Source: Bacteroidaceae bacterium
GTDB taxonomy: Bacteria; Bacteroidota; Bacteroidia; Bacteroidales; Bacteroidaceae
Reading direction: 5' to 3'
NCBI GenBank assembly: GCA_017503645.1
Contig: JAFVSR010000033.1
Location: 1 to 44,647, forward strand
DNA: 44,647 nt
This document shows positions 1 through 44,647 of the stretch, one piece after another. The position numbers were made by a program, and so were the translations under genes. The notes beneath the pieces were generated by a model. The model was not told the origin of the DNA. It did not search any database and saw nothing but the letters and a program-made list of their open reading frames with translations. Positions within the stretch are counted from its first letter, which is position 1, and every line of letters begins with the position of its first letter.

Positions 1-141
1 CGTTACGCTTGCCTTCAAAATCCTCATTTACGCTTAGTAAACTGCGGTTTTTCAGGCTGCGCAAGCCTTAAACTACATCTTTTTATTCATCTCCCTGCAA
101 AAAGAGGCTGCTAAAAAATACTTTTTAGTCAGCCTCTTTTT
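1..141. repeat. MITE-like repeat, copy 1 (cut by window edge)
   Basis: This stretch is the reverse complement of 30159-30299, gap-free, with three mismatches by eye over 141 bases. Its inner end is the hairpin at 99-141. Copy 2 is complete and shows that the element is bounded by inverted repeats containing TGACTAAAAAGT. The outer end of this copy lies before base 1. It also holds a small internal inverted repeat, AGGCT-GCGCA-AGCCT, near 53-69. No coding capacity is visible, so a non-autonomous element or dispersed intergenic repeat is the best description. Confidence 0.8.
99..141. terminator. Hairpin at the inner end of MITE-like copy 1
   Basis: A 12-base arm (AAAAAGAGGCTG, 99-110) pairs with CAGCCTCTTTTT (130-141). 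The inner CTAAAAA/TTTTTAG continues the stem around a 4-base loop with one bulged T at 129. The T-run on either strand makes it a plausible bidirectional intrinsic terminator. Which gene it serves depends on sequence left of the window. Confidence 0.6.
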
Positions 142-142
142 A

Positions 143-181
143 TGTGAACCCCGAAAGTTTTTCTAACTTTCGGGGTTCACA
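143..181. terminator. Strong GTGAACCCC-type hairpin
   Basis: Perfect 17-bp inverted repeat (143-159 with 165-181) around a 5-base loop, with arm core GTGAACCCCGAAAGTT. It sits directly after the MITE-like hairpin. It has no T-run of its own on the plus strand, so it may be a processing or terminator hairpin for a transcript from outside the window. A related hairpin lies at 14214-14263. Confidence 0.5.
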
Positions 182-1389
182 TTGCTTTACAGCCATATTC
201 TTTTTTTTGCTTTATAACGTATGTATAAATAGATGTGGAAAGGGTAGCTTTAGCGTTCTCTTGTTATTGGCATATTTCTTTTGTGATTTGTATATGTTGT
301 TTTGCGACAGCTGTTTGTTGCTTCTTATGGAATCTTATAGTAGGGTGTCTTGCTGCAAATCTATAAATTCTATATTCGTTGGGCAATATATTGTTTTATG
401 TGCCGATGATTGCTCCTCAATAGCCAACCATCTAGCAGTTCGCAGCTGACAAAACGGTAACATTGCTAAATTATTCCCACGTTCAGCCTTTTTGTGTCAC
501 TTTACGGCTCTAAATTCCCATAAAGTGGTGCTGTTCTCTATTTGTACCTTTTGTAAATACAATTATATAGCGCGTAGCGCGTTGATTATTCGCTATTTAG
601 CTTGAAAATAGGCCTGCGAGATTTTGAAATTTGCTTTCATCCTCCACGTATACCCGTTTTTTTAGATTTTTGCAGCCATTTACAGTTTACAATGCTGTTT
701 TTAGGGTGCTGAAGGTGCTGTTTTCAATATTTATTCATACAATACTAAATTTTAATGATTCTCACGCGTGATAAATGTGATACAAATGTATATAACATTG
801 TAAATAGTAGCGTGCTGCTTGCGTTCTGTTGCTGCTTGTTCGAATGTACATTACAAATGTACCTTCACTCTTTGCGACAACCGGAGTGGAGTGGTGCGCC
901 TTTCTTAACAGCTTGGTTCACACGGCTGTTGATAACCAAAAACAGCAGTATGCAAAAATTATACAATCTTTATAATGGATGTGTAATTTATTGATTATCA
1001 GTAAATATATTGGTGTTATGTGTATTGTTTCTTTAACATTTTCGCTTTGTTTGTTTTTGCTTTGGTTCTGTACTTGCATAAAATAGGGCTTTTGTTGTTT
1101 GTAGTTGACATAGAATCAGCATTTTAGCTAAAAAGTATAAAGTAGATTCTATTACGGCTCGTTTCTCAATACCCTTTTATGCTTTTACATTGTGCAGCAC
1201 TTGTTCACAGGCCTGTTTATTTCTCTCTTATCTTTTTGTAAATCGCACGGCTGTTTAATCTTGTAAAGCGCGAATCTTTGCTTGTGTTGTCTTTCTTTTG
1301 GTGTGTTATTGTTTTGTTTGTTTTTTATTATTACTTTTGTAATGTGTAACGGAATTTTGTTTTGTAAACTATTGAAAATTGCATAAAGT
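182..1389. other. AT-rich region without a recognisable gene
   Basis: About 1.2 kb with no ORF that reads like a protein. The two ORFs over 75 codons (144-449 and 755-994) are Cys/Leu/Phe-rich and show no motif or family resemblance. Small palindromes are present: a CACTTTA/TAAAGTG pair near 497-527, GTACATT-AC-AAATGTAC near 845-863 and TTTTAGCTAAAA near 1121-1132. No tRNA arm pattern was found. It may hold the long leader of the regulator at 1390, an unrecognised small RNA, or gene remains. Confidence 0.5.
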
Positions 1390-1890
1390 ATGAACGATAA
1401 GGAACGAGTAGAACTCATAATGAAAATCTATAACCTCACGCCGTCGCAATTTGCCGACAGGGCCGGAATACAACGTGCATCGGTTTCTCATATACTGAGT
1501 GGGCGCAATAAACCGAGCCTCGAGGTTATGCTTAAGATATATGAATCGTTCCCCGGGCTCGATATGGCTTGGCTTATGACAGGCAAGGGTGTTGCACCTG
1601 AACCGCAAACATCGCAGAGCGTGGTGGAGGAACAACTGCCGCTTTCTATGCCCGAACTCTTTTCGCAGCCAAAAACCGAGGATGTCTCTTCGCCGGCTGT
1701 TGCTCATACGCCTGTTGTGCAAAAAACGCAGAAACCCGTTGTGCAACGCCCTGTGGCGGCCGAGCGTGCTCCTCGTCGTTCCTCGGCTCGCGCAGCCCAG
1801 GCAGATGCGGTGCCCTCTCCCCGCAGAATTAAGGAGATACGAATATTCTACACCGATGGAACGTATGAAACAATGTTCCCCGAGAAATAA
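1390..1890 (+). CDS. XRE-type helix-turn-helix regulator
   Basis: A 166-residue protein. Residues about 8-55 form an HTH domain of the Cro/C1 kind: 'LTPSQFADRAGIQRASVSHILSGR' is split over the two helices, followed by NKPSLEVMLKIYESFPGLDMAWLMTGKG. This end of the domain is typical of Bacteroidota XRE proteins. Residues about 70-140 are a low-complexity Pro/Ala/Gln/Val-rich linker. The last 20 residues (RRIKEIRIFYTDGTYETMF) look ordered and may be a small beta-hairpin or interaction tail. The ATG at 1390 is the first after a stop-rich AT leader and gives a full HTH. It stands alone, followed 160 bases later by pyrK, which has its own promoter. The target is unknown. Confidence 0.85.
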   Translation: MNDKERVELIMKIYNLTPSQFADRAGIQRASVSHILSGRNKPSLEVMLKIYESFPGLDMAWLMTGKGVAPEPQTSQSVVEEQLPLSMPELFSQPKTEDVSSPAVAHTPVVQKTQKPVVQRPVAAERAPRRSSARAAQADAVPSPRRIKEIRIFYTDGTYETMFPEK

Positions 1891-1930
1891 CTTTGCTCCT
1901 AATTAAATAATAAAATAAACCTCTCTCTTA

Positions 1931-1962
1931 TTTGTACGGCGTGCTAAATTATGTTATCTTCG
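1931..1962 (+). promoter_or_regulatory. Promoter candidate for pyrK-pyrD
   Basis: TTTG at 1931-1934, a 20-base spacer, then TATCTTCG at 1955-1962. This fits the Bacteroidota housekeeping form (-33 TTTG, -7 TAnnTTTG) with one change in the -7 box. It would give a leader of about 85 bases before the ATG at 2054. Confidence 0.6.
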
Positions 1963-2053
1963 CTGCAAATAGGATTGCGGCATTGTGCCCGTGCGCGCTT
2001 GCCTGCGCTCCGGTTTAAGAGTGAAAATATTAAACAAATCTTATGATATTATT

Positions 2054-2821
2054 ATGAAAAAGGTACTTGTCGATTTGACGATAAGGGAGGTGGAACAGTT
2101 GAACGCAACCTGCGTCTTGCTGCTTATGACAGCCGAGAGCCCTCTCCCAGCTGTTCTTCCGGGGCAGTTTGCCGAGTTGCGTATCGACGGAACTCCCACC
2201 GTGATGTTGCGCCGCCCGATATCTATCCACAGCTTTTCGCCCGAAAAGAACGAGATAGGTTTTCTCGTGCAATTGGTGGGCGACGGCACCCGCTGGCTTG
2301 GCAACCTCAAAGCCGGTGATAAGGTGAACACACTGCTGCCATTGGGTAACGGTTTCACTCTTCCCACGGATAAAAACGCCAATCTGTTGCTGGTTGGTGG
2401 CGGAGTGGGCTCTGCACCTCTTTACTATCTTGCCGAGGAGCTTAAACGAGGCGGTTATAATTTCACTCTGCTCATAGGTGCCCGTTCGGCCAAAGACCTC
2501 TATCGTCGCGATGCATACGAAGCGCTTGGTCGCGTGGAATATACCACCGAGGATGGTACTCTGGGGCAAAAGGGCTATGTAACCAACCACACCGTGCTTG
2601 GCGAGAAATTTACACAGATATATACATGTGGTCCCAAGCCTATGATGCTCTCGGTTGCAAAGTATGCCCGCGAGAACAATGTCCCCTGTGAGGTGTCGCT
2701 CGAGAACAAGATGGCTTGCGGCCTTGGAGCCTGCCTCTGCTGCGTTGAAGATACAAAAGAGGGGCATAAGTGTGTTTGTACAGATGGTCCGGTATTCTCA
2801 ATAGATGAACTCAAATGGTAA
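2054..2821 (+). CDS. pyrK: Dihydroorotate dehydrogenase B, electron-transfer subunit
   Basis: PyrK carries electrons from the catalytic PyrD subunit through FAD and a [2Fe-2S] cluster to NAD+, in the orotate-forming step of pyrimidine synthesis in the cytoplasm. The FAD-binding motif RRPISIHSF lies near residue 55, and the NAD-binding glycine motif [15 protein letters not shown] near residue 115. The C-terminal cluster ligands appear as CGLGACLCC with a further Cys in KCVCTDGP. At 255 residues it is normal length. The ATG at 2054 ([10 protein letters not shown]) is preferred over the upstream in-frame start at 1985, because the extra 23 residues do not look like the family and fall in the leader. 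Its stop overlaps the start of pyrD by 7 bases, so the two are translationally coupled. Confidence 0.93.
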
Positions 2822-3726
2822 AGACAGATGTTAAAATAGGCGGATTGAATTTGAAAAATCCGGTACTCACAGCGTCGGGTACATTCGGCTACGGCATAGA
2901 GTTTGCCGATTTTGTCGATTTGAATAAACTTGGTGGTTTCATAGTTAAAGGCACAACCCTTAACCACAGAGAGGGTAACCCATATCCCCGCAGTGCAGAA
3001 ACCCCTATGGGTATGCTCAATGCGGTGGGCCTGCAAAACAAGGGAGTAGATTACTTTGCAAGCAATATATATCCGCAGTTGAAGGACTTCGATACAAATG
3101 TAATAGTAAACGTGTCGGGTGCCTGTATAGAGGATTATGTGGCCTGCGCCGAGAAGGTGGCAGCGCTCGATAAAATCCCTGCAATAGAGCTTAATATCTC
3201 CTGTCCCAATGTAAAACAGGGTGGTATGGCGTTTGGTGTGCAGGCCGCATCGGCAGCCGAGGTTGTGTCGGCAGTGCGCAAAGCCTATCCCAAAACACTC
3301 ATAGTAAAACTTTCGCCCAATGTTACGGATATAACCGAGATTGCTCGGGCAGTGGAGGGTGCAGGTGCCGATAGCGTGTCGCTCATAAACACCCTTTTGG
3401 GAATGGCTATAGACAGCGAGAAGCGCCGTCCCTTGCTCTCTACAATTACAGGCGGTATGAGTGGCCCTGCCGTGAAACCTATTGCCTTGCGTATGGTGTG
3501 GCAGGTGGCAAAGGCTGTTAAAATCCCCGTAGTAGGTATCGGTGGCATCACTACCGGCAGCGATGCCGTGGAGTTTTTGCTTGCCGGTGCGTCGGCCATA
3601 GAGGTGGGTACGGCCAACTTTATGAATCCTGCCGTTACGGGCGAGATTGTAGATTACATCGAGGACTACCTGGTGCGCCACAAAATGAATTCTATCGACG
3701 AACTTATAGGCGCTTTGGAGGTATAA
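2815..3726 (+). CDS. pyrD: Dihydroorotate dehydrogenase B, catalytic subunit
   Basis: Class 1B dihydroorotate dehydrogenase, which oxidises dihydroorotate to orotate on FMN and works as a complex with PyrK. It is a TIM-barrel protein of 303 residues, the usual class 1B length. Visible motifs are the N-terminal [32 protein letters not shown] with the expected catalytic Cys, the Lys/Asn-rich FMN sites ([10 protein letters not shown]), and the phosphate-binding [25 protein letters not shown] split over strands 7 and 8. The overlap with pyrK and the class 1B type agree with each other. A hairpin terminator follows at 3751-3785. Confidence 0.95.
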
Positions 3727-3750
3727 CAGGGTAGAAGATATTTGCAAAAA

Positions 3751-3785
3751 ATAAAGGATGCACACGTGCATCCTTTATTTTTTTG
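3751..3785. terminator. Terminator between pyrD and trmD
   Basis: ATAAAGGATGCA pairs with TGCATCCTTTAT around CACG, with an A-run before and a T-run after. This is the classical layout of a bidirectional intrinsic terminator between convergent genes. Confidence 0.8.
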
Positions 3786-3898
3786 CTATGTGTAACACTG
3801 TTTTTGTATTGTAGTTGTGGGGTATGAGTGTTACAAAAATAACAGCTTTGTTTTGTGTATTTACTTTTGTATACACAATTGTAATGTAATATATTTTC

Positions 3899-4576
3899 TT
3901 ATTTATCCAATAAATCGGGGCGCAGGCGCTTTGTGCGCTCCAACGATTGCTCAAACTCCCATTGACGTATCTTTGCCTCGTGTCCCGACAGGAGAACATC
4001 GGGAACTCTCCACCCATTATACTCAGCCGGGCGTGTGTAAACGGGCGGCGCAAGCAAATTATCCTGAAAAGAGTCGGAAAGTGCCGATGTTTCGTCGGAA
4101 ATTACCCCCGGAATAAGGCGAATAACCGCGTCGCATATTACTTCAACTGCCAATTCGCCACCTGTCAGAACATAGTCGCCTATGCTTATCTCTTTGGTAA
4201 TCAAGTGCTCGCGTATTCTATGGTCTATTCCCTTGTAATGTCCGCATAAAAATATCAAATTCTGCTTCATAGAGAGCGAATTTGCCATAGGCTGGTCGAA
4301 AACCTGCCCGTCGGGCGAGGTGTATATCACCTCGTCGTACTCTCTCTGGGCCTTCAGCTGCTTAATACAATTGTCAATTGGTTCTATCTTCATAACCAGC
4401 CCCGCGCAGCCGCCAAATGGATAATCATCGGTTCTGCGGTGCTTGTCGAGTGTATAATCTCGTAAATTATGTAAACATATTTCGGCATAGCCGTTGCGTT
4501 GGGCACGCCCCATAATCGAGGTGTTGAAAAAGCTCTCCATCATCTCGGGAAAGGTGGTAATTATATCTACGCGCAT
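3899..4576 (-). CDS. trmD: tRNA (guanine-37-N1)-methyltransferase
   Basis: TrmD methylates G37 next to the anticodon with S-adenosylmethionine and prevents frameshifting. The protein has 225 residues and starts [13 protein letters not shown]. The trefoil-knot SAM site is seen in [12 protein letters not shown] and [15 protein letters not shown]. The [16 protein letters not shown] segment corresponds to the family's PFGGGxGMVMK motif, here with Cys-Ala in place of the usual Gly-Pro. The C-terminal helical domain ends [12 protein letters not shown], as in the family. It is transcribed alone, convergent with pyrD. Confidence 0.95.
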
Positions 4577-4675
4577 AGTTTGTATATAAATGTAAATTCA
4601 AAAATTCTGTTTTTTGAGCCTCTTTTTTGCACCTGCTGTAGCGGTTGCTTTTTGTCGGGCTTCTGCTCTCATTTG

Positions 4676-4683
4676 CAAAAATA
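4676..4683 (-). promoter_or_regulatory. -7 element candidate for trmD
   Basis: On the minus strand this reads TATTTTTG, a match to TAnnTTTG, about 100 bases before the trmD start. No convincing -33 TTTG lies at the right distance, so confidence is low. Confidence 0.3.
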
Positions 4684-4784
4684 AGATTTTTATTTGGAAT
4701 TACCATTATCACACGTCAACGGAAGAGAATGTGGTAAAACTATAACTGCGATATTTACCACGGATTTTAATTTTGGTGCAAAAA

Positions 4785-5198
4785 ATGAAAATCTCACGAG
4801 GCTTACGAAACAACAATCCGCTCAACATCAGGCGTAACAAGACCGCCTGGCAGGGATTGGCTGCCGAACAGACCGATTCGGCATTCTTCACATTCACGAC
4901 ACCGGCCTGGGGCTACAAGGCTGCGTTCATAACACTTCGCAATTACAAGCGCTTGCACGGTATCGACACGTTGCATAGCTGGGTGGCCCGCTGGGCACCG
5001 CCTGTGGAGAACGATACTGCCGCATACATTGGGTTTGTGGCACGTAAAACAGGGCTCAACCCCCACGAAAGAATAGATTGCGACAACAAGGAGGCAATGT
5101 GTTCCATAGTGGCTGCAATGTCGCAAATGGAAAATGGCGTGCCGGCAAAAATGGAAGATGTTGAAAAGGGGTGGGAACTTGCCATGATGCACTCGTAA
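4785..5198 (+). CDS. P5-like phage structural/lysozyme-type protein (orphan)
   Basis: A 137-residue protein starting MKISRGLRNNNPLNIRRN. The segments RGLRNNNPLNIR, FTTPAWGYKAAFITLRNYKR and AYIGFVARKTGL are those of the family that Bacteroidales genomes usually label 'structural protein P5'. It resembles phage-borne muralytic or virion-associated proteins; the true activity is uncertain. The ATG at 4785 is preferred over the TTG at 4773 because the conserved part begins there. No other phage gene is near, so it is a domesticated or relic gene rather than part of a prophage here. A palindromic hairpin follows at 5216-5262. Confidence 0.7.
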   Translation: MKISRGLRNNNPLNIRRNKTAWQGLAAEQTDSAFFTFTTPAWGYKAAFITLRNYKRLHGIDTLHSWVARWAPPVENDTAAYIGFVARKTGLNPHERIDCDNKEAMCSIVAAMSQMENGVPAKMEDVEKGWELAMMHS

Positions 5199-5215
5199 GC
5201 ATCGCTTTATTGCCC

Positions 5216-5262
5216 CATAAAACCGCGTTTAAGAGCTTTTCGCCCTAAAACGCGGTTTTATG
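5216..5262. terminator. Hairpin after the P5-like gene
   Basis: CATAAAACCGCGTTT (5216-5230) pairs perfectly with AAACGCGGTTTTATG (5248-5262) across a 17-base loop. It is likely a terminator, although the T-run lies within the arm rather than after it. Confidence 0.6.
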
Positions 5263-5292
5263 CGTTATTATGGCTTAATAAAAATTAAAATG

Positions 5293-5324
5293 CTTGTCGG
5301 TTTCGGCAAAATTGAGTAATTTTA
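5293..5324 (+). promoter_or_regulatory. Promoter candidate for gyrA
   Basis: CTTG at 5293-5296, a 20-base spacer, TAATTTTA at 5317-5324. Each box differs by one base from TTTG / TAnnTTTG. The leader to the gyrA ATG would be about 55 bases. Confidence 0.4.
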
Positions 5325-5384
5325 CAATGTTTTATATATAATATAATAAGGTATAAATAGTAATTTAATTTATAAAAACATTTT

Positions 5385-7904
5385 ATGATTGACGACAGAA
5401 TAATTAAAGTGAATGTTGAGGATGTGATGCAAACATCATACATCAACTATTCAATGTCGGTAATTGTTGCGCGTGCGCTCCCCGATGTTCGCGACGGCTT
5501 GAAGCCCGTTCATCGCCGCATACTCTACGGTATGATGGAGCTGGGAAACACATCAGACAAAGCCTTTAAGAAATCGGCACGTACCGTGGGAGATGTACTT
5601 GGTAAGTATCACCCCCACGGCGACTCATCGGTTTACGGAGCATTGGTGCGTATGGCACAACCCTGGGTTATGCGTTATCCTCTTGTGGAGGGCCACGGTA
5701 ACTTTGGTTCTATCGACGGCGACTCACCTGCTGCTATGCGTTACACCGAGGCACGCTTGCAGAAACTTGGCGAGGATATGGCCGAGGACCTCTACAAGGA
5801 TACCGTAGATTTCGTGCCCAACTACGATAACGAAACCGTGGAGCCCACCGTGATGTCCACCCGCATCCCCAACCTGCTGGTGAACGGTGCCACAGGTATT
5901 GCCGTAGGTATGGCAACAAATATACCCACACATAACCTTAACGAGGTTATAGATGCCTGTGTGGCATACATCGATAACCCCGATATCGACACCGACGGGC
6001 TTATGCAGCACGTCAAAGCGCCCGACTTCCCCACAGGCTGCGACATCCTGGGTGTGAGCGGTGTGCGCGAGGCGTATGAAACCGGCCGTGGCCGTGTTGT
6101 TATGCGTGCCGTGGCAGAAATTGAGCAGGGTACACACGAGAAAATCGTGGTGACGGCAATCCCCTATAACGTACTCAAAGAGGAGCTTATCAAGGATATC
6201 GCCTCAATGATTAACGAGAAAAAGATTGAGGGCATTTCCAATATCAACGACGAGTCGGACCAGTCGGGTATGCGCATTGTAATAGACGTAAAGCGCGATG
6301 CTAATGCCAACGTGGTGCTCAACAAGCTGTACAAGATGTCGGCATTGCAGACGTCATTCAGCGTAAACTGCATTGCCATTGTAAACGACCGCCCGCAGCT
6401 GCTCTCGCTCAAGGACTGCATCAGACACTTTGTCGATCATCGTCACGACGTGGTTATACGCCGCACCAAGTTCGACTTGCGCAAGGCACAGGAGCGTGCT
6501 CACATCATAGAGGGCCTTATAATAGCATCGGACAACATCGACGAGGTGGTACGCATCATCAAGGCCTCTTCTTCGCCTGCCGATGCCCGTATGGCTCTTA
6601 TGCAGCGTTTCAACCTCTCCGAGATTCAGGCCAATGCCATTGTGGAGATGCGCTTGGGACAGCTCACAGGTATCAACCAGGATAAGCTGCACGCCGAGAT
6701 GGACGAGTTGTTGCGCAAGATAGAGTACTTCAACGCCATCCTCACCGACGATGAGCTCTGCAAGAAGGTTATCAAGGACGAGCTCATAGAGGTTAAGGAG
6801 AAATATGGCGACGAGCGCCGTTGCCGCATCGACTATACCGCATCCAACGACTTCAACCCCGAGGATTTCTATGCCGATGACGAGATGGTTATCACAATCT
6901 CGCATATGGGTTACATAAAACGTACCCCGCTCACCGAGTATCGCAGCCAGAACCGTGGCGGTGTGGGCTCAAAGGGCAGCGACACACGCGACTCCGACTT
7001 CATAGAGTATATCTACACAGCCACAATGCACAACACTATGCTCTTCTTTACACAGCGTGGCAAGTGTTACTGGCTCAAGGTATATGAGATACCCGAGGGC
7101 AACAAGAACTCGAAAGGCCGTGCAATACAGAATATGCTCAACATCGACAGCGACGATGCCGTGAACGCATTTGTACGCGTAAAGACACTTGCCGACAAGA
7201 ACTTCATAGAGAGCCACAACATAATATTCTGCACCAAGCAGGGTATTATCAAGAAAACCTCTCTCGAGCAATATTCACGCCCCCGTACAAATGGTATCTT
7301 GGCAATCGGTATCCGCGAGGACGACCGCGTGATATCTGTTGCGCTCACCGATGGCAACAGCGACATCATACTTGCCAACAGAACAGGCCGTGCAGTGCGC
7401 TTCAACGAAAACACAGTACGTGCAATGGGCCGCACAGCAACAGGTGTCAAGGGTATGGCACTCGATGAGGGTGACGAGGTCGTAGGTATGGTAGTGCTGC
7501 CGCAGGATGCAGGCGACGAGCATAGCCTCCTTGTACTTTCGGAACAGGGCTATGGCAAGCGCTCGAAGTGCGACGATTATCCCACCGTTAGCCGCGGTTG
7601 CAAGGGTGTGAAAACATTGAAGGTGACCGACAAGACCGGCGAACTCGTTGCAATTATGGATGTGAACAACGAAAACGACCTGATGATAATCAACAAGTCG
7701 GGTATAACAATACGTACCGCAGTGGAGCAGATTCCCGTCATAGGCCGCGCAACACAAGGCGTTAAGGTAATTAACCTTGGCAAGAAGAACGACTGCATAG
7801 GCTCGGTATGCAAGGTTACCCGCGAAGAGGTTGAGGAACTTGCAGAAAACGATTCTGTAACCGACAGTGAGAATACCCCCGAAACTACAGAAACAAATCA
7901 ATAA
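5385..7904 (+). CDS. gyrA: DNA gyrase subunit A
   Basis: The breakage-reunion subunit of gyrase, working with GyrB as an A2B2 complex to introduce negative supercoils. It has 839 residues, normal for the family. The catalytic Tyr is Tyr120 in [12 protein letters not shown]. The quinolone-determining region reads [18 protein letters not shown] (residues 73-90). The GyrA box that distinguishes gyrase from topoisomerase IV is not clear to me, although the C-terminal beta-pinwheel repeats (for example [38 protein letters not shown]) are present. A Glu/Thr-rich acidic tail ends the protein. Residue 85, equivalent to Asp87 of E. coli GyrA, is Gly. A parC identity cannot be excluded without a tree, but length and tail favour gyrA. 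Confidence 0.88.
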
Positions 7905-7923
7905 CCATTAAATTAAATGTAAA

Positions 7924-9183
7924 ATGAAAAAGCTGATTTTTTCTTTAACACTATTATTGTCCACAGCGATAGCTTTCGGACAAACACTATCGAAAGAGGA
8001 ACTTAAAGCTCAGAAGAAACAGATTAAAGCCTTGATGACCGAGGTGAAAACAGCCGAGAAACTCATTCTTGACAATCCCGATGCTGCTCTTGCCAAAGTA
8101 ACACCCTGCACACAAAACCCGCTTGTCAGCGGCGATGCCTATGTGTGGTATGTTCAGGCACAGGCACGTAAAGCAATTGTTGATCGCGATAACGCCTCAC
8201 GTGCAGCCGGTGGCCAGATAGATATGGATAAACTATACTCAAACTGCGTGCAGCTTATCAATGAACTTGAAATCTGCGATTCGCTTGATTCTGCTCCCGA
8301 CAAGAAAGGCAAGATAGCTCCCAAATACAAGGAGTTTGTAAAGACAGCTCTCAATGAAAACCGCAACCAGATGTATAACGGTGGAGCCTATTTCTACAAT
8401 AAAGGTAAATTTGCCGACTCTTACGACCAGTTTGCAAAATATGTAGAACTTACCGAAAGCAAGATACTTGCCGACGTGGTGCAGCCTACAGAAAAGGCAT
8501 ACAGCATTGGTGCTGCCTATAATGCCATACAATGTGCAATGCAGTTGAAGGATTATGAGAAAGCACTTAAGTATGCCGACTATGCAGCACTGGATGAATC
8601 AAAAGCCAACAGCGTGTCTCGTCTGAAGGCCAATGCATATCAGGCAATGGGTGACACTGCAAAATGGGTAGGTTTCCTTAAAGAGAACGTCGTGAAGTTC
8701 CCCGACGATCCTTTCTTTTATCAAACACTTATCCAGTACTACGACAATGCAGGCGACCGCGAAGGTTTGAATAAACTTGCCGATGAGCTTATGGCCGGCG
8801 ACCCGACAAACGCCCTCTTTGTTTACCTCAAAGGATATATTGCTCAGCAGCAAAAGGATTTGGACAATGCAATTTCTTGGTATAAAAAGACTTTGGAGAT
8901 GGACCCCAATTATCTCGATGCTCACACCAATATTGGTCGCAGCTACATTGCCAAGGCTAGCGAATACAACGCAAGCCAATCTTCAGTAAAGGTTGACAGA
9001 GCCAAGATGAAGAAGGACAAGGAGATTATAAGCGGCTTCTTCCGCGAGGCTATGCCTCACTTTGAGAAACTGCGCGAGATTGCCCCCGACCGCAAGGATT
9101 TGTGGCTCAACGGCCTCACACAGTGCTACTACAATCTTAATATGAACGACAAGATGGCTGAACTTGAGAAACTTGCCCAGTAA
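7924..9183 (+). CDS. Secreted tetratricopeptide-repeat protein
   Basis: A 419-residue protein with a Sec signal peptide (MKKLIFSLTLLLSTAIAFG, cleavage near residue 20), so periplasmic or surface-located. Helical repeats of the TPR kind run from about residue 120 onward, clearest at FVYLKGYIAQQQKDLDNAIS plus WYKKTLEMDPNYLDAHTNIG near residues 295-340. It begins 19 bases after gyrA and is probably cotranscribed with it; a terminator follows at 9201-9240. This gyrA-TPR pairing recurs in Bacteroidales by my recollection. The partner protein and exact role are unknown. Confidence 0.85.
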   Translation: MKKLIFSLTLLLSTAIAFGQTLSKEELKAQKKQIKALMTEVKTAEKLILDNPDAALAKVTPCTQNPLVSGDAYVWYVQAQARKAIVDRDNASRAAGGQIDMDKLYSNCVQLINELEICDSLDSAPDKKGKIAPKYKEFVKTALNENRNQMYNGGAYFYNKGKFADSYDQFAKYVELTESKILADVVQPTEKAYSIGAAYNAIQCAMQLKDYEKALKYADYAALDESKANSVSRLKANAYQAMGDTAKWVGFLKENVVKFPDDPFFYQTLIQYYDNAGDREGLNKLADELMAGDPTNALFVYLKGYIAQQQKDLDNAISWYKKTLEMDPNYLDAHTNIGRSYIAKASEYNASQSSVKVDRAKMKKDKEIISGFFREAMPHFEKLREIAPDRKDLWLNGLTQCYYNLNMNDKMAELEKLAQ

Positions 9184-9200
9184 TCAAGTCCTGTATATAC

Positions 9201-9240
9201 AACAAAAATGTCGCCCTTGCAGGGGCGACATTTTTTTGTT
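9201..9240. terminator. Bidirectional terminator between TPR gene and purN
   Basis: AACAAAAATGTCGCCC pairs with GGGCGACATTTTTTTGTT around a short loop. An A-run on the left and a T-run on the right serve both convergent genes. Confidence 0.85.
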
Positions 9241-9251
9241 GTTTGTCCAAA

Positions 9252-9281
9252 GAAGCCCGGCAAGTGCGGGCCTTTCTTTTT
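9252..9281 (+). terminator. Second hairpin before the purN stop
   Basis: AAGCCCG and CGGGCCTT form a short stem around GCAAGTG, followed by TTCTTTTT on the plus strand. It could be a back-up terminator for the plus-strand TPR transcript. It abuts the purN stop codon. Confidence 0.45.
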
Positions 9282-9853
9282 CAGTCTAACTGTTGAAGAA
9301 TCTCTGCAATGACGTGCGGGAAATGTTCATACTCCAGTGCGTGAACTTTAGCTGCAACATCATCGGGGGTGTCAGTGGGCAGAACGGGGCATTTTGCCTG
9401 GAAGAATGTGGTACCTTTGTCATATTCGGCATCAATCAAATGAATTGTGATGCCACTCTCGGTATCGCCGCACTCCACAACGGCCTTGTGCACTCTGTCG
9501 CCATACATACCTTTGCCACCGTGCTTGGGAAGCAGCGCGGGGTGTATGTTTACAATGCGGGCAGGGTAGGCCTCTATGAGTTTTTGGGGAACGAGCAACA
9601 GGAAGCCTGCAAGTACAATAAAATCGATGCCATAGCGATGCATCATATCCACAATGCCATCGGCTGCCATAAATTCAGCTTTTGTAACAACCTCGCAGGG
9701 AATGTTCAGCTTGCGCGCGCGCTCAATTACATAGGCCTTGGGGTTGTTGGCTACAATAAGCGCAACCTCCACATCTTTGTTCTCTTTGAAATAGTTGGCA
9801 ATGTTTTCGGCATTGGAGCCGCTGCCCGAAGCAAAAATAGCAATCTTCTTCAT
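9281..9853 (-). CDS. purN: Phosphoribosylglycinamide formyltransferase
   Basis: Transfers the formyl group of 10-formyl-tetrahydrofolate to GAR, the third step of purine synthesis. The 190-residue protein shows the phosphate-binding ASGSGSNAENI at the N-terminus, the catalytic Asn in VNIHPALLPKHGGKGMYG, and His/Asp in ESGITIHLIDAEYDKGTTFFQ. Length is normal. It starts 17 bases after the LytTR gene stop, so the two probably share a transcript. Confidence 0.95.
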   Translation of the reverse strand: MKKIAIFASGSGSNAENIANYFKENKDVEVALIVANNPKAYVIERARKLNIPCEVVTKAEFMAADGIVDMMHRYGIDFIVLAGFLLLVPQKLIEAYPARIVNIHPALLPKHGGKGMYGDRVHKAVVECGDTESGITIHLIDAEYDKGTTFFQAKCPVLPTDTPDDVAAKVHALEYEHFPHVIAEILQQLD

Positions 9854-9870
9854 CGTCTGTTTTATTCGTT

Positions 9871-10755
9871 TTATGAAATGGGTACAAGGCGGCGCAGCAC
9901 CTGCTCGCCATAAGTTTTCGATATTGGAATCTCCCTCACATTGGGAACACCGAGCTCAAGAAACAGATTCTCTTTTTCGCGGCGTATGACCTTTACTAAA
10001 TCGAGGTTCACCATATACGAGCGATGGCAACGCACAACGTTGGTATCGGCAAGCTGTTCGCTTATATCCTTCATAGTTATGCGCATCAGCTGTTTCTTCA
10101 ACTGTTCGTTCTTCAAATACCATATACATATATAGTTGTCGGCCGACTCTATGTATATGAGATTTTCCTTGGCTACAGACAACTGCAGCACCCCTCGTGA
10201 ATCTCTGATTGATATGAGCGAGCTCGATTTGAATCCAATGTTCTCGTTCATAAGCTCCTTGAGCTTTGCCGAACGCTCCTGATACGAAAAGAATAGGATA
10301 CAAAGGATATATGGGATAAACAATATGTATATCGTGTTCTTTATGGCATTTATGTAAATCTCCATAGGGTCGTTTGTGGGGAGATTGAGGTTTCCTTTTA
10401 CAATAAGTGCCAGAATGGTGAATGCACCCGACAGCAACAATAATTCTATGAACACCCAACCAATGTATTTAATTATCGTTATGCCGTGGTTGGGCCTGCG
10501 TGAGTAGTGGTACATCACAACACGGCTTATGGCAACCACTATCATACCAATGCTCACAAGAACTATCGACCAAAGAAAATATGTTGTGGTGGTAATTTTT
10601 TTGTTGTCAATCCACATATCGGAGCCAAAAGGCTGATATACGTTGATGAAACCGATAGCAAAGATTGAAACAAAAAGAACCATTATCAACTGGTTCCTTT
10701 TTTCCAACATATATTGTGGTGCTTTTTTGAAAAGTACCGATGTGTATTCTGCCAT
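9871..10755 (-). CDS. Membrane-anchored LytTR DNA-binding regulator
   Basis: A 294-residue protein. Four hydrophobic segments lie near residues 23-41, 58-83, 93-117 and 137-157, followed by a short helical linker (SYQERSAKLKELMNEN). A C-terminal LytTR domain occupies about 185-290, with the family hallmarks YIESADNYICIWY and VVRCHRSYMVNLDLVKVIRRE. It lacks a receiver domain, so the signal is probably sensed by the membrane part. Its neighbour purN lies downstream. Family members in Bacteroidota often pair with a sensor kinase, but none is next to this one. Confidence 0.85.
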   Translation of the reverse strand: MAEYTSVLFKKAPQYMLEKRNQLIMVLFVSIFAIGFINVYQPFGSDMWIDNKKITTTTYFLWSIVLVSIGMIVVAISRVVMYHYSRRPNHGITIIKYIGWVFIELLLLSGAFTILALIVKGNLNLPTNDPMEIYINAIKNTIYILFIPYILCILFFSYQERSAKLKELMNENIGFKSSSLISIRDSRGVLQLSVAKENLIYIESADNYICIWYLKNEQLKKQLMRITMKDISEQLADTNVVRCHRSYMVNLDLVKVIRREKENLFLELGVPNVREIPISKTYGEQVLRRLVPIS

Positions 10756-10779
10756 TGTATTTATATCAAATTTATTATG

Positions 10780-10787
10780 CGAAGATA
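10780..10787 (-). promoter_or_regulatory. -7 element candidate for the LytTR-purN unit
   Basis: On the minus strand this reads TATCTTCG followed by C, about 25 bases before the start codon. No good -33 TTTG is seen at 19-21 bases. Confidence 0.35.
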
Positions 10788-10911
10788 CAACTAATTTTTA
10801 TTAAAATGCTTTCGGCTTTTTATCATTTATAAATATTTTACATTTTTTGCATTGCGCTTTGCCGTAATATGTGAAAAAATATTTACGATTGCCATTTTTA
10901 CACCCGTGCAG

Positions 10912-10943
10912 TGTGATATTTAGGAAAAAACTCTATATTTTTG
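10912..10943 (+). promoter_or_regulatory. Promoter candidate for ftsE-aspartokinase-lysA
   Basis: TGTG at 10912-10915, a 20-base spacer, then TATTTTTG at 10936-10943. The -7 box is a full match to TAnnTTTG and the -33 box has one change. Confidence 0.5.
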
Positions 10944-10978
10944 CATAATATGAAAAATTGCGCACAAAGCATACCTGT

Positions 10979-11692
10979 ATGGCTATAGTAAATTATAAGA
11001 ATGTAGATATTCACATTGATTCCAAAATAATTTTGGAGAACGTCTCCTTTGAATTGCAAGAGGGCGAGTTCGCCTATATCGTAGGCGCGGTGGGTTCCGG
11101 AAAATCCACACTCCTTAAAACAATTTACGGCGAGGTGGATATTATGGATGGACGGGCTATGGTGTTCGATGAATATGACCTGCGCAACCTTCGCAGCAAT
11201 CGGTTGCAAGCCTTGCGTAAGCGCATAGGAATAGTGTTTCAGGATTTTCAACTGCTCACCGACCGCAATGTAAACGACAACCTCGATTTTGTTCTCCGCA
11301 GTACCGGTTGGACGAACAAACAGGAGCGCGAGAAACGCATCCGCGAGGTACTGCACCTTGTAGGCTTGCCACAAAAAGGTTACAAGATGCCTCACGAACT
11401 ATCGGGTGGTGAGCAACAACGCATAGTGATAGCACGCGCCATCCTCAACCGCCCTGCGCTCATCCTTGCCGACGAGCCAACGGGAAACCTCGATTCGGAA
11501 ACCGGAAATTACATTATGCGCCTGTTGCATCGTATATGTCACGAGGAAAAAAGCGCTGTGCTTATGATTACTCACAACGAGCAGTGGCTCACTCTGTACC
11601 CCGGCACCGAGTATAGTTGTGCCGAAGGGCGTATGCGTCTTATGAAAAGTATGCGCGAGACAGCCACACAAACATCACTTTTTCAAGAATAA
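10979..11692 (+). CDS. ftsE: FtsE-like ABC transporter ATPase
   Basis: A 237-residue ABC ATPase with Walker [10 protein letters not shown] (about residue 35), Q-loop VFQDFQLL, signature [16 protein letters not shown], Walker [13 protein letters not shown] and the switch His in MITHNEQW. Length and the N-terminal [12 protein letters not shown] match FtsE, the partner of FtsX, which controls cell-wall hydrolases at division. No ftsX lies beside it. The ATG at 10979 is used; the TTG at 10958 would add seven uncharacteristic residues. Aspartokinase follows after 21 bases and lysA after that. The residual doubt is that LolD/MacB-type ATPases are close relatives. Confidence 0.8.
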
Positions 11693-11713
11693 TAACTAAT
11701 AAATATAAGAATT

Positions 11714-13030
11714 ATGAAAGTACTTAAATTTGGCGGAACATCTGTAGGCTCGGCCGAGCGTATGCAGAATGTAGTGCGCCTCATTTCCGATGGCGAGACA
11801 AAGATAGTAGTTCTCTCGGCTATGTCGGGAACAACAAACTCACTTATAGAATTTACAAACTATTTGCGCAATGGCAATCCCAATGGAGCTTGTGAGCACG
11901 CAAATGTATTGCAGGACAAATATCGCCAGACGATAAAAGGGCTTTACGAAACGACAGAGGCTGCCGATGCTGCCACAGCAAAAGTGAACGAAATCTTCAA
12001 CCACCTGCGCTCGTTGGCATATAAGCCACTCGATACCAATCTCGAAAAAGAGATTGTTGCCCAGGGCGAGATAATATCTACCAATATGGTAACATTGTAT
12101 ATGCGTGAAAAGGGCCTCGATGCCGAGCTGCTCGACTCCCTCTCATTTATGCGCCTGGGTGCCAACGGCGAGCCCGACCTCGCATACATTCGCACCCACC
12201 TGTTGCCACAACTCGATATGGAGGTTAAGGGCCGTATCTACATAGCTCAAGGCTTCATATGCCTGAATGACGAGGGCTGCATAGACAACTTGCAACGTGG
12301 TGGCAGCGACTACACTGCAACACTCATAGGTGCAGCTGTGAATGCCGACGAGGTACAGATATGGACCGATATCGACGGAATGCACAACAACGACCCCCGC
12401 ATCGTGGATAACACATCGCCCGTGCATCATCTTCATTTCGAAGAGTCGGCAGAGCTTGCATATTTTGGAGCAAAAATTCTGCATCCCACCTGCATCCTTC
12501 CCGCCAAACTTATGGGAACACCCGTGCGTTTGCTCAATACAATGGACCCCACAGCCGAGGGTACACTTATCGACAACAATCTCACCCGCCCGGGCGAGAT
12601 TAAAGCCATTGCTGCCAAGGAGAACATCACCGCAATAAAAATTAAGTCGGGACGTATGTTGCTTGCCTATGGTTTCCTGCGCAAAGTATTTGAGATATTC
12701 GAGACATACAAAACCTCAATAGATATGATTTGTACCTCGGAGGTTGGTGTTTCGGTTTCTATCGATGACGACCGCAAACTCGACCTCATTGTGGACGAAC
12801 TGCAAAAATATGGTACCGTAACCGTGGACAAGAATATGTGTATCATATGCGTTGTGGGCGACCTCAACTGGGAGAACACCGGTTTCGAAGCACGCGCAAT
12901 GGAGGCAATGAAAGATATTCCCGTGCGTATGGTTTCGTATGGCGGCAGCAACTACAACATATCGTTCCTTGTGCGCGAGGAGGACAAGGTGCGTGCATTG
13001 CGTGCATTGAGTAGCAAAATCTTTAACTAA
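11714..13030 (+). CDS. lysC: Aspartate kinase
   Basis: Phosphorylates aspartate as the first step towards lysine/DAP, threonine and methionine. The protein has 438 residues. It opens with the kinase motif VLKFGGTSVGSAERM, carries RGGSDYTATLIGAA near residue 200, and ends with two ACT regulatory domains (about 300-438) in which TSEVGVSVSIDD is recognisable. It is monofunctional: no homoserine dehydrogenase domain follows. It lies 21 bases after ftsE and 14 bases before lysA, so its most direct role here is DAP/lysine supply. Feedback by lysine through the ACT domains is expected from the family. Confidence 0.93.
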   Translation: MKVLKFGGTSVGSAERMQNVVRLISDGETKIVVLSAMSGTTNSLIEFTNYLRNGNPNGACEHANVLQDKYRQTIKGLYETTEAADAATAKVNEIFNHLRSLAYKPLDTNLEKEIVAQGEIISTNMVTLYMREKGLDAELLDSLSFMRLGANGEPDLAYIRTHLLPQLDMEVKGRIYIAQGFICLNDEGCIDNLQRGGSDYTATLIGAAVNADEVQIWTDIDGMHNNDPRIVDNTSPVHHLHFEESAELAYFGAKILHPTCILPAKLMGTPVRLLNTMDPTAEGTLIDNNLTRPGEIKAIAAKENITAIKIKSGRMLLAYGFLRKVFEIFETYKTSIDMICTSEVGVSVSIDDDRKLDLIVDELQKYGTVTVDKNMCIICVVGDLNWENTGFEARAMEAMKDIPVRMVSYGGSNYNISFLVREEDKVRALRALSSKIFN

Positions 13031-13044
13031 AAGAGATTTTTTTG

Positions 13045-14208
13045 ATGAAAACAAAGTTTCCAATAGAGAGGTTTGCCCATATTGAAACTCCCTTCTATTA
13101 TTACGATGTCGAGCTTCTTAAAAAGACAATAGACACCGTGCAAAAGGAGGCTGCAAAACACAATGGTTTCAACGTGCACTATGCCATAAAGGCCAATTTT
13201 AACCCCCGTCTGCTCGCTATAATAGCAGCGAGCGGTCTTGGGGCCGATTGCGTAAGCGGTGGCGAGGTTGCCGCTGCGCTTAAGGCCGGAGTTTCGCCTG
13301 GTCACATAGTATTTGCAGGTGTGGGAAAAACCGATAAAGAGATAGCCCTTTCGCTCGATGCTGGCATCTTCTGCTTTAACGTGGAATCCATCCCCGAAAT
13401 AGATGCCATAGATACATTGGCAGCGGAGCGTGGGGTGGTGGCGCAGGTCGCAATACGTGTAAACCCCAACATCGGCGCCCATACCCACGCCAATATAACC
13501 ACCGGCCTTGCCGAGAACAAGTTTGGTGTAAACTATGAGCAGCTCGACGAGGTTATAAACACCATTGAAAGCAAAAACAATGTAAAACTCATTGGCCTGC
13601 ATTTTCACATAGGTTCGCAAATACTTGTTATGGACGATTTCATCGCCCTATGTGGTAGAGTGAACGAACTGCAGACAATGTTGCACGAAACTCGCGGGTT
13701 GGTGCTTCCTCATATAAATGTAGGTGGTGGCTTGGGTATCCGTTACGATGCTCCCGACAAGTACAATGTTCCCGATTTCGCCCTCTATTTCGATACCTAC
13801 GCACAGCATCTTAAACTCTTCCCCGGGCAGCAGGTGCATTTTGAACTTGGTCGCAGCATAGTTGCCCAGTGCGGCTCGCTCATTACACGTGCCACCTACA
13901 TCAAGAGCGGCACCTGTAAAAAGTTTATCATAGTGGATGCAGGTATGAATGACCTTGTGCGCCCGGCTCTTTATAGCGCATATCACAGAATAGAAAACCT
14001 CTCATCGCATAAAGCCGACGAGGTATATGACGTGGTGGGGCCCATATGCGAGTCGTCCGATGTCTTTTGCAAGGACCGCAAGATACCCCAAACGCATCGT
14101 GGTGATATAATGGCTATACGCTCGGCCGGTGCATACGGCGAGGCAATGGCATTTGGTTACAACTGCCGCCCGTTGCCAAAGAGTGTGTTATCTACCGAAT
14201 TTGAGTAA
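13045..14208 (+). CDS. lysA: Diaminopimelate decarboxylase
   Basis: PLP enzyme converting meso-diaminopimelate to lysine. The 387-residue protein has the PLP lysine in HYAIKANFNPRLL (about residue 50), the glycine loop INVGGGLGIRYD, ELGRSIVAQCGSLI, the signature KKFIIVDAGMNDLVRPALY and GPICESSDVF with the active-site Cys. It is slightly shorter than the usual 410-420 residues. The ATG at 13045 is preferred over TTG at 13042. It closes the ftsE-lysC-lysA unit; the terminator at 14214-14263 follows. Confidence 0.93.
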   Translation: MKTKFPIERFAHIETPFYYYDVELLKKTIDTVQKEAAKHNGFNVHYAIKANFNPRLLAIIAASGLGADCVSGGEVAAALKAGVSPGHIVFAGVGKTDKEIALSLDAGIFCFNVESIPEIDAIDTLAAERGVVAQVAIRVNPNIGAHTHANITTGLAENKFGVNYEQLDEVINTIESKNNVKLIGLHFHIGSQILVMDDFIALCGRVNELQTMLHETRGLVLPHINVGGGLGIRYDAPDKYNVPDFALYFDTYAQHLKLFPGQQVHFELGRSIVAQCGSLITRATYIKSGTCKKFIIVDAGMNDLVRPALYSAYHRIENLSSHKADEVYDVVGPICESSDVFCKDRKIPQTHRGDIMAIRSAGAYGEAMAFGYNCRPLPKSVLSTEFE

Positions 14209-14213
14209 ATAAA

Positions 14214-14263
14214 AAATGAAGTGAGCCCCAAAGTTTCTCCAAACTTTGGGGCTCACTTCATTT
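14214..14263. terminator. Long GTGAGCCCC-type bidirectional terminator
   Basis: Perfect 23-bp stem (14214-14236 with 14241-14263) around CTCC, between convergent lysA and the permease gene. An A-run on the left and T-run on the right serve both strands. The arm core GTGAGCCCCAAAGTTT is related to the hairpin at 143-181. Confidence 0.85.
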
Positions 14264-14282
14264 ATGAAATTGGCTTTCATTT

Positions 14283-15521
14283 TTACTCAAATTTAATTGC
14301 TTTAGTTGGCTCTATTCTTGCAATGAGCATAGATGGCACCAGCAACATTGCTACCGACAGAACAAACATAAAGATGTTCATCGGTATCATAACCCACGAA
14401 AATTCTATAGGTACACAATTCATATAATACATTTCGGGGTCCAATGCCACAAACCCTGTCTGCTGTTGCAGCAAGCATAGCGCTATTGCTATGATATTCC
14501 CCCATAGCATTCCTTTGCCAATAATAAAGCAGGCATAATAGATAAAAACCTTTCTTATGGAAAAATTCTGCGCGCCCACAGCCTTTAGAATGCCAATGAG
14601 GTTGCTCTTCTCCAGAATGAGGATAAGCAGGCCCGATGTCATTGTGAACCCTGCAATGCCAAGCACCAGGACAAGAATCACCCACACCGTCTGGTCCAGC
14701 ACACCAAGCCAGGCAAACAGAGCCGGGTTGGCCTCCTCTATGGTTTGTATATAAAGCCCCTCCTTCTCTCTGTTCCCAATTTCGGCAACAATACCGGCGA
14801 GCCGATTACGGGTATTCTCAATATCTTCATAATCGGTAACGGAAATCTCAATGCCGCTTGCCTGCTTCTCGTTCCATCCATTGAGGCGACGCGTGGTTTC
14901 AATATCGGTAATGGCGACAAGGTTATCCATCTCCTGCAAGTGCGTCTCGTAGATTCCCGCAACAAGCATACGCCTTGCCTTTACGTTACCCTGCATAAAA
15001 TATACGTTTATCTTGTCGCCTGTATTGCAGTTCAGTTTTTTTGCCATCAGGTTCGACAGGATAATCCAATAGCCCTTAACAGAATCGGTTTGTGCCGGTA
15101 TATTGCCACTCACAAGATGTTCCTCAAAAAACGATGCATCATATTCCTTGCCAATACCCTTTACAAGCACTCCTTCATATTCGTCGCCCACGGCAAGCAG
15201 CCCGGGTTTCTGTACATAGCGTTGCGCGTGGGCAATACCATCGCATTCTCCGATTCTTTCAATATCCTCATCTGTTATTGTAACGTGCGAATCGCCATTC
15301 AGAGTTGCCGCATAATTGCCTATTTGCAAGTGCCCGCCGAATCCTATAATCTTGTTTCTTACTTCGTTCTTGAATCCCACGACAATGGCAAGCGAGAGCA
15401 TCATCACAATAAGCCCTATCGATACTCCCCATTGTGCTATGGTTATTGCAGGGCGCGATATCTTTTTCCCACCCTTGCGCGATGCATATAGCCTTTTTGC
15501 TATGAACAGTTCAATATTCAT
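14283..15521 (-). CDS. LolC/LolE-type FtsX-family ABC permease
   Basis: A 412-residue inner-membrane protein starting MNIELFIAKRLYASRKG, with one N-terminal membrane helix (about 28-52), a large periplasmic domain and three C-terminal helices (about 275-300, 320-350 and 375-400). This is the MacB_PCD plus FtsX layout. The opening IAKRLYASRKGGKKISRPAITIA is typical of the lipoprotein-releasing permeases of Bacteroidota, which free outer-membrane lipoproteins together with a LolD-type ATPase. No ATPase gene is adjacent. It is the last gene of the reverse operon, 15 bases after manC. Confidence 0.82.
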   Translation of the reverse strand: MNIELFIAKRLYASRKGGKKISRPAITIAQWGVSIGLIVMMLSLAIVVGFKNEVRNKIIGFGGHLQIGNYAATLNGDSHVTITDEDIERIGECDGIAHAQRYVQKPGLLAVGDEYEGVLVKGIGKEYDASFFEEHLVSGNIPAQTDSVKGYWIILSNLMAKKLNCNTGDKINVYFMQGNVKARRMLVAGIYETHLQEMDNLVAITDIETTRRLNGWNEKQASGIEISVTDYEDIENTRNRLAGIVAEIGNREKEGLYIQTIEEANPALFAWLGVLDQTVWVILVLVLGIAGFTMTSGLLILILEKSNLIGILKAVGAQNFSIRKVFIYYACFIIGKGMLWGNIIAIALCLLQQQTGFVALDPEMYYMNCVPIEFSWVMIPMNIFMFVLSVAMLLVPSMLIARIEPTKAIKFE

Positions 15522-15536
15522 TGGATATGTCGTTGG

Positions 15537-16877
15537 CTATTTCCACTCCCAGGCATAACGCTCTATATCCTCCTCAACAAGGATATCTCCTGTTTGCACC
15601 TCAATGAACTCGAGGTCGGTTATTGCACGCACAGCGTGCAACTGGCCTTTCTTTATGTGTACCACACTGCCGCGTGTAACCTCGGTTACATTTCCGTCTA
15701 TAACCAGCAGGCCCCGGCCGTTGACAAAGGTCCACACCTCGTCGCGATGGCGGTGTATCTGGTAACTTATATTGCAGCCTGCATTTAATTTAAGTTCTTT
15801 GGTAAGTGTACAGAATCCGTCACTGTATTTTGTGCTGTTAATCACCTTGTATGTTCCCCAACGGCGCTCCTCGAACATAGGGCGGGTGGCTACCTTCTCA
15901 ACGTACTGTTTTATATCCTCCGATGCATTCTTGCTGCACACCAGCACACCCTCGTAACCGGCAACCACAATGGCATCTTTTATGCCGGCACACACCACGG
16001 GCAGTTCAAGTTCGTTGATGATGGTGGTGTTTTCCACACCGTCGCCTGTGATAATGTTGCCCGTATGTTTATCAGGTAACTCATCGGACAGGGCCTTCCA
16101 GCTGGCAATGTCTTTCCACACACCATTGTATGTGACAACGGCCACCGAGTGGCATTTTTCAGTTACCTCGTTGTCGAAACTCACAGCCGGCAGCTTGCAA
16201 TAGTTCTTTTGCACCTGCTCAAATGTATCGGCATCTATGTATCGGTTTATTATATCCTCAATGAATCTGAGTTTGAAGGCAAAGACACCTCCATTCCATA
16301 ATGCCCCTTTTGAGATAAGCTGCTCGGCACGTTTTCTGCTTGGTTTTTCGGTGAAACTTTTTATCATATCCACACCGGCGTATTCCTTTTGTGCAGGCAG
16401 AATATAACCATATTTGGTAGATGCACTTGTAGGCTTTATGCCAATAAGAGCAAGTTCGGCCGAATCGTTTTTAATGGTATCGGCAACCTTTTGCAACGTT
16501 TCAAAATAGTCATTGTCGGCATATGTGTCACAAGGAACAACCACTGCAACCTCATCCTTGTTGCAACCCTCGTTGTAAAGCAGATGTGCGGCAGCAAGTG
16601 CAATGGCAGGGAAGGTACCACGCCTTTCGGGCTCGCTTACCAGTGCGATGTCATTGCCTATCTGTGTGGTTATAGAGTCGCGTTGTGCGGCACTTGATGC
16701 TATGGTGATGTCTTTTGTTAAATCGGCCTCAGTCAATTGTCGATATACACGTTGTAGTATCGACTCTGTTCCACCATCGGGTGATGGCAGCAGGCGCAAA
16801 AACTGTTTTGAACGTGTACTGTTTGATAGTGGCCACAAGCGTTGTCCGCTACCTCCCGATAACAATATTATTCTCAT
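15537..16877 (-). CDS. manC: Mannose-1-phosphate guanylyltransferase with PMI-II domain
   Basis: Makes GDP-mannose from mannose-1-phosphate and GTP, the precursor of mannose, fucose and rhamnose residues in surface glycans. The N-terminal half has the nucleotidyltransferase signature LLSGGSGQRLWPLS (residues 5-18), the metal-binding VVPCDTYA and the active FTEKPSRKRAEQL with LWNGGVFAF. The C-terminal 110 residues form the type II phosphomannose-isomerase cupin (EERRWGTYKVI, ISYQIHRHRDEVWTFV, LHAVRA). The protein may therefore be bifunctional. At 446 residues it is slightly shorter than the proteobacterial form. It lies 45 bases after a small lipoprotein gene and 15 before the permease. Confidence 0.92.
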   Translation of the reverse strand: MRIILLSGGSGQRLWPLSNSTRSKQFLRLLPSPDGGTESILQRVYRQLTEADLTKDITIASSAAQRDSITTQIGNDIALVSEPERRGTFPAIALAAAHLLYNEGCNKDEVAVVVPCDTYADNDYFETLQKVADTIKNDSAELALIGIKPTSASTKYGYILPAQKEYAGVDMIKSFTEKPSRKRAEQLISKGALWNGGVFAFKLRFIEDIINRYIDADTFEQVQKNYCKLPAVSFDNEVTEKCHSVAVVTYNGVWKDIASWKALSDELPDKHTGNIITGDGVENTTIINELELPVVCAGIKDAIVVAGYEGVLVCSKNASEDIKQYVEKVATRPMFEERRWGTYKVINSTKYSDGFCTLTKELKLNAGCNISYQIHRHRDEVWTFVNGRGLLVIDGNVTEVTRGSVVHIKKGQLHAVRAITDLEFIEVQTGDILVEEDIERYAWEWK

Positions 16878-16922
16878 ATTATTTATAATTATCCTTGTTA
16901 TAATTATTTGTCTATCCTGTTT

Positions 16923-17312
16923 TTAGAACTTCCTGAATGTAAGTTTCGCGTATTTAGAACGCAGAACCATACTCTTGCGGTTCAGGTGTAAAACGCCGTA
17001 TCGCTCGTTGCTGTTGTTATATATGCCATAGGCGCTCAGGTCGGTGTCGTCGTTTATCGTTTGCACAAAAAGCGAGTCACCCACGTGCTGAAAGCGGCTG
17101 TAGTGCCTGTCGTATTGTGATAATCTTATCTCCAATAAATCCAATTGTATGCCCCAAAAACGGCTTTCATCGGCTACGTTGATGGGTGTAGTGGAGTTAG
17201 TTTCTTCTATTTCGAGCAGTTTCCAGAAACCGCCCAAGTCGCCATTGTCATCCTCTTTTTGGCAAGCAATAAACGTTGCAGTTGCCAATAGTATAAGTAT
17301 TATTTTTTTCAT
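16923..17312 (-). CDS. Small lipocalin-like lipoprotein
   Basis: A 129-residue protein with a lipobox (LLATATFIAC, Cys17) followed by QKEDDNGD, a Bacteroidota lipoprotein export-like acidic stretch. The body begins GDLGGFWKLLEIE and has alternating hydrophobic strands ending YAKLTFRKF, as in the small lipocalin-like beta-barrel lipoproteins of this phylum. Its ATG overlaps the wzi stop by 4 bases (ATGA), so it is translated with Wzi. Function is unknown; a role alongside Wzi at the outer membrane is an inference from the overlap. Confidence 0.75.
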   Translation of the reverse strand: MKKIILILLATATFIACQKEDDNGDLGGFWKLLEIEETNSTTPINVADESRFWGIQLDLLEIRLSQYDRHYSRFQHVGDSLFVQTINDDTDLSAYGIYNNSNERYGVLHLNRKSMVLRSKYAKLTFRKF

Positions 17313-18790
17313 TTTTTCTTGCTCTTGAAGTTAATAAATCCACATTTGCTTATTGTGAGCATCCCGCTGCGGCAATTCCCGTGCAGGCTGCCATTGTCAT
17401 ATGCGTACGATGCTTTTATGCTCCATCCTTGCAATTTCGCAGGCTTGTAAGCTATTTCCACAAGGCCGGCCGTGCTTGTCTTTATGTCGGTAAAAGGGTG
17501 ATTGTATGTTCCCCAATTGTTTGAGTGTGTGAATAGTATTCTATAACCCAACTCCGCGGTGGGTTCACCTTCAATACCTATATGATATGCCTCCACGCGG
17601 TTGTTGTAGCAAATCATAGTATTATCTTTGTTATATATAGGTGACGTGGCAAGCGGGGTACCAATTGTCATTCCATAGTTGAACCAACCATTATACCACT
17701 CGTGGTTATAATTGTCATCGCGGCAACTAACCTGGTCGGGGATAGTGTTTGTTTTATCGTGATATACAGGGCCGCTTTGGTTCTTCAGATTATAATATTC
17801 AATGGCAATGCCTTTTATCCAACGGCATTTCTTTAGTTCAAGTTCAATGCCCACAAGTTGCTCTGTCCATAGGCCATACTCCATAAACATTTGCGAATGG
17901 TCGTCGAAAATGTGTTCGTAATATGTGCGTAATTTCCAATCCTCTTTTTCCCAGTTTATTGCTGCGTGCCAGCTTCCAAGATGGTTTCCTGCAATATTCA
18001 CTTGGTCCATACCTGAATATTTGCTATCACCACTGCTTGGTATAAATGCTTTGAAATAGTCTTTCAGACGGGTGGGGTTCTTTTTATTGACGCCTGCAAC
18101 ATTTAATTGGTTATATACGGCACCTCCAAATTGCGTAGCCATTTGCAAGCCCCATTCCAGTGATAGTGGGAATTTCTGTTCTTTACCTATCTTGAAGAAG
18201 ATAGCCTTAGAATGATATCGTACACCGACGGTGTGAGCCTTTCCTTCGGCTACCCAATCCTTTTGCCAATCTCCATCGCTAAACCATCCATAGGCAATGT
18301 GTCCGCGAATCTTGAACCAGTCATTCGTGCCGAAGAAGTCGTAATATTCGGGTACCTCTATGCGTATCTGGGGTATTGGGCGTGCATTGCCACTCTCAAC
18401 AAGGCCGCCTGTCGATAATCTGTGGTTTTTAAGTTCTCCCCATCTCTCTTTTTGTCCCATAGATAATGCGAGCATCCTCCAACTGACATCGGCGTATGCC
18501 TGCTGCACAAACAGGGTGGATGTCAGTCCTTCGCCAGCTACAATGTCGGCACCCCAATCGAGGGAGAAACCTTTACTGCCAAGTTTGCAATCACCTGCCA
18601 ACCCTGCAAGCATATATGCATACCCGGCCTCGTCGCCACTCAAGCCCTGGCGGTTCGACAAGTGCCAAGTGGGCGGTGTATCTTCAGTGGCATATGTGCC
18701 TGTTGTTTCTATGCTGTATTTTATTTCCTGTGCGCTTACCACAAAAACAGTAATGGCTGTTATTGCGGTTGTTATAAATCTTTTAATCAT
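17309..18790 (-). CDS. Wzi-family capsule assembly protein
   Basis: A 493-residue outer-membrane protein with a signal peptide (MIKRFITTAITAITVFVVSAQ cut near residue 21). The body is rich in aromatic, amphipathic beta-strands. Diagnostic stretches are PTWHLSNRQGLSG, FVQQAYADVSWRMLALSMGQ and KERWGELKNHRLSTGGLVESG, followed by ARPIPQIRIEVPEYYDF. In enteric bacteria Wzi is an 18-stranded barrel that holds capsule at the surface; the Bacteroidota members are assigned by family resemblance. It overlaps the upstream nucleotidyltransferase gene by 8 bases and the downstream lipoprotein gene by 4, so it sits in the middle of a coupled gene set. Confidence 0.85.
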   Translation of the reverse strand: MIKRFITTAITAITVFVVSAQEIKYSIETTGTYATEDTPPTWHLSNRQGLSGDEAGYAYMLAGLAGDCKLGSKGFSLDWGADIVAGEGLTSTLFVQQAYADVSWRMLALSMGQKERWGELKNHRLSTGGLVESGNARPIPQIRIEVPEYYDFFGTNDWFKIRGHIAYGWFSDGDWQKDWVAEGKAHTVGVRYHSKAIFFKIGKEQKFPLSLEWGLQMATQFGGAVYNQLNVAGVNKKNPTRLKDYFKAFIPSSGDSKYSGMDQVNIAGNHLGSWHAAINWEKEDWKLRTYYEHIFDDHSQMFMEYGLWTEQLVGIELELKKCRWIKGIAIEYYNLKNQSGPVYHDKTNTIPDQVSCRDDNYNHEWYNGWFNYGMTIGTPLATSPIYNKDNTMICYNNRVEAYHIGIEGEPTAELGYRILFTHSNNWGTYNHPFTDIKTSTAGLVEIAYKPAKLQGWSIKASYAYDNGSLHGNCRSGMLTISKCGFINFKSKKK

Positions 18791-19886
18791 ACGCCTTTTT
18801 TAATTTTTTCTTATAAAAGTAGTGCCACACCCTGAAAAGCGGTCCCCATAATGTCTCGCTTGGATAGCTGTTTAAAAATCTCATATGGTGGAGTGTTTTG
18901 CTCATCGCCCTTTTTATTATGGAACTGCTCATATCATTCTTGTACCTTGGGCTGTACTTACCAAAATTGCCGGCAACCATTATTTCGTTGAGCAAAAATT
19001 CTCCCTCTTTTTCAAGCGGGGCAGTAAGCATATATTTGTCCTCAATGTTAAATACTCTTTTCAGAACATACATAGTGGCCCCGGCAAAACGTAGCATCTT
19101 GAGGTCGCGCAACTGCTTTATGGTTTTTTCTTTCTCTGTTGCGCTGAATCCTTGTTTCAATATGTAATAGTAATCGAGCATTTGACGCAATCCTATACCT
19201 TCCTGAAACAGGTGCCTATATATGTGAAGTAGTATATATATGCGGTTGAAATCATTTGTTGGTGCAAAAATGGTTTCCTCCTCGTTGCTCAATGCAACTT
19301 TGTTGCTAAATTGCCTTTCACTCTCATCCTTGAAATATCTCTGCAATTTCCTGTTTGTGAAATAGCTGTTCATCCAGGATGGGGTAAAGTGAACCTCTGT
19401 GCTCACCCCGTCGAGCTCCAAGAAATCCACGTGGTGATATACCGGTCTGCAATTTGGAATAATCCTTTTTACATATGCAAGCACTTTTTCTCTGCCACCT
19501 TCGAGCCATATATCTATATCTCCGGGTGCACGTCTCTCGGGCCGGTCATACAGCATTGCCACACCTTGTCCTTTTAATATGACACTGCGGAACCCTTCTT
19601 TCTCAAATTTTTCGGTTACAATTGCTGCAAGACGGTTCAGTTTGTTGTTCTGCTGTTTTATTTGCAGGCAGTAATTGTGCCATCCAAGCAGCAGGGATTT
19701 GGGTGGCAATTGTTCGGCTTTCAGCTTTTCAATGCCCGAAAATGCAATTCCCAATAGAGTCTGTTTCCTGCATAGTTCAAAAAGAATCTCCCACTCCTTT
19801 TCGTCGGGAGTGTGGCTCAATTCCTTGCCGGTGCCAATACTCAGGCGTATAAGTTCAAAAAAAGTTTCGGTAATATTATTAGGCAT
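18783..19886 (-). CDS. Nucleotidyltransferase-fold protein (PF14907-like)
   Basis: A 367-residue, mostly helical, cytoplasmic protein. The nucleotidyltransferase core is at SVILKGQGVAMLYDRP (residues 101-116) and PGDIDIWLEGG (121-131), giving the D-x-D metal pair of the polymerase-beta fold. The family is the uncharacterised nucleotidyltransferase group often seen in polysaccharide and peptide-modification loci. Its substrate is unknown. The C-terminus ends in a basic lysine-rich tail (YFYKKKLKKAYD). The gene overlaps wzi by 8 bases and lies 60 bases after the kinase-fusion gene, so it most likely acts in the same glycan pathway. Confidence 0.72.
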   Translation of the reverse strand: MPNNITETFFELIRLSIGTGKELSHTPDEKEWEILFELCRKQTLLGIAFSGIEKLKAEQLPPKSLLLGWHNYCLQIKQQNNKLNRLAAIVTEKFEKEGFRSVILKGQGVAMLYDRPERRAPGDIDIWLEGGREKVLAYVKRIIPNCRPVYHHVDFLELDGVSTEVHFTPSWMNSYFTNRKLQRYFKDESERQFSNKVALSNEEETIFAPTNDFNRIYILLHIYRHLFQEGIGLRQMLDYYYILKQGFSATEKEKTIKQLRDLKMLRFAGATMYVLKRVFNIEDKYMLTAPLEKEGEFLLNEIMVAGNFGKYSPRYKNDMSSSIIKRAMSKTLHHMRFLNSYPSETLWGPLFRVWHYFYKKKLKKAYD

Positions 19887-19946
19887 CGAGGTTCTCTTTT
19901 GATAATTGCAGAGGGTGCGCTGCTTGGCGCACCCTCATTATTTGTT

Positions 19947-21086
19947 TTAGTTACGACGTATTCTTATTTGCAGTGCATCTTTGATGGGTTTGTCGTTTAT
20001 TATCACTAAATAACCGCCACCGCCTGCACCGGTAATTTTAATACCTTTTACATCGTTTATATATTCGTTAATGGTTTCCATCACATATTCGGGAGCCATA
20101 TTGGGGAACATCGCAATTTGCGCACGGAATGATTCTGTGGTAGCCTTTCCCCACGCATCTATGTCCATTCTATTCACTGCCTCCCAACAGTCGTTGGCAG
20201 CTTTCGCAAGCCTTTCAGCCCCGGCTGTGTCTATCTTGGTATCGGCAAGCACGTCGTAGTCGCCTTTGCGAGGTGATAGAGGAATGAGCCATATGTGTTT
20301 CTCTATGAAACTTAGGATTTCTTCATCCTTAACGCTCTCTATCTTGCTTGGCCAATATTTCTCGTCTTTGTAGTTCAAACGGTTAAGGCCGGGCATAACC
20401 ACGCCGATGGCATCCTGTGAACCGCTTATGTATGGCGAACCAGGGGGGTTCTCAAAGCAGAAAAGTTCTTTAGCAAGCACTTCGCGGTCGCCTTTAGGTA
20501 TATCTATGTGCCACATTTCAATGGCTGCCTTGCGCGACGATGTGCTCATACCGCTACGGTTGTTGAAATCGTAGTCGGGCTCAATGTTTATTGTAAGCAC
20601 GGGGCCTTCGGCATATTTGTTCACATAGGGTTGGTCGAGCCAGCCACCTGCCAGGTCTATGCGGTAAGGAATCTTGCACTCCTGTCGCAATGCTGTTGTT
20701 GAGCGGGTAGGGAGCCCGGCTTCAGGTATGCGGGTGCTTACCATCAGTTCAATGCCGTTTTCTTCGCAAAAACGTTTCTTCTCGGGAGTGTATCCATCTG
20801 TGTTTACAAAGAAGATGTCAGGTTTCAAAGCTTTGACATCATCGGCAAAGTCCATAATGCCACTACCTGAATTTATAAAAGCATCCTTTACATACCTTAT
20901 GGCTTTCACCATATAAAGGCGCTCTTCTTCGGTGTTAATGGTTTTGCGGTTTTTCAAATCCTGAATTGTGCTGTCGGAGCCGATTCCTACATACAAATCG
21001 CCGTGTTGCGATGCCTCTTTGAAGAAGGCAACGTGCCCTGAATGGAGCATATCGTAACAACCCGATACAAAAACTTTCTTGCTCAT
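19947..21086 (-). CDS. Cytidylyltransferase / GHMP kinase fusion
   Basis: A 379-residue two-domain protein. Residues 1-118 form a cytidylyltransferase-like domain: VSGCYDMLHSGHVAFFKEA holds the HxGH motif (His15, His18), as in TagD or the HldE nucleotidyl half. Residues 138-379 form a GHMP kinase: motif 1 is IPYRIDLAGGWLDQPYVN, motif 3 is KGIKITGAGGGGYLVI (GAGGGG at 353-358). Motif 2, normally PxxxGLGSSxA, is replaced by GSPYISGSQDAIGVVMPG. The two activities suggest phosphorylation of a sugar followed by nucleotide activation, or the reverse; the substrate cannot be read from the sequence. It appears to be the first gene of the reverse operon. Confidence 0.78.
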   Translation of the reverse strand: MSKKVFVSGCYDMLHSGHVAFFKEASQHGDLYVGIGSDSTIQDLKNRKTINTEEERLYMVKAIRYVKDAFINSGSGIMDFADDVKALKPDIFFVNTDGYTPEKKRFCEENGIELMVSTRIPEAGLPTRSTTALRQECKIPYRIDLAGGWLDQPYVNKYAEGPVLTINIEPDYDFNNRSGMSTSSRKAAIEMWHIDIPKGDREVLAKELFCFENPPGSPYISGSQDAIGVVMPGLNRLNYKDEKYWPSKIESVKDEEILSFIEKHIWLIPLSPRKGDYDVLADTKIDTAGAERLAKAANDCWEAVNRMDIDAWGKATTESFRAQIAMFPNMAPEYVMETINEYINDVKGIKITGAGGGGYLVIINDKPIKDALQIRIRRN

Positions 21087-21136
21087 ATCTATTTTGTTCG
21101 TTTTATCTATATTGTAAATAGAGTGTTATATAATTA

Positions 21137-21144
21137 CAAAAATA
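21137..21144 (-). promoter_or_regulatory. -7 element candidate for the glycan operon
   Basis: On the minus strand this reads TATTTTTG, a full match to TAnnTTTG, about 50 bases before the kinase-fusion ATG. A weak TGTG lies about 18 bases upstream. Confidence 0.4.
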
Positions 21145-21200
21145 ATATAAATTACATAAAAGCACACTCTTTTGCACTAAAACTTATTCAAAAACATTTA

Positions 21201-22835
21201 TTATTCTTTTCCCTCCGATGAATTTTCTTCTGTAACGGAAGGGAATGCCTTCCCGTTTTCCAATACCTCAATGGCCTTGAGTACCGTTTCGTCGGTGAGG
21301 TTTATGTATTTTACGTGCTCCAACATACCAAGGATGTTGTAAATGATATTGGCGTTGAGTGGCTCCACAAGCATAGCGCGCGATTGTGCTGCCTGTTCCG
21401 CCGGCAGTTCAATACCTTTTTCTTTGGCAAATCTTATAAATTGCTCAACAGCATCACTGTTTTTCATATAGTCCACAACCTCCTGGTATGTTTTGAATTT
21501 ATAAAGGTCGCCACGGTGTTCCTTGCAATATTTGAATATAAACATCGATATCAGGCGTTTGCGTAAAACGTCGTTCAGATATGGTGTGTAGCGGGTGGAA
21601 TCGCTTGGTACAAAAATGTCGGGCATAATGCCACCGCCGCCATAAACGGTTCGTCCTATGGATGTTTTATACACAAGAGAGTCGTTCTGGTGTATGCTGT
21701 CTTGTGAGAAGAATTCTCCACGTTCATAGCGCTTTACAATGTCGAGTGCATAATCCTCATCATCCCCCTTTGTATATGGCTTTTGTATGCTGCGCCCCGA
21801 CGGGGTGTAGTAGCGCGCCACGGTGAGGCGCACTGCCGAACCATCTTTGAATTCGAATGGCTGTTGCACAAGGCCCTTGCCAAATGTTCTGCGCCCAATT
21901 ATTGTACCGCGGTCGTTGTCCTGTATGGTTCCTGCCAGAATCTCGCTTGCCGATGCCGAAATCTCGTCGGTAAGCAGCACCAGGGGAATGTCTTGCAGGT
22001 TGCCCCTGCCGTTGGCATAGTCTATGTTTCGTGGCGAGTTCACACCCTCGGTGTAAACAATCATATCGCCCTTGTTAAGAAACTCGTTGGCCATCTGCAA
22101 TGCAACGCTCATATAACCGCCGCCATTACCTCGCAGGTCCACAATCAATCCTTTGCAATCCTTTTGCAGCAGTTTGGCCACAGCTATGATAAACTCGGTG
22201 AAGGTTTGCTCTGCAAAACGCTCCACCTGTATGTAGCCCCATTTGTCATTGATTAGGTAAGCAGCCTCTATGCTCTCGAGTGGAATGTCGCCACGCACTA
22301 TGTTAAAATGCAAGAGGTCCTTTTCGCCATATCGTTTGACGCTCAATTTCACTTTGCTGCCTTTGGGCCCTTTGAGCCTTTTCATTGCATTCTCCTCGGT
22401 GCATATGTCGCCCACAAACAAAGTGTCGTTAACCTTTACAATGCAATCGCCCGCCATCAGGCCCACCTCCTCCGACGGGCCGCCGCGTATCACATCGCTC
22501 ACGTTCACGGTATCTTCCTGTATAGTAAAACGTATGCCAATGCCGCTGAAACTGCTTGCAAGGTCGGCATTCGTAGCCTCCAGCTCGGCAGCGGGGATGT
22601 ACTTGCTGTGGGGGTCCAACTCGTTAAGAATCTTAGGCATAGCCTCCTCTATAACATCTTCTATGCTGAGCGAGTCCACATAGTTGTAGCGCATAAGCTG
22701 CATAAGCTCGTCTACTTTGTTTGCACCGGCTGTGGTTATGAGAATGGTTTGCTGCTTGTTGTTCGATATGTATAAACCTACCAGCACTCCTATTAGCGTG
22801 AAAAGTACCAGTAGGGTAGGTGTAAACTTTTTCAT
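21201..22835 (-). CDS. S41 carboxy-terminal processing protease
   Basis: A 544-residue periplasmic serine protease of the CtpA/Prc type. An N-terminal membrane anchor or signal (FTPTLLVLFTLIGVLVGLYI, residues 4-23) is followed by a PDZ domain (about 90-170, SFSGIGIRFTIQEDTVNV and GPSEEVGLMAGDCIVKVND). The protease core holds the catalytic Ser in DEISASASEILAGT (about residue 296) and Lys in RRTFGKGLVQ (about 321). About 190 C-terminal residues follow the core. Such proteases trim the C-termini of periplasmic proteins. It is the last gene of a tight operon, 6 bases after the dCMP deaminase gene. Confidence 0.92.
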   Translation of the reverse strand: MKKFTPTLLVLFTLIGVLVGLYISNNKQQTILITTAGANKVDELMQLMRYNYVDSLSIEDVIEEAMPKILNELDPHSKYIPAAELEATNADLASSFSGIGIRFTIQEDTVNVSDVIRGGPSEEVGLMAGDCIVKVNDTLFVGDICTEENAMKRLKGPKGSKVKLSVKRYGEKDLLHFNIVRGDIPLESIEAAYLINDKWGYIQVERFAEQTFTEFIIAVAKLLQKDCKGLIVDLRGNGGGYMSVALQMANEFLNKGDMIVYTEGVNSPRNIDYANGRGNLQDIPLVLLTDEISASASEILAGTIQDNDRGTIIGRRTFGKGLVQQPFEFKDGSAVRLTVARYYTPSGRSIQKPYTKGDDEDYALDIVKRYERGEFFSQDSIHQNDSLVYKTSIGRTVYGGGGIMPDIFVPSDSTRYTPYLNDVLRKRLISMFIFKYCKEHRGDLYKFKTYQEVVDYMKNSDAVEQFIRFAKEKGIELPAEQAAQSRAMLVEPLNANIIYNILGMLEHVKYINLTDETVLKAIEVLENGKAFPSVTEENSSEGKE

Positions 22836-22841
22836 ATGGGG

Positions 22842-23282
22842 TTATTCTTCCTCGTTTTCTTGCAAGTGAACGGTCTCTACACCGGCTCTCTCAAGCAGGT
22901 CGAGCCCATCGGTAACGCGATATTTCTCGCGATAAACAACACGCTTGATGCCAGCCTGTATAATCAATTTGGAACACTCAATACAGGGCGATGTGGTTAC
23001 ATACAATGTAGCACCATCGCTGCAATTGCCCGAGCGGGCAATCTTTGTTATGGCATTGGCTTCGGCGTGTAGAACGTAGGGCTTGGTAAGGCCACTTTCG
23101 TCGTCCTCACACACGTTTTCGAAGCCGGCAGGAGTGCCGTTGTAACCGTCGGAAATAATCATCTTATCCTTCACAATGAGCGCTCCCACTTTGCGGCGTT
23201 GGCAATATGAATTCTCGGCCCATATATCGGCCATACGCATATATCTCCAATCAAGCGTTTTCTGTTTCTCTTTGTCTTTCAT
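22842..23282 (-). CDS. dCMP deaminase
   Basis: Deaminates dCMP to dUMP for thymidylate synthesis. The 146-residue protein has the zinc site HAEANAI (His and catalytic Glu) and TSPCIECSKLI (two Cys), plus an N-terminal RRKVGALIVKDKMIISDGYNGTPAG typical of the family. The ATG at 23282 (MKDKEKQKTLDWRYM) is preferred over the upstream ATG at 23318, because the 12 extra residues are atypical and would overlap the lipoprotein gene. It starts 7 bases after the lipoprotein gene and ends 6 bases before the S41 gene. Confidence 0.92.
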   Translation of the reverse strand: MKDKEKQKTLDWRYMRMADIWAENSYCQRRKVGALIVKDKMIISDGYNGTPAGFENVCEDDESGLTKPYVLHAEANAITKIARSGNCSDGATLYVTTSPCIECSKLIIQAGIKRVVYREKYRVTDGLDLLERAGVETVHLQENEEE

Positions 23283-23289
23283 AGTTTTT

Positions 23290-23712
23290 CTATTTGTTAT
23301 GAAACTGCATAAACACATTACCCGTCTGCACTATTATTTGCAGCCAGTTGGCATCGCCGGCATAAGATGTTGCGTTTTGCAGTAGTTGTCTCATTTTGTT
23401 CGCTGTGTCGTCGCTGTTTATGTTCCCTGTTGTTCTGATGTTGCTGCAACGGAAGGTACGCGACTCCCCGTCGGCCTGCCAGTTGCCTGTTATGGTGGCA
23501 TTTGCAGGCGTGGTGAGAGTGAATGTGCTGCCGTTGAACACAATTGTGTAGTCGCCATCCTTTGGCGTGCTTTTATCGTTACCCTCCTGTATGAAGGCCA
23601 AAGTCCAATCGTGGCCTGTGAATATTTCGCCAATATCGTCTTCGTTGCTGCAGGCGCAAAACGATAGTGCCGCAACAAGAAAAAACACGATTCCTGTTAT
23701 CTTTTTTCTCAT
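23290..23712 (-). CDS. DUF4847-like lipoprotein
   Basis: A 140-residue lipoprotein with signal and lipobox in ITGIVFFLVAALSFCACSNE (Cys about 20-22) followed by an acidic stretch (EDDIGE). The body (FTGHDWTLAFI, DYTIVFNGSTFTLTTPANAT, ITGNWQADGESRTFRCSNI) is a small beta-barrel of the lipocalin-like sort assigned to DUF4847 in Bacteroidales. The ATG at 23712 is preferred because it starts the signal peptide directly. It lies 10 bases after the M3 peptidase gene and 7 before the dCMP deaminase gene. Function unknown. Confidence 0.75.
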   Translation of the reverse strand: MRKKITGIVFFLVAALSFCACSNEDDIGEIFTGHDWTLAFIQEGNDKSTPKDGDYTIVFNGSTFTLTTPANATITGNWQADGESRTFRCSNIRTTGNINSDDTANKMRQLLQNATSYAGDANWLQIIVQTGNVFMQFHNK

Positions 23713-23722
23713 ATTTTTTTGA

Positions 23723-25777
23723 TTAAAAATGTGGGCATATGCTATCAATGCCATCACGTTCAAGCAACGCTTCTATCTGCGGTTTGCGCCCTCTGAATCG
23801 CAGGTATAGCTCCATTGGGTGCTCCGTGTCGCCCTTCGACAGTATGCAGTCGCGGAACGATTGCGCCACCTTCATATTCATAGTGCCCTCTTCCTTGAAG
23901 CGCGAGAAGGCATCGGCATCCAGCATCTCGGCCCATTTGTAGCTGTAATATCCGGCAGCATACCCGCCCGACATTATGTGGCTGAACTGCGGTGTAATAC
24001 CGGCCTCGGGCACAACGGGCAGCAGTCTTATAGCTGCGGTTGCGGCGTGCTCGTAATCCATTACATCGCCTTCGAAAGGCTTTGAAATATTATGCCAAGC
24101 CTGGTCTATGAGCCCGAGCCCCACCTGACGTATGCATTGGTATGCCGCACGGAAATTGCGTGCGGCACGAATCTTGTCGAGCAGTGCCTGCGGAATTGTT
24201 TCCCCTGTTTCGTGGTGAAAGGCAAACATCGTGAGGAACTCCTCCTCGAATGTGAAATTTTCCATTATCTGCGACGGCATCTCCACAAAATCCCACAAGA
24301 CATTGGGGCTGCACAGGCTGGCGTATGTAACATTGGACAATATGCCGTGCAGGCAGTGCCCGAATTCGTGCAGCAGGGTGTTGAGCTCGTCGAAATTAAG
24401 CAATGTGGGTTTGCCGGGCAGGGGCTTGCGATAGTTTGTAGATAGGGTTATGTGCGGGCGGTGGTCCTTGCCATCGGCATCCTTGTATTGCGCCTTCAGC
24501 GAGTCCATCCAAGCGCCTGCGTGCTTTCCCTTACGGGCATAGAAATCGCAATATAGCAGTGCAAGGTATGTGCCATCGTAGTCATATACCTCCCACACCT
24601 TTACATCGGGGTTGTATGTGGGAATATCGTGGTTCTGTTTGAAGGTGATGCCATAGAGGCGTGTGGCAAGATAGAATGCGCCGTATATTGCCTGGTCGAG
24701 GTTCAGATAGGGGCGCACAACCTCGTCGCTTATGCTGTATTTCTGCTCTTTCAGTTTCTCGGAATAATATGCAAAATCCCACGGTTGGAATTTGAAATCC
24801 TTGCCCTCGCACTCCGTGGCGAAACTCTTTACCTCGTCCACATCGTTGCGTGCTGCAGGCAGGTAGCTCCAGGTGAGCTTGCCAAGCATTGCAAACACCG
24901 CATCGGTTGTTCCTGCCATACGCTCGGCAAGTACATAGTCGCTGTATGTGTTATATCCAAGCAGGCGGGCAAGCTGCAAGCGTGCGTTTACGATATCCTT
25001 TACTATGTTGCGGTTGTCATATTCGTTGCCTTTGGCACCGATTGTGCTGTATGCCATATACATTTGCCTGCGCAGTTCGCGGTTTTTACAGAATGTGATG
25101 AACGGCAGATAGCTCGGGCGGTGCAAGGTAAAGAGCCACCCCTCTTTGCCGCTCTCTTTTGCACTGCCGGCAGCAGTCTCCACAAGGTCGTCGGGCAGCC
25201 CCTGCAAATCCTCTTTTTCGGTTACAAGCAGCGTGTATGCATCTGTGTCTTTGATAATGTTCTCTTGGAATTTGAGCGACAGCAGGGTAAGTTGTCTGCT
25301 CAATGTACGATACTCGTCGCGTTCGTTACCCACAAGGTTTGCTCCCTGTCTTACAAACGCGGTGTATATCTCCTCGGTGAGCCTCTTTTGTTCGGCAGTC
25401 AACGTTACCGGCATATTTTCGTACACGCTCTTTATGCGGGCAAAAAGCGCCTCGTTGAGTGTAATGTTGTTTCTGTGCTCGGTATATATTTGCTGTATCT
25501 CCTCTTCAACCTTCACAATGGCATCATAGCTGTGCGAATATATGAGCGCATTGAACGCGCACATCACATCGCCAAGCAGCCGTCCGCCACACTCATAGGG
25601 TGCGATGGTGTTCTCGAAAGTGGCAGGGGAGGAGTTATTGCATATATTATCAATATTTTCCTCTTCTCTTCTAATGCCCTCTTTTACAGCGGGAACAAAA
25701 TGCTCCAGCGTTATATGGTCGAATGGAAATGCATCGAAAGGGGTGCCATAAGGCTTGCAGAAAGGATTGTCTTTCAT
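23723..25777 (-). CDS. M3-family oligopeptidase (Dcp/OpdA-like)
   Basis: A 684-residue zinc metallopeptidase without signal peptide, so probably cytoplasmic, degrading short peptides. The zinc motif HEFGH lies at about residues 470-474 in LNTLLHEFGHCLHGILS, and the third ligand Glu in LWDFVEMPSQIMENF. The start NPFCKPYGTPFDAFPFDHI is typical of the Dcp-like group. Length is normal. It is the first gene of the M3, lipoprotein, dCMP deaminase, S41 operon, with spacings of 10, 7 and 6 bases. Confidence 0.92.
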   Translation of the reverse strand: MKDNPFCKPYGTPFDAFPFDHITLEHFVPAVKEGIRREEENIDNICNNSSPATFENTIAPYECGGRLLGDVMCAFNALIYSHSYDAIVKVEEEIQQIYTEHRNNITLNEALFARIKSVYENMPVTLTAEQKRLTEEIYTAFVRQGANLVGNERDEYRTLSRQLTLLSLKFQENIIKDTDAYTLLVTEKEDLQGLPDDLVETAAGSAKESGKEGWLFTLHRPSYLPFITFCKNRELRRQMYMAYSTIGAKGNEYDNRNIVKDIVNARLQLARLLGYNTYSDYVLAERMAGTTDAVFAMLGKLTWSYLPAARNDVDEVKSFATECEGKDFKFQPWDFAYYSEKLKEQKYSISDEVVRPYLNLDQAIYGAFYLATRLYGITFKQNHDIPTYNPDVKVWEVYDYDGTYLALLYCDFYARKGKHAGAWMDSLKAQYKDADGKDHRPHITLSTNYRKPLPGKPTLLNFDELNTLLHEFGHCLHGILSNVTYASLCSPNVLWDFVEMPSQIMENFTFEEEFLTMFAFHHETGETIPQALLDKIRAARNFRAAYQCIRQVGLGLIDQAWHNISKPFEGDVMDYEHAATAAIRLLPVVPEAGITPQFSHIMSGGYAAGYYSYKWAEMLDADAFSRFKEEGTMNMKVAQSFRDCILSKGDTEHPMELYLRFRGRKPQIEALLERDGIDSICPHF

Positions 25778-25816
25778 ATCTTGTTATCTCTTTTATTTAC
25801 TTGTATATAAATTGCG

Positions 25817-25824
25817 CGAATATA
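25817..25824 (-). promoter_or_regulatory. -7 element candidate for the M3 operon
   Basis: On the minus strand this reads TATATTCG followed by C, about 40 bases before the ATG. No -33 TTTG is seen at the right distance. Confidence 0.35.
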
Positions 25825-26000
25825 ACTATTTCGCTTGGTTTTCGCCCACTTATTTTTCACAATATTTATTAAAAAGGTATAGGTTTGTCGGGGGATGTTA
25901 TGTTTTTCCTCTATGTTATATACCCATTCAATAAAAACGGTATAGGCTTTCTTCGTAATAACAAGTCCGGGGCTCGTTTTGTTTGTTTCGAAAGAGCATC

Positions 26001-26048
26001 TTTTATAAAGAGAGAAACCCGCCGCGGCGGGTTTCTCTCTTTATAAAA
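26001..26048. terminator. 48-base perfect palindrome after nagA
   Basis: The sequence from 26001 to 26024 is the exact reverse complement of 26025-26048, with no loop bases left over and core ACCCGCCGCGGCGGGT. It lies just after the nagA stop (minus strand), with A/T-rich outer arms that serve as the T-run. It likely terminates nagA. Confidence 0.85.
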
Positions 26049-26061
26049 TGTATTTTTTTGG

Positions 26062-27225
26062 TTAGAGGTTGAATGTGTCCTCGACAAGCTGGCCCATAGC
26101 CCATACACCGCGTATGTTCAAGCCCTCATCGAGAATCATTATGTCGGCATCTTTGTCCTTTTGCAAAGAACCCTTGCGGTCGTAAACACCCATAATCTTA
26201 GAAGGTGTCTCCGATGCCATTCTCACAGCATCCTCCAATGGAATCTCGGCCTTCTGTACAAGAGTGCGTATTAGGCGGTCCATTGTGGCCACGCTACCTG
26301 CAAGAGCGGTGCGGTCGGCCAATTTGCATACACCATCCTCAATGATTACGCGGGGGTCAAATGCTGTTGTGCTGTCGCTGGCTGCGCAGGCAAGAGCATC
26401 GGTGATGACACAAGCCTTCTCCACGCCCTTTATTCTGTGAACGAGGCGCAATATTGTGGGAGGCACGTGAATGCCGTCGGCAACAACCTCCACGGTCATA
26501 TCCTCGTGCAGGTAGATGCTCTCCACAGTACCCTCGTACTTGTATTCGCGGCGTTTGTGGAAACCGGGCATTGCGTTATAGAAGTGGGTTGCGTGTGTGT
26601 AACCGTTCTCGTGTGCCACGTGAATGTCTTCATACTCGGCCTGTGTGTGTGCCACAGATGCCAAAATACCTTTCGATGTGATATATTTACCAAACTGCAT
26701 AGCGCCGGGAAGCTCGGGGGCTGCATCCCAACGCTTGATACAGTTCCATTTTTCAACCAATGGGATGTATTCGTTGGGGTCGGGGTCCTTGATGTTCTCG
26801 GGCAGCTGACCGCCGGCCATCTTCATATTCAAATAGTGGCCTTCCAGGTGCAAACCAAGCACCGGGCTGTTGGGTTCTGCCATAAGTTTTGTACAGGTCT
26901 CAGCAGCAGCCTCAATCATAGGTACGGTAGATGAAGATAGTGTGGGGAAGATACTTGTTGTACCGTGTTTCATATGGGCCTTGATAGCACCACGGAAAGC
27001 CTCTTCTGTGCCCTCCATAAAGTCGCAGCCGCCACCTCCGTGAATGTGAATCTCCACACCACCGGGTACAACGTACATACCTTTGGCGTCAATAACCTCT
27101 GCGCCTATAACGGCAAGGTCGCAGTTTGTTACCTCTAAAATCTTGTTGTCTCTGATAATTACAGAGCCATCCTTCAACCAACCTTGTGGGGTAAGGATTT
27201 TTGCATTTATAATTTGCGTGAGCAT
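26062..27225 (-). CDS. nagA: N-acetylglucosamine-6-phosphate deacetylase
   Basis: Removes acetate from GlcNAc-6-P, feeding amino sugars from peptidoglycan or host glycans into metabolism. The 387-residue amidohydrolase has VEIHIHGGGGCDFMEGT (about 58-74), the metal-site Glu in LHLEGHYLNMKMAGGQ (about 127), His residues in SVAHTQAEYEDI and YTHATHFYNAMPGF, and catalytic Asp in VITDALACAAS (about 274). The usual HLEGPY reads HLEGHY here. The ATG at 27225 (MLTQIINAK) is chosen; the longer ORF start at 27309 lies inside the promoter array. No nagB is adjacent. Confidence 0.93.
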   Translation of the reverse strand: MLTQIINAKILTPQGWLKDGSVIIRDNKILEVTNCDLAVIGAEVIDAKGMYVVPGGVEIHIHGGGGCDFMEGTEEAFRGAIKAHMKHGTTSIFPTLSSSTVPMIEAAAETCTKLMAEPNSPVLGLHLEGHYLNMKMAGGQLPENIKDPDPNEYIPLVEKWNCIKRWDAAPELPGAMQFGKYITSKGILASVAHTQAEYEDIHVAHENGYTHATHFYNAMPGFHKRREYKYEGTVESIYLHEDMTVEVVADGIHVPPTILRLVHRIKGVEKACVITDALACAASDSTTAFDPRVIIEDGVCKLADRTALAGSVATMDRLIRTLVQKAEIPLEDAVRMASETPSKIMGVYDRKGSLQKDKDADIMILDEGLNIRGVWAMGQLVEDTFNL

Positions 27226-27260
27226 AATGTTGTGTGTTATTATAAGTTTTAGTTGTTTCT

Positions 27261-27541
27261 TTTTCGCAGTCGTTGTTTTGCAAAGATAGTGCCAATGAGC
27301 AAATAGCAAAGTTTGCTTTGGCTATTTACTGCGAGTGCAGCCTATTTTCGCAGTCGTTGTTTTGCAAAGATAGTGCCAACGAGCAAATAGCAAAGTTTAC
27401 TTTGGCTATTTACTGCGAGGCAGCCTATTTTCGCAGTCGTTGTTTTGCAAAGATAGTGCCAACGAGCAAATAGCAAAGTTTACTTTGGCTATTTACTGCG
27501 AGTGCAGCCTATTTTCGCAATCGTAGATTGCAAAGTTATCT
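27261..27541 (-). repeat. Tandem 83-84 bp repeats carrying promoters, upstream of nagA
   Basis: Three near-identical units at 27261-27344 (84), 27345-27427 (83) and 27428-27511 (84), then a degenerate part unit at 27512-27541. On the minus strand each full unit holds TATCTTTGC, a full match to the Bacteroidota -7 box, at 27288-27281, 27372-27365 and 27455-27448. The part unit holds TAACTTTG at 27538-27531. Each unit also has an imperfect inverted repeat (AAATAGC-AAAG / CTTTGGCTATTT) whose arm supplies a TTTG about 18 bases before the -7 box. Up to four phased promoters therefore read towards nagA. The units are contiguous, so this is not a CRISPR array. Confidence 0.9.
27281..27310 (-). promoter_or_regulatory. 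nagA-proximal promoter inside the first repeat unit
   Basis: On the minus strand, TTTG then an 18-base spacer then TATCTTTG (27288-27281). The leader to the nagA ATG at 27225 would be about 50 bases. This is the promoter unit nearest to the gene. Confidence 0.6.
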
Positions 27542-27756
27542 AATTTTAATTTTATCAACCATCTTTTTCCACACTTTTTTGCCTTAATTTCAATAAAAAA
27601 TTCCCCCTGAAGCCTCCCTGTCTGTTTTGTTTGCGATGCCCGCATTGTTAAAATGTAATTAAAATATGTATTTAGTTTTCGTTTTGTAAATTAAATTACT
27701 TTTTTGCTTTCAAAATGGTATGGGTTTTATTTTGCGCGATATTTGCGTTTTTACCG

Positions 27757-27777
27757 GCTGTTTTTTGAAAAAACAGC
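27757..27777. promoter_or_regulatory. Perfect 21-base inverted repeat upstream of glnN
   Basis: GCTGTTTTTT and AAAAAACAGC are perfect 10-base arms around a single G. It lies about 80 bases before the glnN -33 box. It could be an operator for a dimeric regulator or a hairpin; nothing decides between these. Confidence 0.4.
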
Positions 27778-27858
27778 GAAAACTGCCTCCCTTTTTCAAA
27801 GATGCGCCCCTGTTTTTCGGAAATTATTATTAAAATCACTGCTTTTTTTACAAAATTC

Positions 27859-27889
27859 TTTGTATTTGAGCGCCTTGGCTGTATATTTG
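27859..27889 (+). promoter_or_regulatory. glnN promoter
   Basis: TTTG at 27859-27862, a 19-base spacer, then TATATTTG at 27882-27889. Both boxes and the spacing match the Bacteroidota consensus exactly. The leader to the ATG is about 80 bases. The rest of 27542-27858 is AT-rich without a visible gene. Confidence 0.75.
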
Positions 27890-27975
27890 CCGGCGGTTAA
27901 CAAATTTACAAAAAGAAAATATTTCAAATGTCAGGCTATGTGGCCGGCTTGCAATAATAAAATAAGGTGAACGAT

Positions 27976-30159
27976 ATGTCAAAATTAAGATTCGAAGTAG
28001 TTACAGCGGCATTTGGCAAGAGTGCCGTAGATGTTCCCAACAAGGAGGAGCGCCCATCCGATTACTACGCAGTGAAGGTTTTTAATCGCGAGAAGATGTA
28101 TAAGTATCTTCCCAAAGATATATTCAACAGCCTCATAGATGTAATAGACAATGGTGCCCCCTTTGATATATCCATAGCCGACGCAGTGGCCGAGGGTATG
28201 AAAAAGTGGGCGGTGGAGAACAATGCCACACACTACACCCATTGGTTTCACCCGCTCACCGAAACCACTGCCGAAAAGCACGATGCCTTCATAGAACACG
28301 ATGGTAAAGGTGGTGTGCTCGAGGAGTTTTCGGGCAAGTTGCTTGTGCAGCAGGAGCCCGATGCCTCATCGTTTCCCAACGGTGGCATACGCAGCACCTT
28401 CGAGGCTCGTGGCTACAGCGCCTGGGACCCTACATCGCCCGCATTCCTCATAGGCGACACACTTTGTATTCCCACAGTCTTTATCTCATATACAGGCGAG
28501 GCGCTCGACTATAAAGCGCCGTTGCTAAAATCGCTCCGTGCGGTAGATAGGGCAGCCACCGATGTGTGCCGTTATTTCGACAAGAATGTAAAGAAAGTTA
28601 CCACCTATCTTGGCTGGGAACAGGAGTATTTTCTTGTAGATGAGGGTATGTTGCTCGCCCGCCCCGATTTGTTGCTCACAGGGCGCACCCTTATGGGGCA
28701 CGACAGCGCTAAAAACCAACAGCTCGAAGACCACTATTTTGGTTCTATACCCGCCCGTGTGGCAGCCTTTATGAAGGACCTCGAGATAGAGGCAATGAAG
28801 TTGGGAATCCCCGCAAAGACCTGCCATAACGAGGCCGCCCCCAACCAGTTTGAGCTTGCACCCATTTACGAGGAGTGCAACCTTGCAGTCGATCACAATA
28901 TGCTCATAATGGCGCTGATGAAAGAGGTCGCCCGTCGCCACGGTTTCCGTGTGTTGCTGCACGAAAAGCCCTTCAAGGGAGTAAACGGTTCGGGCAAGCA
29001 CAACAACTGGTCGCTTGGCACCGACACCGGCACGCTGCTTATGGCACCCGGAAAAACCGATAAGGACAACCTGCGTTTCATTACCTTTGTGGTGAATACA
29101 TTGGCGGCCATTTACCGCCACAACGGCCTGTTGAAAGCCAGCATAATGTCGGCAGCCAATGCCCACCGTTTGGGCGCAGCCGAGGCTCCCCCTGCAATCA
29201 TATCCAGTTTCTTGGGCTCACACTTGTCATCAATCCTCGACCATATGGAAACCACCGACGATGTGGTTAAAATATTGAGCAAGCGCGAATTGCGTCTCAA
29301 TATCCCCGCATTGCCCGAGCTTATGATAGACAACACCGACCGCAACCGCACCTCGCCCTTTGCCTTTACCGGTAACCGTTTCGAGTTCCGTGCCGTGGGT
29401 TCCGAGGCCAACTGTGCAAGCGCAATGATAGCACTGAACACCGCAATGGCCGAGCAACTCACAATCTTCAAAAAGGAGGTTGATACTCTCATAGAAAAAG
29501 GTGTTGCCAAAGAGGATGCCCTGGTAAAGATTATTCGCAAATATATAAAATACAGCAAGCCTGTACGTTTCGACGGCAATGGCTATTCCGACGAGTGGAA
29601 GCGCGAGGCTATGAAACGCGGCCTCGACTGTGAGGCGAGCGCCCCCATAGTATTCGACCGTTACCTCGACAAAGAGAGCGTGGAAATGTTCCGCAAAATG
29701 GAGGTGATGACTGAAACCGAGCTTAAGGCCCGCAACGAGATTAAATGGGAAATGTACACCAAGAAGGTGCAGATAGAGGCTCGCGTGCTTGGCGACCTTG
29801 CCTTGAACCACATAATCCCCACAGCCACCAAATACCAGAGTTCGCTTTTGGATAATGTGATAAAAATGGAACAGGTGATAGGCAAGGAGGAGGGCGAGAG
29901 AATGTCGGCCGAAAACATCTCGCTCATAAAGGATATAGCAATGCGCGTGTCCGAGATACGCCGCCTTGTGCACGAAATGGTGGAGCGCCGCAAGGTGGCA
30001 AACAAAATAACCACAGAACGCGACAAAGCAATAGCATACCACGACACCGTTGCCCCAATGTTGGAGGAGATACGCACCCACATAGACAAGCTGGAACTTG
30101 TAGTGGATAACGAATTGTGGACACTGCCCAAGTACAGGGAATTATTATTTATTTGTTAA
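27976..30159 (+). CDS. glnN: Glutamine synthetase, type III
   Basis: ATP-dependent synthesis of glutamine from glutamate and ammonia, the main ammonium-assimilating step, by a cytoplasmic dodecamer. The 727-residue length marks the GSIII class found in Bacteroidales and cyanobacteria. Seen motifs are WDPTSPAFLIGDTLCIPTVF, LGWEQEYFLVDEG (metal-binding Glu), NEAAPNQFELAPIYEECN, GSGKHNNWSLGTDTG (ammonia/ATP site), AANAHRLGAAEAPPAIIS and NRTSPFAFTGNRFEFRAVG. The ATG at 27976 (MSKLRFEVV) is preferred over the GTG at 27967. It is monocistronic, with a strong promoter upstream and the MITE-like element directly at its stop. Confidence 0.96.
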   Translation: MSKLRFEVVTAAFGKSAVDVPNKEERPSDYYAVKVFNREKMYKYLPKDIFNSLIDVIDNGAPFDISIADAVAEGMKKWAVENNATHYTHWFHPLTETTAEKHDAFIEHDGKGGVLEEFSGKLLVQQEPDASSFPNGGIRSTFEARGYSAWDPTSPAFLIGDTLCIPTVFISYTGEALDYKAPLLKSLRAVDRAATDVCRYFDKNVKKVTTYLGWEQEYFLVDEGMLLARPDLLLTGRTLMGHDSAKNQQLEDHYFGSIPARVAAFMKDLEIEAMKLGIPAKTCHNEAAPNQFELAPIYEECNLAVDHNMLIMALMKEVARRHGFRVLLHEKPFKGVNGSGKHNNWSLGTDTGTLLMAPGKTDKDNLRFITFVVNTLAAIYRHNGLLKASIMSAANAHRLGAAEAPPAIISSFLGSHLSSILDHMETTDDVVKILSKRELRLNIPALPELMIDNTDRNRTSPFAFTGNRFEFRAVGSEANCASAMIALNTAMAEQLTIFKKEVDTLIEKGVAKEDALVKIIRKYIKYSKPVRFDGNGYSDEWKREAMKRGLDCEASAPIVFDRYLDKESVEMFRKMEVMTETELKARNEIKWEMYTKKVQIEARVLGDLALNHIIPTATKYQSSLLDNVIKMEQVIGKEEGERMSAENISLIKDIAMRVSEIRRLVHEMVERRKVANKITTERDKAIAYHDTVAPMLEEIRTHIDKLELVVDNELWTLPKYRELLFIC

Positions 30160-30332
30160 AAATGATGCTGACTAAAAAGTATTTTTTAGCAGCCTCATTT
30201 TGCAGGGAGATGAATAAAAAGATGTAGTTTAAGGCTTGCGCAGCCTGAAAAACCGCAGTTTACTAAGCGTAAATGAGGATTTTGAAGGCAAGCGTAACGC
30301 AAAAAAACACTTTTTAGTCATCTTCTTTTTAA
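30160..30332. repeat. MITE-like repeat, copy 2 (complete)
   Basis: About 173 bases between convergent glnN and the MG2 gene. The left end (30160-30190) and the right end (30301-30332) are imperfect inverted repeats that share a perfect TGACTAAAAAGT (30169-30180) with ACTTTTTAGTCA (30309-30320). Allowing a few mismatches the pairing reaches roughly 30 bases. The inside matches copy 1 (1-141) in inverted orientation. No ORF is present. The hairpin at the left end can act as the glnN terminator. No clear target-site duplication is visible. Confidence 0.8.
30161..30200 (+). terminator. glnN terminator formed by the repeat end
   Basis: GATGCTG-ACTAAAAA pairs with TTTTTTAGCAGCCTC, then TTTT follows. 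The stem has mismatches relative to copy 1 (GATGCTG against CAGCCTC), so it is weaker than the hairpin at 99-141. Confidence 0.5.
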
Positions 30333-30342
30333 TATATCCTTA

Positions 30343-33300
30343 TTACCAATCCTCCAGAATCCTCTGCGCCTCCTTGTCACCCCCTCTTGCAAGGTCGCGG
30401 TAGAGGTCCTTTGCAAGGCGTTTGTTCTTTCTTATTCCGCGTCCGTTGCGGTAACACTCTGCAAGATATTTGATGCCTTCGATGCTCTTTTGCGCCCTGA
30501 GTTTCAGCGCCCAGCCGTATGCCGCCGTGTAGTTGGCAAGCGAATCTTCGTGGTACATCATATAGAGCATTGCGTCACCGTGGTTCAGCTGCGCAGCCTG
30601 CTGTGTAACATCGAGCCGTGTGCCAAGCAGCGAATCGCTTTCAATATTTTCGGCTATCATATAACGGCTGTATAGGTATAGCGCATCGGGGTTCTTCTGC
30701 AACGCCGATTTACGTATAAGTGCAGCTCCTTCGATGCTGTCGCCATTCTCCAAGTAGGTTTTTCCAAGTTCGAATTCCGATGCCGCGTAGCCCTGTTCCA
30801 CAGCCTTTTCAAACCAATGTATAGCCGCAAGGATATCCTTCTCGGTTCCCTCGCCGTTGCGATACATAAGTGCTACATCGTGTTGTGCGGGTGCATAATT
30901 ATTTTTTGCCGCTTTAAGCATAAATTTGAAAGCCTGTGCTTTATTCACCTTAAGCGAGTGGCCGTCGCGGTAATATTCGCCTATGCGATATGCCGCTGCA
31001 GGGTAGCCATACTGCGCAAGTTCAATGTAGGCAGTGAGTCCTTTGCTATACTTCTTTTGGCTATAGTAGATTTCCGCCTCGGCAAAAACTTCATCGCACT
31101 GTGCCCAAAAGACGGAATCCTTCTTCGGTTCGTAGCGCACATTCACGTTGCTTGCCCTCTTTCTGCCGTTGCTTTTTCCCACTCTTGCCGGCAGTGTTTC
31201 GTCGTTGCTGTAATAGGTGTCACCTCTGCGCCCCTCGATGTTTACCGCAATGGCATCGCAGTTGCTGCTGTTGTAGAACTCCACAATCAGTTTGCCGTCT
31301 GTTGGTTTCACTCGCGGGCTCCACAGCAGGGTGCGGCGGTAGTCTTTGGCTGTGGGTGTGGAGTGGCTGTAGTCGGGCGAATAGAACTGCTTGCTCTGGC
31401 TGTATCCCAGTATGCTTGTATAGCGGCGGGTGCTGCTCGATGTGCTCAGGTCGGGAACTACTCCTTTGCGCTCCTCACCCTCCTTGAATGGTATGAAACA
31501 GGCAAGGCGATTGGGCGAGGAGGGGCGGCGTATATGGTCTTTGTATGCTATGCCGTACATTTCACGCAGGCGCCTTATGAATATGTCGCTCTCGTCTTCA
31601 CCTTCGTTGAACGGTGCAATGTGTTGCGGCGATAAAAATCCCTGGTAAAATATCACGCCGTGTTTGCCTTTGTTGGCCATAGCTCTGCTCTTTGATTCCC
31701 AAAAGTATTTCCCCTCGCCACCTGTTATCTGCTTGGTCTTTTTGGCATCGCTTGTTATCACCACCTCTTTGAAGTTGGTCATCTTCTCGGGGTGTGTGCC
31801 GTGCAAATATTCGTTGTCTATCACGAGTGTGGAATCCTTGTTATATTCGCCCTTTACAACCACATTGTGCACCCAGTAGCTGTAGGGGAGTGCATAGCGG
31901 CGGAAAATGCTTGTTACCACGTTCGATGCGTTCAGCACGTCGTTGAATATGTATAGATGCTCGCGTGCATCCCTCTCGGCGCCACTGTCATCGGCGAATA
32001 GGACCTCCTCTTTATCCTCATCGTCTATTATCCTTAATCCGTGGTTTATGCTGTCCATTTGGTCGGAATATGTGCTACCGTCGAAAAAGGTGACATCGCT
32101 TGCATATTCCCACTCCTCTAAATAGTCCAATCGCAGTTCGCTTATTGGCGGCACATCGAATTCCTGGCGTTTCTTTTTGCTTGTGATTTCAACATTGTCG
32201 AGCAAAATGTACTCTTTATGCTTTATGTCAGCAATATTTTCATCTATCGTGGAGCTGCCAATGTTACGTTCCCAAAAGGATAGGTATTGTGGCTTTGGCG
32301 AAAAATAGCGGTCGAGCACAAAGCGGTAGTTTATGCGGTCGCCGTGCTTTATGTTTGTTTTTGGCGATAGTGCGGCAATTCTCTTGCCATAAAAATCGCG
32401 CAACGCTATCGAGAAGGCAGCCTCTTCGTTCAGACGAAATGCCGATGTGAGTATAGTGTCGTTGTTGTATGCAATGTCCATACGCACAGGCGTGTATGGC
32501 ATAGGTGTAATTGCGTAAGGTTGAAATTCATTGAAAATAATCCGTCGCGAGCGCTGATAGAATTTTCCACGCAGGGTTATTCCCTTTTCGGGCTCGGCAA
32601 TGTCGGCAAGCTCCGTGGCTGTAAGGCGGCTCCAGTCGTATGCAGTCCAACCATTGGTGAGCATCACAAGGTCGAGGTGCTCTTTGCGTTTCCTGTTGCT
32701 GCGGTCGAAATATTGCCCTGCATCGGGTATGTAACCTTTTATCTCGGAACCAAGCAGCATATAGCTATACATATTATACCCCCACGAAGTTTTAATTTTG
32801 CCAGCCTGGTCCATTGCAGAAATGGCAAACTCCGCTCCATCTTCTATGGGCAGGCTGTCGTTGCGCTCTATCAAGAGGCTCACCTTCTCATATGCCTTGG
32901 GGCTGTAGCTGTGTATGTTGCGGTTGTTCGCCTTCACCCGCAGCAACACCGTTTCGCGGTCGGCGGCTTGCAGGCTGTCGTGCTCCACAAAGAACATACG
33001 CTCGGCAAGCGGCGTGTTACCACTGAACAGCACGGCGCGGCACACACCCTCGTATATGTCGTTCTTGTCTATTGCAAAGCGTGTGCTGCTTGTCTGCACC
33101 TTCTTATAGAAGCCTAAACTGCTGCGGTGCAGTATGGCGAAACCAAGTTCGGTGTCGGCAGGGTAGTTGTGCTTTATCGTAATGCTTACACTGTCGGCAT
33201 CCTCTTGCAACGAAATGACCGCTCCCTCTTTTTCTACCGTCGGCAGCCTGAATTTATGCTTTTTTGCCTTCCCTTTATGGTCTTTTATATGTACCGATGC

Positions 33301-34041
33301 GGTGTATTTCACCCCCTCTTTGGGCTCTAATATAAAAAAGCCTTTTCCCATATGCTGTGGCGTGCTTTTGAGCAGCTCCTTGCCATCGGCATATATGGTT
33401 ACCATATTGTTCTCTTCCACGCCCTTTTCTCCAAGAACCTCGTAGGCAACCTTGCTCTCAATGCCATAGACCAAATGGCCGCCCTCGGGGTAGAAATTCA
33501 GCGAATTCATACCCTTGTTGTTCCTGTTCTTGCTGTCGTAGGATAGGTAACGACGTTTGCGCTCCAGCATATTCTTGAACTCCCAATTATTGCCGTTAAC
33601 CTTGTCGAACACAGGGAATACACGGCTGAAGTGGGCGTGGTCGCCCCAGTTGAGCATATATCGGGTGTATGCCCTCACCTCGAAATAACCCGAATAGTAT
33701 AGAGGGTCCAAATAGAATTCTCCCACACAGCTGCCCGCATCGTCAATCTTGTATTTCTCTGTCTTTATAACGTACCCCTCGGGTGCGGTGAGCTCCACGT
33801 AAAGCACCTTGCTGAACTCCGTGGGGCGGTCGTCGTTGTTGCTTGTAACCAATGCCTTGAACCACAAGGTGTCGCCAAGGAAATAGGCCGTGTTATCAAA
33901 CTGCATATATACCCGCTCGGGTGGCAGAATACTACCCACCTGCAGCGCACGCAAGGCAGCGCTGTCGCTTGGCGTTTGGGCAATGGCTGCCAATGTATAA
34001 AAAAGGAGCGATATTATGGCGATGTGTAACTTTTCTCGCAT
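30343..34041 (-). CDS. Exported MG2-domain protein with C-terminal Sel1 repeats
   Basis: A 1232-residue protein with a signal peptide (LHIAIISLLFYTLAAIAQ, cut near residue 22). Residues about 38-150 form an MG2-like macroglobulin domain: ILPPERVYMQFDNTAYFLGD, TLWFKALV and PLYYSGYFEVRAYTRYMLNW. Further beta-rich segments follow, including FYPEGGHLVYGIESKVAYEV. Residues about 1030-1232 are Sel1-like helical repeats (AAAYRIGEYYRDGHSLKVNK, APAQHDVALMYRNGEGTEKD, GIKYLAECYRNGRGIRKNKR). MG2 proteins of this size are common in Bacteroidota, but the Sel1 tail is unusual to me. Both ends are convincing and no frameshift is visible. Role unknown; envelope assembly or protein capture are guesses. Confidence 0.8.
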   Translation of the reverse strand: MREKLHIAIISLLFYTLAAIAQTPSDSAALRALQVGSILPPERVYMQFDNTAYFLGDTLWFKALVTSNNDDRPTEFSKVLYVELTAPEGYVIKTEKYKIDDAGSCVGEFYLDPLYYSGYFEVRAYTRYMLNWGDHAHFSRVFPVFDKVNGNNWEFKNMLERKRRYLSYDSKNRNNKGMNSLNFYPEGGHLVYGIESKVAYEVLGEKGVEENNMVTIYADGKELLKSTPQHMGKGFFILEPKEGVKYTASVHIKDHKGKAKKHKFRLPTVEKEGAVISLQEDADSVSITIKHNYPADTELGFAILHRSSLGFYKKVQTSSTRFAIDKNDIYEGVCRAVLFSGNTPLAERMFFVEHDSLQAADRETVLLRVKANNRNIHSYSPKAYEKVSLLIERNDSLPIEDGAEFAISAMDQAGKIKTSWGYNMYSYMLLGSEIKGYIPDAGQYFDRSNRKRKEHLDLVMLTNGWTAYDWSRLTATELADIAEPEKGITLRGKFYQRSRRIIFNEFQPYAITPMPYTPVRMDIAYNNDTILTSAFRLNEEAAFSIALRDFYGKRIAALSPKTNIKHGDRINYRFVLDRYFSPKPQYLSFWERNIGSSTIDENIADIKHKEYILLDNVEITSKKKRQEFDVPPISELRLDYLEEWEYASDVTFFDGSTYSDQMDSINHGLRIIDDEDKEEVLFADDSGAERDAREHLYIFNDVLNASNVVTSIFRRYALPYSYWVHNVVVKGEYNKDSTLVIDNEYLHGTHPEKMTNFKEVVITSDAKKTKQITGGEGKYFWESKSRAMANKGKHGVIFYQGFLSPQHIAPFNEGEDESDIFIRRLREMYGIAYKDHIRRPSSPNRLACFIPFKEGEERKGVVPDLSTSSSTRRYTSILGYSQSKQFYSPDYSHSTPTAKDYRRTLLWSPRVKPTDGKLIVEFYNSSNCDAIAVNIEGRRGDTYYSNDETLPARVGKSNGRKRASNVNVRYEPKKDSVFWAQCDEVFAEAEIYYSQKKYSKGLTAYIELAQYGYPAAAYRIGEYYRDGHSLKVNKAQAFKFMLKAAKNNYAPAQHDVALMYRNGEGTEKDILAAIHWFEKAVEQGYAASEFELGKTYLENGDSIEGAALIRKSALQKNPDALYLYSRYMIAENIESDSLLGTRLDVTQQAAQLNHGDAMLYMMYHEDSLANYTAAYGWALKLRAQKSIEGIKYLAECYRNGRGIRKNKRLAKDLYRDLARGGDKEAQRILEDW

Positions 34042-34052
34042 AGTAATAAACC

Positions 34053-34086
34053 ATTTGGTAAATCTGCAAATGCAAATTTACCAAAT
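34053..34086. promoter_or_regulatory. Inverted repeat overlapping the MG2-gene promoter
   Basis: ATTTGGTAAAT (34053-34063) pairs perfectly with ATTTACCAAAT (34076-34086) across a 12-base loop. The -7 box candidate for the MG2 gene lies within this arm and loop. It may be an operator or a weak hairpin after the BspA-like gene. Confidence 0.45.
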
Positions 34087-34103
34087 AATATGTATAATTA
34101 AAA
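34073..34103 (-). promoter_or_regulatory. Promoter candidate for the MG2-Sel1 gene
   Basis: On the minus strand TTTT (34103-34100), a 19-base spacer, then TAAATTTG (34080-34073). The -7 box is a full match and the -33 box has one change. It lies about 30 bases before the ATG, so this gene need not depend on the BspA-like promoter. Confidence 0.55.
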
Positions 34104-34104
34104 G

Positions 34105-35982
34105 TTATTTATCAATCTTCTTTATATCACCCGGGAAGGAACTCTTCAAGGCTGCGTAGTCGCCCTCTCTGTAAAGCAGTTGCGCCGATGCAGGAACACC
34201 TCTGAAGGCCTCTTCGTCAATCTTGGGAGCAACCGTGCCACGGCATTCAACGGTGGCAAGCCCGGTGCAGTTGACAAAAGCCCAACGCTCTATTCTGCGC
34301 AGGGTAGAGGGGAGCACCACCTTTTTAAGTCTCTTGCAATCCCTGAATGTCGACGATTCGATAACCTCCACACCCTCGGGAATTACGATGTTTTCAATAC
34401 CTTCCTGCCTGCCGAAGGCATCGTAGGCAATGGTTTTCACTCCTTGCGGAATTACCGTGCTTTTGCAGGCTGCCCACAACGAGTTTGTGGCACTCTTTAT
34501 TATGGCATTGCACCCATTGCGGCTGTCATACACTGTGTTGGCCTCATCCACAACAATCTTTTCAAGTTCGTTGCAACCTATAAAACAGCCGTTGCTTATG
34601 TTGGTTACCGACGCCGGTATGTAAATGGATTTCAGCCCTTTTACATAACAGAATGCATCGTTCTGCAATGCTGTTACGGTAGATGGAATAACCGTGTTCT
34701 TGCAAGCCACCATCAAGGTATTTGTTGCTGTTTCAATAATGGCGTTGCACCCCTCGCGGCTGTCATATACGGGATTTCCGGGGCTCACCGTGATGCGCTC
34801 TATTTCCGGCACATCAATGAAACAGCCGAAGAGCGAACCTGTGAAACTTGCGGGGATATTCACCGACGTGAACCTGTCGCAACTGTTTTTCAATAGCAGA
34901 TAGACCATCTTTTCGGTGCCTTCCTTTATGTCCAAAGCCATCTCGGCCTTTTTCTCCCCTTTGAAGTCGGCAAGCCACTCTTTGAAATAGATGAACCCGT
35001 CGGGTTGGTTATTGTACCAACCGCTGCCATTCAATGCAAGTGTGCCAAGCTCTATTTCGGGTGCCAAAGCCTCTATTTCGGTGAGCGAAACGCAGTCGGT
35101 GAATGCGCGATGGCCTATCTTTGTAACACTTGCAGGCAGCGTTATGGATTTCAGCGCAGAACGGCCCATAAAGGCATATTTGCCAATCTCCTTTATTCCA
35201 TTGGGAACAATGGTGTTGTTGCTACCTGCTACAAGTGTATTTGTAGCGGTTTCTATTATGGCGTTGCACCCTTCGCGGCTGTCATAAACGAGGTTGTTTT
35301 CATCTACCGCTATGCTTGCAAGTGTTCTGCAGTTGGCAAAAGCATATTCACCAATTGCGGTAACGCCGGCCGGAATATTTACCTCCTCCAAATGAGAGCA
35401 CCCCTCGAATGCATAATCGCCAATCTTTTCAATATCTGCCGGGATTACACTGTTCTTGCAACCCGCCACAAGTGTGTTGCTCGCTGTTCTTATAATGGCA
35501 TTGCACCCCTCGCGGCTGTCATAAACGGGGTTGTGTGGCGCTACAACTATTTCCTCAAGCTGCGGGCAATACTCAAAAATATTTTCATTGCGCTCATTGT
35601 CGCCAATCTCTATTACGCTTGCCGGTATAAAAACTGCGGTGAGCGAGTCACAATATTTGAAAGCCATAGTGCATATACCTGTGACGCGATACTCCTTGCC
35701 ATCATACGATACACTTTCGGGGATAGTCACACTGCCTTTATATTGCAGCGAGGTGTTGCATTTTCTCCCTTTTTCAAGTATCTCACAGCCTCTTTTATAT
35801 CTTATAACCTCGCAAGTGAGGTCGGTGCCCGATGTCACCCTGTAAGATATTCCGTTGTTGTCAAACTCAACCAACTGCTTGGCTTCTCTATTGCACACTT
35901 CATCTGTGGCACTATATATACCATAACTTGCTGCCGCTATGCAGCCAAAAATGATTGCTGCCGATAATAATCTCTTGAACAT
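34105..35982 (-). CDS. BspA-type leucine-rich-repeat surface protein
   Basis: A 625-residue protein with a signal peptide (LLSAAIIFGCIAAASYGIYS). The body consists of LRR_5/BspA repeats such as IEKIGDYAFEGCSHLEEVNI and VTAIGEYAFANCRTLASIAV. Four copies of a distinctive insert begin VYDSR(E/N)GCNAII and end about 18 residues later with TVIP or a similar sequence, near residues 160, 232, 405 and 485. The coding DNA around the insert is nearly identical between copies. BspA-like proteins bind host matrix or other bacteria. No lipobox and no C-terminal sorting domain is visible. It lies upstream of the MG2 gene on the same strand. Confidence 0.88.
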   Translation of the reverse strand: MFKRLLSAAIIFGCIAAASYGIYSATDEVCNREAKQLVEFDNNGISYRVTSGTDLTCEVIRYKRGCEILEKGRKCNTSLQYKGSVTIPESVSYDGKEYRVTGICTMAFKYCDSLTAVFIPASVIEIGDNERNENIFEYCPQLEEIVVAPHNPVYDSREGCNAIIRTASNTLVAGCKNSVIPADIEKIGDYAFEGCSHLEEVNIPAGVTAIGEYAFANCRTLASIAVDENNLVYDSREGCNAIIETATNTLVAGSNNTIVPNGIKEIGKYAFMGRSALKSITLPASVTKIGHRAFTDCVSLTEIEALAPEIELGTLALNGSGWYNNQPDGFIYFKEWLADFKGEKKAEMALDIKEGTEKMVYLLLKNSCDRFTSVNIPASFTGSLFGCFIDVPEIERITVSPGNPVYDSREGCNAIIETATNTLMVACKNTVIPSTVTALQNDAFCYVKGLKSIYIPASVTNISNGCFIGCNELEKIVVDEANTVYDSRNGCNAIIKSATNSLWAACKSTVIPQGVKTIAYDAFGRQEGIENIVIPEGVEVIESSTFRDCKRLKKVVLPSTLRRIERWAFVNCTGLATVECRGTVAPKIDEEAFRGVPASAQLLYREGDYAALKSSFPGDIKKIDK

Positions 35983-36034
35983 ATTGTGTGTGTTATAAGT
36001 TATTTCTTTACGATTAAATGGAAGATACCCGATA

Positions 36035-36042
36035 CAAATATA
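36035..36042 (-). promoter_or_regulatory. -7 element candidate for the BspA-like gene
   Basis: On the minus strand this reads TATATTTG, a full match to TAnnTTTG, about 55 bases before the ATG. A weak TTAG lies 19 bases upstream. Confidence 0.45.
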
Positions 36043-36123
36043 TAACGAAAGGTTTAGAAATCTAATATTTTAGAAAATGAAATACCTCTGTTGCGTTATA
36101 TTTAACTTACATTATTAGTAATT

Positions 36124-36169
36124 AACATAGAAGCAGGTAGCAAACGTGTTTGCTACCTGCTTCTATGTT
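36124..36169. terminator. Near-perfect palindrome after the export operon
   Basis: 22-base arms (36124-36145 and 36148-36169) pair perfectly around GT, with core AGAAGCAGGTAGCAAAC. It lies 25 bases after the stop of the permease gene (minus strand), before the BspA leader. It likely terminates the MacAB-TolC-type operon. Confidence 0.8.
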
Positions 36170-36194
36170 GTGAATTAAAAGTGTGCTTTTAAGC

Positions 36195-37421
36195 CTACTC
36201 GTACCTTATTGCCTCTATTGGGTCGAGGTCGGCGGCCTTTTTGGCAGGGTACCACCCGAAGAAAATTCCCGTAACGGTGCACACGACAAAGCTCAGAACA
36301 ACGCTCCACAACTGTATATACACCGGCCACGCTGCAAGTATTTTCACAAGGTAGGAGCAGCCTGCACCCACTAACACACCTATTATACCGCCTGTGATGC
36401 TTATGAGGATTGCCTCTATGAGGAACTGGCTCAAAATATCTATGCCGCGTGCGCCCACCGACATACGCAAGCCTATCTCCTTGGTGCGTTCTGTTACCGA
36501 CACATACATAATATTCATAATACCTATTCCACCCACAATAAGCGAAATACCTGCCACGCAGCCAAGCAATATGGTCATCATATCGGTGGTGCTGTTCATC
36601 ATCTCGCTTAGTTCCTGTTGCGAACGTATTCTGAAGTTGTCTGCCTGCCCCTCGGCAAGTTTATGGTTGCGGCGCAATATGGCGGTTAGCTCCTCAATTG
36701 CCTTGTCGGTTAAATCCTCGTCGATGGCCGATGCGTTTATTCCCTGCAAGTGTGTGATTGCAAGAATGCGTTTCATCACGCTCGTGTAGGGTGCAAGCAC
36801 TATGTTGTCCTGGTCGTGCCCCATACTGTTATATCCTTTGGGAACAAGTGTGCCCACCACGGTGAACGGGATGCTGTTGAAACGAACTACCTTGCCCACA
36901 GGGTCCTCTCCGTCAGGGAAAAGCTCGTCTATAACCGTTTTGCCCAAAAGACACACCTTGGCGGCGGTTTTCACCTCCTGCTCGCTGAACATTTCGCCGT
37001 CTTCTATTTCAAGTTGTCTGATGGTGAGGTGGTCCTCGCTTATGCCGTAAATGGTGGTGGGAGTGTTGTGGTTGCCGCGAATCATCTGCCCCGAACTGTT
37101 CACGCTTGGGCTCACTGCCGACAGCAACTGCGCTTCGCTCTTTATGCTCTCGTAGTCCTCCAATTTAAGTGTTTGCATATCGGCGCTGTTCTGCCTCACA
37201 CCGCCACGGCGGTCGCCACCCGGGTGTATCATTATCATATTGGAGCCCATCTCCGATATCTGCGCCTGTATGCTTCGTTTTGAGCCTTGGCCTATTGCAA
37301 GCATAGTGATAACCGATGCCACACCTATTATAATGCCAAGCATAGTGAGGAAGGCACGTAATTTGTTGCCCGCGATGGCGCGTAATGCTATTTTGAATAA
37401 GTTAGCAAAGTTCATTGTCAA
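36195..37421 (-). CDS. MacB-type ABC transporter permease
   Basis: A 408-residue inner-membrane protein with one N-terminal helix (GIIIGVASVITMLAIG, about 28-45), a periplasmic MacB_PCD domain (IGMIMI to about residue 250) and three C-terminal helices of the FtsX domain (GCVAGISLIVGGIGIMNIMY, TGGIIGVLVGAGCSYLVKIL, VVLSFVVCTVTGIFFGWYPA). The motif ERTKEIGLRMSVGAR is characteristic. It is the last gene of the export operon and overlaps the ATPase gene by 4 bases (ATGA). Unlike E. coli MacB, the permease and ATPase are separate proteins here. Substrate unknown. Confidence 0.92.
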   Translation of the reverse strand: MTMNFANLFKIALRAIAGNKLRAFLTMLGIIIGVASVITMLAIGQGSKRSIQAQISEMGSNMIMIHPGGDRRGGVRQNSADMQTLKLEDYESIKSEAQLLSAVSPSVNSSGQMIRGNHNTPTTIYGISEDHLTIRQLEIEDGEMFSEQEVKTAAKVCLLGKTVIDELFPDGEDPVGKVVRFNSIPFTVVGTLVPKGYNSMGHDQDNIVLAPYTSVMKRILAITHLQGINASAIDEDLTDKAIEELTAILRRNHKLAEGQADNFRIRSQQELSEMMNSTTDMMTILLGCVAGISLIVGGIGIMNIMYVSVTERTKEIGLRMSVGARGIDILSQFLIEAILISITGGIIGVLVGAGCSYLVKILAAWPVYIQLWSVVLSFVVCTVTGIFFGWYPAKKAADLDPIEAIRYE

Positions 37422-38164
37422 TCGTCGTTTTGCACGGGTAGCGAAGCGAGTGTCTCCGCTGCCGATAAGATATTGTTGTTTATGGTATCCTCTTTTATTC
37501 TGCCATCCTTGAGCACAATGTTACGGCTGCTGTACTGCGCAATCTCGGGGTTGTGCGTAACAAAAATTATTGTGCGCCCCTGGGCGTGCAGGCGTTGGAA
37601 GAGGGTTAGAATCTCGAACGATGTGCGTGTGTCCAGGTTACCTGTGGCCTCGTCGGCAAGAATCACGGCGGGGTTGTTCACAAGTGCACGGGCAATGGCC
37701 ACACGCTGCATCTGGCCGCCGCTCATCTGGTTGCTCTTGTGCATAAGACGGTCGCCAAGCCCCACAGCCTTCAGTGCCTCTACCGCTCTTGCGCGGCGCT
37801 CCGTGGCCGATATTCGCGGGTTGTACATAAGCGGCAGCTCCACATTCTCCACCGCGGTGGTCTTTGCCAGCAGATTGTAGTTCTGGAACACAAAACCAAT
37901 CTTGCGCATACGCATACCGGCACGCTGGTTCTTGCTCATAGAGCGCACAGGTATTCCGTCGAGCCTGTACTCGCCGCTTGTGGGGGTGTCGAGGCAACCG
38001 AGCAGGTTGAGCAGGGTGGATTTTCCCGAACCCGATGTACCCATAATGGTGACAAACTCGTTTTCGGTTATTGTGAAACTCACTCCACGCAGGGCGCGCA
38101 CAACCTCGTCGCCCACAATGAATTCCCGCTTCACATTCTCCAATTCTATTATAGGTTTTGCCAT
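37418..38164 (-). CDS. MacB/LolD-type ABC ATPase
   Basis: A 248-residue ABC ATPase with Walker [15 protein letters not shown]-loop VFQNYNLLAKTTAVENVELPL, signature MSGGQMQRVAIARALV, Walker B VILADEATGNLDT and the switch His in FVTHNPEIA. The sequence GTPTSGEYRLDGIPVRSM is typical of the MacB/LolD group. It energises the adjacent permease, with which it overlaps by 4 bases, and begins 19 bases after the adaptor gene. Confidence 0.93.
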   Translation of the reverse strand: MAKPIIELENVKREFIVGDEVVRALRGVSFTITENEFVTIMGTSGSGKSTLLNLLGCLDTPTSGEYRLDGIPVRSMSKNQRAGMRMRKIGFVFQNYNLLAKTTAVENVELPLMYNPRISATERRARAVEALKAVGLGDRLMHKSNQMSGGQMQRVAIARALVNNPAVILADEATGNLDTRTSFEILTLFQRLHAQGRTIIFVTHNPEIAQYSSRNIVLKDGRIKEDTINNNILSAAETLASLPVQNDD

Positions 38165-38183
38165 AGAATGAACAAAATATTAT

Positions 38184-39362
38184 TTACTTTTTATTCCTGT
38201 TTCTTGGTCCGGGAGCAAACGGGCTGCGTTCTGTGGGGGCCTGTGCTGTGCTTTTGGTGGTTACACTCACCTCGCTCACCACCTCGCTGCCGGCGGGCAT
38301 TCCGCTTACAATCTGCGTGAGCGAGCCGTTTGTGGTACCTGCTTCCACGCTGTGGGCAACAAAGGTTTTCTCCTCCAATGTCCATAGTTTGTCTTTGCCT
38401 TCGCAGTCGCGTATGGTGTACTCCTCACCCAAAAGTGCTGCGTTGGGCGCAAAGCGTAACGCCTTGTTGCTCACTGCCAAAACATCGTTTACTTCAAGTG
38501 TGTATATGGTAACGTTGGCTGTGAGACCGGGCTTTAGTTTCAGTTGGGGGTTGGCGGCCGAAATAACCACCTCGTATGTAACCACGTTGCTTGTGGTTGT
38601 GGGTTCTTGGCGCACCTGTGTCACATACCCCTCGAACTCGTCGTTAGGGAAGGCATCTACTGTGTAAACGCATCGCTGGCCCACCTGCACATTGCCTATG
38701 TCTGCCTCGTCAATGTCGGCAATAAGGCGCATATCGGTGAGGTCGGCTGCAATGGTAAAGAGGGTGGGGGTGTTGTACGACGATGCCACGGTTTGGCCCT
38801 CCTCTATGGCTTTGCTCAGTACCACGCCGTCTATGGGCGATGTAATGGTGGCATAGCCTAAATTGGTGCGCGCCTTCTCTACATTGAATTTAGATGTTTC
38901 GTAGCTGTTCTTGGCCTTTTGATAGGATAGGTTGGCGGTGTCGAAATCGTCGGCACTCACAAGCCCTTTTTCATATAGTTTTGTTGTGCGCTCAAGGTTC
39001 TTCTTTTGATATTCATACTCCACCTGTGCGCTCTTCATATTGTTCTCGCTGCTCGAGAGCTCGCTTATGAGGTTGGTGCGGTCGAGTTCGGCAATCACAT
39101 CGCCTTTTTTTACTATGCTGTTGTAATCGACATACACACGGCTTATGATGCCCGACACCTGCGTACCTACCTCCACCTTTGTGACAGGCTCAATGGTACC
39201 TGTGGCGGTTACTCCGCTGCATATATCCTTCTTCTCCACCTTGGCATAGCTTATTTTGATGGGCAGTTTCTTTCCATCGCCGCTCATAAACCATACAATG
39301 CCTGCAATCACTGCTGCCACGGCTGCAAGCATCAGCACTCTTCTTTTTGTTCTTCTTCTCAT
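38184..39362 (-). CDS. MacA-type periplasmic adaptor
   Basis: A 392-residue membrane-fusion protein that bridges the inner-membrane permease and the outer-membrane TolC channel. One N-terminal membrane anchor (VLMLAAVAAVIAGIVWFM) is followed by the lipoyl halves (TKVEVGTQVSGIISRVYVDY and YATITSPIDGVVLSKAIEEG), a coiled-coil hairpin between them (about 95-160), and a beta-barrel (FPNDEFEGYVTQVRQEP). It ends in a basic, Pro-rich tail. It lies 25 bases after the TolC-type gene. Confidence 0.93.
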   Translation of the reverse strand: MRRRTKRRVLMLAAVAAVIAGIVWFMSGDGKKLPIKISYAKVEKKDICSGVTATGTIEPVTKVEVGTQVSGIISRVYVDYNSIVKKGDVIAELDRTNLISELSSSENNMKSAQVEYEYQKKNLERTTKLYEKGLVSADDFDTANLSYQKAKNSYETSKFNVEKARTNLGYATITSPIDGVVLSKAIEEGQTVASSYNTPTLFTIAADLTDMRLIADIDEADIGNVQVGQRCVYTVDAFPNDEFEGYVTQVRQEPTTTSNVVTYEVVISAANPQLKLKPGLTANVTIYTLEVNDVLAVSNKALRFAPNAALLGEEYTIRDCEGKDKLWTLEEKTFVAHSVEAGTTNGSLTQIVSGMPAGSEVVSEVSVTTKSTAQAPTERSPFAPGPRNRNKK

Positions 39363-39387
39363 ATTGTAATTGTGTTTATTTGCTTAA

Positions 39388-40752
39388 TTAAAACAATATA
39401 TCTCCGCCCATATAAAACTTAAGCAACTGCAGGTTAAGTATGGCGGTGTATTTTGCCTGCAACAGCTCCTGTTGCGCTGCAAGCAGATTGCTGCGCTCGG
39501 TAAGCAGGTCGGTGGCATTCTTCAGCCCCACGCCGAACTGCTCGCTCACAAGGTCGTAACTTGCCTGTGCGCTCTCCACGTTGCTGCGTGCCGACAGGAA
39601 TTTCTTTTGTGCGCTGTTGGCATCTAACCACAGTGTCTCCACCGTGCCGTATAGCTCTTTCAGTGCGCTCTGTTCCTGCAACTGGCTGTTAGTACGTTGT
39701 ATTTTGGCCTTCTGTATGTTGCTTTTGGTGTTGCGGTTGTCGTATATGGGTATAGACAACGACAGGCCGACCGAGCCGTTGAGGTTATATTTCATCTGGT
39801 GACCGAAACTCTCGTTGCCATTGTCGCTGTTGCTTGTTCCGGCCCCCGCGTTAAGCGACAAGGTGGGGTAGTAACCCGCGCGTGCTATTTTCACGGCAAT
39901 GTCGGAACTTTGTGTCGATAGTTTGCTGCTCTCAATCTCGGGGCGGCAGGCAAGCGCTGCTGTGTATGCTTCGTTTATGGTTGCAAGCGGTGTGAGGGCA
40001 AGCTCGTCGGCAGCGTCGGGGGTGGCTATCATTATGTCGCGCTCGTCGGTAATTTCTAACAGCTGTTTCAGTTGCAGCTTGAACTGTGCGAGCTGTGCTT
40101 CGCTGTTTACCAACTGATATTCGGCATTGTTTACCTGCGACTGCAACTGCACCACCTCGCTGCGGGCAATCTTGCCCACTTCGAATTTGGCCTCGCCCTG
40201 TTTGAGGCTTTCCTGTGCAGCCTCCAAAGTGGCTTTGCTCACCTTTACAGCCTCGGTGGAGTAGAGGATTTGCACAAAAAGTTTTGCAATCTGCTCCTTA
40301 AGGCTGTTTTCACGCTCTTTCACGCTCAACTCCGCAATGTTGCGGGCCACCTTCTGCTGCTTTATGTTGTTAATGTTCTGTCCGCCATTGAACAGGGTTA
40401 CACGGGCGTTCACTCCATAGCTGCCCGAGTAGCTGAAGTGGTCTTGTGAGGAACTCACACGGCTGCCTCCCGAGCCGTCCGATGTTACGAACGAGCTGCC
40501 TGCGTTGTCGAAATAGGGTTGGTAACGCCCGTTTTGGCTTGTACTCAGCGAGAGGGAAGGAAAGAGCGCAGCCGTGGCGCTTTTCACGTTTATCTCGCTC
40601 TCGTCAAGCGACAGTTTCTCCATCTTCAGCTGTATGTTGTGCTCAATGGAGTAGTCTATGCAATCCTTCAAGCTCCACTGTCGGGCTGTTTGCGCAGCAA
40701 GGCTTCCCGCAGCAAGTGTGAGCATTGCAATCGTAAAAAATCTCCTTAACAT
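39388..40752 (-). CDS. TolC-family outer-membrane channel
   Basis: A 454-residue protein with a signal peptide (FFTIAMLTLAAGSLAAQT) and the two-fold repeated OEP helices. Clear stretches are WSLKDCIDYSIEHNIQLKME at the start, GEAKFEVGKIARSEVVQLQS near residue 185, and SYDLVSEQFGVGLKNATDLL near residue 405. TolC proteins form a trimeric trans-envelope channel. As the first gene of the operon it completes a tripartite efflux/export set with the adaptor, ATPase and permease. The protein or small-molecule substrate is unknown. Confidence 0.93.
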   Translation of the reverse strand: MLRRFFTIAMLTLAAGSLAAQTARQWSLKDCIDYSIEHNIQLKMEKLSLDESEINVKSATAALFPSLSLSTSQNGRYQPYFDNAGSSFVTSDGSGGSRVSSSQDHFSYSGSYGVNARVTLFNGGQNINNIKQQKVARNIAELSVKERENSLKEQIAKLFVQILYSTEAVKVSKATLEAAQESLKQGEAKFEVGKIARSEVVQLQSQVNNAEYQLVNSEAQLAQFKLQLKQLLEITDERDIMIATPDAADELALTPLATINEAYTAALACRPEIESSKLSTQSSDIAVKIARAGYYPTLSLNAGAGTSNSDNGNESFGHQMKYNLNGSVGLSLSIPIYDNRNTKSNIQKAKIQRTNSQLQEQSALKELYGTVETLWLDANSAQKKFLSARSNVESAQASYDLVSEQFGVGLKNATDLLTERSNLLAAQQELLQAKYTAILNLQLLKFYMGGDILF

Positions 40753-40831
40753 ATCTTTGTATCTAATATATAACAGGTAAATATCGTTCTATTTGATAAT
40801 GAAAGAGCCGAAAGGTTTAATCCTTTATATG

Positions 40832-40839
40832 CAAAATTA
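40832..40839 (-). promoter_or_regulatory. -7 element candidate for the export operon
   Basis: On the minus strand this reads TAATTTTG, a full match to TAnnTTTG, about 80 bases before the ATG. No good -33 TTTG was found. Confidence 0.35.
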
Positions 40840-40898
40840 TCTAAAAATGATATAAGTATATATTTGGCCTGCTTATTTTAACAATATTTATATTGCAA

Positions 40899-40930
40899 AT
40901 TGTTCGTTTGGCAATTTTGGCTTATCTTCG
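40899..40930 (+). promoter_or_regulatory. Promoter candidate for the NhaC gene
   Basis: ATTG at 40899-40902, a 20-base spacer, then TATCTTCG at 40923-40930. Each box differs by one base from consensus. The leader is about 15 bases. Confidence 0.45.
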
Positions 40931-40949
40931 CATTTAATTTTGCAAAAAG

Positions 40950-42248
40950 ATGAATGTAAAAAATATTGTGAAGGGTGTGGTGGCGCTTTCGCCCATAGCC
41001 CTGTTGCTCACGGTTTATCTTGCAGGCTCCATCATAGCCGGCGATTTTTATAAAATTCCCATAACGGCAGCCTTTGTGGTGGCGGCCATATATGCCATTG
41101 CAGTTATGCGTGGCAGTAACACATTGGAGGAGAGAATAAAAACCTTCTCCCGCGGTGCGGCCAACTCGCGCGTTATGCTTATGGTGTGGATTTTTGTGCT
41201 TGCCGGTGCTTTTGCCGCCCTTGCAAAGAGTATGGGTGCCGTGGATTCCACCGTTGCGCTTACGCTGCATCTCATCCCGCAACATTTTTTGCCTGCCGGT
41301 ATATTCATTGCCGCCTGTTTTATATCTATGTCCATAGGTACATCGGTGGGCACCATTGTAGCACTCACCCCTGTGGTCACCGCCCTGGCTGCACAGATTG
41401 GTTGCGAGGTGGCGTGGCTTGTGGCAATAGTGGTGGGTGGCGCATTCTTTGGCGACAACCTATCGTTTATTTCCGATACCACAATTGCTGCCACACAATC
41501 GCAAGGTTGCTCTATGCGAGATAAGTTCAAAACAAACTTCCTGCTTGTTCTGCCCGCGGCAATCATCACAGCCGCTATTTATCTGTTAAGCGGCACAGCG
41601 ACAGCAGTGGCCGAGCCTGTCACATTCACTGTAATAGATTGCGTTAAGATTCTTCCTTATCTTGTGGTTATAATCACCGCACTGTGTGGCATAAACGTGC
41701 TTGTGGTGCTTGTAATAGGTATTCTGATATCGGCAATCATAGGTGTGTGCACGGCATCCATAGGTGTGGTGGATATATTCTCCTCGCTTGGTGCGGGCAT
41801 AGCCTCTATGGGCGAGCTCATAATAGTGACAATGCTGGCCGGCGGCCTTTTGGAGATTGTAAAGGTGAACGGTGGTTTGGAGTTTCTCATACGTGCCGTA
41901 ACATACAAGGTGCGTTCGCAGCGTGCTGCCGAGTTCTCTATTGCCGTTCTCACCGCGCTATCCAACCTGTGCACGGCAAACAATACCATAGCCATCCTCT
42001 CTACCGGAGATATTGTGCGCGACATATCGCGCACCTTCGACATTGCCCCTCGTCGCTCGGCAAGTATTATGGACACCACTTCCTGCTTTGTGCAGGGAGT
42101 TATCCCTTATGGTGCGCAGCTGCTTATGGCATCGGGGCTTGCCGCGGTGTCACCAGTTGCCATCATACCACACCTGTATTACCCCGCGCTCATTGGCATA
42201 ATGGTGCTGCTCTCCATCATATTCCGCATACCGCGGTGCAATGATTAA
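40950..42248 (+). CDS. NhaC-family Na+/H+ antiporter
   Basis: A 432-residue polytopic inner-membrane protein with about eleven hydrophobic segments. The family's conserved stretches are present: FISMSIGTSVGTIVALTPVV (about 125-145), VVGGAFFGDNLSFISDTTIA with the Asp/Ser pair (about 165-185), and SNLCTANNTIAILSTGDIVR (about 330-350). Such proteins exchange Na+ (or a substrate such as malate for Na+) for protons. The exact ion and substrate cannot be inferred. It stands alone, 66 bases before riboflavin synthase. Confidence 0.85.
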   Translation: MNVKNIVKGVVALSPIALLLTVYLAGSIIAGDFYKIPITAAFVVAAIYAIAVMRGSNTLEERIKTFSRGAANSRVMLMVWIFVLAGAFAALAKSMGAVDSTVALTLHLIPQHFLPAGIFIAACFISMSIGTSVGTIVALTPVVTALAAQIGCEVAWLVAIVVGGAFFGDNLSFISDTTIAATQSQGCSMRDKFKTNFLLVLPAAIITAAIYLLSGTATAVAEPVTFTVIDCVKILPYLVVIITALCGINVLVVLVIGILISAIIGVCTASIGVVDIFSSLGAGIASMGELIIVTMLAGGLLEIVKVNGGLEFLIRAVTYKVRSQRAAEFSIAVLTALSNLCTANNTIAILSTGDIVRDISRTFDIAPRRSASIMDTTSCFVQGVIPYGAQLLMASGLAAVSPVAIIPHLYYPALIGIMVLLSIIFRIPRCND

Positions 42249-42259
42249 CTTTTTGTAAC

Positions 42260-42289
42260 ATTGCCTTAAAAGATAAATCCATATATTCG
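42260..42289 (+). promoter_or_regulatory. Promoter candidate for riboflavin synthase
   Basis: ATTG at 42260-42263, an 18-base spacer, then TATATTCG at 42282-42289. It may separate ribE transcription from the antiporter. No riboswitch fold was recognised in this short gap. Confidence 0.4.
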
Positions 42290-42314
42290 CAAACAATTAA
42301 AACAACAGAAAGAT

Positions 42315-42914
42315 ATGTTTTCAGGAATAGTAGAAGAATTTGCAACAGTAACAAAATTGGTGCGTGAGCAGGGTAACCTGCACCTCACGCTCACCTGCTC
42401 GTTCACAAACGAACTAAAGATAGACCAGAGTGTGTCGCACAACGGAGTGTGCCTCACGGTGGTGAACATAGAGGGTGACGAATACACCGTTACCGCAATG
42501 AGCGAAACGCTCGAGCGTTCAAACATCGGCCTCTTGGAGGTGGGCGACAAGGTGAACGTGGAGCGCAGTATGATGATGAACGGCCGCCTCGACGGGCACA
42601 TAGTACAGGGCCACGTGGACCAGACCGCCGAGTGCACCGACATAAAGGATGCCGACGGCAGCTGGTACTATACATTCCATTACAAGCACGATGCCGAAAT
42701 GGCAGCAAAGGGCTACCTTACAGTGGATAAAGGTTCGGTAACGGTGAACGGTGTGAGCCTCACCGTGTGCGAGCCCACCGACGACTCCTTCAAGGTGGCG
42801 ATAATCCCTTACACATACGAGCACACCAATTTCCACACCATCAAGGTGGGTACAAAAGTGAACATAGAGTTCGACATCATAGGCAAGTACATTGCCCGTA
42901 TGATAAACAAATAA
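42315..42914 (+). CDS. ribE: Riboflavin synthase, alpha chain
   Basis: Converts two molecules of 6,7-dimethyl-8-ribityllumazine into riboflavin. The 199-residue protein has two lumazine-binding repeats. It begins MFSGIVEEFATV; the active-site motifs are VSHNGVCLTVV in the first repeat and SVTVNGVSLTVCEPT in the second, with MNGRLDGHIVQGHVDQT between them. Length is normal. A nitroreductase gene follows after 9 bases, a fitting neighbour because it needs FMN. Confidence 0.95.
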   Translation: MFSGIVEEFATVTKLVREQGNLHLTLTCSFTNELKIDQSVSHNGVCLTVVNIEGDEYTVTAMSETLERSNIGLLEVGDKVNVERSMMMNGRLDGHIVQGHVDQTAECTDIKDADGSWYYTFHYKHDAEMAAKGYLTVDKGSVTVNGVSLTVCEPTDDSFKVAIIPYTYEHTNFHTIKVGTKVNIEFDIIGKYIARMINK

Positions 42915-42923
42915 CCCGGTGCT

Positions 42924-43463
42924 ATGAAGAGTTTTTTGGAACTTGCGCAGGCCCGCCAGAGCGACCGCTCCTTTGAGCCCGGGCGCACCATAGAACGCGA
43001 TGTGCTCGAGCGCATTGTGGAAGCGGGCAGGCTTGCCCCCTCGGCTTGCAACGGGCAGCCGTGGCATTTTACCGTGGTAACCGACAGCGAACTGCTGCCG
43101 CAGGTGGGCAAGGCAACCTCGAGCCTTGGAATGAACCGATTTGTAAAAGATGCGGCGGCCCTTGTGCTCATAACACACGAACCCACAAACATAACATCGA
43201 AATTGGGTTGCGGCATTAAAGACAAAGATTTCCCAATGATGGATTTGGGGATAGCATCGGCCTACATTACCCTTGCTGCCGAAGACGAAGGCATTGGCAG
43301 TTGCATACTTGGCTGGTTCGACGAGAAGAAGATAAAGCAACTTGCAGGAATCCCCGAGAAGAAACGCCTTATGCTCATTGTGGCATTGGGCTATGCCGCC
43401 AAGCCTAAACGAAAGAAGATACGCAAAGAGTGGAGCAAGGTGGTTTCATTCGAGAAATACTGA
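42924..43463 (+). CDS. Nitroreductase-family flavoprotein
   Basis: A 179-residue FMN-dependent oxidoreductase. The N-terminal QARQSDRSFEPGRTIERDVL carries the family's S-x-R-x-F FMN-phosphate motif. It continues EAGRLAPSACNGQPWHFTVV, and later MMDLGIASAYITLAAEDEGI and GSCILGWFD. The substrate is unknown; members reduce quinones, nitro groups or flavins with NAD(P)H. It lies 9 bases after ribE and 6 bases before the acetyltransferase gene. Confidence 0.88.
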   Translation: MKSFLELAQARQSDRSFEPGRTIERDVLERIVEAGRLAPSACNGQPWHFTVVTDSELLPQVGKATSSLGMNRFVKDAAALVLITHEPTNITSKLGCGIKDKDFPMMDLGIASAYITLAAEDEGIGSCILGWFDEKKIKQLAGIPEKKRLMLIVALGYAAKPKRKKIRKEWSKVVSFEKY

Positions 43464-43469
43464 TTTTGT

Positions 43470-44081
43470 ATGAACGACAGCAATCTGCAAATATTACCAT
43501 TTACTCAAGATGATATTCCCGCGGCAGTGGAACTCACGGTAGATGCGTGGAGCGAAGCGCTGCAAGACTGGGACCAAGATATTGCCCGTGTGGTGTGTGA
43601 GTATAGCGTGCGCTACGAATACCAGAACCCCTCGCTGGCCCTGAAGATTGTTGCCGATGGCGAGATGAAAGGCTTTATCTTTGCCTCCAACGGCGGTGGC
43701 AACCCTGCAGCCGATGAGTGGTACTCCGTGGCACGCAAGAATTTCACCGATAAGGAGCAGAACGAGATACTCGATATGGTGCTCTCATCGTCGCACGGCA
43801 ACGAGGATATGGTTGCCTGCAAAATGGGGCAGGGCGATGTTATGCTCACCTTCTTCCTTAGTGCCCAAAAGGGGTGCGGCAGCCTGTTGCTGCCTGCAAT
43901 GAGCAACCTGCTCAAAAGCCGGGGCTATGAAAATATGCTGCTGTGGACCGACATCACCTGCAACCACTCCTACTACCCCCGCCACGGTTTTGAGCTTGTA
44001 GATGAAAAAGCCTTTTCCAAATATGATATGGAGGAGCCTTTTGTGGTGTATGTATATAAGAAAAGGATATATTCCCATTAA
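43470..44081 (+). CDS. GNAT-family N-acetyltransferase
   Basis: A 203-residue protein of the GNAT fold. It begins NLQILPFTQDDIPAAVELTVDAWSEAL. The acetyl-CoA-binding motif A is SAQKGCGSLLLPAMSNLLKS (about 130-150), in place of the usual Q/RxxGxG/A, and the closing motif B is YYPRHGFELVDEK. It is longer than the 150-residue minimum. The substrate is unknown. It is the last gene of the ribE-nitroreductase-GNAT set. Confidence 0.8.
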   Translation: MNDSNLQILPFTQDDIPAAVELTVDAWSEALQDWDQDIARVVCEYSVRYEYQNPSLALKIVADGEMKGFIFASNGGGNPAADEWYSVARKNFTDKEQNEILDMVLSSSHGNEDMVACKMGQGDVMLTFFLSAQKGCGSLLLPAMSNLLKSRGYENMLLWTDITCNHSYYPRHGFELVDEKAFSKYDMEEPFVVYVYKKRIYSH

Positions 44082-44116
44082 AAATGGGCTGCTATTTTTA
44101 GCAGCCCATTTTTAAT
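44077..44116. terminator. Bidirectional terminator between GNAT gene and rnpB
   Basis: Perfect 18-base arms (44077-44094 and 44099-44116) around TTTT, with core AATGGGCTGCTA. A- and T-runs flank the core in both directions, which suits the convergent GNAT and rnpB transcripts. The arms extend to just before the rnpB 3' end. Confidence 0.85.
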
Positions 44117-44462
44117 TGCAGTCGGCCTATAAGCCGGGTTCTGTACCCCTTACGGGGTGCCTGTCATTCATCTATACATTGTGTCGCCACAATGTTAAAG
44201 CGTTCTACCCTCCGGCTCGGGCGAGCAACCCTCAAACACCGGTTTACATGAACTTGCAGCCTCCAAGACACACGGCCCGTACATCGCTGCACGGCCGGTG
44301 GGCTCTTACCCCACCTTCTCACCCTTACCCTTGCGGGCGGTTATTTTCTTCTGCGTTACTCCGCCTTCACAGGCAGCTTTCTGTTAGGAAGTGGAGTGCT
44401 CTGTGCTGCCCGGACTTTCCTCTCTTGCCTTGCGGCAACAGCGACAAGCTGGCCGACTGTAT
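44117..44462 (-). ncRNA. rnpB: RNase P RNA
   Basis: The catalytic RNA of RNase P, which trims the 5' leader of tRNA precursors. On the minus strand the 5' end carries CAGTCGGCC (44459-44451), which pairs exactly with GGCCGACTG at the 3' end (44127-44119) as helix P1. The universal core GAGGAAAGTCCGGGC is at 44422-44408. The 3' core reads ACAGAACCCGGCTTATAGGC (44144-44125). About 345 bases is normal for a bacterial type A RNA. The ends are approximate by 5-10 bases. Confidence 0.95.
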
Positions 44463-44488
44463 AATTTGTTTCATCTATTTTCGCGCTG

Positions 44489-44496
44489 CAAATATA
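44489..44496 (-). promoter_or_regulatory. rnpB promoter, -7 box
   Basis: On the minus strand this reads TATATTTG followed by C, a full match to TAnnTTTG, about 25 bases before the P1 helix. A TTTT lies 19 bases upstream and a TTTG 23 bases upstream, inside the repeat arm. Confidence 0.65.
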
Positions 44497-44647
44497 GTGA
44501 AAACCGAGCGCAGAAAAAACAAACTTGTTTGATTTTTTTTGCCGAGGTGCCTCCTATATTCGAGATTTATCTCAAATATCCCCAAACCGAGCGCAGAAAA
44601 AACAAACTTGTTTGATTTTTTTTGCCGAGGTGCCTCCTATATTCGAG
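44489..44647 (-). repeat. Tandem 84-bp-period repeats upstream of rnpB
   Basis: Two identical 64-base blocks at 44501-44564 and 44584-44647, separated by 19 bases; the window ends within the array. The -7-like CAAATAT also recurs at 44489 and 44573, an 84-base period. The second copy reads GATATTTG on the minus strand, so its -7 box has lost the T. The block contains AACAAACTTGTTTG, an inverted repeat. The architecture matches the nagA array: GGxGCAC-CTCG, then an inverted repeat, then GCTCG, then CACTAT(A/C)TTTGC. Confidence 0.85.

Follow-up and report, generated by a model that had tools for sequence, protein, structure and literature searches.

The tandem array upstream of nagA in a Bacteroidaceae genome is one site of a dispersed palindromic repeat family that carries -7 boxes

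With a probability that we put at roughly 0.65 from comparison of related sequences, the 84-bp tandem array upstream of nagA in a Bacteroidaceae genome holds three copies in a row of a dispersed palindrome that mimics a promoter; this repeat would lodge at a -7 box, supply another and be mobile. The array lies in a stretch of 44,647 nucleotides that was analysed whole and is called the window here. Units of this repeat are dispersed, form a palindrome with compensatory changes, are biased in orientation and carry a box on one strand only. In addition, -7 boxes are enriched on both sides of the units, and unit number differs among close species. From these observations we infer that an array's terminal box serves as the working promoter, and that the family spreads through transposition or else through template switching or recombination at the -7 box. 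Judged from its nearest relatives, the host is an uncultured bacterium, probably of the ruminant gut.

The array spans positions 27261-27535 as an 84-bp repeat of 3.3 copies (TRF, 95% matches, score 501). On its minus strand, TAnnTTTG, the motif reported for the -7 element of the Bacteroides primary sigma factor (PMC7366714), occurs in 3 of 3 units as TATCTTTG and once more as TAACTTTG. Box-to-box steps are 84, 83 and 83, bearing out both the 83-84 spacing and the motif assignment of the initial annotation. The motif is common in the window (61 occurrences against 36 expected from shuffles), yet the regular array is not chance. That annotation had also read three near-identical units followed by a degenerate fourth; the coordinates, the three units and the odd fourth box stand, and the degenerate unit gives way to a native promoter box. 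Namely, the fourth box is read as nagA's own because a related nagA locus that is free of units there (L031) carries an equivalent box: it reads TTAGATAACTTTGTAACATAGATGTAAAGAAACAAC, where the window reads TTAGATAACTTTGCA, then the array, then AAGAAACAAC, in a by-eye alignment drawn from the upstream stretches of 40 of 80 nagA loci. By this comparison the units sit directly behind the native -7 box, near the expected transcription start (Table 1). The gene name is that of the initial annotation, and we take the product to be N-acetylglucosamine-6-phosphate deacetylase.

Table 1. Features of the window around the nagA and rnpB arrays.
Feature	Position	Strand	Score or basis
nagA, amidohydrolase	26062..27225	-	PF01979
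Junction and the GCGAAA with which a truncated unit starts, followed by native leader	27262..27279	-	right edge set against L031
Unit 3, gene-proximal, -7 box 27281-27288	27280..27351	-	83.7 bits
Junction 3, 12 nt	27352..27363	-	
Unit 2, one base shorter, -7 box 27365-27372	27364..27434	-	80.9 bits
Junction 2, 12 nt	27435..27446	-	
Unit 1, farthest from nagA, own -7 box 27448-27455	27447..27518	-	88.2 bits
Junction 1, forming a palindrome together with the native box (TTTGCAATC TAC GATTGCGAA)	27519..27530	-	
Native nagA -7 box TAACTTTG, the fourth box of the initial annotation	27531..27538	-	same box in unit-free L031
Glutamine synthetase type III gene, divergent, across the intergenic region from nagA	27976..30159	+	PF12437
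RNase P RNA, bacterial class A	44114..44460	-	239.1 bits
rnpB variant unit, shortly before RNase P RNA, with terminal -7 box TATATTTG (44489-44496)	44488..44563	-	37.8 bits
Further rnpB-array unit, cut by contig end, degenerate box, ends approximate	44573..44647	-	by eye, no model match

A unit measures 67-78 nt, is joined to its neighbour by a junction of 5-12 nt and has the ends GCGAAnATAG and CTATnTTTGC. We aligned 27 diverse units, derived a consensus structure with RNAalifold and built a covariance model from them; the consensus is one long hairpin whose 22 pairs include 10 with two-sided changes. We then fitted 150 matches (140 distinct) to the covariance model, a step that itself biases towards the structure; pairing holds in 93.1% of cells, and two-sided changes occur in 16 of 22 pairs. 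Sliding the partner by 1-3 columns as a control lowers pairing to 28-51%. Of the cells in the outermost helix, 97.7% are paired. In 125 of 161 units the right end forms a -7 box, a frequency that is partly selected because the right end, unlike the upstream box, belongs to the search model; an opposite-strand box at the left end occurs in 0 of 161. These 161 units are 168 minus 7 of a second class, type B, units off the locus edge or far from full length having been excluded beforehand. The left end places a G opposite a T of TTTG in 126 of 139 cells, which is why the box lies on one strand only, and two more pairs of the hairpin are mostly wobbles.

The family extends well beyond nagA. A plain DNA search gave 25 matches in the own genome, matches in 24 of 24 sampled genus mates and none among 16 other sampled genomes of the order. 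With the covariance model, the own genome (86% complete) contains at least 51 matches at E ≤ 0.01, weak and type-B ones included and with 150 of 1462 candidates scored. In the family sample, 65 of 151 genomes and 18 of 30 genera matched at E ≤ 1e-4, with 125 matches in G007, 67 in G092, 48 in G016 and 19 in G185, a one-contig genome. The order-wide sample matched in 6 of 149 genomes at E ≤ 1e-6, the own genome included, and a phylum-wide sample of 198 genomes matched in the own genome only; samples of more than 40 genomes were scored with stricter filters, at which weak matches are lost. Within the Bacteroidales, families f22 and f29 reach up to 27 and 26 matches per genome. By the order-wide and phylum-wide samples, the family is therefore patchy within Bacteroidales and unseen outside. 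The genus set includes close relatives, so its counts are not independent events, and the named genus relatives are MAGs, the genomes lying mostly in many contigs with array lengths that may be mis-assembled.

Carriage by phages or plasmids was considered and set aside: plasmids contained no unit match, viral contigs no match to one exact unit pattern, and two unannotated 'Bacteriophage sp.' records gave partial unit matches. These two (L326, MT835691.1; and MT836387.1) are of human-faecal origin, are filed as bacteriophage and may be bacterial contigs.

Type-B copies are embedded in a longer repeat, have no -7 boxes and mostly lie close to the 3' ends of genes. In the own genome this longer repeat (L114-L122, L124-L127 and L188; about 230 bp in L120) starts GATGACTAAAAAGTGTATTTGG, holds one or two unit-like hairpins without -7 boxes and has a terminal GAGGCTG...CAGCCTC hairpin seen in both orientations; many of its copies are at contig ends. 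A different arrangement is found at five loci of G007 (L232, L235, L236, L245 and L248), where model matches are in mixed orientation: a second repeat (GGCAACGCGAAATAAGCGTTGC...GGGGCGGCAAGCCGC) with a reversed unit-like match interrupts the units, forming a nested mosaic.

We then took groups of units together with their surroundings, the relatives' loci being part of the listed places, mostly those with the best scores first. From 103 groups, 83 were retained as promoter-type (24 from the own genome, 59 from others), after 16 labelled type B and 4 at contig or locus edges had been dropped; one of the 16, L192, is in fact promoter-type. A perfect -7 box starts 14-27 nt before the first unit in 36 of the 83 (13 of 24 in the own genome) and is absent in 47, with a background of 21 among 1548 positions. 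A perfect right-end box is present in 58 groups and missing from 25; its most frequent distance from the start codon is 15-70 nt. In 63 of the 72 groups with both neighbours called, the units and the downstream gene are co-oriented, although calls from a simple ORF caller are approximate (at the fabD array L108, fabD itself was missed, giving a false distance of 920). Since the upstream gene is divergent in 39 of these 63, those groups are uninformative on orientation; between same-direction gene pairs, units run along the genes in 24 cases and against them in 4 (p = 1.8e-4). The pattern recurs in other Bacteroidales families, where 41 groups show an upstream box in 23 (background 8 of 766) and a right-end box in 41 of 41, and units between tandem gene pairs run along in 16 and against in 3 (p = 0.004).

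Ten proteins were scanned, and the nine encoded downstream of units are mutually unrelated: amidohydrolase, acyl transferase, semialdehyde dehydrogenase, MatE, radical SAM, pantoate ligase, pterin-binding, DNA polymerase III delta and YidC, three of them (L193, L194 and L196) behind weak matches of 34-40 bits. Regulation specific to nagA is therefore rejected; related units precede unrelated genes, and the nagA array is one place of a dispersed family.

Between the upstream box and the left end of a unit, the spacer contains short complementary arms whose letters differ from place to place. Junctions were scored where they had a perfect box followed by GAAnnTA (110 in total; 62 first-unit, with 53 distinct spacers), and some of those counted as first-unit may follow a degenerate unit. 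First-unit junctions have an arm of at least 3 pairs in 53 of 62, against 5.3% after spacer shuffling. As for a box's two free letters, the left end is matched by those of the upstream box in 27 of 62 (13.7 on average in shuffles, of which 0 of 5000 reach this value) and by those of the same unit's right box in 21 of 55 (13.0 on average, reached in 5 of 5000). The left end can therefore pair with the preceding or the following box. Among 48 internal junctions, the box letters are complementary in 12, where shuffling gives 7.9 on average and 185 of 5000 shuffles reach that number. In a wider control, GAAnnTA follows 146 of 894 -7 boxes in the loci, pre-unit boxes included, against 3% when shuffled.

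A NagA search gave 80 loci from named records, and these were searched for units by profile (E ≤ 1e-3). Units were found in 5 of the 80; they lie just upstream of nagA only in L028 (genome G014, three units) and L029 (G013, two), and elsewhere in the NagA locus in L032, L044 and L052. Across the window's genome, G013 and G014, unit number is thus 3/2/3 at nagA, and it is 1/0/1 at asd and at least 2/1/1 at rnpB, where the first array reaches the contig end. Unit number therefore does vary, as had been anticipated, here across close species-level MAGs rather than isolates of one species. In the 12 other genus mates with an rnpB locus, the profile, which recovered the variant weakly (E about 1e-4), found no unit there. 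At fabD the window's genome has 6 units; in G013, which has at least 2, and in G014 the array runs into a contig end. As side observations, G014 has two fabD-like genes, L322 (G014:C47) and L300 (G014:C23), one with and one without units in the stretch printed, and the fabD matches in L307 and L308 (G003 and G004) have one TAA inside the match.

The asd site allows a filled and a unit-free form to be set side by side. The unit-free site in G013 reads TATCTTTGCAG, and the filled sites read TATCTTTGC, then the unit ending TATTTTTGC, then AG. The unit is bounded by TTTGC on both sides, but the box is part of the unit itself, and the flank beyond the site also differs over about 20 nt. Because G013 and the window's genome have identical Asd proteins and that of G014 is 99% identical, a loss in G013 is the simpler reading. 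Against mobility, then, the unit-free asd site would read at least as well as a loss. The orthologous asd hairpins of the window's genome and G014 differ by compensating stem changes.

Under the reading that we favour, of a mobile promoter-mimicking repeat, a unit is an imperfect palindrome: the arm on the gene's side is a -7 box, and the opposite arm comes close to being that box's complement, with G opposite T. It stands directly behind another -7 box, whether native or that of a preceding unit. Its left end can form a second small hairpin with the preceding box, and its right end supplies the downstream gene with a fresh -7 box. Whether units are gained, lost or multiplied in tandem, the gene would still have a gene-proximal box; insertion would for that reason be nearly harmless, and the family could accumulate. 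The repeated boxes would likewise allow tandem growth, and recombination between them could remove units. Copying templated by the palindrome may account for both the compensating stem changes and the arms of the junctions. Mobilisation by a RAYT, as for REPs, is not supported: Y1_Tnp is missing from 7 of 9 genomes tested, namely the own genome (86% complete) and 6 of 8 others, G007 with its 125 matches included, and present in 2 of the 8.

A bolder proposal, which we offer as tentative and think somewhat doubtful, is that the units are a new kind of element. Such an element would target the -7 box, insert at the transcription start, copy the box inversely into the junction hairpin and give a replacement box at its far end. 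Its spread would be nearly free of cost, even at rnpB, and the fixed wobbles (G opposite T of TTTG) would keep its direction.

The initial annotation had instead proposed a tunable promoter dose, in which every unit fires and copy number sets nagA output. Four intact boxes in the window array speak for this, as does the varying unit number among close species. Of 127 box-carrying units, 46 also have a TTTG at 18 or 21 nt ahead of the box, which may or may not correspond to the TTTG around -33 in promoters of the Bacteroides primary sigma factor. The variation holds; firing by all units is argued against, modestly, by the boxes themselves. Across 50 arrays of at least two units, the box is intact in 45 of 50 gene-proximal units against 50 of 80 internal ones (p = 5e-4), and six arrays (L246, L234, one in L236, L136, L111 and L252) have it in the last unit only; at four loci of G185 the last unit ends TTATCTTTGC and the preceding unit in a non-box. 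The case is only modest because single promoter-type units retain a right-end box in just 39 of 56, no better than internal units (p = 0.46); singles and terminal units pooled give 84 of 106 against 50 of 80 (p = 0.014). Other genes with units in front of them are rnpB, fabD, asd and one resembling DNA polymerase III delta, and we consider a promoter dose on nagA unlikely. As to the accompanying idea of eight-turn helical phasing, the period is compatible with it: 53 of 63 adjacent pairs are spaced at 83-85 (all pairs at 77-86), and junctions tend to shorten as units lengthen (72+12, 75+8, 77+8), which holds the sum near 84 (Spearman -0.67, 37 loci). These loci fall into few subfamilies that inherit their lengths, so the phasing rests on few independent observations from related lineages.

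A long covarying hairpin with conserved letters in its internal loops would also suit a structured 5'-leader RNA, in which the transcript from the native promoter folds the unit hairpin and controls elongation, decay or translation. However, once the three fixed wobble pairs are set aside, C-A mismatches are more frequent than G-U pairs (78 against 49), which is not how selection on sense RNA would show; such selection is therefore not favoured. The downstream genes are unrelated, rnpB among them. A known RNA family was likewise set aside: an Rfam scan of 8 sources at gathering score returned RNase P and one tRNA only and matched no unit, and within positions 27000-27900 of the window gave one snoRNA match, below its gathering score and at chance level. 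We judge a leader RNA quite unlikely. An operator, with a global DNA-binding regulator reading the palindrome, would fit a palindrome near promoters with a period of helical scale. Its stem letters nevertheless vary with compensation, and its best-conserved inner letters show no symmetry (CTGCACTCG / CTCGTTTG); we hold this explanation to be very improbable. Hardly credible is an assembly artefact or chance tandem repeat. The MAGs are in many contigs, and since several contigs end in or beside such copies, exact unit counts are uncertain; the family nonetheless occurs in many places and in independent assemblies, with 19 matches in the one-contig genome G185, and the units of the window array differ from each other by point changes.

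Among known repeats, MITEs that bear promoters, such as the Correia element or BrickBuilt, appear closest to the family in the way they work. Its units are short and dispersed with terminal inverted repeats, as in MITEs, the outermost helix being 97.7% paired. The invertible promoters of Bacteroides are another case in Bacteroidales of promoters associated with inverted repeats; the units, in contrast, mostly point at the downstream gene. Correia elements (CREE) of Neisseria are described as dispersed, high-copy inverted-repeat elements with the ability to create promoters at one end or at both, and whose presence varies between strains (PMC2649163). The units resemble them in being dispersed, high-copy and inverted-repeat with a box at an end, and differ from the published description in having that box on one strand (0 of 161 on the other), in often standing behind another -7 box and in forming tandem arrays. 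BrickBuilt of Porphyromonas gingivalis is described as a bidirectional MITE with 23-nt repeats between a leader and a tail, in 19 copies in one strain, and its promoter activity was reported from lacZ tests in E. coli (PMC4596501). The units are likewise found in Bacteroidales, intergenic and tandemly repeated; in contrast to that description, they repeat at 77-86 bp, each being a palindrome with a box, and have no 23-nt core. As far as descriptions allow, the one-strand box, the place behind another box and the unit architecture set the family apart from both.

REPs are described as 20-40 bp long, most with unpaired GTAG or CGTC motifs and predominantly downstream of coding regions (PMC3733652). 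Like REPs and BIMEs, the units are high-copy extragenic palindromes that are sometimes clustered. They depart from the published REP definition in their length of 67-78 nt, in their ends (GCGAAnATAG and CTATnTTTGC) and in lying upstream of genes, and from RAYT-mobilised REPs in the distribution of Y1_Tnp given above. A study of candidate structured RNAs in the human microbiome reports 250 palindromic candidates (PMC8040213). Among the open-access papers searched, judged by titles and abstract openings, we found no description of this repeat family, a result that holds for those parts and does not prove absence elsewhere.

If the favoured reading is true, orthologous genes with 0 to 6 units would form a natural promoter series, and the repeats would point to one cause of MAG contig breaks. 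Selfish or domesticated repeats would have rebuilt tens of promoters per genome, and perhaps more, in gut Bacteroidales, that of rnpB included, with a -7 box left in place despite such rebuilding. It would then be clear how a repeat is able to enter a gene at its most sensitive point.
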